This document shows positions 1 to 40,973 of a DNA stretch of 40,973 bases, one piece after another. A program made the translations under genes and the position numbers. Each line of letters opens with the position of its first letter. Position 1 is the first letter of the stretch. This DNA comes from Gammaproteobacteria bacterium (GTDB taxonomy: Bacteria; Pseudomonadota; Gammaproteobacteria; Acidiferrobacterales; SPGG2): positions 1 through 40,973 of the forward strand of contig JAOTYM010000029.1 in the NCBI GenBank assembly GCA_029861845.1, given 5' to 3'. Under the pieces are notes generated by a model. The model did no database searches. It saw only the letters and a program-made list of their open reading frames with translations, and had not been told where the DNA came from.

Positions 1-509
1 ACCCAGGCAAAAAGTTACTCTTCATGGGAGGCGAATTCGGACAATGGCGAGAATGGAGTCATGACCAAAGTCTGGACTGGCATCTGCTGGAACACGCATC
101 GCATCAGGGATTACAGCGGTGGTTGAAGGACCTCAACCACTTTTATCGGACAGAACCGGCGCTTTACGAACAAGACTTCGAGATCGCCGGATTTGAGTGG
201 GCGGACTTACATGATTGGGAGCAAAGTATCATCGCGTTCATTCGAAAGGGCAAAGCGCCCGACGACGAGATTCTGGTCGTTTGTAATATGACCCCTATTG
301 CGCGCAGTAATTATCGCATAGGCGTTCCGCGGGCCGGGTTCTGGCGGGAAGCGCTCAACAGCGATGCACAGATCTACGGCGGCGCTGGCCGTGGAAACTT
401 AGGAGGCGTGGAGAGCGCGCCGATACCCTCACACGGGCGCTATCACTCGCTGTCGCTGATGTTGCCACCACTCGGTGTCATCTTTCTGAAACGCGAAAGC
501 CAGCGTTAA
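1..509 (+). CDS. glgB: 1,4-alpha-glucan branching enzyme, C-terminal part (5' end outside window)
   Basis: This is the C-terminal end of a GlgB-type branching enzyme, which makes alpha-1,6 branches in glycogen-like glucan. The frame is open from base 3, so the apparent ATG at 24 is internal: the residues before it (PGKKLLF) lead into MGGEFGQWREWSHDQSLDW, the family's conserved stretch after the catalytic barrel. The rest is the C-terminal all-beta domain, ending at TAA 507-509. The catalytic residues lie outside the window and cannot be checked. glgE starts 15 bases downstream, so the two are probably cotranscribed. In the GlgE pathway GlgB branches the linear chains that GlgE extends. The family call is secure; the upstream gene order is unknown. 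Confidence 0.95.
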   Translation, partial: PGKKLLFMGGEFGQWREWSHDQSLDWHLLEHASHQGLQRWLKDLNHFYRTEPALYEQDFEIAGFEWADLHDWEQSIIAFIRKGKAPDDEILVVCNMTPIARSNYRIGVPRAGFWREALNSDAQIYGGAGRGNLGGVESAPIPSHGRYHSLSLMLPPLGVIFLKRESQR

Positions 510-524
510 TTATAGAGACAACAA

Positions 525-2543
525 ATGAGCGCACGGAAAACCAGGATAAAAGGCAAAGAGGTTGACGGGCAGAAGCGGGTCGCGCTCGAAGCCGTAAAGC
601 CCGAGATCGACGCTGGCCGCTTTCCCATAAAGCGCACCGTCGGCGAGAAGATCGTGGTCGAAGCGGATGCCTTTACCGATGGCCACGATCAGATTACCTG
701 TGTGCTACTGCATCGACGTGAGGCCGAGGCAGACTGGATCGAGACGCCTATGACCGCGCTCGGTAACGATCGGTGGCGCGCGACGTTCACTGTCACCGAG
801 CTCGGCCACTACTACTACACCCTGGCCGCCTGGGTAGATCACTTTCAAACCTGGCGCCACGAGCTGGCGAAGCGCCCGGAGACGGACAAGGACCTGCCGG
901 TCGCGTTTCTGATCGGGTCCAACCTTATCGCCGAAGCCGCTCGGCGGGCAAAAGGCGAAAGTGCAGCCCGGCTCAAGGCTGCTTCCGAGGCATTGGCAAG
1001 CGATAGCGAGCAGAGGCAAAAGCGCCTGATCGCCTTAGAGGAGGAGCTTGCGGTGCTGATGGCACGTTATGCGGAACGCAAGCACGTTTGCAGATACGAA
1101 AAAGAACTCACCGTTGTGGTCGATCTGGAACGCGCACGCTTCAGCAGTTGGTACGAGTTCTTCCCACGATCCTGTACAAACGACGCATCGCGTCACGGAA
1201 CCTTCAAAGACTGCGAGGCGCGTCTGCAATACGTCGCCGAAATGGGCTTTGATATCGTTTACCTGCCGCCGATTCATCCGGTCGGGCGCACGAATCGGAA
1301 GGGTAAGAATAACGCTCTGGAATGTACAGCCGATGACGTAGGCAGCCCGTGGGCTATCGGTGCGGACGAAGGCGGCCACAGCGCCGTTCATCCAGAGCTG
1401 GGAACGCTGGAGGACTTTCGGCAATTTGTAAGCAGGGCCAACGCGCTTGAAATTGAGATCGCGCTGGATATTGCGTATCAGTGCACGCCAGACCACCCGT
1501 ACGTGAAGGAGCATCCCGAGTGGTTCCGGCAGCGACCCGATGGCACCATCCAGTACGCGGAGAATCCGCCAAAGAAGTACCAGGATATCTACCCGATTTA
1601 TTTCGAGAGCGAAGACTGGCAAGGGCTGTGGGAGGAGCTCAAAGACGTCGTGCTGTTCTGGATCGGCCACGGGGTCAAGATTTTTCGCGTCGACAACCCC
1701 CACACCAAGGCGCTGCCGTTTTGGGAATGGATGATCGGTGAGATCAAGCGCGAGTACCCGGATGTGATATTTCTGTCGGAAGCCTTCACGCGCCCGAGGA
1801 TGATGTACCGATTGGCGAAGCTCGGCTTTACGCAGTCTTATACCTATTTTACCTGGCGTAATACCAACTGGGAGTTGGCTCAATACTTTACAGAGCTAAC
1901 GCAAACAGAGGTGCGCGAGTACTTGCGGCCCAATCTCTGGCCCAACACGCCGGACATTCTGCACGCCTACCTTCAGTTTGGAGGAAGACCGGCGTTCATG
2001 ACACGCTTTATCCTCGCTGCAACCCTCGGTGCCAGCTATGGCATGTACGGACCGGCGTTTGAACTGTGTGAAAATCGGGCCCGCGAGCCGGGCAGCGAAG
2101 AGTACTTGGATTCCGAGAAATATCAGATCAGGGTTTGGGATCTCGACCGGTCGGATAGTCTCAGGGATCTGATTGCGCGGGTAAACCGTATCCGCCGCGA
2201 GAATCCGGCGCTACACAGCGACTGGAGTTTGCGCTTTCATCCCGTCGATAACGAGCAATTGATCTGCTACAGCAAGTCGACCGAGGATCTGAATAACATA
2301 ATCGTGGCGGTGGTCAATCTGGACCCGCATCATACGCAATCTGGCTCGGTGGAGCTGCCGATGGATACGTTCGGTTTGGATCCACAGCAGCCTTATCAAG
2401 TCCACGATCTGATCTCCGATGCACGCTACATGTGGAACGGCGCGCGTAACTACGTAGAGTTGAATCCGGACGTCATGCCGGCCCACATTTTCAGACTGCG
2501 ACGCCGGATCCGTACCGAGCAGGATTTCGATTACTTCTTGTAG
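525..2543 (+). CDS. glgE: GlgE, alpha-1,4-glucan:maltose-1-phosphate maltosyltransferase
   Basis: GlgE transfers maltosyl units from maltose 1-phosphate to the non-reducing end of an alpha-1,4-glucan in the cytoplasm. The 672-residue length fits the family (GH13_3). An N-terminal beta domain (about residues 20-130) and a helical insert (about 130-190) precede the catalytic barrel. The putative nucleophile is D390 in IFRVDNPHTKALPFWEW and the acid is E419 in FLSEAFTRP; both contexts are typical of GlgE and differ from ordinary amylases. A C-terminal beta domain closes the protein, which ends at TAG. ATG 525 lies 15 bases after glgB with a weak ribosome site (AGAGA). The neighbour treS-mak supplies its substrate, which strongly supports the call. 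Confidence 0.96.
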   Translation: MSARKTRIKGKEVDGQKRVALEAVKPEIDAGRFPIKRTVGEKIVVEADAFTDGHDQITCVLLHRREAEADWIETPMTALGNDRWRATFTVTELGHYYYTLAAWVDHFQTWRHELAKRPETDKDLPVAFLIGSNLIAEAARRAKGESAARLKAASEALASDSEQRQKRLIALEEELAVLMARYAERKHVCRYEKELTVVVDLERARFSSWYEFFPRSCTNDASRHGTFKDCEARLQYVAEMGFDIVYLPPIHPVGRTNRKGKNNALECTADDVGSPWAIGADEGGHSAVHPELGTLEDFRQFVSRANALEIEIALDIAYQCTPDHPYVKEHPEWFRQRPDGTIQYAENPPKKYQDIYPIYFESEDWQGLWEELKDVVLFWIGHGVKIFRVDNPHTKALPFWEWMIGEIKREYPDVIFLSEAFTRPRMMYRLAKLGFTQSYTYFTWRNTNWELAQYFTELTQTEVREYLRPNLWPNTPDILHAYLQFGGRPAFMTRFILAATLGASYGMYGPAFELCENRAREPGSEEYLDSEKYQIRVWDLDRSDSLRDLIARVNRIRRENPALHSDWSLRFHPVDNEQLICYSKSTEDLNNIIVAVVNLDPHHTQSGSVELPMDTFGLDPQQPYQVHDLISDARYMWNGARNYVELNPDVMPAHIFRLRRRIRTEQDFDYFL

Positions 2544-2559
2544 CGCACGAGTTAATCCT

Positions 2560-5500
2560 ATGGCTCCCGATAGCACGGGTTCACGAATTGCCGATGACCC
2601 ACTCTGGTACCAGGACGCGGTCATCTACCAGCTCCACGTCAAGGCATTCTACGACAGCAACGACGACGGCATCGGTGACTTTCGCGGCCTGATTCAAAAG
2701 CTCGACTACATTCAACATCTCGGCGTCAATACCATCTGGCTGCTGCCATTTTACCCGTCACCAATGCGCGATGATGGTTACGACATCGCCGACTACCGCA
2801 ACATCTATCCGGACTACGGCACGCGCAGAGACTTTCGCGCCTTCGTGCGTCTCGCGCACCGCCGGGGGTTACGGGTGATCACCGAGCTGGTTGTGAATCA
2901 CACCTCCGACCAGCATCCGTGGTTTCAGGCAGCCCGCAGGTCGCCGCCCGATTCATCGAAGCGCAACTTCTATGTGTGGAGCGACACCGACAAGAAATGG
3001 CTAGAGACTCGTATTATTTTCACCGACACGGAGAAATCGAATTGGGCGTGGGACGATGAAGCGAAGGCTTATTACTGGCATCGTTTTTTCTCCCACCAGC
3101 CAGATCTGAACTTCAATAACCCACAGGTAGTGAGGGCGGTGACCCGGTTGATGCGTTTCTGGTTCGATCAGGGCGTCGACGGGGTGCGTCTCGATGCGAT
3201 TCCGTATCTATGTGAGCGTGATGGCACGAACAACGAGAACCTGCCCGAGACCCACGCGGTGATTAAGCAGATGCGGGCAGTGGTCGATGAGCATTACAAG
3301 AATCGCCTGTTTCTGGCGGAGGCTAATCAGTGGCCAGAGGACGTATGCGATTACTTCGGCGCTGGCGATGAATGTCATATGGCCTATCACTTTCCGCTTA
3401 TGCCTCGCATGTACATGGCGATCGCGCTCGAAGACCGGCATCCCATCGTCGATATCATGCGCCAGACCCCGGAGATCCCGGAAACTTGCCAGTGGGCCAT
3501 CTTTCTGCGCAACCACGACGAGCTCACCCTGGAGATGGTCACGAACAAAGAACGCGACTACATGTACGAGATGTATGCGGCCGATCGACGCATGCGCATC
3601 AACCTTGGCATCCGCAGGCGGCTTGCCCCACTGATGGACAACAATTCGGACAAGATCAAGTTGATGAACAGCTTGCTTCTTTCCATGCCGGGCTCACCAA
3701 TTATTTATTACGGTGATGAGATTGGCATGGGTGACAATATCTATCTCGGTGACCGTAACGGCGTGCGCACGCCCATGCAATGGAGCCCCGATCGCAATGC
3801 CGGCTTCTCCCGGACCGACCCCCAGCGCCTCTACTTGCCCCCCATCATGGACCCGTTGTACGGCCACGAGGCGGTGAACGTCGAAGCGCAGCTCCGTGAC
3901 ACGTCATCGTTGCTTAACTGGATGAAGCGCGTGCTCGGTGTGCGCACCGGTCATCGCGCTTTTGGCCGTGGCCGGTTGGCGTTTCTGCGCCCCGGCAACC
4001 GAAAGATTCTGGCGTACCTGAGAGAGTTTGGTGCTGACGACATCATCCTCTGCGTCGCCAATCTTTCACGCTCCGCCCAACCGGTCGAGCTAGACCTCGC
4101 CCGTTTCAAGGGACGTGTGCCGTTGGAACTGATGGGACGCACGCCGTTTCCACCGATCGGCGAACTCCCTTACCTGTTGACCCTCTCCGGCTATGGCTTC
4201 TACTGGTTTCTGCTGAGTAGCGTGCAACAGGTGCCCGCATGGCACGAGGAGCGGCTACCGCCGGAAGACCGGCCCGTACTCGTACTATTCGATGGTTGGC
4301 GCAGCTTCTTCCGCGAACGGGTCGACCCGCGGCGCATTGCGCTGGCGGATAAAGCGCGAGCGCAATTGGAAAACGAGCTTCTGCCCGCCTTCCTGTCAGA
4401 ACAGAGATGGTATGCGGCCAAGGGTAAACCGATCGAGCGCGCTGCCATCTTTGACTGCGCCGAATGGCAAACAGAGAGGGCGACCTGGTTGTTGCCACTG
4501 ATCAAAGCAGAAGGTAAAGGCGACGCTCCCGCCCAGGCGTACTGCGTGCCGCTGTCGCTCGTGTGGGAAAACGGTGACGAGGCGCGTATGCGCGGCTTAC
4601 TCCCGTTCACGATAGCGAAGGTGCGCGAAAAAGCACGCATCGGCATCCTGGGCGACGCTTACGGCGATGAGCTTTTTTGCCGCGCGCTGGTGCAAGCAAT
4701 GGGTAACGAGCGGGAGATCGCTTGTAGCACCGGGCGCCTGCGCTTCTCCGCGACCCGCGCGTTCGCCGAGCTCGGAGGCGAAGATGTACCTGCCCTCGAG
4801 ATCGCGACCCCCGGCGCCGTTGGAAGCAACACGACCGTGGCTTTCGGCAACAGGCTCTTCGTTAAGGGGTATCGGCGGCTGCAGGAGGGAATTAGTCTCG
4901 AGCTTGAAATTGGCCGATTCCTGACTGAGGTGGTGGGCTTTGCCAACACCGTGCCAGTGGCCGGTGCGTTAGAGTATGAAGGGACAGATGGCACTAAGAT
5001 GACGTTGGCGTTGCTCCAGGGCTACGTTAATAACCAGGGAGACGGCTGGTCCTTTACGATGAATTACCTCAAGCGCTTCCTGGAAGAGCGGCGAGCCGGT
5101 CCTCCCGAGCTCCCCACTACGGGTGAAGAACCGCAAGAGATACACGGTGCTTACCTCACATTGATCACTACGCTTGGTGTACGCACCGCCGAGCTGCACA
5201 AAGCGCTGGCGACGCAGACCGGCGACGCGGCGTTCGATCCTGAACCCATAACACAAGATGATATGGCGGTCTTAGTCACCGCGGTACGAGACGAGGCCAT
5301 CGACACGATGGATATGCTGGCGGCGCATGGTGAAGGCATTTCGTCCACAGCGGCAGCGGGCGTGGAAGCCCTGTTGCAGTTGCGTGAAGACATCTTAAAG
5401 CGTATAGAATCTACGCCAACGCGCATAAACGCGATCAAAACACGTTACCACGGCGACTATCATCTGGGACAAGTGCTGCTGGCAGAAAACGACTTTGTCA

Positions 5501-5916
5501 TTATCGATTTTGAAGGTGAGCCGGCGCGTCCTCTCAGCGAACGCCGCACTAAGCATTCAGCGCTTAAAGACGTGGCGGGCATGCTTCGCTCGTTTAACTA
5601 TGCTGCATACGCTACGCTTTATGAAGTAACTGCGGAAAATCCAAACGACCTACCGGTGCTCGAACCTTTCGCAAACGAGTGGGAGCGCAAAGCAGCGCAA
5701 GCGTTCTTAAACGGATATGAGCACGCCATCGATGGTTGCCAGGTGTTTCCGGAAGATCCAGAGCAGGCGCGCAGTGTTATCGATCTGTTTACCATGGAGA
5801 AAGCCTTTTACGAAGTGCGCTATGAGTTCAATAACCGTCCAGAGTGGGCAAAGATTCCGCTGAGAGGCATTTTGGCCTTGCTTCAGACCGAGGAAACAAC
5901 CGGGGAACCAGGTTGA
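2560..5916 (+). CDS. treS: Trehalose synthase-maltokinase fusion (TreS-Mak/Pep2)
   Basis: This 1118-residue two-enzyme protein isomerises trehalose to maltose and phosphorylates maltose to maltose 1-phosphate, the GlgE substrate. The N-terminal TreS barrel (about residues 10-550) starts with DPLWYQDAVIYQLHVKAF. It has the nucleophile D212 in DGVRLDAIPYL and the acid E254 in FLAEANQWP. After a linker, the kinase half (about 600-1110) carries the aminoglycoside-phosphotransferase-like loop RYHGDYHLGQ (D966) and the metal-binding motif IIDFEGEPARPLSERR about 20 residues later. The start lies 16 bases after glgE, implying cotranscription. TreS-Mak fusions are well known in bacteria with a GlgE pathway. 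Both active sites look intact, so a bifunctional enzyme is expected. Confidence 0.96.
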   Translation: MAPDSTGSRIADDPLWYQDAVIYQLHVKAFYDSNDDGIGDFRGLIQKLDYIQHLGVNTIWLLPFYPSPMRDDGYDIADYRNIYPDYGTRRDFRAFVRLAHRRGLRVITELVVNHTSDQHPWFQAARRSPPDSSKRNFYVWSDTDKKWLETRIIFTDTEKSNWAWDDEAKAYYWHRFFSHQPDLNFNNPQVVRAVTRLMRFWFDQGVDGVRLDAIPYLCERDGTNNENLPETHAVIKQMRAVVDEHYKNRLFLAEANQWPEDVCDYFGAGDECHMAYHFPLMPRMYMAIALEDRHPIVDIMRQTPEIPETCQWAIFLRNHDELTLEMVTNKERDYMYEMYAADRRMRINLGIRRRLAPLMDNNSDKIKLMNSLLLSMPGSPIIYYGDEIGMGDNIYLGDRNGVRTPMQWSPDRNAGFSRTDPQRLYLPPIMDPLYGHEAVNVEAQLRDTSSLLNWMKRVLGVRTGHRAFGRGRLAFLRPGNRKILAYLREFGADDIILCVANLSRSAQPVELDLARFKGRVPLELMGRTPFPPIGELPYLLTLSGYGFYWFLLSSVQQVPAWHEERLPPEDRPVLVLFDGWRSFFRERVDPRRIALADKARAQLENELLPAFLSEQRWYAAKGKPIERAAIFDCAEWQTERATWLLPLIKAEGKGDAPAQAYCVPLSLVWENGDEARMRGLLPFTIAKVREKARIGILGDAYGDELFCRALVQAMGNEREIACSTGRLRFSATRAFAELGGEDVPALEIATPGAVGSNTTVAFGNRLFVKGYRRLQEGISLELEIGRFLTEVVGFANTVPVAGALEYEGTDGTKMTLALLQGYVNNQGDGWSFTMNYLKRFLEERRAGPPELPTTGEEPQEIHGAYLTLITTLGVRTAELHKALATQTGDAAFDPEPITQDDMAVLVTAVRDEAIDTMDMLAAHGEGISSTAAAGVEALLQLREDILKRIESTPTRINAIKTRYHGDYHLGQVLLAENDFVIIDFEGEPARPLSERRTKHSALKDVAGMLRSFNYAAYATLYEVTAENPNDLPVLEPFANEWERKAAQAFLNGYEHAIDGCQVFPEDPEQARSVIDLFTMEKAFYEVRYEFNNRPEWAKIPLRGILALLQTEETTGEPG

Positions 5917-5931
5917 AACTCCCGGCCGTCG

Positions 5932-5950
5932 ATCTAGGCCCCGCCTAGAT
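5932..5950. repeat. Perfect 8-bp inverted repeat after treS-mak
   Basis: ATCTAGGC and GCCTAGAT flank a CCC loop, 15 bases after the treS-mak stop. The hairpin is strong, but no T-run follows on the + strand, so it is not a textbook intrinsic terminator. It could stabilise a 3' end, attenuate transcription or act as an operator. A second hairpin follows about 45 bases on. Confidence 0.55.
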
Positions 5951-5993
5951 GTAAACAAAAGGCGTACCGTGGCACAATCGAGCATCTGTCTGC

Positions 5994-6011
5994 GCCGGAC
6001 TCCCGTCCGGC
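5994..6011. repeat. Perfect 7-bp inverted repeat in the glgX leader
   Basis: GCCGGAC and GTCCGGC surround a TCCC loop, ending 38 bases before the glgX start. No T-run follows. With the hairpin at 5932-5950 it makes the 132-base treS-mak/glgX gap the most structured gap in the operon, so attenuation or mRNA processing here is plausible but unproven. Confidence 0.5.
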
Positions 6012-6048
6012 ACCATATAGAAAATAAATACAAGAACGAGCGTCTTAT

Positions 6049-8202
6049 ATGATTACCAAGTCTGTTCGTGTGTGGCCGGGCGAACCCTACCCGCTGGGGG
6101 CAACGTGGGATGGCAAAGGTGCCAACTTCGCGTTGTTCTCCCAAAACGCAGAGAAAGTAGAGTTGTGCCTGTTCGATGAAGCGGGAGAAGCCGAACTCGA
6201 GCGGATTCAGCTTCCAGAGTACACGGACGAGGTGTGGCATGGTTACTTGCCTGACGTGCGACCAGGTCAGCTCTACGGCTATCGGGTGTACGGTCCTTAT
6301 GAGCCCAAGCTCGGTCATCGCTTCAACGCGCATAAGCTCTTACTCGACCCCTACGCCAAGGCACTATACGGCACTTTGCAATGGGACGATGCGCATTTTG
6401 CTTATAGCGTCGGTGATAAACGTGACGACCTTTCATTCGATAAACGTGACAATGCACGATGGATGCCGAAGTGTCGGGTCGTAGACACGGCCTTTACCTG
6501 GGGTGATGATCGACCACCGCGTACAGAATGGCATGCTAGCATCATTTACGAGATGCATGTGCGCGGCTTTACCATGCTCCACCCCGAGCTTCCTGAAGAA
6601 ATGCGCGGCTCCTTTGCCGGCCTGTCCACACCACAGGTAATACAGTATCTAGCTGCGCTTGGCATCACGGCCGTCGAGCTATTGCCGATCTATGCCTTCG
6701 CAGATGAACGAAACCTTTTCGAGAAGGGCCTTAGAAATTACTGGGGCTACAACCCGATCTCGTTCTTCGCACCTGAGCCGCGTTACTTGAGGAGTGGCGC
6801 GCTCGGGGAGTTCAAGACCTTAGTCCAACTTCTCCATGACGCCGGCATAGAGGTGATTCTCGATGTCGTGTACAACCACACGGCCGAAGGCAATCACATG
6901 GGGCCGACCCTGAGCTTCCGCGGCATCGACAACGTCTCCTATTACCGCCTGATCCCGGGTGATGAGCGCCACTATGTGGACTTCACGGGTACGGGAAACG
7001 CGCTAAACCTGCACCATCCTCGCGTGCTTCAGCTCGTCATGGACTCGCTGCGTTACTGGGTGGAAGAAATGCACGTCGACGGGTTTCGTTTCGACCTTGC
7101 TGTCACCGTCGCGCGGGAACGCAAGGCGTTCGATAGTCATTCCGGATTTCTCGATGCCGTACGTCAAGATCCGGTGCTGTCGCGTGTCAAACTTATTGCC
7201 GAACCGTGGGACGTCGGTGAAGGTGGTTATCAGCTCGGCAGCTTTCCCGCCGGTTGGGCCGAATGGAATGATCGATACCGCGATACGGCGCGCCGATTCT
7301 GGAAGGGTGACGACCGGCTCGTAGGCGAGCTCGCCTCGCGTATTACCGGCTCGAGCGACATCTTCGAAAATAGGGGACGCCGCCCGTGGGCGAGCATCAA
7401 CTTCATTACCGCCCATGACGGTTTCACCCTGCACGACCTCATGAGCTACAACCAGAAACACAACGAAGCGAATCTCGAAGATAACCGCGATGGAGCGGAT
7501 AATAACCACAGTTGGAACGCTGGCATTGAAGGGCCAAGCGATGATCCCGCTGTCAACCGCTTGCGACTGCAGCAGAAACGCAACCTACTTTCAACCCTAT
7601 TATTGTCGCAGGGCGTACCGATGCTTTTAGCCGGCGACGAGTTGGGGCGTACACAAAAAGGAAATAACAATGCGTACTGTCAGGACAACGAGATCAGCTG
7701 GGTTAATTGGAACGATATCGACCAAGAAGGATGGAAGCTTTTGCGCTTTGTCCAGTCGCTTATCCGCCTGCGACGTGAACACATCGTCTTCCACCGCGAC
7801 CGGTTCTTTCATGGGCGCCTGATTCCGGGAACCGAACTCTGCGACATCACCTGGTTGCGACAAGACGGCCAAGAGCAAACAGAGGCCGATTGGAAGACAG
7901 CAAGCACCAGATTTGTGAGCTTTCTTCTCTGCGGTGAAGCTGGTAATCACTTTCTGACCGCGCTCGGCGAACCGCAGCCTGACGACACCTTTGTGGTGAT
8001 CATGAATGCTCATGATGAAGAAGTGCCCTATACGCTGCAAGCGCTCTCCAGCAAGAATCATTGGGAGCTACTCATTGATACCAGCCTTGAGAACGCCATA
8101 GGCACGGACCAAAGGTTTGCAGGCGGCGATGTTTACACGGTCAAGCCGCGTTCTTTTGTTCTCTGGGTCCAGCGTGAACAATCGAACGCCACTGGAACCT
8201 AA
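6049..8202 (+). CDS. glgX: Glycogen debranching enzyme GlgX (isoamylase type)
   Basis: GlgX hydrolyses alpha-1,6 branches and releases linear malto-oligosaccharides, the substrates of MalQ and TreY downstream. The 717-residue length is normal. The N-terminal CBM48-like domain starts with PGEPYPLGATWDGKGANFA. The barrel has the nucleophile D349 in DGFRFDLAVTVARE and the acid E385 in LIAEPWDVGEGGYQ, and the isoamylase-type MLLAGDELGRTQ segment is present. ATG 6049 fits the domain start. It follows a 132-base gap with two hairpins, so it could have its own promoter or be partly uncoupled from glgE and treS. The family call is secure; preference for short side chains is inferred from the family. 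Confidence 0.95.
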   Translation: MITKSVRVWPGEPYPLGATWDGKGANFALFSQNAEKVELCLFDEAGEAELERIQLPEYTDEVWHGYLPDVRPGQLYGYRVYGPYEPKLGHRFNAHKLLLDPYAKALYGTLQWDDAHFAYSVGDKRDDLSFDKRDNARWMPKCRVVDTAFTWGDDRPPRTEWHASIIYEMHVRGFTMLHPELPEEMRGSFAGLSTPQVIQYLAALGITAVELLPIYAFADERNLFEKGLRNYWGYNPISFFAPEPRYLRSGALGEFKTLVQLLHDAGIEVILDVVYNHTAEGNHMGPTLSFRGIDNVSYYRLIPGDERHYVDFTGTGNALNLHHPRVLQLVMDSLRYWVEEMHVDGFRFDLAVTVARERKAFDSHSGFLDAVRQDPVLSRVKLIAEPWDVGEGGYQLGSFPAGWAEWNDRYRDTARRFWKGDDRLVGELASRITGSSDIFENRGRRPWASINFITAHDGFTLHDLMSYNQKHNEANLEDNRDGADNNHSWNAGIEGPSDDPAVNRLRLQQKRNLLSTLLLSQGVPMLLAGDELGRTQKGNNNAYCQDNEISWVNWNDIDQEGWKLLRFVQSLIRLRREHIVFHRDRFFHGRLIPGTELCDITWLRQDGQEQTEADWKTASTRFVSFLLCGEAGNHFLTALGEPQPDDTFVVIMNAHDEEVPYTLQALSSKNHWELLIDTSLENAIGTDQRFAGGDVYTVKPRSFVLWVQREQSNATGT

Positions 8203-8307
8203 TAATGGCCTGCCCGTTGACTGTGCTGACATAGAGGCGTCCATCGGCTCCGATTCGTAACGATCGCTCGACAACATGACCAGCGTCGGTTGACCTTGCA
8301 GCGTCTC

Positions 8308-10158
8308 ATGACGATTAGGCGACACCCAATGCCCTTCGGTGCGGAAATCCTGACGGATGGACGGGCCCGTTTTCGCCTGTGGGCACCGGCGGCGCGTCAG
8401 ATAGTTTTGTCGCTGGAACAGAAAAGAGGCGAGGTCCTTATACCGATGGAGCACGAAGAGGAAGGTTGGTTTGGGCTCACTACTGATCGAGTTGGTCCAG
8501 GTTCTCACTATCGATTTAGCGTCGGCGATCTACGCGTGCCCGATCCCGCTTCACGCTACCAACCGCAAGACGTGCACGGTCCAAGCGAGGTCATCGACCC
8601 AAGTGCATTTAACTGGAGTGACGGACATTGGCAAGGGCGGCCCTGGGAGGAAGCTGTATTGTACGAACTCCACGTGGGTACGTTCACCCCGGAAGGCACG
8701 TTCACCGGTGTAAAGCAGCACCTCGATTATCTCGTCGACCTCGGCGTTACGGCGATCCAACTCATGCCAGTAGCGGACTTCCCGGGAAAACGCAATTGGG
8801 GGTATGACGGCGTATTGCCGTTTGCACCCGACAGCCAATATGGCCGGCCCGAGGAGCTAAAGTCTCTGATCGACACAGCGCACGCTAAAGGCCTTATGGT
8901 ATTTCTCGACGTGGTATACAACCACTTCGGCCCCGAAGGAAACTATCTACACTGTTACTCGCCGCAGTTCTTTAACGACCGCTATTCAACGCCCTGGGGC
9001 GCAGCAATCAACTTCGATGGGCCTCACTGCCACACCGTGCGCGATTTCTTTATTCAAAACGTGCTTTACTGGCTCAACGAGTATCATATCGATGGCCTGC
9101 GCCTAGATGCCGTTCATGCCATCTGTGACGATTCGGACCTCGACATTCTGATGGAACTCGCGCAGAGGGTCAGCAGTCGAATCGATCCGAAACGCCACGT
9201 TCATCTAGTGTTGGAAAACGACGACAATGCGGCGCGCTACCTCGTGCGTGACAAACACAATCGACCGTGCATCTATGTCGCACAATGGAACGATGATATG
9301 CATCACGCCCTACACGTGCTCGCGACTGGGGAGGAAGGAGGCTATTACCGAGACTATACCGACAAGCCAGTGACCCATCTGGCGAGGACATTAGCAGAAG
9401 GGTTCGCGTACCAGGGCGACCCTTCGCCTTATCGGGGTAACAAGCCGCGGGGTGAACCGAGCGCGCAGTTACCGCTGACCGCCTTCGTGTCGTTCTTGCA
9501 GAATCACGACCAGGTCGGCAATCGCGCTTTCGGTGAGCGAATCACCGAGCTTGCCCCACCGGAGGCGGTGAAAGCGGCCATGGCGATCATACTGCTCGCA
9601 CCGTCTCCACCTTTACTATTTATGGGTGAGGAATGGGCGGCACGTCAGGCGTTCCTCTTTTTCTGCAACTTTGGTCCCGAGCTGGCCCCGAGCGTGCGCG
9701 ACGGACGGCGGCGCGAGTTTGCCGGTTTTCGGCAATTTCGTGATCCCAAGTCACGCGAGCGCATTCCCGATCCTAATTCCCGCGGGACGTTCGCGAACTC
9801 GGTGTTGAACTGGGAGGACGCCGAGGTTAGCCCTCATCGCGAGCAACTCGATTTCTATCGCACGCTGCTCGGCATACGCGCACGCGAAATCTTCCCCCGA
9901 CTAAAAAATCTCCAAGGCAATGCCAGCCGCTATGAGTTGCTGAGTGAGCGGGCTATCAAAGTCCATTGGCGCTTGGGAGATGGATCTCATTTACACCTCG
10001 TTGCCAATCTCGGCTCACAGCGGTTGGCGCATCGGGATTTAGCAATCAGAGGAAACTTGCTCTACGAAACGTACAAGGACCTAGCGAAAAATAAGAGGCA
10101 AGCCGCGTTGCCCCCGTGGTCGGTTGTTTGGTCTCTCGAGCCGCTAACGACAACTTAG
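8308..10158 (+). CDS. treZ: Malto-oligosyltrehalose trehalohydrolase TreZ
   Basis: TreZ cleaves the maltooligosyl-trehalose made by TreY, releasing trehalose. An N-terminal CBM48-like domain (MPFGAEILTDGRARFRLWAP) is followed by a GH13 barrel with a DGLRLDAVHAI nucleophile motif and the acid in HLVLENDDNAARYL, the glutamate context typical of TreZ rather than branching enzymes. The frame is open from a TTG at 8290. ATG 8308 or ATG 8329 is more likely; the latter has AGG about nine bases upstream and starts exactly at the domain. The gap after glgX is about 100 bases. The partner TreY is fused to MalQ just downstream, which fixes the function. Confidence 0.93.
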   Translation: MTIRRHPMPFGAEILTDGRARFRLWAPAARQIVLSLEQKRGEVLIPMEHEEEGWFGLTTDRVGPGSHYRFSVGDLRVPDPASRYQPQDVHGPSEVIDPSAFNWSDGHWQGRPWEEAVLYELHVGTFTPEGTFTGVKQHLDYLVDLGVTAIQLMPVADFPGKRNWGYDGVLPFAPDSQYGRPEELKSLIDTAHAKGLMVFLDVVYNHFGPEGNYLHCYSPQFFNDRYSTPWGAAINFDGPHCHTVRDFFIQNVLYWLNEYHIDGLRLDAVHAICDDSDLDILMELAQRVSSRIDPKRHVHLVLENDDNAARYLVRDKHNRPCIYVAQWNDDMHHALHVLATGEEGGYYRDYTDKPVTHLARTLAEGFAYQGDPSPYRGNKPRGEPSAQLPLTAFVSFLQNHDQVGNRAFGERITELAPPEAVKAAMAIILLAPSPPLLFMGEEWAARQAFLFFCNFGPELAPSVRDGRRREFAGFRQFRDPKSRERIPDPNSRGTFANSVLNWEDAEVSPHREQLDFYRTLLGIRAREIFPRLKNLQGNASRYELLSERAIKVHWRLGDGSHLHLVANLGSQRLAHRDLAIRGNLLYETYKDLAKNKRQAALPPWSVVWSLEPLTTT

Positions 10159-10213
10159 TTTCGGCTACGCAAAAGCCTTCTTTCTGGTTATATCCAGCAT
10201 TGATAGCTAACGC

Positions 10214-13200
10214 ATGAACAATCACGACACACTTGATCGTCTATGTCGACTCTGCGGCATCGAGCCGGAATACACGGATATCTGGGGTAAGCTCCATCGC
10301 GCCCCCGAACAAATAAAGCATAAGTTGCTCACCGCGATGGGTGTAATGGTGAACGACGAGGCCTCGCTTCGCGCCGCGTTGGCAGACCGTGAAATCCGAG
10401 CTTGGCGTCGTCTACTTGCACCGGTGCAGGTCGTGTCCCAGGCTTCCTCACCAGTTACCATCCCTATCACGCTTCCGCAAGCGCGCGCGCGAGAACCGCT
10501 TCGCTGGTCGCTTTTATTGGAGAGCGGTGAACGCTTCGATGGAGAGGTGAGCCCCGCCTCACTTCCAAGAATAGAGGAAGCGCACATCGACGAAGTGCCC
10601 AGTGTACGAATCGCCTTTTTGCTACCGCATAACCCTGGTCTCGGCTACCACTGCTTCGAGATCACGAACGCCGACGGTGGTCCGATTGAGCATGGTACGC
10701 TGCGACTCATCGTCGCGCCGGAGCACTGTTATCGTCCGCCTGCCTTGACTGATGACGGACGTGTGTGGGGATTGGCTATCCAACTGTACGCGTTGCGATC
10801 CAAGCGCAACTGGGGAATCGGCGATTTAACAGATCTGCGGGCACTAACAGCGGCTTGCGCCGAATGGGGCGCTGACATCATCGGTGTGAATCCACTGCAT
10901 GCCTTGTTTCCACATAACCCAGCACACGCGAGTCCCTACAGCCCTTCAAGCCGGCTTTTCATGAACATCCTTTATATCGACATCGAGGCGATGCCCGAGT
11001 TCGCCGACTGTCCAACCGCCCAACACCTTGCTCGATCCACCGAACATCAAGCACGACTGCAAGCACTACGGAAAGCGCCGTTGGTGGATTATGTCGGCGT
11101 AGCCACGGCAAGACGAACGGTGTTGGAAGAGCTGTATAAACATTTCCGAAAAAAGCACTCGCTGCCCGACACGGCATACGCTAAGGCGTTTCAAAGTTTT
11201 CAGGCGAGCGCCAGCGATGCGTTAGTTCGTCACTGCGTTTTCGAAGCATTACAGGAACACTTTTTTCGCCAGGACCCCACGGTATGGGGTTGGCCGGTAT
11301 GGCCTGAGGCTTATCGCAATCCGGACTCCGAGGAAGTCTCTGCGTTTGCTAGCGCTAATAACGAGCGCATTGAATTTTTTCAGTACTTACAGTGGCACCT
11401 CGACCAGCAGCTCGCCGCTATCGAAGACCAGGTTCGGAATCTGGGCCTGGCTATCGGTTTGTATACAGACCTCGCAGTAAGCATCGACCGGGGTGGGGCT
11501 GAGGCTTGGGCCAATCAAAACCTTTATGCGACTGATGTAAGCATCGGTGCCCCGCCCGACGATTTTAATCTTAATGGCCAGGAATGGGGTTTACCACCCT
11601 TCATTCCAGAAGCGCTCATCGAGTCGGCGTATACATCTTTCATTGCTACGCTACGCGCTAACATGCGTCACGCCGGTGCACTGCGCATTGACCATGTCAT
11701 GGGCCTCATGCGTTTGTTCTGGATACCGGCAGGCACGCCGCCTGCCGAGGGTGCTTACGTGCGCTATCCGTTTGCGGACCTGCTCGGCATCGTGGCCCTC
11801 GAGAGTCATCGTAACCGCTGTCTCGTCATCGGCGAGGATCTCGGCACCGTTCCGGACGAGGTACGCATCGCACTTAAGGCTGCTGGCGTGCTGTCCTATC
11901 GTGTAGCCTACTTCGAGAAGGACAATGCTGGTGTGTTCAAACCACCGGCTGCTTATCCTCGCCAGGCCGTCGTCGCCATCAGCACCCACGACCTGCCTAC
12001 CTTGGCCGGATTTTGGGCAGAGCGTGACCTCGAGGAACGCGCCGAACACAACCTGTTTCCTTCGGATGAGGCGCGACAGCAACTGACATGCACCCGCATG
12101 CAGGACCGACACCGTATGTTGTTTGCGCTGGATAAGGAACAACTCTTGCCTGATAGTTTGTCATACGATTCATCCTCTCTGCCGCCAATGTCTTCGGCGC
12201 TGGCGCAGACGCTGCACGTCTATATGGCCCGCAGTCCCGCCCAACTAATGATGGTTCAGTTAGAAGACGTGCTGGGCCAACGCGAACAGGCAAATCTTCC
12301 TGGCACCACCGATCAACGACCCAACTGGCGCTATAAACTCACTCTCGATCTGGAAGACTTGGTGCGCGACGACCGGATGATCAATATAGCGTCGGCACTG
12401 TCCCGCGAGCGGGGTACTACTCTTAAGAAGGCCCGCGCGCAACCGCTATCAACCCTAATTCCTCGAGCCACGTACCGCTTACAGCTTAATCGAGATTTCA
12501 CGTTTGCCGCTCTAACAGAATTGGTCCCTTATCTGCGCGATCTCGGCATCAGCCATTGTTACTGCTCATCCTATCTCAAGGCACGTGCCGACAGTCATCA
12601 CGGCTACGATATTGTCGACCATAACGCGTTAAACCCGGAAATCGGTAGCGTCGAAGACTACGAACGTTTCGTAAAAACATTGCGGCAAAACGGATTGCAC
12701 CAGATCCTCGACGTCGTCCCCAATCATATGGGAGTCGGTGGCGATGACAACGACTGGTGGTTGGATGTCCTAGAAAACGGTCCGTCTTCAACTTATGCGT
12801 GTTTCTTCGACATCGATTGGTATCCAACCAAAGACGAAATGCGCGGCAAGGTGCTGTTACCCGTACTGGGAGAGCACTACGGTCAGGTACTGGAAAACGG
12901 CGGACTCAAGCTTGGTTTCGAGGCCGAATTCGGTGCGTTCAGCGTTCGCTACTACGACCATCGCTTCCCTATCGACCCCAAGACTTACCCGTATGTACTG
13001 GCCCACGATGTTCCCAGACTGGAACAGTCCCTGGGTCGCGCCCACCCGCACCTAAAGGCGCTCCAGACCTTGATCAATGACTTTGACAGCCTGCCTGGGC
13101 GGAACGAAGTCGATTCGGTCCGACTGGAGGTGCGCCGTCGCGACAAAGACAATCACAAGGCACGCTTGGCTGCTCTGTGTGTTCGCTGTGTAGCAATTCG

Positions 13201-15373
13201 TGAGTTTATAGAGGCGAACGTCAATACCCTGAACGGCGTAGCGGGCAATCCAGCAAGTTTTGACCTGCTGCACGCGCTGCTCGACGTACAGGCTTATCGA
13301 CCGGCTTATTGGCGAGTTGCTGCCGACGAGATTAATTACCGTCGTTTCTTCGATATCAATGAGCTCGCCGGATTGCGGATGGAGAATCTTCTGGTGTTCG
13401 ATGCTACACACGCGTTTATCCGTGATCTCGTTAAACAGGGAACAGTGACCGGACTGCGCATCGATCACCCCGACGGCTTTTACGACCCAGCGCAATACTT
13501 TGCACGTTTACAAGACAGTATAATGATCGAACAGCAGAATCTATCTTCGTCCAGCCACGGTACCGACGCTAACATACCGCCTCGACGGCCGTATGTGTTG
13601 GCCGAAAAAATCCTCGCAAGCCACGAACACCTGCCGCTGGAATGGCCGATTGACGGCACAACCGGTTACGAATTCGCGAATCTAGTAAACGGTTTGCTAG
13701 TACACGCGCCGTCGCAGCGGGAGATGGATCGCATTTATCGTCGATTCGTCGGCCGTATTATCGACTTTGATGAGCTTCTTTATGAGCGTAAGAAACTTAT
13801 CGTAAGAACCACGCTCGCGAGTGAGCTTAACGTGCTCGCGAACCAACTTAATCGCGTGTCCGAGTCAGACCGGTGCACGCGTGACTTCACGCTGACGGCG
13901 CTACGCAATGCATTGATGGAGGTGGTAGTCTGTTTTCCGGTATACCGGACTTATGTCACAGCCGACCGAGTAAGCGCAGAAGACTGTCGTTATGTGGACT
14001 GGGCCATCGCGCAGGCAAAGAAACATAGCCTTGCCGTCGATTTAAGTATCTTTGACTTCATTCGGGACATCTTGCTACTAAATGGGCTCGAACAACGCCC
14101 GTTGGGCTACCGCCAGCCGGTGGTCGAATTCGCCATGCGGTTCCAGCAATACACGGCCCCGGTTATGGCCAAGGGACTGGAGGACACCAGCTTCTACATC
14201 TACAACCGATTAGTGTCGCTTAACGAGGTCGGCGGGGACCCGCGCCGCTTCGGCATCTCCGTAGCCGCCTTCCACCGCGCCAACCAAGAGCATACGCAAC
14301 GTTGGCCGCACACAATGCTTTGCACCTCTACCCACGATACAAAACGCAGCGAGGACGTACGTGCGCGTATCAATGTGCTTTCTGAGATCCCCGATGAGTG
14401 GCGACAGCATGTAGGTCGCTGGCGTCGGGTGAACCGAAGGCGGAGGCGCAAGCTCAATGGCGAATGGGCACCCAGTGCCAACGACGAGTATTTACTGTAC
14501 CAGACGCTGGTCGGCGCCTGGCCATCGCACGAAATGGACGAGGCACACCTGACCGCATTTCGCGAACGCATCGAAGCCTACATGCTCAAGGCAGTAAAAG
14601 AGGCTAAGATCCACACGAGTTGGATCAATCCGAACACGGATTACGAAGATGCGGTCATACATTTCGTGCACGTGCTACTGTCGTCAACAGAAAAAAATCC
14701 ATTCCTTGTCGATTTTATCCCGTTCGTAAGACGCGTCTCATGGCTAGGAATGTTTAATAGTCTGAGCCAGGTGTTGCTCAAGCTCACCTCGCCTGGCGTG
14801 CCCGACATCTACCAAGGTAACGAGGTTTGGGACTTCAGTCTCGTCGATCCGGACAATCGCCGGCCGGTCGACTACGCGCGTAGACAGGCATTGCTGCGAG
14901 AGTTGGAAACATTGGTCGACGCGCCAGACCTAGGTCTGGCGCCGCGGGTACGCGGTCTACTCGCGTCGATGGAGGATGGCCGTGTCAAGCTATATCTGAC
15001 ATGGCGTGCGTTATCGCTGCGCAAACAGAATCAGGACGTCTTCGAGATGGGTGAATATCGGCCCCTAGCCATCCATGGCCCCCGAGCCGATCATCTCTGT
15101 GCGTTCGCGCGTCTGCACAGGCGATCGGTTGTCATCACTGTTGTGTCAAGGTGGTTCGCAAAACTGACCCCGCCTGATGAATTGCCTTTGGGTGAGACCG
15201 TCTGGTCAGACACGTGGGTGGAGGCGCCATTCAATGACACGGATGCAGCCTACACCAACGTGCTCACACAGGAAGCGGTCAAAACGAAAGAACACGATGG
15301 CGATGCCTGCCTGGCGGTGCCTGAGCTCCTGGCCAATTTCCCAGTCGCCCTCCTCGAGCGGGCCGGGCGATGA
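10214..15373 (+). CDS. treY: MalQ-TreY fusion: 4-alpha-glucanotransferase / malto-oligosyltrehalose synthase
   Basis: This is a single 1719-residue chain. Residues about 1-735 are a MalQ amylomaltase (GH77) with an N-terminal extension, the nucleophile D493 in LRIDHVMGLMRLFWIP and the acid E541 in VIGEDLGTVPDEVR. After a linker, residues about 750-1719 are TreY (GH13_26), starting at ATYRLQLNRDFTF with the nucleophile D1084 in GLRIDHPDGFYDP and the acid E1131 in YVLAEKIL. MalQ redistributes short malto-oligosaccharides; TreY turns the reducing end of long ones into a trehalosyl unit, which TreZ cuts off. Fusion would feed lengthened chains directly to TreY. Both catalytic sets are present, so neither half looks decayed. 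This architecture is known in some proteobacteria. It ends the operon at TGA, facing tspO convergently. Confidence 0.95.
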   Translation: MNNHDTLDRLCRLCGIEPEYTDIWGKLHRAPEQIKHKLLTAMGVMVNDEASLRAALADREIRAWRRLLAPVQVVSQASSPVTIPITLPQARAREPLRWSLLLESGERFDGEVSPASLPRIEEAHIDEVPSVRIAFLLPHNPGLGYHCFEITNADGGPIEHGTLRLIVAPEHCYRPPALTDDGRVWGLAIQLYALRSKRNWGIGDLTDLRALTAACAEWGADIIGVNPLHALFPHNPAHASPYSPSSRLFMNILYIDIEAMPEFADCPTAQHLARSTEHQARLQALRKAPLVDYVGVATARRTVLEELYKHFRKKHSLPDTAYAKAFQSFQASASDALVRHCVFEALQEHFFRQDPTVWGWPVWPEAYRNPDSEEVSAFASANNERIEFFQYLQWHLDQQLAAIEDQVRNLGLAIGLYTDLAVSIDRGGAEAWANQNLYATDVSIGAPPDDFNLNGQEWGLPPFIPEALIESAYTSFIATLRANMRHAGALRIDHVMGLMRLFWIPAGTPPAEGAYVRYPFADLLGIVALESHRNRCLVIGEDLGTVPDEVRIALKAAGVLSYRVAYFEKDNAGVFKPPAAYPRQAVVAISTHDLPTLAGFWAERDLEERAEHNLFPSDEARQQLTCTRMQDRHRMLFALDKEQLLPDSLSYDSSSLPPMSSALAQTLHVYMARSPAQLMMVQLEDVLGQREQANLPGTTDQRPNWRYKLTLDLEDLVRDDRMINIASALSRERGTTLKKARAQPLSTLIPRATYRLQLNRDFTFAALTELVPYLRDLGISHCYCSSYLKARADSHHGYDIVDHNALNPEIGSVEDYERFVKTLRQNGLHQILDVVPNHMGVGGDDNDWWLDVLENGPSSTYACFFDIDWYPTKDEMRGKVLLPVLGEHYGQVLENGGLKLGFEAEFGAFSVRYYDHRFPIDPKTYPYVLAHDVPRLEQSLGRAHPHLKALQTLINDFDSLPGRNEVDSVRLEVRRRDKDNHKARLAALCVRCVAIREFIEANVNTLNGVAGNPASFDLLHALLDVQAYRPAYWRVAADEINYRRFFDINELAGLRMENLLVFDATHAFIRDLVKQGTVTGLRIDHPDGFYDPAQYFARLQDSIMIEQQNLSSSSHGTDANIPPRRPYVLAEKILASHEHLPLEWPIDGTTGYEFANLVNGLLVHAPSQREMDRIYRRFVGRIIDFDELLYERKKLIVRTTLASELNVLANQLNRVSESDRCTRDFTLTALRNALMEVVVCFPVYRTYVTADRVSAEDCRYVDWAIAQAKKHSLAVDLSIFDFIRDILLLNGLEQRPLGYRQPVVEFAMRFQQYTAPVMAKGLEDTSFYIYNRLVSLNEVGGDPRRFGISVAAFHRANQEHTQRWPHTMLCTSTHDTKRSEDVRARINVLSEIPDEWRQHVGRWRRVNRRRRRKLNGEWAPSANDEYLLYQTLVGAWPSHEMDEAHLTAFRERIEAYMLKAVKEAKIHTSWINPNTDYEDAVIHFVHVLLSSTEKNPFLVDFIPFVRRVSWLGMFNSLSQVLLKLTSPGVPDIYQGNEVWDFSLVDPDNRRPVDYARRQALLRELETLVDAPDLGLAPRVRGLLASMEDGRVKLYLTWRALSLRKQNQDVFEMGEYRPLAIHGPRADHLCAFARLHRRSVVITVVSRWFAKLTPPDELPLGETVWSDTWVEAPFNDTDAAYTNVLTQEAVKTKEHDGDACLAVPELLANFPVALLERAGR

Positions 15374-15453
15374 TCACAAACGCGGTCGACGATCAACGCG
15401 ACTGGAACCTGTCACCACGGACAGTTGGAACAAGATTCGGTCGGAAACAAAAA

Positions 15454-15930
15454 CTAGGGATTCAATCGCCAGATCTCGAAATTCAGATACCCAGCGAAGG
15501 AGACCCAAGCGATGTAGGGCAGAAACAATACCCCGGCAACCGTATTAACCTTCCAGAAAGCAACCGCCGTCGCCACGATAGCGCACCACACGAGGATGAT
15601 ATCAATGAAGGCGAGGCCAGGCTCATGCAGTCCAAAGAACAACCACGACCATATCGCGTTGAGAAACAACTGAAGGCCGAATAGCGACAACGGAAGGATT
15701 CGGCTCGCGGTTGCGCTTCGCCACACTAGCCACGCCGCGACCGCCATCGCAAGATAGAGCGCCGCCCACACTGGCGCGAATATCCAATTCGGAGGTGTCA
15801 GCGGCGACTTGTATAACTGTTGGTACCACTCGCCCGGCTGAAACTGAGCGCCAACGGCTGATACGCCAAAGCAGATCACTACAAACAGCACGAGCATAAG
15901 CATCGACTGCCATCTTGGTTGATTTGCCAT
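15454..15930 (-). CDS. tspO: TspO/MBR family membrane protein
   Basis: This 158-residue protein has five predicted membrane helices and the TspO/peripheral-benzodiazepine-receptor signatures: SPLTPPNWIFAPVWAALY after helix 1, a tryptophan-rich WSWLFFGLHEPG loop, and the C-terminal YIAWVSFAGYLNFEIWRLN. Bacterial TspO proteins bind tetrapyrroles and affect porphyrin efflux or stress signalling; the role here is not shown by the sequence. ATG 15930 shares one base with the stop of the upstream DUF1722 fusion gene (TGATG), so translation is probably coupled. TspO is often found near photolyase or carotenoid genes, so sitting next to a possible UV-repair gene suggests a light-stress unit; this is inference. 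Confidence 0.93.
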   Translation of the reverse strand: MANQPRWQSMLMLVLFVVICFGVSAVGAQFQPGEWYQQLYKSPLTPPNWIFAPVWAALYLAMAVAAWLVWRSATASRILPLSLFGLQLFLNAIWSWLFFGLHEPGLAFIDIILVWCAIVATAVAFWKVNTVAGVLFLPYIAWVSFAGYLNFEIWRLNP

Positions 15931-16640
15931 CAGTGTTCTGCCTCAGCCAGCCAGACGCTAAGCTCGCCTAAAGCGGTCGAGTGTATCAGATAGTTACATC
16001 CACAAATCAACGATGTTCGCTGCATAGTAGACAGAATGTTCTTCGGCTTCATGTCATTGACATAACCACTCGCGTCCTCAACATGCCGTGATACGTGACC
16101 CCACATATGTTGCAAGGCATTGGCAAGGCGACCAGATGATGGCGGGCAACGAAGGATCTCCACAAGTTCCAAGGCAACATCATCAAACATCTCTAGCTTC
16201 TTCGCAGCGGCGAGACTTTGACCTAGTGCCTTGCATCTTTCCGGGTCGCGCGCCAGGACAGAATATTTATGCTGGGCCCAGAGCTCTTGGGTACTTACCG
16301 GTAGTGGGATTCTACCCGGCCGTTTGTTTCGATATTTCTTTGCCAGCAACGCAAATTGTGCCGCTGGCGGATCTATATAGCGTGATGGCCAACGGTCGAC
16401 TTCCCCCACAATAGTGACTGGAGACTGTTCCCTAAATCCACGCAGTGACATTTCTGCCTGCAACATCGCATGACGTTGCGCCAAGGCCCCGTTACAGCCC
16501 TTCCAACGCAGGGTTTCGGGGTGTTTAGCGTAACCTTTTTTGTCATTTACAAGGATAGAGACGATCCCATGCAACTCGCGGTGTTCGCCTAACAGGCTCT
16601 TATCGTTCAGGTAGCCTGGGTTGATGTCCCAAATTCGCAT
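15930..16640 (-). CDS. Pyrimidine-dimer-glycosylase-like domain fused to DUF1722
   Basis: This 236-residue protein appears to have two domains. Residues 1-75 resemble the T4 endonuclease V/pyrimidine dimer glycosylase family: GEHRELHG (residues 18-25) aligns with the T4 AEYREL segment, placing R21 and E22 over the catalytic-site Arg and Glu, and the C-terminal LRGF ends the domain as in T4. The T4 catalytic Thr2 has no counterpart: the protein starts MRIWDIN. Residues about 118-230 match DUF1722 (YbgA-like), with WAQHKYSVLARDP and GRLANALQHMWGHVSRHV. DUF1722 is otherwise found with DUF523 (TudS-like) and near photolyase. The start is 16 bases after the agmatinase-like gene, and the stop overlaps tspO. 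A role in UV-damage repair is inferred; activity is unknown. Confidence 0.75.
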   Translation of the reverse strand: MRIWDINPGYLNDKSLLGEHRELHGIVSILVNDKKGYAKHPETLRWKGCNGALAQRHAMLQAEMSLRGFREQSPVTIVGEVDRWPSRYIDPPAAQFALLAKKYRNKRPGRIPLPVSTQELWAQHKYSVLARDPERCKALGQSLAAAKKLEMFDDVALELVEILRCPPSSGRLANALQHMWGHVSRHVEDASGYVNDMKPKNILSTMQRTSLICGCNYLIHSTALGELSVWLAEAEH

Positions 16641-16656
16641 CTATGAGTTGGCGCGG

Positions 16657-17631
16657 TTACTTTCGAGGTGGCGCTTCTTTTCGGCAGGCAAACATATTGA
16701 TCAGCTCGTACACCAAGGTGGCCGCGGCGAGTGAGGTGATCTCTGCGTGGTCATAGGCGGGGGCCACCTCGACGACATCGGCGGAAACGATACTGAGGCC
16801 CGAAAGTCCACGCAACACATTGACCAGCTCACGGGTCGTCATGCCGGCAATCTCGGGGGTGCCGGTGCCGGGGGCATGGGCCGGATCGAGCACGTCGATA
16901 TCTATCGACAAGTACAATGGGTTATCGCCGACACGGTCACGGATGCGTTTGACGACCCCCTGTATGCCTTCGGTTTCAAAGTCATCGCAATGAACCACTT
17001 TAAAACCTAACTCCTCGTCTTGCTTAAGATCATCGGTGCTGTACAGCGGACCCCGGATGCCCACGTGCATGGAGGCATGATCTAGGAATAGTTTCTCTTC
17101 GGCCGCACGGCGAAACGGCGTACCGTGCGTGTAGGGTGCACCAAAATACGTGTCCCAGGTATCAAGATGGGCGTCGAAGTGCACTAGCGCTACCGGGCCC
17201 ACATGGTGATTAACCGCCCGCAGCAGCGGTAGTGCGATCGTATGATCGCCGCCCAAACTAACGACACTGCCCGCCTTTCCCAGCAGCTCGGTGGCCGAGG
17301 TCTGGATCTGCTCTACCGCTTCATTGATGTTGAACGGATTGCAGGCGACATCCCCGGCATCTGCAACCTGTTGCTTCACAAAGGGCTCGGCGTCATAGGC
17401 GGGGTGGTATTGCGTCCTCAGGTGACGAGACGCTTGTCGAATCGCCTGGGGCCCAAAACGTGCCCCCGGTCGATAGCTTGTACCGGCATCGAAAGGTATG
17501 CCAAGGATCGCCACATCACAGTGCGATACGTCACGCAGCTCGGGAAGTCGCGCGAAGGTTGAAGGCCCGGCATAACGTGGTACGACCTTACCGCTTACAG
17601 GTTGGATCGGTTTTTCATTATCGCTTGGCAT
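16657..17631 (-). CDS. speB: Agmatinase/ureohydrolase family enzyme
   Basis: This is a manganese ureohydrolase that splits a guanidino compound into urea and an amine. Metal ligands are all visible: H130 in SLGGDHTIALP, the D153/H155/D157 set in VHFDAHLDTWD, and D244/D246 in SIDIDVLDPAHAPGTGTPE. The frame opens at 17673, but the methionine at 17631 (MPSDNEKPIQPV) starts nearer the conserved domain and gives 324 residues, normal for the family. Agmatine is the commonest substrate, but guanidinobutyrate, guanidinopropionate and guanidine hydrolases share these motifs, so speB is only the best guess. It heads a probable operon with the DUF1722 fusion and tspO (gaps of 16 and -1 bases). No other polyamine gene is nearby. 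Confidence 0.88.
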   Translation of the reverse strand: MPSDNEKPIQPVSGKVVPRYAGPSTFARLPELRDVSHCDVAILGIPFDAGTSYRPGARFGPQAIRQASRHLRTQYHPAYDAEPFVKQQVADAGDVACNPFNINEAVEQIQTSATELLGKAGSVVSLGGDHTIALPLLRAVNHHVGPVALVHFDAHLDTWDTYFGAPYTHGTPFRRAAEEKLFLDHASMHVGIRGPLYSTDDLKQDEELGFKVVHCDDFETEGIQGVVKRIRDRVGDNPLYLSIDIDVLDPAHAPGTGTPEIAGMTTRELVNVLRGLSGLSIVSADVVEVAPAYDHAEITSLAAATLVYELINMFACRKEAPPRK

Positions 17632-17747
17632 GTTTTCAAGAGAGCGCGGTTCAGGCGCACGATGTAAGAACACATCATGCTACCCCAAAGCTCAATCATT
17701 TGCATGCCTGGCAATCCTCAGAACCACCAGTACTCCGGTTGCATAAT

Positions 17748-18119
17748 CTAAAACAGTTTCTTTCTAACCTCGCAGGTGCCTTTGTGGGTTAGGTCACGCC
17801 CATTTATGATAACCATTGCACCGGACTCCCGTGATATCTTTATCTTGGTATTTATCCTCTCCGCGTCCCAGGTTAGGGGCTGTCCTTGCTCGTCGGTAGA
17901 GTCCTCCAGACCAAAAGCAATGGCGTATTCACTCCAGGCATATACACCGTAGTTAATGCCGTGGTTGTCTTTCACGGATTCTTTCGCCGTATCGAGGGTG
18001 AAAACCAACTGAACGTCGACGTCGTCGGAGAGCTGCGTTCCAACGCATTCCAGCACAACGACATCGGCTGCATAGAGCATACTCGGCAACATCGATATCA
18101 GTAGGGCTAACTTTTTCAT
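17748..18119 (-). CDS. Small exported protein of unknown function
   Basis: The best start is ATG 18119, giving 123 residues beginning MKKLALLISMLPSMLYAADV, a clear Sec signal peptide with cleavage likely after YAA. The frame extends 13 codons upstream, but that part lacks signal-peptide character. The mature part is rich in beta-strand-like segments and has two cysteines (VLECVGTQ near its start and GTCEV near its end) that could form a disulfide in the periplasm. No family was recognised. It lies downstream of another small exported protein gene (18222-18641) in the same direction, 102 bases away. Confidence 0.7.
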   Translation of the reverse strand: MKKLALLISMLPSMLYAADVVVLECVGTQLSDDVDVQLVFTLDTAKESVKDNHGINYGVYAWSEYAIAFGLEDSTDEQGQPLTWDAERINTKIKISRESGAMVIINGRDLTHKGTCEVRKKLF

Positions 18120-18221
18120 ACGAATACCTAGAAGAGTGACATGAAACTGATAGGGCACCGCGCGCCCACCTCAACTAAGCTTAGCCCATATGAAAACTTT
18201 GAGCAGACCTATATAGATCAA

Positions 18222-18641
18222 TCAGTTTGGAGATATTCTAGAGATGACTTCTACGACCCGCAGTAACAGTTCGCCATATGACGATCGCGAAGATATAACA
18301 TCTATACGCCACGCCTGCTGGTCACGGACCGCCGCGCCCGTGACCAAGATCTCGGGGGAATCACGCGCAGTCTTGTAGCAAATCAGTGAGTACAGCGTAC
18401 TGCCTACCGTACCCAATCTGTGTGCAGCAAGTGTAACCAGCTCTGGATGCAGTGACGGCAAGGAATCGGTCGCCTGATCATAGTAGATATGGGGCATCCA
18501 CCTGTTAAATTCTACCGATTCGATCTTCAGCTCACCGCCGCCCTGCAGTTGGACTGTCTGCACATGGGAGTCCGCAACACCTGGATTGCTAACAACCAGC
18601 AGCATCACGGCGAGCAACACAGGTCTCATACCCATTACCAA
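18222..18641 (-). CDS. Small exported protein of unknown function
   Basis: This 139-residue protein has the N-terminus MVMGMRPVLLAVMLLVVSNPGVADS, a Sec signal peptide with cleavage likely after GVA. ATG at residue 5 (MRPVLL) is an equally good start. The mature part is mixed alpha/beta with no motif recognised and a single cysteine (LICYKTARD). The start lies only 12 bases after the ppk2 stop, so it may be cotranscribed with the polyphosphate kinase gene. Periplasmic location is the only safe inference. Confidence 0.7.
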   Translation of the reverse strand: MVMGMRPVLLAVMLLVVSNPGVADSHVQTVQLQGGGELKIESVEFNRWMPHIYYDQATDSLPSLHPELVTLAAHRLGTVGSTLYSLICYKTARDSPEILVTGAAVRDQQAWRIDVISSRSSYGELLLRVVEVISRISPN

Positions 18642-18653
18642 CCAAGCGCAAGC

Positions 18654-19556
18654 TTAAGTTTCGCGTTCGAGACGCTGGCGCGCATTCTGAAGCGCTTCAC
18701 GCTGCTCAGCATTAAGCGTTGGGTATTTAAGTCCCATGGATGTAAGCGTCCTTTCAAGGATTTGCGCGACGGTGAGACGCATGAACGGCTTGCTGTCAGC
18801 GGGGATCGCGTACCACGGCGCCCAGGAGGTAGAGGTTGCATTCAGGCACTCCTCGAATGCCTGCATATAGGCGTCCCAGTGTTGGCGTTCGTCAACATCT
18901 GATTCCGAGAATTTCCAGTTCTTCTTTTGCTTATGTATACGATCGATAAAACGACGCCGCTGTTCGTCTTTAGAAACATTAAGCCAAAACTTGAGAATCA
19001 CTGTGCCGTTGCGCGCGAGATGCCTCTCATGTTCGCGTATCGATTCGAAACGGTGTTTCCATATATTTTTGTGGTCATGAGGCTGAGGTAAACGTTGCCC
19101 GTCGAGAAATTGGGGGTGTACACGGACAACCAGTACTTCTTCGTAGTAACTTCGATTAAAGATGCCGATACGGCCGCGTTCGGGTAGTCGGCGGGTCGTG
19201 CGCCAAAGAAAGTCGTGGTCAAGTTCTTCCGCTGAGGGGGCCTTAAAGGAAAATACCTGAAACCCCGCCGGATTGAGGCCGCTGGTCACGGCACGGATGG
19301 TCGAATCTTTACCAGCGGCATCAATCGCCTGAAAAATACACAAAATCGCGTGATGATCCTGCGCGTAAAGCACACGTTGATGTTCGTCGAGACGATCGAT
19401 AACACGTTTTAGTTGCTTTTTGCATTCTCCATTATCGTCTGCTTTACGCGGTGGTCGCGTGGGTGCTTTCTTCACGCGAAATGTGCCGTCAAAAGGCACA
19501 CGGAAATGGCTCTCGGATGGTTCAAGGAATTCGATGCCCGGTCGAGATTTCGTCAT
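18654..19556 (-). CDS. ppk2: PPK2-family polyphosphate:nucleotide phosphotransferase
   Basis: This enzyme uses inorganic polyphosphate to phosphorylate AMP or ADP (or the reverse). Visible motifs are the Walker A variant in IDAAGKDSTIRAVTSG, followed by NPAGFQVFSFKAPSAEEL and HDFLWR, and the Walker B-like GRIGIFNRSYYEEVLVVRVHP with the lid arginines after it. The frame is open from 19595, but ATG 19556 (MTKSRPGIEF) gives 300 residues, normal for single-domain PPK2. The sequence most resembles the AMP/ADP-active polyphosphate:nucleotide group, although the class cannot be fixed by eye. The upstream GIY-YIG stop is about 54 bases away. Two small exported protein genes follow closely. Confidence 0.92.
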   Translation of the reverse strand: MTKSRPGIEFLEPSESHFRVPFDGTFRVKKAPTRPPRKADDNGECKKQLKRVIDRLDEHQRVLYAQDHHAILCIFQAIDAAGKDSTIRAVTSGLNPAGFQVFSFKAPSAEELDHDFLWRTTRRLPERGRIGIFNRSYYEEVLVVRVHPQFLDGQRLPQPHDHKNIWKHRFESIREHERHLARNGTVILKFWLNVSKDEQRRRFIDRIHKQKKNWKFSESDVDERQHWDAYMQAFEECLNATSTSWAPWYAIPADSKPFMRLTVAQILERTLTSMGLKYPTLNAEQREALQNARQRLERET

Positions 19557-19609
19557 TAGCTTAGAACTCCGACATCGATGCTTACCATCTTCCACATCGA
19601 TAAATCACC

Positions 19610-19930
19610 CTAGCAGGTTGACGACTGAATAGCTAGAATCTTTAGAAGTTCTCCGCGTTTCGGTTTTGCGACCACGAGTTCTTCTTTTTTTTGTTTTGAC
19701 AATTTCTTGACGCCAGCTTCCACTTTAAGAGCAAGTGCGCGACTACCTATTCTTGCCTGATAGGTCAACTTAAACGGCCCTTTCGAACGCAAATACTTTG
19801 CTCCTTTTCCTTTTGTACCTTCGTGCTCAACTAGTCGTCGATCTACATCTTTGGCAATACCTGTGTACAGCGCCCCAGCTCGCGTCCTGACCAGATAAAG
19901 ATGCCACTGTTCCACATCTAGAGCATGCAC
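19610..19930 (-). CDS. GIY-YIG nuclease-domain protein (YhbQ/UPF0213-like)
   Basis: This 106-residue single-domain protein has the GIY-YIG core near its N-terminus: Y12 in HLYLVRT, Y22-T23-G24 in ALYTGIAKD, and R31/R32 followed by H36, the usual spacing of catalytic Tyr and Arg. A glutamate in KVEAGVKKLSK (about residue 72) fits the metal ligand. The lysine-rich C-terminal half suggests nucleic-acid contact. Stand-alone proteins of this type are widespread and mostly uncharacterised. ATG 19930 lies inside the end of the DUF1015 gene (13-base overlap), so translation is probably coupled to the serine-pathway genes upstream, though no functional link is evident. Confidence 0.9.
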   Translation of the reverse strand: MHALDVEQWHLYLVRTRAGALYTGIAKDVDRRLVEHEGTKGKGAKYLRSKGPFKLTYQARIGSRALALKVEAGVKKLSKQKKEELVVAKPKRGELLKILAIQSSTC

Positions 19931-21165
19931 AGAAAGATGCCGGAGCGCATCTTCGGGTCAAAATAAGTCGATTTTGGCGGCATTACTTTCCCCGCATCGG
20001 CGATTCTCATCAAGTCTTCCATCGCAACGGGATGCGTCGCAAAGGCGACACGCCAACCACTATCACAAACAGATTCCATTGCACGCCTATCGAAGGCACC
20101 CGGAATGTACTCTAACCGTGGATCGGACCGCGGATTATGTATACCCAGCACCGGACCCAGGATCTGCTCCTGAAGAATGACTACATCGAAGGCGCGTACG
20201 GGGTCATCAACCGGCACCACATTGGGACGGGCCTTTAACCGATACCAGGATCCATCGATAAGCATGGATATCTCACCTTGCATAGTCGGTTTCGGATCTT
20301 GTGTGGCATCGTTCCCGAGCTCATTGACCTCGAAACTCTTCTCAAGGCTACTGACAAACTCCGATAATGAATGGCCGTAAAGGTCACGTACACAGCGGTT
20401 AAAAGGCGAAATCTTGAGCTGATCGTGTGGAAACATTGCAACCAACAAATTATTGTACGGTTCATCACCCGTATGATTAGGATTTTCGGCACGCCTGTTC
20501 GCGGCGTATCGACAAACGGCGGCTGACCGATGATGACCATCCGTAAGGTATAACTCCGGGACCGCGGCAAACTGCTCGACCAGACGTGTCGTCAGTCGGT
20601 CATCCTCGAGACGCCAGATGGTATGCGTCACGCCATCACGCGCAACAAAATCGAGGATCGGCGACTCGCGGGATAGGGTGTCAACCAGCTCATCGATCTC
20701 GTCACGTTGAGAATAGGCCACACATATGGGGCTAGAAGTGGCACCAACCCCTTCTAGATACTGTACCAGCCGATCCTCGTGTTCAGCACGCGTATTTTCA
20801 TGTTGCTTCAGCCGTCCTTGCTCGTACTCTTCGATCGAAATATGCGCGACAACCCCCGTTTGCTCGTGACCATCAACGGCGAGACGATAGAGGTAAAGAC
20901 AGGAGCGCTCCTGGTAGACAAAGGCCCCTTCATCAATCAGTCTCTTTAGGTTTGCGGCATTAGAGGCCAATAGTTGCTCGAGGCTTGGCCGCTCGTTTTC
21001 AGGAAATTCATCCTGCGAACGTGTCACATTGAGATAGTTGCACGGGTGACTAATCGTGAATTCGTAGCGCTCCTGGGGTGTGAAGGCGTCGTATCCGGGC
21101 GAAACCACTTCCTGGGCCTGCGCAGGATCTACTAGATATCCGCTGAAGGACTTGATCGCTGGCAT
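19918..21165 (-). CDS. DUF1015 family protein
   Basis: This 415-residue protein matches DUF1015 along its length: N-terminal VVSPGYDAFTPQERYEF, central LYLYRLAVDGHEQTGVVA, the highly conserved LYLTDGHHRSAAVCRYA with its Asp-Gly-His-His, and a C-terminal ending RSGIFLCML. The fold is related to ParB-like nucleotide-hydrolysing proteins, and an archaeal relative of that superfamily (SerK) is an ADP-dependent serine kinase. In many bacteria DUF1015 sits beside serC and serA, as here (37 bases after serC). A role in serine/phosphoserine metabolism is a reasonable inference but unproven. GGGGA upstream of ATG 21165 is the probable ribosome site. Confidence 0.88.
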   Translation of the reverse strand: MPAIKSFSGYLVDPAQAQEVVSPGYDAFTPQERYEFTISHPCNYLNVTRSQDEFPENERPSLEQLLASNAANLKRLIDEGAFVYQERSCLYLYRLAVDGHEQTGVVAHISIEEYEQGRLKQHENTRAEHEDRLVQYLEGVGATSSPICVAYSQRDEIDELVDTLSRESPILDFVARDGVTHTIWRLEDDRLTTRLVEQFAAVPELYLTDGHHRSAAVCRYAANRRAENPNHTGDEPYNNLLVAMFPHDQLKISPFNRCVRDLYGHSLSEFVSSLEKSFEVNELGNDATQDPKPTMQGEISMLIDGSWYRLKARPNVVPVDDPVRAFDVVILQEQILGPVLGIHNPRSDPRLEYIPGAFDRRAMESVCDSGWRVAFATHPVAMEDLMRIADAGKVMPPKSTYFDPKMRSGIFLCML

Positions 21166-21202
21166 TTGGATCCCCGGCTGGAACGCCTTATGGCTACCGG
21201 AA

Positions 21203-22285
21203 CTAATTGCTGCCTCGAAATGAGTCCATAAACTCGGCCAGCGCTGCTACGCTACCCTTTGGCATCGCGTTATAAATGCTGGCCCGACATCCCCCGACAC
21301 TTCGGTGTCCCTTGAGATTTACGAAATTCGCCGCTGCTGCCTCGGACAAAAACTTCGCCTCGAGGTCCTCGCTAGGAAGCCTGAATACCACGTTCATGTG
21401 TGAACGACACACTGGATCCACCGGGCAACGATAGTACTCATCGCTTTCGTCGATCACTCGATAAAGCAAACCAGCCTTCTCTGCCGCCTCGCCCTCGATC
21501 ACCGATAGGCCGCCTTTCCGCTTCATCCACTTGAGCACCTTACCAACGATATAGATTGTAAATACCGGTGGTGTATTGAAAAGCGATTCCTTGTCGTTGT
21601 GCACATCGAACCGCAGATAGCGGCCGATGTCTCGATTAGTTTCCTCGAGAATCGATTTACGAATAAACACCATAGCCATTCCCGATGGTCCGAGATTCTT
21701 TTGCACACCACCGTACACTATATCGAAACGCTCCCATGGGATGGAACGAGACATGTAATCCGAAGACATATCCGCAACTAGTGGAACGCTTACTTCGGGC
21801 CATTGCGGAAAACGGATGCCGCCGATGGTCTCATTGGAAGTGATGTGCAGATAGCGCGTGTTGTCGCTCAGCTCGATCTCCTCGGAGCGAGGCATGCGTG
21901 TATAGTTGCAGTCGGCACCATCCCATGCGATGTAAATGTCACCGTAAGGCTTGGCATCAGTAATGGCGCCTTTGGCCCAAGAACCAGAATTGACATAGGC
22001 AGCTCGCCGACCCGGTTTCAACAAGTTCATCGGAACCATGGCGAACTGGAGTGTGGCGCCACCCTGAATGAATAGAACGGCGAAGTCGTCAGGAGCCCCG
22101 TACACATCTAACGCCAAATCTGTTGTCTCTTTATGGACGGCATCGTAGTGCTTACCGCGATGGCTCATCTCTATGAGCGACATGCCGGCGCCCTGGTAAT
22201 CCACAAATTCTTTCTCGGCCTCCTCAAGTACCTCGAGCGGCAGCGTACAGGGCCCCGCACAGAAATTGTGCACGCGAACAGTCAT
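21203..22285 (-). CDS. serC: Phosphoserine aminotransferase
   Basis: SerC converts 3-phosphohydroxypyruvate to phosphoserine with glutamate, the second step of serine synthesis. The 360 residues are typical. The PLP lysine is K196 in DIVYGGVQKNLGPSGMA, the N-terminus has HNFCAGPCTLPLEVLEEAEKE, and phosphate-binding residues occur in SHRGKHYDAV. The C-terminus (LKGHRSVGGCRASIYNAMP) is the family signature. ATG 22285 is preceded by an excellent ribosome site (AGGAGGA, five bases away). The upstream serA ends 41 bases before it, and DUF1015 follows, so the three form one operon for serine synthesis. Confidence 0.96.
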   Translation of the reverse strand: MTVRVHNFCAGPCTLPLEVLEEAEKEFVDYQGAGMSLIEMSHRGKHYDAVHKETTDLALDVYGAPDDFAVLFIQGGATLQFAMVPMNLLKPGRRAAYVNSGSWAKGAITDAKPYGDIYIAWDGADCNYTRMPRSEEIELSDNTRYLHITSNETIGGIRFPQWPEVSVPLVADMSSDYMSRSIPWERFDIVYGGVQKNLGPSGMAMVFIRKSILEETNRDIGRYLRFDVHNDKESLFNTPPVFTIYIVGKVLKWMKRKGGLSVIEGEAAEKAGLLYRVIDESDEYYRCPVDPVCRSHMNVVFRLPSEDLEAKFLSEAAAANFVNLKGHRSVGGCRASIYNAMPKGSVAALAEFMDSFRGSN

Positions 22286-22326
22286 CGATTCCTCCTGCGG
22301 TTTGGCGCGCCGATTCCTCGCTAAAC

Positions 22327-23295
22327 CTATGTTTTCATATTAACGCAGTGTAAAACCCGACCATCGGACAATGCTTCGATGATCTCTACCACACCCTCAG
22401 CCACAGCATTTTGAGCCTGAGCCGTCGAAGCGCCGATGTGGTGGGTACCATACACATTCGGATGCCGGGCAAGCGCCGAGTCGAACTTAGCCTGTCCGCT
22501 ACCAGGCTCATCAGCGTATACATCGAGACCCGCACGAATGCCTTTGTCATTCATTGCTTCGATCAGCGCCTGCTCATCGACAAGATCACCACGCGAGGTG
22601 TTTATGATAATGGCACCAGGCCTTAGACGCGCCAAAAGTTCACGTCCAATGACGCCTTTTGTGTCATCGGCCGCCGGCACATGAAACGAAAGAATGTCAC
22701 AATTGTCGGCGAGCTCATTGAGATCATTGGCGTATCGAACACCTAGGCCGGCGAGGCGCGACTCCATTTCACTCGCTCGGTTTGACCTACGTATTACGTA
22801 TATCTTGAGGCCAAACGCACGGGCACGCTCGGCAACGGCGATGCCGATTGCCCCCAACCCGACGATGCCAATCGAGCGACCGAAAAGCCCAACAGTGTCA
22901 GAGTAACGCTTCTTGTTCCATTCGCCGTTGCGCAAATCAGCGACGTTGTCAGGAATATTTCGATCGATGGAGATCAGTAATCCCAACGTGAGCTCGGCCA
23001 CCGCAATCGCGTTTTTGCCAGGCACGTTACACACATAGATGTCCCGCTCTGCCGCCGCCTGTTTATCGATGGTATTGGTGCCGGCCCCGGCGCGAATAAT
23101 CAGCCTAAGCGATTTTGCAGCATCGATGGTGTCGGCCGTAACCTTGGTGCTGCGCACGACCAGCGTCTCAAAATCATTGATTGAGGCCGGTAGGTCACCC
23201 GCCGCCAGGTCGGGATTCAAAGTGCACACGTGACCCATTTCCTGGATTTGTTTAAGATACGGCGCAGGAAACTTATCAGCGAAAAGAATCTTCAA
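22327..23295 (-). CDS. serA: D-3-phosphoglycerate dehydrogenase, short form without ACT domain
   Basis: This NAD-dependent 2-hydroxyacid dehydrogenase oxidises 3-phosphoglycerate for serine synthesis. The nucleotide-binding motif is GLGAIG (146-151); catalytic residues are R235 in NTSRGDLVDE, E263 in ADEPGSG and H286 in THHIGAS. At 322 residues it lacks the C-terminal ACT domain of the E. coli enzyme, so serine feedback inhibition by that route is not expected. The start is TTG 23295 (KILFADKFP follows), with AGGAG five to six bases upstream; no ATG fits. The serC neighbour supports the call over a generic hydroxyacid dehydrogenase. The leader region is shared with a divergent gene and is highly structured. 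Confidence 0.92.
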   Translation of the reverse strand: MKILFADKFPAPYLKQIQEMGHVCTLNPDLAAGDLPASINDFETLVVRSTKVTADTIDAAKSLRLIIRAGAGTNTIDKQAAAERDIYVCNVPGKNAIAVAELTLGLLISIDRNIPDNVADLRNGEWNKKRYSDTVGLFGRSIGIVGLGAIGIAVAERARAFGLKIYVIRRSNRASEMESRLAGLGVRYANDLNELADNCDILSFHVPAADDTKGVIGRELLARLRPGAIIINTSRGDLVDEQALIEAMNDKGIRAGLDVYADEPGSGQAKFDSALARHPNVYGTHHIGASTAQAQNAVAEGVVEIIEALSDGRVLHCVNMKT

Positions 23296-23471
23296 GGCTC
23301 CTCTCCGGGGATCTGTACCTGGCAGGCTCCGCCCAGTGGTCTACAACCGCCACAAGGCTGCAAAGGTAAACTACCGGTGGCACCCACACAAGCCACACCC
23401 CGAAAAGGACTAGTCAGGTAGCCTTTGCGGACTATGATGAAGATCACGATTTCGGGTCTAGGAGTGCTGGA
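23296..23471. promoter_or_regulatory. Structured divergent leader between serA and the FAD oxidoreductase gene
   Basis: These 176 bases separate two divergent starts and must hold both promoters. On the + strand CTGCAAAGG (23358-23366) and CTACC (23371-23375) pair with CCTTTGCGG (23422-23430) and GGTAG (23417-23421): a 14-pair stem with a TAAA bulge. One pair is U-G in + strand RNA but A-C in - strand RNA, so folding is favoured in the leader of the rightward gene. A nested hairpin GTGGC/GCCAC (23377-23381, 23392-23396) and an 8-base palindrome GACTAGTC (23408-23415) lie inside. It could be a riboswitch-like leader, a small RNA or an operator region; no known class was recognised. Confidence 0.5.
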
Positions 23472-24572
23472 ATGAAGGTCGTGATATGTGGCGCCGGTGT
23501 CATCGGCGCATCGCTTGCCTACTTTCTGGCGCAACGGGGCATCACCGTAACCATCATTGATCGCTGCGGGGTGGCCGTCGCCGCCTCGGGAAAATCCGGC
23601 GGATTTCTCGCGCTCGACTGGTGTGATGGCTCGCCGATGGAACAGCTGGCACGAAACAGCTTTGCGCTGCATGCGGAACTCGCTACCTTATTAGGTAAAA
23701 AGTATGACTACCGGCGCCTAGATACTTATCTGGTTGAAAGCACCGAGCGCGACTCTTCTATTCCAAACCGCCGGGGAAATCCAAAATGGCTGAACGGCAA
23801 TTGTGCCGTGCGTTACCCTTTGGGCACCTCGACAACCACAGCACAGGTACACCCCGAAAAATTCACACGCACGTTGGTAGATGCCGCCATTGAACGCGGC
23901 GCAACGCTGCGAATCGGTTGCATCGAAGGTATATCGCTATCCGGAACGCCGCAGACCGTACGTAGCGTTGTAGTTGACGGAACACCCGTACCAGCGAATG
24001 TGGTAGTGATCGCCATGGGGCCCTGGTCGAACACAGCTGCGAAGTGGTTGCCGTTTCCGCCGGTTGGCGGTGCCAAGAGTCAGAGCATTACTTTGCGTCC
24101 GACTGGTCGAATCCCGGCCCATGCGCTGTTTGTTGACTACCGAACAGAACGGGGCAAACAGCACGCACCGGAAATCTTTGCGCGCCCAGATGGCGAAGTC
24201 TATATCTGTGGCATGTCCGACGACACACCTGTCCCGGAAAGCGCCGATCAAGTTGCGCCTAGTTTACCCGCCTGTGATGCATTACACAGGATGGCCGCCA
24301 ATCTGTCGTCATCGCTCGCAAGCGCGAAACGAACTCGAAACCAAGCTTGCTATCGTCCGATATTTATCGATAGCTTACCGCTGCTGGGGCATATACCTGG
24401 TGTGAGCGGCGCTTTCGTTGCTACCGGTCACAATTGCTGGGGTATTCTAAACGCGCCGGCGAGTGGACTTGCGATGACCGAGCTAATCGTAGACGGCTAC
24501 GCGAAGACGGTCGATCTCTCGCCCTTTGACCCGAGACGACTAATGAGTCATTCACCGGCCGTAGTGACCTAG
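23472..24572 (+). CDS. FAD-dependent amino-acid oxidoreductase (DAO family)
   Basis: This 366-residue protein of the DAO/glycine-oxidase fold has the FAD-binding GAGVIG motif at residues 7-12, an acidic residue after strand 2 (IIDRCGVAVAASGKSGGFLA), and the C-terminal flavin-contact stretch HNCWGILNAPASG. This type (FOXRED1/TDA3-like) oxidises C-N bonds of amines or amino acids; the substrate cannot be read from sequence. The predicted location is cytoplasmic, as there is no signal peptide. ATG 23472 has AGGAG seven bases upstream. Divergent placement from serA hints at amino-acid metabolism, but this is only contextual. Confidence 0.85.
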   Translation: MKVVICGAGVIGASLAYFLAQRGITVTIIDRCGVAVAASGKSGGFLALDWCDGSPMEQLARNSFALHAELATLLGKKYDYRRLDTYLVESTERDSSIPNRRGNPKWLNGNCAVRYPLGTSTTTAQVHPEKFTRTLVDAAIERGATLRIGCIEGISLSGTPQTVRSVVVDGTPVPANVVVIAMGPWSNTAAKWLPFPPVGGAKSQSITLRPTGRIPAHALFVDYRTERGKQHAPEIFARPDGEVYICGMSDDTPVPESADQVAPSLPACDALHRMAANLSSSLASAKRTRNQACYRPIFIDSLPLLGHIPGVSGAFVATGHNCWGILNAPASGLAMTELIVDGYAKTVDLSPFDPRRLMSHSPAVVT

Positions 24573-24730
24573 TCGGGGTCGCCGCCGACAGTGGTCTGTC
24601 GCGGATAACTTTCGCTAATGATGTTGCCGAACCGTAGATATAGTCAGACATGTCCACAATCTATGGTACCAACTGCGTGAACTTCTTTCTTTCGCGGGGT
24701 CAGTCGCAAAATATGCGAAAATAAGACTGT

Positions 24731-25735
24731 ATGAGCGAGAACTCAGTGCCAATCATCGACATTGCGCCGCTTATCGGCTGTGATCGTGCACACGCTCAGG
24801 AACCGGTGCAAAAAATCCGCGCCGCGTGCTGCGAGTGGGGGTTCTTCCAGGTTTTGGGCCATGGCATCCCGGATACCATGGTCAGTCGGGTGTGGCAGAA
24901 CACACGGGCCTTCTTTGCGCTCCCCTTAGATGTCAAGGAAACCGTGGCCCGTAGCAAAGACAATCCACGAGGTTACTACAATCGCGAGCTCACCAAGAAC
25001 AGCAGGGACATGAAGGAGGTATTCGATCTTGGACACAAGCCGTATCCAGAACTTTCAGATGATGATCCCGTAAATCTAACCCGTGATGGCCACAACCAAT
25101 GGCCGGACGCGGCGCTCCTTCGCGATTTCGAGTCGACGATGATGGAGTATTACCACACTTGTGAGATCGTTGCATTGAAACTGCTGGAAGTCATCGCCCA
25201 GGGCCTTGGGTTGCCGTCCAGCTACCTGACACAAAACTTCATTGACAAACACACGAGTCTCTTGCGGCTAAATTATTATCCTAGTCACGACCCATTGGCA
25301 GCTACGGTGAAAGCTGCCGCTAGCGGCCACCTAGGTGTCCATCACCATAGTGATGCCGGGGCGCTGACCATGCTCCTACAGGATCAGGTGGGCGGGCTTC
25401 AAGTGTTCCGCCGCCAGCAGTGGTTTCCCGTGGAGCCGGTCGCTGGTGCGTTAGTGATCAATATCGGTGACATCGTGCAAGTTTGGACCAACGATCTGTA
25501 CAAGGCGCCATTGCATCGTGTGCTCGCAAGCGAAGGCCAAGCCCGATATAGCCTACCGTTTTTCTACAACCCCTCTTATGATACTGAGTACTATCCGCTT
25601 GACGTTTTGACCAACGGCACGTCGCCACCAAGGTACACGCATATCAATTGGGGCGAGTTTCGTTGGCGTCGTCAACAAGGCGATTTCGCAGATTACGGTA
25701 AGGAAGTCCAAATATCAGACTACCGTATCTCCTAA
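24731..25735 (+). CDS. Isopenicillin-N-synthase-family 2-oxoglutarate/Fe(II)-dependent oxygenase
   Basis: This 334-residue non-haem iron oxygenase has an N-terminal DIOX_N domain (VPIIDIAPLIG; CCEWGFFQVLGHGIP) and a C-terminal double-stranded beta helix. The iron triad is H206-x-D208 (HHHSDAGALTMLL) and H262 (APLHRVLAS), and the 2-oxoglutarate-binding RxS motif is R272-Y-S274, so a 2-oxoglutarate-dependent enzyme is likelier than a true isopenicillin synthase. The substrate is unknown; bacterial homologues hydroxylate or demethylate small metabolites. It starts 158 bases after the FAD oxidoreductase, so it may have its own promoter. It converges on the cupin gene. Confidence 0.9.
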   Translation: MSENSVPIIDIAPLIGCDRAHAQEPVQKIRAACCEWGFFQVLGHGIPDTMVSRVWQNTRAFFALPLDVKETVARSKDNPRGYYNRELTKNSRDMKEVFDLGHKPYPELSDDDPVNLTRDGHNQWPDAALLRDFESTMMEYYHTCEIVALKLLEVIAQGLGLPSSYLTQNFIDKHTSLLRLNYYPSHDPLAATVKAAASGHLGVHHHSDAGALTMLLQDQVGGLQVFRRQQWFPVEPVAGALVINIGDIVQVWTNDLYKAPLHRVLASEGQARYSLPFFYNPSYDTEYYPLDVLTNGTSPPRYTHINWGEFRWRRQQGDFADYGKEVQISDYRIS

Positions 25736-25858
25736 TACCCTGTCCCATAATCAATTCGACATACAGATCTATCGCAGTACCAAAGACTATACTGATATGC
25801 GACTTGACGATCTATCGCAATGGTTCGTCGTAACAGATATGGCTCCCGCCTGTCCTCT

Positions 25859-26230
25859 TCAATCTCCGGTTGGTGTCACTGTACTTTTTTCTATCATGAG
25901 GATAACGGTGCGCTCTGGTGCCCGCGTCCGGTGAAGCACTCCTCTAGGCACTGTGAAACCCTGCCCGGGTGCCAACTCGACTGCTTGATCCTCCAAATCA
26001 ACAAGAAATTTACCTTCAATCACGTAGAAGAACTCGTCTTCTTCATCGTGTTTATGCCAGTGGAATTCGCCATTTACTACACCGAGCCGAACAACGCAGT
26101 CGTTTACCTCGCATAATGACTGGTTAAACCAATCTTCCTTGCACTCTTCGCTTAGCTTTCGAATATCGATAAGTTCAAGTGGGTTAAACCTCACATCGGT
26201 ATGGATGGCATATGCCGACTCGGTGCCCAT
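25859..26230 (-). CDS. Small cupin-domain protein
   Basis: This 123-residue single cupin has metal ligands in HWHKHDEEDEFFYVIEG (H-x-H...E) and the second-motif histidine in PRGVLHRTRAPE, so it probably binds a divalent metal. Small cupins of this type occur beside amino-acid and dioxygenase genes, often with no known substrate. The start ATG 26230 has a strong AGGAGAGG ribosome site about seven bases upstream. It lies downstream of the broken zinc-ribbon gene (stop at 26258), so the two were probably one transcription unit. It faces the oxygenase gene convergently. Confidence 0.88.
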   Translation of the reverse strand: MGTESAYAIHTDVRFNPLELIDIRKLSEECKEDWFNQSLCEVNDCVVRLGVVNGEFHWHKHDEEDEFFYVIEGKFLVDLEDQAVELAPGQGFTVPRGVLHRTRAPERTVILMIEKSTVTPTGD

Positions 26231-26257
26231 TGCTTTCTCCTCTCCTTGATTTAGCGC

Positions 26258-26495
26258 TTAGTAATCGTACCTAAAAATACCGATCTTACAGCTCTCGCCG
26301 CGCACTACCTCAACCGTCGGTGCATCCCGCAAATCGATCTTCTTCTTCAACCGCTTATCCGCAGGTCTTAGTTTTCTCCTTCTCTGTCCAACGCAGACGC
26401 GTCGTATAACCGGCAATGTATCCATGTGTCATGGATTCGCTACATTTCGGGCATTTGTATTGTTTAAGCTCGTGAGATGTTGCTGTCTTGCTCAT
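26258..26495 (-). pseudogene. Small zinc-ribbon-like gene broken by a one-base slip
   Basis: ATG 26495 opens a 46-codon frame (MSKTATSHELKQYKCPKCSE...) with a CPKC knuckle, ending at TAA 26355-26357. Dropping one base from the AAAA run (TTTT at 26372-26375 on the + strand) restores an open frame of about 78 residues through RLRWTEKEKLRPADKRLKKK to GIFRYDY and a stop at 26258-26260. The corrected layout (CxxC, GY, RLRW, C-terminal F-Y) resembles small bacterial zinc-ribbon proteins, but only one C-terminal cysteine is visible. It may be a real 46-residue gene, a decayed gene or a consensus error. Confidence 0.5.
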
Positions 26496-26533
26496 TGCCA
26501 ACACCTACAACGATGAAGCGAATGTCGTCTTCG

Positions 26534-26956
26534 CTAATAGTCTTTCGGTTCTGCCTCGGTCTTCTTGCCCTGTTCCTCTAACTTCTTTCTGTAATTCTCC
26601 AAATCCTTTACCGCCGCCCTCGCCAATTCCGGGCAGAGCTGCGCTGCTTCAGCCTTCATTGCATCCGCTTGCTCACCAAAGGTCTGTGCGATATCCGCTT
26701 CCAACTGTTCAAGCGTTTGGGCAAGATCTTCGCGGTGTGCAAAGCCACCCGCGGTTCGGAGCGTGTCTTGACGCCAGCGCAGGGCTTCGGTGTTCTTCTT
26801 CATTGCCGGACCGTTATTGAATCTATACCAACCGCTGCAGACGGCATAGCTAAAGGTGGCTCGCCAAAGATTTTCTTGTTGTTCCTGCTCTGTAAGGGCA
26901 TTCACGGATGAGGAAAAAAACAGCGCGACAAGAGTAGCCAGGAGAACATGCTTCAT
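26534..26956 (-). CDS. Small exported helical protein of unknown function
   Basis: This 140-residue protein has a signal peptide MKHVLLATLVALFFSSSVNA, cleaved probably after VNA. The mature part is strongly helical and charged (TLEQLEADIAQTFGEQADAM; YRKKLEEQGKKTEAEPKD), with two cysteines (AVCSGWY and QLCPEL) that could form a disulfide. No family was recognised. It is transcribed away from the acetyltransferase gene; the 213-base gap to that gene must contain both promoters. Confidence 0.75.
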   Translation of the reverse strand: MKHVLLATLVALFFSSSVNALTEQEQQENLWRATFSYAVCSGWYRFNNGPAMKKNTEALRWRQDTLRTAGGFAHREDLAQTLEQLEADIAQTFGEQADAMKAEAAQLCPELARAAVKDLENYRKKLEEQGKKTEAEPKDY

Positions 26957-27169
26957 ATTGATACCTTATTTGTGTTGATCGGCATGCCGGAGGAAAAGAC
27001 TCGGTAACAGACGACATGCTTGCTTCAGGATCACTACCTATGCTTTAGCATAGCACCGCATTTTGGGTGCTGCTCAAATCCTATTCGGGCCCCATTAACT
27101 ATTGCTCCCAATACTAAAGTGTCTATACCATTGGTAAATACGTGGTCATTAGAACAGGAAGTGTATTTG

Positions 27170-27892
27170 ATGCATGACTGGAATCAGCTTGGCGAGCCGG
27201 TCGGTTTTGCCCTAGAAGGTTGGACACCACCCAGCCGGCCACCGCGTGATCCGATAGTAGGTCGCTTTTGCCGTGTAGAAGTGCTTGATCCCGATCGACA
27301 TGCCGCCGATCTGTTTGATGCGAATTCGCAGGATACAGAACACGGGATTTGGACCTATCTGCCTTATGGTCCATTCGACAACCTAGCTGACTACACTACG
27401 TGGATGCGCGAGACCTGTCTTGGCAGCGACCCGATGTTTCACGCCATCATAGATATCAAGACCGCAAAGGCAGTGGGGGTAGCAAGCTATCTACGTACAA
27501 ATCCTGCCAACGGGTCGATCGAGGTCGGCCATATCAATTTCTCACCGCTCTTGCAGCAAAAGCCGGCTGCCACCGAGGCCATGTATGTCATGATGAAACG
27601 CGCCTTCGAGCTTGGCTATCGGCGCTACGAATGGAAGTGCGACGCACTTAACGCTAGATCGCGCGCAGCTGCACAGCGGCTGGGGCTATCGTTTGAGGGT
27701 GTGTTTCGCCAAGCCACAACCTACAAGGGCCGCAATCGAGACACCGCTTGGTATGCTGCTATCGATAAGGAATGGTCCGATCTCGATAACGCCTTCTCGC
27801 GTTGGTTGGATCCAGCGAACTTCGACGAGAACGGCAAACAACGGACACGCCTATCCGAGCTGACCCAGCCAATTCTAAAAAAGCGAGGCTGA
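27170..27892 (+). CDS. GNAT N-acetyltransferase, RimJ/RimL type
   Basis: This is a GNAT acetyltransferase of the RimJ/RimL (Acetyltransf_3) subgroup; the acceptor is unknown. Visible features are GRFCRVEVLDPDRHAADLF near the N-terminus, the AVGVASYLRTNPANGSIEVGH strand pair, and the C-terminal SRAAAQRLGLSFEGVFRQ, which resembles the cofactor-binding and terminal strand region. The frame extends upstream to 27020, but ATG 27170 has AGGAAG about seven bases before it and starts at the usual point, giving 240 residues. A pirin-family gene starts 24 bases downstream, so they are probably cotranscribed. Confidence 0.88.
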   Translation: MHDWNQLGEPVGFALEGWTPPSRPPRDPIVGRFCRVEVLDPDRHAADLFDANSQDTEHGIWTYLPYGPFDNLADYTTWMRETCLGSDPMFHAIIDIKTAKAVGVASYLRTNPANGSIEVGHINFSPLLQQKPAATEAMYVMMKRAFELGYRRYEWKCDALNARSRAAAQRLGLSFEGVFRQATTYKGRNRDTAWYAAIDKEWSDLDNAFSRWLDPANFDENGKQRTRLSELTQPILKKRG

Positions 27893-27915
27893 CAAGACAT
27901 CCTGGGAGAACCACT

Positions 27916-28856
27916 ATGAGCAACCTCGATCAACCCACTAAAGTCATCTCGTCCGAAGGTCACGCCAAAGCATCTTGTGTCGAGGCCTACCTACCCGCGA
28001 CTCTATCTTGGGCGAAGGCATAAAGATACGTCGCGCGCTTCCGCAACACAAACGCCGCATGGTTGGCGCGTGGTGTTTCTTGGATCACTTCGGGCCTCTT
28101 GCAATCGGTAACGGCCACGGTATCCGAGTGGGCCCACACCCACATATTGGATTACAAACGGTGACTTGGTTGATCGAGGGCGAAGTCTTTCATCGCGACA
28201 GTCTGGGCTACCAACAACTCATTCGCCCAGACCAACTCAACATCATGACGGCAGGACGCGGCATCGTGCATTCTGAAGAAACATCGAGCGAACATAGCGA
28301 TCGCGTTCACGGCTTGCAGCTTTGGGTGGCGCTACCCGATACCGATCGCCACACCGAACCCGCATTCGCGCACCACTCGACGTTACCTCGCATCGAGCGT
28401 GATGGTATGGACATTACTTTGCTGGTGGGTAAAGGCCAGGGTGAACAATCGCCGGCGCGTACGTTTACACCGATCGTTGGTTACGATATTGCCCTCACCG
28501 ACAGCGGCACCCGCGCATTTGAATTACATCCATTGTATGAGCACGCAGTACTGCTCACCGATGGGATGATTACAATCGATAGTGAAATTATGACCCCCAG
28601 CACCCTCTACTACTTGGGGATAGGGCGTGAGGTGCTTAACATCAGCAACGAGTCACCGGCCCGCTTTGCGATAATTGGTGGCGTACCGTTCGGCGAACAG
28701 ATCATTCTCTGGTGGAATCTCGTCGCTCGCACTACCGAAGAAATCTCACAAGCACGCGATAACTGGGAAGCACATCGCTACTTTGGCGAAGTCGAAGGGT
28801 ATGATGGCCCACGGCTTGTGGCGCCGGCGCTGAGAACGAGTCTAAAGGCGCGTTGA
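27916..28856 (+). CDS. Pirin-family protein, frame broken near the N-terminus
   Basis: Pirins are bicupin proteins, often iron-binding, with regulatory or quercetinase activity. Most of the protein is open from 27975 and carries the signatures RRALPQHKRRMVGAWCFLDH, GPHPHIGLQTVTWLIEG and GIVHSEETS. Its N-terminus lies in another frame: ATG 27916 (MSNLDQPTKVISSEGHAK) with GGGAGA upstream runs to the CCC at 27994-27996, and adding one C there joins CVEAYLP to RDSILGEGIKIRR exactly as the family expects, giving about 313 residues. As written, translation would need the poor TTG at 27975. It is either a frameshift mutation or a sequence error. It is 24 bases after the acetyltransferase gene. Confidence 0.85.
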
Positions 28857-28879
28857 TCTTTCAGCTAACAAGCTAAGTG

Positions 28880-29108
28880 TTATTTGCGGCCCTGCTGTTT
28901 CGCCATTCGGAGCAGGATCGGAATCAACAGCCTCAGTTCTGCTGCCCACAATACGACACCCACGATAATCATCGTAAGGGGTAACGTCGGAACTGTTGAG
29001 TAAGGGATGGAGGTGAGATCCATCCAAGAAATAACCGTAAAGGCCGAACCCGATAAGGACGGTACCGACAACACCAATTACCTGGGCAAAGACCATTTCG
29101 CGAGGCAT
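28880..29108 (-). pseudogene. Small two-helix membrane protein gene, apparently frameshifted
   Basis: ATG 29108 opens MPREMVFAQVIGVVGTVLIG, a hydrophobic helix followed by YGYFLDGSHLHPLL. A second hydrophobic helix, TMIIVGVVLWAAELRLLIPI, lies in another frame and ends at a stop at 28880. Removing one C from the CCCC run (GGGG at 28978-28981 on the + strand) joins them into a 75-residue protein with two membrane segments and a basic tail (RMAKQQGRK). It starts 13 bases after the TerB-like gene stop. Function is unknown. Without the correction the first frame gives an 88-residue protein with a polar nonsense-like tail. Confidence 0.45.
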
Positions 29109-29121
29109 GGCAACCCGAACC

Positions 29122-29598
29122 TTAGCCCCACTTGCCTCGAGGCTGATGGATAGCTTGCAGGATGTTTCTTGTCTTTGTGATCAGCTCGGCCTGGTAGACA
29201 TTAGAAGCGCCATCCAACCAGGAGATCTTTTCCATTAACTCCACGGTGGATTCAATCTGTTCAGACGTGAATCGTTGCTTGCTAGCTTCCAAAACCTTGT
29301 CTAACTGGTCGGTGATATCGGTTTCATGCCGAAGCAGATGGGCGGTCGACAAAAGTAACGCCGAGGCCTCGTTTTCAGGCAGGTGAAATTCATTCTCAAA
29401 GCACTTTAGCAAGAACGCTTTTTGCTCTGCACTAACTTCACCTTCGCATCTTGCCGTAGCCAACATAAGCAAAGCGGCAACATCCATCGGTTCCTCGAGG
29501 GTATAAAGGGGCTTGGTCGCATATCGCCTTTGCCACCTTGCGCGCCGATACCACAGAAACGGGTTGAAGGAGTTTAGGTCGAGCCCGGCTCTTTGCAT
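29122..29598 (-). CDS. TerB-like helical domain protein
   Basis: This 158-residue protein matches the TerB-like helical domain from about residue 38 onward: DVAALLMLATARCEGEVSAE, a central acidic helix with LPENEASALLLSTA, and LMEKISWLDGASNVYQAELI. TerB-like proteins carry acidic metal-binding helices and are linked to stress responses, but tellurite resistance should not be assumed from this domain alone. The first 37 residues (including NPFLWYRRARWQRRYATK) are basic and aromatic and could contact membrane or another protein. It lies between the MFS gene and the two-helix membrane gene. Confidence 0.75.
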   Translation of the reverse strand: MQRAGLDLNSFNPFLWYRRARWQRRYATKPLYTLEEPMDVAALLMLATARCEGEVSAEQKAFLLKCFENEFHLPENEASALLLSTAHLLRHETDITDQLDKVLEASKQRFTSEQIESTVELMEKISWLDGASNVYQAELITKTRNILQAIHQPRGKWG

Positions 29599-29679
29599 GC
29601 GTTAGAGCACAAATAACACTGTACCGATGGTGCCTAGTAATCCAATGACGTAATGCACTGCCACGCCCTTTCGAGAATA

Positions 29680-29722
29680 TCACTGCGTAGTGACAATATA
29701 GCAACACCCAGCTTGGGGTGTT
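29680..29722. terminator. Tandem hairpins downstream of the MFS gene
   Basis: AACACCC and GGGTGTT (29703-29709, 29716-29722) form a perfect 7-bp hairpin, followed on the - strand by a second, TCACT/AGTGA (29680-29684, 29689-29693). They lie 32 to 74 bases after the MFS stop and before the TerB-like gene. No long U-run follows on the - strand, so termination is possible but not certain. Confidence 0.4.
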
Positions 29723-29753
29723 TCTCGCCGATTTTCCGAAATAGAAGAGGAAG

Positions 29754-31037
29754 TTAGAGTGTTTGCTGGCGGGCCGATTGCAGCCTTGGAAGCGGTCGCT
29801 CGTCAATCGGTAGGTGGATGACCGCGGCCGCTAGCCCGAAGGCAACGCCTGCCCACCACATGGGGTCGTAAGAACCGGTCGCATCGTAGATCCACCCGCC
29901 CAACCACACGCCAAGAAAGCTGCCAATTTGGTGGCTCAGGAAAACGATGCCAAATAGCGTCGCCATGTAGCGGACACCAAATACCTGCGCGACTATACCT
30001 GTGGTAAGGGGAACGGTAGCCAGCCACAGTACGCCCATGACACAAGCGAACGCATAGATAGTAGAGTTACTAATTGGTGCAAACATCAAAACCGTTATCG
30101 CGACCGCGCGGGAAAAGTAGATCACGCTTAATCCATATTTCTTACTCCAGCGTTGGCCGGCAATCCCCGACAGGAATGAGCCTACGATGTTGAACATCCC
30201 AATCAGAGCAATCGAATATGCTCCCACTTCAGCGGCCAGTCCGAGGTCCTTGACGTAGGCGGGGAAATGCACAGTGATAAACGCCACGTGGAAACCACAC
30301 ACAAAGAAACCGCTGGTGAGCAATACGAAACCCCGGTGACCGCGTGCTTCACGTATTGCCTCACCGAGCGTTTGATCCATTACAACCTCGCCGCGTGGTT
30401 GCGCGTCGTTTGGCAGTACAAACGCTAACGGGATCAGCAACAAAGTACTGGCGGATAAAAAGAGCAATGCGCTATGCCAACCAAAGGCACTGATGAAACC
30501 TTGGCTCAACGGAGAAAAAATAACTTGGCCTAACGAACCGGCCGCGGTGCCCAGTCCAAGCGCAAGCGAACGCTTTTCCGGCCCGACAACGCGTGCCATG
30601 GCCGCAAGTGCAAGCGAAAAGGCGGTAAACGCAACTCCGATGCCAGTCAGGAGTCCGCCGAAGAGATGCAGTGCAAACGCAGCGTCGGCCCCCGCCATAC
30701 CCCAAATGCCGAGGGCATAAACGACGGCGCCACCCGCGATAACGCGTACTGGACCCAGGCGGTCGGCCACCGCCCCGGCAAAGGGCAACCCTATTCCCCA
30801 AAGCAGATTCTGGATTGCCATGGCCAGTGCGAAGGTTTCGCGATTCCATCCCTTGGCCACCGTCATGGGTTCCAGAAAGAGCCCGAACACCGATCGCACA
30901 CCGAAACCGATGATGGCGATCAGACAACCAACCACCAGAATGACCAGCGGTGTGCGCCAGCTAGATCGTTTAATTTCCACAGGTTTTACAGTAGACACCG
31001 TGCTCTCAAATCTCGGGGAACACAGCTGCACCGGCAC
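29754..31037 (-). CDS. Major facilitator superfamily transporter
   Basis: About twelve hydrophobic segments make this an inner-membrane MFS carrier. The loop 2-3 signature is visible as FAGAVADRLGPVRVIAGG, and its counterpart after helix 8 as LSGIAGQRWSKKYGLSV. The style (GVRSVFGLFLEPMTVAKGW in helix 1) is that of the oxalate/formate or monocarboxylate-type MFS group; the substrate is unknown. The first GTG is at 31037 (427 residues); GTG 30998 or 30980 would also be reasonable starts, as the first 20 residues are polar. It lies downstream of the metallo-hydrolase gene with a 160-base A+T-rich gap, so it probably has its own promoter. Confidence 0.9.
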   Translation of the reverse strand: MPVQLCSPRFESTVSTVKPVEIKRSSWRTPLVILVVGCLIAIIGFGVRSVFGLFLEPMTVAKGWNRETFALAMAIQNLLWGIGLPFAGAVADRLGPVRVIAGGAVVYALGIWGMAGADAAFALHLFGGLLTGIGVAFTAFSLALAAMARVVGPEKRSLALGLGTAAGSLGQVIFSPLSQGFISAFGWHSALLFLSASTLLLIPLAFVLPNDAQPRGEVVMDQTLGEAIREARGHRGFVLLTSGFFVCGFHVAFITVHFPAYVKDLGLAAEVGAYSIALIGMFNIVGSFLSGIAGQRWSKKYGLSVIYFSRAVAITVLMFAPISNSTIYAFACVMGVLWLATVPLTTGIVAQVFGVRYMATLFGIVFLSHQIGSFLGVWLGGWIYDATGSYDPMWWAGVAFGLAAAVIHLPIDERPLPRLQSARQQTL

Positions 31038-31197
31038 GTGATTTGCGAGGCGCCTTCGACCGCGGATGGGATGGAAAGTGTGGTCATGTTGTGTATTGTT
31101 GCCTCCCTATTCCGATACTAGCGTGCGACCGAGAACGAAAAGGTTACAAAATATATTTAACCATAAGGTCAAAAATTACTGGGGTGCTGCCCACATG

Positions 31198-32052
31198 TCA
31201 ATTGCCGCGACGATGCAGCTTGATCTGGTTGTACATGCCCTCAATGTTGAGCGGTAGTTGCGTATCGTAGTTATACCAATCCTTGTATTTTTCTAACCTA
31301 ACGCTTTGTTGCATAGCTTCCAGGGACTTGCCCTCGCGGGCGCCTTTAAGGACAGCTGCATATAGTGTTTCCATGTAACCACGGAAGGCGGTGGCATCGG
31401 CCTTGGTGCCAGGGGCACCATGCCCCGGCACCAAAATATCAAAATCCATGGCCTCCACCCGCGCGATCGCATCTATCCAATCGGGAATATAGGCGTCGGT
31501 CATGTTCTTCCATGCTACTGTTTCTACTGGAATAAAGTCGACCACGAACAACGCCCGTTCTGCCGGAAAACGCATGACAATCATGTTGTCCGAGTGACTC
31601 CGGCCGACATAGCTCAATTCCACACGCTTACCGCCCAACTCGATGGTCATCTGATCTGAAAAGGTAATATCGGGCACTGCGGTCGGGCGCTGCTCAGCGA
31701 TGATGTCTGTTTTGGCGTTTTCGTGTGCGACCACTATCGCCGTGTTGGCGAATACCTCACCCCCGGCGACGTGATCAACATGATCGTGACTATAGATCAG
31801 ATACTTGATTGGTTTATTAAATCGTTTGGCAAGCTCGGCCTTGAGCCAGCGCGCTGCATCTGCATTAATAGGATCAGTGACGATGATACCGTCGGAGGTA
31901 ACGAGAAATACCGAGTAGTGGAAGTTGTTCTGGAATCGGTAAAGATCACCGGCGATCTTGGTGATGCTTCGCTTGGCGTCAGCCTGTGCGAGCGATGTCC
32001 CACAGAACAAAAGCATGGCAACAAAGCATAGGTTCGCAATTCGTCTTTTCAT
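31198..32052 (-). CDS. Exported metallo-beta-lactamase-fold hydrolase
   Basis: ATG 32052 has a perfect ribosome site (GGAGGAAAG); the frame is open further upstream but overlaps another gene. The signal peptide MKRRIANLCFVAMLLFCGTS is followed by a metallo-beta-lactamase fold: H89-x-H91-x-D93-H94 in YSHDHVDHVAGG, a downstream GRSHSDN histidine and a C-terminal VPGHGAPG histidine. The full metal-ligand set suggests an active zinc enzyme in the periplasm. Lactonase, esterase or beta-lactamase-like substrates are all possible. It is 284 residues long and lies 56 bases after the phosphatase gene at the end of the ABC operon. Confidence 0.9.
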   Translation of the reverse strand: MKRRIANLCFVAMLLFCGTSLAQADAKRSITKIAGDLYRFQNNFHYSVFLVTSDGIIVTDPINADAARWLKAELAKRFNKPIKYLIYSHDHVDHVAGGEVFANTAIVVAHENAKTDIIAEQRPTAVPDITFSDQMTIELGGKRVELSYVGRSHSDNMIVMRFPAERALFVVDFIPVETVAWKNMTDAYIPDWIDAIARVEAMDFDILVPGHGAPGTKADATAFRGYMETLYAAVLKGAREGKSLEAMQQSVRLEKYKDWYNYDTQLPLNIEGMYNQIKLHRRGN

Positions 32053-32108
32053 TTCTTTCCTCCACACGAGTTCGATTGCCATTGACATAACATTGTATCC
32101 TCGTATTG

Positions 32109-32897
32109 TTAGGTGTTGGAATGACGGTCGGATGTTGATTGAAGCACAGCTAAGGTGTTGCGATGCATGCGCGCATCGCCCGCGGCGACGATGCGATCGC
32201 CGGAATGTATAGTTAACCGGGCGCCGTCCCAATCCGTTATCACACCGCCGGCGTTCTCCACGATAGGAACAAGGGCGCAGTAATCGAATGGGCCCAAACC
32301 TGCCTCGATGGCCACATCGATGAAACCCGAGGCCAACATGGCATAGCCGTGACAACCTGCACCGTAGACCGTCCATCGCGTGATCTTATTAAGCTGTTCG
32401 TACGCATGCCATCCACCATCGTAGAAATAATCGGGCGCACTGGTTGCCATAGTCGCATCCGCTAGGCGGTGGCAAGCGCGCGTTTCGATCGCCTTACCAT
32501 TGAGGGTCGTGGGACGACCCCGTACCCCCAACCAACGCTCACTGGTAATGGGTTGATCAAGCACACCGATGACAGGCTCACCGGCTTTGGCGAGCGCGAT
32601 CAGTGTACCGAAGTCATACAGGCCCGCTGCAAACTGCTTGGTGCCATCGATGGGATCCAAAATCCAGACATATTCGGCCTCGGTACGCACGTCACCAAAC
32701 TCTTCGCCAATGATGCCGTGATCTGGGAACTCTTTCTCTATCACCCGGCGAAGCTCGGTCTCCACTTTTCGATCGATTTCGGTAACTGGACTCTGGTCGG
32801 GTTTGATGACCACATCACGGCTAGCACGGAATCCAGACCGCACAATATTGCCGCTTGCATCGGCAAGACGATTCGCGAAATGAATTAAATTATCCAT
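32109..32897 (-). CDS. hisN: Inositol-monophosphatase-family phosphatase, HisN-like
   Basis: This 262-residue Li-sensitive phosphatase-fold protein has magnesium ligands in GEEFGD (E65/E66), ILDPIDGTKQF (D81, D84) and the late FDYCALVPIVENAGG segment, where the usual WD is FD. Histidinol-phosphatase (HisN) and inositol-1-phosphatase share these motifs; the resemblance to HisN is stronger, but no other histidine-biosynthesis gene is near. ATG 32897 (MDNLIHFANRLAD) is chosen because the frame upstream runs into the ABC ATPase gene. It lies 25 bases after the ATPase stop and so is probably part of the transporter operon. Confidence 0.82.
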   Translation of the reverse strand: MDNLIHFANRLADASGNIVRSGFRASRDVVIKPDQSPVTEIDRKVETELRRVIEKEFPDHGIIGEEFGDVRTEAEYVWILDPIDGTKQFAAGLYDFGTLIALAKAGEPVIGVLDQPITSERWLGVRGRPTTLNGKAIETRACHRLADATMATSAPDYFYDGGWHAYEQLNKITRWTVYGAGCHGYAMLASGFIDVAIEAGLGPFDYCALVPIVENAGGVITDWDGARLTIHSGDRIVAAGDARMHRNTLAVLQSTSDRHSNT

Positions 32898-32922
32898 TGG
32901 TTCTTGTTGGCAGCCGCTACTG

Positions 32923-33675
32923 TCAATGTGAGAGTATTTGACTGAGAAAGAGTTTCGTTCGCTCGTTCCGCGGGTTATTAAAAAACTCGTTCGGCGGATT
33001 GGTTTCGACGATTTCGCCGCGGTCCATGAAAGCAATATTGTTGGCAACCGACCGCGCGAAACCCATCTCGTGGGTGACACAAACCATGGTCATGCCTTCT
33101 TCCGCAAGCTCAACCATGACATCCAGAACCTCGCTGATCATTTCCGGATCCAATGCGGACGTCGGCTCATCGAAAAGCATGACCTCGGGATTCATACACA
33201 GCGCCCGGGCGATAGCCACACGCTGCTGTTGCCCGCCGGAAAGCTGGCTCGGATACTTGTCTGCTTGGTCGGGAATATACACGCGCTCGAGCAGGCGCAT
33301 TGCCGATTCCCGTGCCTCCGCCTTGGACGTCTTGCGTACGAGCTTGGGCGCAAGCATCAGATTATCGATCACCTTCAAGTGCGGAAATAGGTTGAAGCTC
33401 TGAAATACCATTCCGACCTCACGACGGACGGCGTCAATGTCTTTAACGTCGTTTGTCAGCTCGTGGCCATTGACAATGATCTTGCCGCTGTCGTGTTCTT
33501 CCAGTCGGTTGATACACCGGATCATCGTCGACTTGCCGGATCCCGAAGGCCCGCAGACGACAATCCTCTCGCCTTTCTGTACCTGGAAATTAATATTCTT
33601 TAACGCCTGAAAGTCGCCAAAATATTTGCACACGTCTTCCAACACGATAATCGGTTGCTGTCCGTCTTCGCTCAT
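32923..33675 (-). CDS. Amino-acid ABC transporter ATP-binding protein
   Basis: This 250-residue ATPase of the polar amino-acid uptake family (GlnQ/HisP type) has the Walker [11 protein letters not shown] (41-50), the signature LSGGQ (145-149), the Walker B VMLFDEP (165-171) and the switch histidine in [13 protein letters not shown]. It powers import through the two permeases encoded immediately upstream, with a 37-base gap. ATG 33675 is followed by [19 protein letters not shown], a normal family N-terminus. All catalytic motifs are intact. Confidence 0.95.
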
Positions 33676-33712
33676 ATCATGGTCATGTTCTTATTGCCGT
33701 TCGCGTACTGGG

Positions 33713-34405
33713 TCACGCATCCTTCACATATCGGCTCATGCGTTTCTCGAACAGGCCAAAACCCTTTTGGAACATCGAGGCGAGCGTCACATAAATGATC
33801 GCCGCGGCAATAAAGATCTCATAGGGGGCAAACGTCTCTGCCACGATCGTTCGCGCCACCCCGGTCACTTCGAGCAAAGTAACCGTACTGGCAAGCGCCG
33901 TCGCCTTTAGCATGCTGATGGTGTCATTACTGTAAGCTGGAATCGCGAGACGCACAGCGATCGGTGTGGTGATATAGATGAACCGTTGGCGCTTGGACAG
34001 ACCAACCGCCGAGGCAGCCTCCAATACCCCTTTTTCCACCCCGAGAACACCGCCGCGAAGAATCTCCGACACATAGGCGCCCGAATTCAGGCTCAGCGCG
34101 ACCACACAACAGCCGAATGGCTCGCGCAGAATCGGCCAGAATATGCTTTCCCGTATCAGCTCAAATTGGGGGAGCCCGTAATAGATAACGAAGATCTGCA
34201 CCAGAATCGGGGTGCCGCGAAACACGTAGATGTATACAGCGGCCGGTGCCGATAAGAACCAACGACCGCTGATCCGCATGAGTAAGATAACGACGGCAAG
34301 GGCTAGTCCGATAAAGGAAGATATAAACAAGAGTTGCAGTGTCAGCCCCAAGCCGCGCAACATCTTCGGGAGGCTGTCAATGATAAGAGAGACATCAAAA
34401 CTCAT
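33713..34405 (-). CDS. Amino-acid ABC transporter permease (HisM-type)
   Basis: This 230-residue inner-membrane permease of the polar amino-acid family has the conserved YIYVFRGTPILVQIFVIYYG near the first third and the EAA loop LEAASAVGLSKRQRFIYITTP that contacts the ATPase. It starts at 34405, overlapping the stop of the companion permease by four bases, which implies translational coupling and a heterodimer. The arrangement is the HisQ/HisM pattern seen in basic amino-acid and opine importers. Confidence 0.94.
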   Translation of the reverse strand: MSFDVSLIIDSLPKMLRGLGLTLQLLFISSFIGLALAVVILLMRISGRWFLSAPAAVYIYVFRGTPILVQIFVIYYGLPQFELIRESIFWPILREPFGCCVVALSLNSGAYVSEILRGGVLGVEKGVLEAASAVGLSKRQRFIYITTPIAVRLAIPAYSNDTISMLKATALASTVTLLEVTGVARTIVAETFAPYEIFIAAAIIYVTLASMFQKGFGLFEKRMSRYVKDA

Positions 34406-35097
34406 CGGCTACCCTGCAAATGACGGTTGGCGTATTTTTCAAGCGCCATCACCGAAAGCGTGATCACAGTGGTAATGGCGAGGTAAATCAAGGCCACGAT
34501 GATGTACATGGTGAATGGCTTGACCGTCACCGAGGTGGCCATTTCAGCCACGAATACGATCTCCTCGAGTCCAACGACCGAGATAAGCGCCGTGTCCTTC
34601 ATAAGCGAGAGCATGTGATTGCCAAAGCTCGGCAAAGCCAGGCGCCACATCTGTGGGATGCGGACATATATAAAAGTCTTAAAATTCGAGATCCCAAGCG
34701 CCCGTGCCGCCTCGAGCTGCCCCGGATCGACGCCAAGAAACGCGCCGCGAAAGGTTTCCGTCATGTAAGAACCGACAATTAGCGCGATCGCAAAGGCGCC
34801 GGCCCAAAAGGGTGGTATATCAACGAACTTGACGTTGGGATCAGCGATTTGGACGATCGACGTCAAGGTGACGGCCGCACCGAAGTAGATAATCAGCAGA
34901 ACCAGAAGTTCTGGCGTTCCACGAAAGACGACCGTATAGGCGCTGGCAAGTCTCTGAGCGATTCGGCTCTTTGACAGCTTCATGGCCGAGCCAATCAACC
35001 CGAAGACCACCGACATGACCAATGCAACGACAAAGACTCTTAGAACGACCATTGCGCCCCAAAAGTAGTCGTCCCACCAGCCACTTAGCTCGGACAC
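34402..35097 (-). CDS. Amino-acid ABC transporter permease (HisQ-type)
   Basis: This 231-residue permease is the partner of the downstream one, with AYTVVFRGTPELLVLLIIYFG and the EAA loop LEAARALGISNFKTFIYVRIP. The start is GTG 35097, with AGGTGA six bases upstream. The gap from the binding-protein gene is about 80 bases. It belongs to the His/Glu/Gln/Arg/opine (HEQRo) permease family; the overlap with the next gene ensures equal synthesis of both permeases. Confidence 0.94.
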   Translation of the reverse strand: MSELSGWWDDYFWGAMVVLRVFVVALVMSVVFGLIGSAMKLSKSRIAQRLASAYTVVFRGTPELLVLLIIYFGAAVTLTSIVQIADPNVKFVDIPPFWAGAFAIALIVGSYMTETFRGAFLGVDPGQLEAARALGISNFKTFIYVRIPQMWRLALPSFGNHMLSLMKDTALISVVGLEEIVFVAEMATSVTVKPFTMYIIVALIYLAITTVITLSVMALEKYANRHLQGSR

Positions 35098-35179
35098 GGC
35101 ATCTCACCTATTGGCGTGATGTGTGCCGACACGAGATGACGGGGCCGCCAGCGGTCGACCCCGTCGCGTTCATGCCCGC

Positions 35180-36010
35180 TTACTCGGAAAGTGCTACCCA
35201 CTTCTCCGGGTGGATAGCAAACGGGAAGTACTTCAGGCTGTATTTCTCCAACGAGCCATCTTTGGTCATGGTCTCGAGCGCTACGTTGATACGCTTGAGT
35301 ACAGCTTCATTACCCTTGCGAAGGCCAATACCTACGCCTATTCCAAAATACTCTTTCTCCTCGATGGCAGGACTCACAAATTCATAGCCCTTGCCATCCT
35401 CCTTACTGAGGAACTTCAGATAGGCCTTCATCGGGTTGGTCATGATGACATCGGTACGGCCATTTTGCAGATCCAGATACATGGCCTCATTATTGTCGTA
35501 CCTAAGGATATCCGCATCCGGAAGTTTGGCCTTAAACCAGTTCTCATACGTCGTTGCGCGCTCCAAGCCAACTTTCACACCTTTGAATCCAGCCGCATTG
35601 ACTGAACCATCGGCGTTAAACAGCTTCAAGTTGTGGCCTTTCTTGCCAACCAGCCGGCCGACGGAGATGCGGTAGGGTCCGGAGAAATCGATCTTCTCTC
35701 TCCGCTTGTCGGTGATCGACATAGACGCGACGATGAGATCGAACTTATTGGCGATAAGGGCGGGGATCATGCCGTCCCACTTCTGGCAAACGAACTCAAC
35801 TTCAGCGCCGATAAGTTTGGCCACTCCTTTGGCAACGTCCACGTCGTATCCGGTGAGCTCACCCTCCGCGGTGCGGTAGTTGAATGGCGCATAAGTACAC
35901 TCGGTACCGACACGAAGTGTTTCTGCGTACGCAGTTACTGTGAACGCAGTCGAGACGGCGGCAAGCACTAACGCACCGACCGCTTTAACCAGCATTTGCT
36001 TTGCTTTCAT
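35180..36010 (-). CDS. Periplasmic amino-acid-binding protein (SBP_bac_3)
   Basis: This solute-binding protein delivers an amino acid to the permeases. ATG 36010 is preceded by GGAGGTTAACT and begins a signal peptide (MKAKQMLVKAVGALVLAAVS, cleaved after AYA). The mature start ETLRVGTECTYAPFNYRTAE and the MSITDKRREKIDFSGPY stretch resemble HisJ/ArgT and opine-binding proteins, so a basic amino acid or opine is the likeliest ligand; this is inference. It is 276 residues long, normal for the family, and heads the operon. A perfect hairpin sits just upstream of its start. Confidence 0.93.
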   Translation of the reverse strand: MKAKQMLVKAVGALVLAAVSTAFTVTAYAETLRVGTECTYAPFNYRTAEGELTGYDVDVAKGVAKLIGAEVEFVCQKWDGMIPALIANKFDLIVASMSITDKRREKIDFSGPYRISVGRLVGKKGHNLKLFNADGSVNAAGFKGVKVGLERATTYENWFKAKLPDADILRYDNNEAMYLDLQNGRTDVIMTNPMKAYLKFLSKEDGKGYEFVSPAIEEKEYFGIGVGIGLRKGNEAVLKRINVALETMTKDGSLEKYSLKYFPFAIHPEKWVALSE

Positions 36011-36042
36011 AGTTAACCTCCATCGCTTCGAATTACACGCAC

Positions 36043-36063
36043 GCATGCCCACAACGGGCATGC
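36043..36063. repeat. Perfect 8-bp inverted repeat in the ABC operon leader
   Basis: GCATGCCC and GGGCATGC flank an ACAAC loop, 33 to 53 bases upstream of the binding-protein ATG. Its position suggests an operator or a 5' leader hairpin that affects expression or mRNA stability. It is not a terminator of the upstream aminotransferase gene in an obvious way, as no U-run follows. Confidence 0.5.
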
Positions 36064-36191
36064 ACCACTGGGCAAACCGGCGAGGCACAAAAATCGCTGA
36101 AAAAGCGCCGGCACAACTACAAATCAGGTGCGGCGCCTCGCAATGGTCCTCTCGATTTGTTAGCCGGACGGTATAGCTGTCTGGCCTTGTT

Positions 36192-37469
36192 CTAAACGCT
36201 CGCTACGCTTTCAGATGTTGCTACCTTCTCATCGATGATGCCATCCAGATGGGTCAACAACCGGTCAACGTCATCGTGAGAGTTGTAATGAACCATCGAT
36301 GCTCGGACAACACCGTTTTGCGGTCTGGCTCCCAGCGCATCGATACAGCGAGCGGCGTAAAAGTCGTCCGCCCCTACTGCAATCTTATGGCGCAGTAGTT
36401 TTTCTGGAATCTCTCGCGAGTCACGGTGGTTCACGAGAAATGAAAACACACCCACTCGTTCACGTTTGGCGGTTTCTCCGTTTCCGAACAACCGAACGCG
36501 GGGATTAGAACGAAGGTAATCGCTGACCCGCTGGGTCATCGAATCTTCGTGCGCGGAGAATAAGTCATAGACCTGCTGCAAACGTTCCGAATGCCCGATA
36601 TTGGCGCCGGGAAAATGGTGCGCATGAACCTCGTCAAAATACTCACCGATGCCAGCCGCGGCCGCGGTGAGCTCGTAGTTGGGACCGCCAGGACAAAGCT
36701 TGCGCTTGAAGTCGTCGTCGCCGATAAAGTAATGGTTTTGACTAACCGCCTTCAGGAGAAGGTCGTGCTTGCCATACAACACACCCATATGAGGCCCAAA
36801 TACTTTGTAGGGACTGTAGAGATAGAAATCGACATCGAGCTCTTTGACATCGACACCGCGGTGGGGTGTATAGGCAACACCATCGACGCAAGCCAGCGCA
36901 TCCGCGTCGTGTATCTTCCTTACGATCGCCTTGACGTCGTGTATTAAGGCAATGATGTTCGAGCAATGCGTGAAACAAACAAGTCGCGTCTTGTCTGTGA
37001 GCAATGCCTCCAGGTCCTCGATCTCGAGATCATCGGTATCGCCGTTCATCCGCCATTCCTTGACGACGATACCGGTAGGTTCAAGCCGGCGCCAGGCGCC
37101 ATTATTCGCCTCGTGATCTTGGTTGGTGACGATGATCTCGTCACCGTTCGCCATTAGCGGGCGCAGGGCGTGCGACAATACGTATACGTTACTCGTCGTT
37201 GACGGTCCGACAACGATCTCGTTTGAATCCGCATTTATCAGGTTAGCTAACACCTGGGCACCGACACTGATGTGCTCGCTTGCCGACGCGGAGGCCGGGT
37301 AGGCAGCGCCCGGTTGGACCTGGCAGTTTGCAATGTAGTGCCGGGTCCTTTCTATCACTTGCTTGGGGACGAATGTGCCGCCAGCGTTCTCCATGAACAC
37401 CCAATCCCCATCGATGGCTGGGAAATGACGCCGGCAGAACGCGACATCAAGGACTGCTTTAGGTGCCAT
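36192..37469 (-). CDS. Class V aminotransferase, cysteine-desulfurase-like
   Basis: This 425-residue PLP enzyme resembles the cysteine-desulfurase-like subgroup of class V. The PLP lysine is K222 in YSPYKVFGPHMGV, the PLP-ring histidine is in TNQDHEANNGAWRRLE (H119), and the ring-nitrogen aspartate is in ACVDGVAYTPHRG (D196). An obvious catalytic cysteine loop like that of IscS is not evident, so a lyase or aminotransferase role is as likely as sulfur transfer. ATG 37469 has GGAGA upstream; the open frame before it (to 37556) looks non-coding. It is transcribed toward the ABC operon with a 181-base gap. Confidence 0.88.
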   Translation of the reverse strand: MAPKAVLDVAFCRRHFPAIDGDWVFMENAGGTFVPKQVIERTRHYIANCQVQPGAAYPASASASEHISVGAQVLANLINADSNEIVVGPSTTSNVYVLSHALRPLMANGDEIIVTNQDHEANNGAWRRLEPTGIVVKEWRMNGDTDDLEIEDLEALLTDKTRLVCFTHCSNIIALIHDVKAIVRKIHDADALACVDGVAYTPHRGVDVKELDVDFYLYSPYKVFGPHMGVLYGKHDLLLKAVSQNHYFIGDDDFKRKLCPGGPNYELTAAAAGIGEYFDEVHAHHFPGANIGHSERLQQVYDLFSAHEDSMTQRVSDYLRSNPRVRLFGNGETAKRERVGVFSFLVNHRDSREIPEKLLRHKIAVGADDFYAARCIDALGARPQNGVVRASMVHYNSHDDVDRLLTHLDGIIDEKVATSESVASV

Positions 37470-37604
37470 AGCAATCTCCAACTTACGCTGCGGCCGCAGG
37501 CGGTTGGTGCGGCCGGTAGTTTTTATTCTAAGGCGGCAGCATAAAGTGATCGGCAAGATTTGTATATCCCCCGGGGTATGAGGATGGGCTAGCCGTGTGA
37601 CAGT

Positions 37605-38503
37605 TTAAGAAAACTGCTTGCAATCTGAGCGTTTTTCGGATGCCGCTTCCTCACCCCATATGTTGCTTAGGTTTCCCACCAGCATGACCATCGCACCGCC
37701 GAGGACGAACCAATCCAAGGCTTCGGCATCGAATAAAAACCCAACCAGCGCGATAAGTGGTAACCGTAAGAAGTCCAAGGGTACAACCACGGTAGCATCC
37801 GCGATTGCCAACGCCCGCGCCATACAGTAATGGGCACTTAGCGCCGTTATACCAACTACAAAAAGCCACGGCCACATCAGCATCGAGGGCGTGACCCAAT
37901 CAGCAATTGCGGGGATCAAGCCTAAGGGCAGCTGGATAACGGTCATATAGAAAAGTATGCAAAGTGGTGTGTCGGCCAATGCCAGACGCCGGGTGAGTGT
38001 ATGCGAGAGTGCGTAACCAACAGCGCCGGCCAGAACCACGAGTGCGGCCGGGTTAATTACGGCTATACCAGGCCGAAGAATGATGAGCATGCCGATAAAC
38101 CCAAGCACGATGGCAGTAATGCCACCGCGTGTTAGTCTTTCCGAGAGCAGGAGGGGCGCCAAAATAGCGGTCCACACCGGTACTGTGAACTCGATAGCAA
38201 ACACTTCCGCCAACGGTATAAGGGCGATCCCAAAAAACCAACCGAATTGGCCAGCGAAGTGAGCGAGGTTGCGAACGGTGTGCACGCCTAAACGCTTGCT
38301 CAATATCTGTCGCCAACCGCTTTGCGCGAGCAGCGCGCCAACAATGAATACACCAATCAGGCTGCGGAAGAAAAGGATCTCGAAGGTACCGAGCTCGGTC
38401 GACAATTCACGTCCCCCGACGGCCATGGCCATAAACGACAGTAGCGCCCCATCATCCACAGAGTGGCGACAACGACGGGGTGTTTAGGCGCTTTAGTATT
38501 CAA
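37605..38503 (-). CDS. DMT-family (EamA) transporter, frame broken near the N-terminus
   Basis: This is an inner-membrane drug/metabolite transporter with two EamA repeats and about ten hydrophobic helices. From 38459 the frame encodes 284 residues starting DGALLSFMAMAVGGRELS, which lacks the start of helix 1. That start (APKHPVVVATLWMMG) is in a different frame. Adding one G to the run at CCCC 38447-38450 (+ strand) joins them as WMMGALLSFMAMAVGG. The most likely original start is TTG 38503 (NTKAPKHP follows), although the exact start is uncertain. It may be a mutation or a sequence error. The substrate is unknown; amino-acid or metabolite export is typical. Confidence 0.82.
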
Positions 38504-38543
38504 CTGTTTTTGTTGTTCTCTGGCGGGTATGGCAGAAACAGGC

Positions 38544-39086
38544 CTAGTTCTGTTCTCCTTGGAACCGAATCGGCTTCCACATTGTACCAGGTAGGTATCG
38601 ATATCCCTGCGGCAAATCCGGGAAATCTGTTGGCGCAAACTGCCTGAGTATTTCTTCCGTGATCACAAACTCATTAATGTTTGCCATTTTTCCTTTGTTT
38701 TTCTCGTACCACCGCCACTTGATCTGTCCGATCTTTGTTCGGGCTTGATAGAGCCGTTTCGCTACATCTTGTTCGGCTTTGGTGAGTAGTGCGCCGGTTT
38801 CCGTATCAAAAGAAAGGAGTTCACCGTTATGGTCTTGAACATCGAAGATCAGCTGATTGCCGAAAGGACGCCGAAACCCCAGTACCTTGGCAAAGACAGT
38901 ATAATGAGACACCGAAAAAGAAACGCTCTCCGCCCTGCCTACGATATCCAGTGTCGAATACTTTTTGAGTAAGGTGTCATTCTTATAGAACGCAATCGCA
39001 TGATGCTCATGACTCGCTTTACGCCCGCGGTGCCATGGTCCCAATTGAACCACGTATACCGTTTGCGTCCCCGCAAACCCTTCCAA
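38544..39086 (-). CDS. Downstream part of the amber-split Tat redoxin gene
   Basis: These 180 residues are open from a TTG at 39086, but the same frame continues upstream through YSPRIF to the TAG at 39105-39107, so this is best read as the C-terminal part of the preceding protein cut off by an amber codon. It begins LEGFAGTQTVYVVQLGPWHRG and ends MWKPIRFQGEQN, is beta-rich at first and helical later, and has no recognised domain. No convincing ribosome site precedes the TTG. Without readthrough it is probably untranslated. Confidence 0.6.
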   Translation of the reverse strand: MEGFAGTQTVYVVQLGPWHRGRKASHEHHAIAFYKNDTLLKKYSTLDIVGRAESVSFSVSHYTVFAKVLGFRRPFGNQLIFDVQDHNGELLSFDTETGALLTKAEQDVAKRLYQARTKIGQIKWRWYEKNKGKMANINEFVITEEILRQFAPTDFPDLPQGYRYLPGTMWKPIRFQGEQN

Positions 39087-39104
39087 AAAAATTCGTGGTG
39101 AATA

Positions 39105-39944
39105 CTAAGGATAAGTCTGTATTAAGGTGTCCTCTTTTTCACCGACTTGGTACACCTTGGTGACGCCTTTTAATCCATACCTCCCATTTGGAATGGATTT
39201 GGCGTAAAACTGCCCGTACTCGCTAGCGGCCACATAGGTGCGATTGCCGGCTTCCTGATCGGCACGAGTGTCAACATCGAACCCTAAGAATAAAGGAAGA
39301 GAGATGATGAAAACTAAGGGCGCCTTGGACAACCATTTAAGCGAGTGTGATTTTATGTGCGAAATAAACTTGTCGGCGTCGATACCGAAGTCGTTATAGA
39401 CGACGGTACCGGACGGATCGATAACGATCATCCACGGAGTACCACCGGTGCGGTAATCTCGCATCGTCGAGGGACGATGATCACCAGCGGGATCACCGGG
39501 GTCGTGGCCCATGGTAATCGGCAGTTCGTATCGCAGCTGCAGCTCTCGCACCGCCGCTTGGGTGTTGGTACTGAATCCTTCGAATACGGTTTGCACGCCA
39601 ACCACTACCATCCGATCGTCGCCATAGAAAGCATCGGCAACCTGCTTCAGGGTTGGAAAGCCATGCGCGTGACACCCCGGACACCAGTTCTGAAAGCACT
39701 TGAGGTAAATCCACTTCCCGCGTGCTCGCGCCACGCTAAAGTGGCTCGGTTCGCCATGCTCATCAATCCAATAACCGACCTCGAGCTCAGGTGCCTTGTT
39801 GCCGACAATCCCATAACGTGGACCCAGTTGTGCCACTGCGGTTTGCGTCCCTAACCCAAGGCTACTGATGGCCGCCGCCGTACCACCAGCGGCCGCGCCC
39901 CGCAACCAGTCTCGTCGACTGATAGTCCTTGTACGCGCATGCAT
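39105..39944 (-). CDS. Tat-exported TlpA-like thioredoxin-fold protein, ended by an in-frame TAG
   Basis: The N-terminus holds a twin-arginine signal (SRRDWLRG at 9-16, followed by a hydrophobic region ending about AVA at 38). A thioredoxin-fold domain spans about 45-198, with the redox motif CPGC at 88-91 in NWCPGCHAHGFP and the cis-Pro loop GGTPWMIVID. A hydrophobic stretch (LSKAPLVFIISLPLFLGFDV, 205-224) looks like a second membrane or signal segment, so a TlpA-like protein may be joined to a different exported domain. The frame stops at TAG after IQTYP and reopens in frame directly after it. A Trp codon (TGG) there would give a 466-residue protein. It is divergent from the dioxygenase-family remnant. 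Confidence 0.85.
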   Translation of the reverse strand: MHARTRTISRRDWLRGAAAGGTAAAISSLGLGTQTAVAQLGPRYGIVGNKAPELEVGYWIDEHGEPSHFSVARARGKWIYLKCFQNWCPGCHAHGFPTLKQVADAFYGDDRMVVVGVQTVFEGFSTNTQAAVRELQLRYELPITMGHDPGDPAGDHRPSTMRDYRTGGTPWMIVIDPSGTVVYNDFGIDADKFISHIKSHSLKWLSKAPLVFIISLPLFLGFDVDTRADQEAGNRTYVAASEYGQFYAKSIPNGRYGLKGVTKVYQVGEKEDTLIQTYP

Positions 39945-40088
39945 GTCGTTCTCCTAAGGGCCAATTTCTACTTTAGACCGCACAAATGCCCAAGTGCTTA
40001 CAATTGGCTAAAGCTATCAGACAACAGGACAACAGACCGAAAAGCGCCGTTTGACTAATCTGGCCCAGATCTAACGCGTATGTGGCAC

Positions 40089-40130
40089 AATTCTGGTTAG
40101 CTTGATCTCCCTCTAGACCACAATAGATTA
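40089..40130 (+). promoter_or_regulatory. Possible sigma-70-like promoter before the dioxygenase remnant
   Basis: A TTGATC (-35-like) and TAGATT (-10-like) pair, each matching four of six consensus bases with 16 bases between, lies in the divergent gap upstream of 40146. It would drive the dioxygenase-family remnant and the nitrile hydratase gene. Matches are weak, so this is only a candidate. Confidence 0.25.
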
Positions 40131-40145
40131 ACATCGGGGGCAGGT

Positions 40146-40492
40146 ATGGGTATGGCTAACATTCATGGTATTCATGCGCATGTATGTTTCAGCGAGGAAC
40201 CATTGGATCAAGCGCATCGGTTATTTGAAGCCGCGCGCGATCGCTTCTCGCTCACGATGGGGCGCATGCACAAAAAACCGGTCGGACCACATCCTTGTTA
40301 GAGTTGTCAGCTGGCCTTCCCGCCGGAGAAGTTGGGCGACGTCATCCCCTGGCTGGCCCTCAATCGAGAGGGGCAACGATCGTTGTCCATACTGAAACAG
40401 GGGATGATTTAAAGGATCACGTTAAACACGCGATGTGGATGGGACAAATATTGCCACTCGATCTGTCCAAGTTGGCGAGATCCGAAGGCTGA
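40146..40492 (+). pseudogene. DOPA 4,5-dioxygenase-family gene with amber codon and frameshift
   Basis: The first frame (ATG 40146, or 40152) reads ANIHGIHAHVCFSEEPLDQA to KKPVGPHPC and meets TAG at 40299-40301. The same frame resumes as SCQLAFPPEKLGDVIPWLAL, then loses register after NREG. Adding one G to the GGGG at 40370-40373 restores ATIVVHTETGDDLKDHVKH to a stop at 40490-40492. The rebuilt protein (about 115 residues) matches the DOPA-dioxygenase family, with HAH, GPHP, PWL and HTETGDD motifs. Two separate lesions make a functional product unlikely if the sequence is right. The nitrile hydratase gene follows after 44 bases. Confidence 0.78.
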
Positions 40493-40536
40493 TAAGACGC
40501 GACGTGTCGAGTATAGTAGCTTCCCTGGAGTAGCAC

Positions 40537-40973
40537 ATGAGCGCAGATCGACATCATCCGCACGACCACACGGAGCCGCCCTCCGATCTCGAGCTGCGTG
40601 TCAGGTCACTCGAGTCATTGATGGTCGACAAAGGGCTCGTCGACCCTGAGGCGCTCGATGCACTCATCGATATCTACGAGCACAAAGTCGGGCCGCGAAA
40701 TGGCGCCAAGGTGGTAGCCAAGGCGTGGGCCGATGCTGAATTCAAACGATGGTTACTCGATGAGCCGACGGCCGCCATCGCCTCACTTGGATATACCGGT
40801 CGCCAGGGTGAGCACATAAAGGTGGTCGAGAACACAGCCAACGTGCACAACTTGGTCGTCTGTACCCTGTGCTCCTGTTATCCGTGGACCGTGCTCGGCT
40901 TACCACCAGTTTGGTATAAGTCAGCCCCCTATCGCTCGCGAGCGGTGATTGATCCCCGAGGCGTGCTTAAAGA
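40537..40973 (+). CDS. nthA: Nitrile hydratase alpha subunit, cobalt type (3' end outside window)
   Basis: This is the first 145 residues of a nitrile hydratase alpha subunit, which hydrates nitriles to amides (thiocyanate hydrolase gamma subunits are close relatives). The metal site is [10 protein letters not shown], with C109, C112, S113 and C114; the threonine after the first Cys is the cobalt-type variant, the iron type having Ser. Downstream [20 protein letters not shown] is also diagnostic. ATG 40537 has GGAG about seven bases upstream. The frame runs off the window after RGVLK, so the beta subunit and activator genes, if any, lie beyond. Confidence 0.94.

Follow-up and report, generated by a model that had tools for sequence, protein, structure and literature searches.

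A gene on the minus strand of the analysed window (the whole stretch of 40,973 nucleotides of gammaproteobacterial DNA) encodes, at 15930..16640, a 236-aa protein in which a PF03013 domain akin to T4 endonuclease V, a pyrimidine dimer glycosylase, is joined to a C-terminal DUF1722 domain, PF08349. This PF03013-DUF1722 fusion is genuine and occurs in many lineages; it most likely represents an endonuclease V-type glycosylase/AP lyase that uses the N-terminal amine of Met1 as its nucleophile. We estimate at about two in three (0.66) the probability that it is a DNA-repair N-glycosylase/AP lyase of this type assisted by DUF1722 as an accessory domain. The identity of its domains, its fold and the register of its active site are established by computation. 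No description of the fusion was found in the literature searched. The architecture is probably already listed in databases, since published counts for DUF1722 (74.4% fused to TudS, 21.4% alone; PMC11417400) leave about 4% for further architectures.

The initial annotation, made from the DNA letters and their translations, had proposed that DUF1722 is fused here to a segment resembling the T4 pyrimidine dimer glycosylase, and this proposal is borne out by Pfam, by the fold and by the active-site register. HMM searches matched PF03013 (pyrimidine dimer DNA glycosylase) to aa 1-74 (E=6.3e-23, 81.4 bits; curated cut-off 23) and DUF1722/PF08349 to aa 125-189 (E=3.5e-9, 37.4 bits; curated cut-off 22.5); both matches exceed their curated cut-offs, which excludes chance. 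The source genome contains a single copy of PF03013 and a single copy of PF08349, both within the fusion gene. Full-length homologs are 47-60% identical over the entire protein, hence the called ORF is a real, intact gene. Its stop overlaps the start of tspO (15454..15930, minus strand; PF03073, E=1.9e-47) as previously noticed, with one base in common in the junction TGATG at 15928-15932 (minus strand). An arginase/agmatinase-family gene (16657..17673, minus strand; PF00491, E=7.5e-98) lies 16 nt upstream of the fusion. Elsewhere in the window, positions 10214-15373 are occupied by a single 1719-aa ORF, by eye a 4-alpha-glucanotransferase joined to a maltooligosyl trehalose synthase.

The glycosylase domain covers aa 1-110 (16311..16640, minus strand). 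An AlphaFold2 model of the fusion, computed from an alignment of the window protein with 30 homologs (31 sequences), reached a mean pLDDT of 93 and a pTM of 0.90. Its comparison with T4 endonuclease V had been set beforehand as a test able to refute the assignment, and it recovered the all-helical endonuclease V fold, 2end aligning with a Z of 10.0 and an rmsd of 3.1 over 103 residues, with residues 1..110 of the model paired with residues 2..132 of 2end. Four T4 endonuclease V entries were the sole matches above Z 5 in VIA-align 2 (Z 9.6-10.0, 103-107 residues, rmsd 3.1-3.6), and the best unrelated chain scored Z 4.4. Because more than 5 Z units separate these entries from that chain, and because of the Pfam match, we regard the predicted relationship of the N-terminal domain to T4 endonuclease V as secure. 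The endonuclease V part, which the initial annotation had confined to residues 1-75, extends to residue 110 in the model. Foldseek alone ranked T4 endonuclease V third with poor E-values (1.4-3.4), and the match was weak (E=0.03) when hhalign compared the fusion profile directly with T4 DenV by itself; T4 DenV itself matches the PF03013 model with E=3.7e-14. At about 21% identity, the fusion and T4 endonuclease V have in common the fold, the Arg22/Glu23 motif, the Arg that follows the nucleophilic residue and the position of the N-terminal alpha-amine. They differ in the nucleophile, which is the processed Thr2 in T4 and would be Met1 in the fusion, and in the additional C-terminal DUF1722 domain of the latter. 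Bacterial PF03013 proteins that stand alone (about 109-153 aa, of the MRIW/MRLW type, e.g., L037 and L081) share the N-terminus and Arg21/Glu22 with the fusion but are devoid of DUF1722.

T4 endonuclease V relies on its N-terminal amine and on a catalytic Glu, residue 22 once the protein is processed (PMC3285167). Met1 is lost upon processing, and the enzyme uses the alpha-amine of Thr2, located one residue ahead of a conserved Arg. The lack of Thr2 in the fusion, initially perceived as leaving the nucleophile in question, is an artefact of numbering: Met1 aligns with T4 Thr2 in sequence, in structure and in the PHROG profile of the phage enzyme, where residues 1-35 of the fusion fall on positions 2-36 in the same register. 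The alignment of T4 DenV with the window protein is free of gaps between the N-terminus and the Arg-Glu motif and keeps a constant one-residue offset, thereby placing Arg21-Glu22 (16575..16580, minus strand) over T4 Arg22-Glu23, as first proposed, and Arg2 over T4 Arg3. Methionine preceding arginine is not known to be a substrate for methionine aminopeptidase. Because Met-Arg (16635..16640, minus strand) should not be cleaved, the catalytic position would be filled by the Met1 alpha-amine, Met1 being expected under these rules to be retained and unblocked. Judging from alignment and model, this amine probably takes the place of the alpha-amine of the processed T4 Thr2.

Across 76 distinct PF03013-type proteins, the start codon directly precedes the conserved Arg/His column in 75; in 53 of the 76 the start is forced, as an in-frame stop lies ahead of it and no alternative start codon intervenes, and a GTG or TTG start occurs at this fixed column in seven. 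The sole exception, L092, begins with Met-Thr-Arg as T4 does; processing would bring it into the register of the others. Glu22 is invariant (76/76), and Arg21 and Arg2 are present in 74 and 75 of these proteins, respectively. One homolog search was biased by its pattern, MRIWDINP, but profile searches free of that bias led to the same result. In RudS/TudS proteins, by contrast, the position of the first cysteine varies by member from residue 10 to 18 (PMC11417400, Table 1). The family provides a natural experiment on the N-terminal-amine mechanism, as the amine is kept in place either by an uncleavable Met-Arg or by a cleavable Met-Thr-Arg.

We infer the following glycosylase/lyase chemistry for the fusion. 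The active site would reside in the very basic N-terminal domain (aa 1-110; median pI of 9.7 across 46 fusions), where the alpha-amine of Met1, uncleaved since residue 2 is Arg, would attack C1' of the damaged nucleotide. Glu22 would contribute to proton transfer and stabilise the imine, and beta-elimination would then nick the strand. In DNA, the lesion would be a photodimer of pyrimidines or a base lesion akin to it. Finally, in what is the weakest step of this scheme, DUF1722 would tune or place the glycosylase through contact with nucleic acid or with a partner, as DUF1722 may do beside the RudS desulfidase; by this analogy, a tuning or positioning role of the fused domain is probable.

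The same Schiff-base chemistry could also operate on a DNA substrate other than a UV dimer, such as AP sites or ring-opened or oxidised bases in dark-living bacteria, a reading that we consider rather unlikely. Many carriers of the fusion belong to the sulfate reducers, the cable bacteria, the Mariprofundaceae or other lineages of sediment or groundwater, habitats that we partly assume from the lineages and in which UV is presumably scarce, so that the natural lesion may differ from a UV dimer. Moreover, a viral relative, the chlorella virus PDG, incises oxazolone, an oxidised guanine product (PMC4918129). However, no conserved neighbour suggests oxidative repair, and the sequence does not reveal the substrate.

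Against the favoured reading of a glycosylase for photodimers or related lesions stands the genomic context, as the fusion does not lie close to photolyase, with which it shows neither enrichment nor depletion. Among the 99 neighbouring ORFs found beside 31 homologs, no family occurs more than four times, methyltransferases and DUF1499 being the leading ones, and neither tspO nor photolyase belongs to the 25 commonest neighbour families. The TspO of the window, used as a phmmer query against the ORFs neighbouring the 31 homologs, gave no match. The coupling of the fusion to tspO put forward by the initial annotation thus holds for the local overlap but does not reflect a general link, and it was rejected as a functional clue, being neither conserved nor kept in the sister species. 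Photolyase is encoded by 3/31 fusion carriers. In a sample of 247 genomes from the Desulfonema phylum, 57 encode photolyase, i.e., 3/10 fusion carriers and 54/237 others (p=0.70); the absence of photolyase as a sign of its replacement by the fusion was dropped on these figures. In the same 247 genomes, RudS-type proteins, assigned by frame length and match position, were enriched with photolyase (17/46 versus 40/201; Fisher p=0.019, relatedness being ignored).

The 46 fusion proteins come from several phyla, and full-length homologs were retrieved from Desulfobacterota, Mariprofundaceae, some Gammaproteobacteria, SAR324, Delongbacteria, Calditrichota, Nitrospirota and Acidobacteria records. 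The fusion is present in 10 of the 247 genomes sampled from the Desulfonema phylum and in all ten loci examined from family f33 (L042-L050 and L053). The 56 other genomes of the window's own order are devoid of it, save for one fragment. Also counting against the favoured reading, most of the gene is lost in the sister species: the frame is broken after codon 44 (L038:5001-5162, L055:1501-1662), right behind the arginase gene, which is kept (95% identical in L038), and tspO is gone. This mosaic distribution and loss suggest that the fusion spreads by horizontal transfer. Searches of phage and plasmid collections with the fusion gave no match, nor did PADLOC; viral contigs yielded one stand-alone 117-aa relative of the glycosylase domain (L073:4001-4351). 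A single origin of the fusion is not settled by the tree, in which the T4 and MRLW groups form long branches. The truncation in the sister species, a mark of dispensability, would fit a protein that has kept the fold and lost glycosylase activity to become a damage sensor or a DNA-binding protein. Such a loss is nonetheless extremely improbable, as the conservation of Arg2, Glu22 and the fixed N-terminus over the 46 fusions points to retained catalysis.

The C-terminal half of the repair glycosylase that we favour is an all-helical DUF1722 domain (aa 112-236; 15933..16307, minus strand; Pfam core 16074-16268). The view that DUF1722 has no settled function, from which the initial annotation started, is out of date. 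RudS (TudS-DUF1722) is a desulfidase that removes s4U from tRNA, an activity that DUF1722 alone (YbgA) does not display; modelling puts its DUF1722 on the anticodon arm of tRNA, and its genes often belong to light-responsive or photolyase operons (PMC11417400). RudS adjoins photolyase in several of the genomes examined here, and ybgA, which codes for DUF1722 in E. coli K-12, overlaps phr by four bases. Together with the fusion, these arrangements make it plausible that DUF1722 takes part in photodamage biology, but they amount to association, not to demonstrated function. DUF1722 would gain a third partner in pyrimidine and light-damage biology, after the TudS desulfidase and the neighbouring photolyase. 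Like the fusion, RudS carries a C-terminal DUF1722 on a catalytic domain whose target is a nucleic-acid pyrimidine, a target that is predicted in the case of the fusion. Unlike RudS, the fusion lacks the TudS domain (PF04463 is absent from P0001 and present in L066 and L067) and the Fe-S cysteines, is not beside photolyase, and bears a divergent, shortened and non-basic DUF1722. YbgA likewise ties DUF1722 to a pyrimidine-dimer repair enzyme, the substrate of the fusion being predicted, but does so as a stand-alone protein whose separate gene overlaps the photolyase gene phr, with no fusion to a glycosylase.

Profile comparison with hhalign relates the fused domain to the DUF1722 of RudS with a probability of 97.0 (E=1.2e-10), and PF08349 scores above its cut-off in all 31 carrier genomes. 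This alignment reaches 107 columns and stops ahead of the last conserved stretch, and the HMMER match on the fusion is limited to positions 1-68 of the 117 positions of PF08349; from these alignments, the last stretch of DUF1722 seems to be missing from the fusion. Modelled separately (pLDDT of 91.7), the domain gave nothing above Z 2.2 against PDB folds and no match against BFVD. A DALI search with the DUF1722 of RudS was also negative (PMC11417400). The median pI of the fused DUF1722 is 7.1 (n=46 fusions), compared with 8.1-10.3 for eight RudS domains and 9.6 for YbgA. This lack of basic character argues against simple binding of nucleic acid by the fused domain, for which positioning the enzyme or contacting a partner is an equally likely role.

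These features also bear on whether the enzyme acts on RNA, chiefly tRNA, with DUF1722 docking as in RudS and the glycosylase domain excising or opening a photodamaged pyrimidine. The homology of the fused domain to the DUF1722 of RudS, which acts on tRNA and whose DUF1722 is modelled on the anticodon arm, is consistent with this reading, which is improbable, as the basic charge of the RudS and YbgA domains is absent from the fused one. Furthermore, to our knowledge members of the T4 endonuclease V family act exclusively on DNA. That DUF1722 guides a glycosylase of the pyrimidine-dimer type to photodamaged RNA, such as UVA-crosslinked tRNA, is very improbable; if it did, the fusion would be the first RNA-acting glycosylase of the T4 endonuclease V type, a destructive counterpart of RudS. 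Full-length canonical ThiI is encoded by 7/31 fusion carriers, by 13/247 genomes of their main (Desulfonema) phylum and by 0/46 carriers of RudS-type proteins there. ThiI being rare across the whole phylum, its lack in carriers is no argument against a tRNA role, and we dropped it as such. In most genomes of this phylum, where RudS-type proteins occur in about 46, weak ThiI-type matches were observed that resemble a weakly ThiI/MnmA-like PP-loop protein carrying an NFACT-R_2 RNA-binding domain, found in the source genome itself (C113; L078:625-1686) and at L079:499-1494. This protein is a candidate alternative tRNA thiolase.
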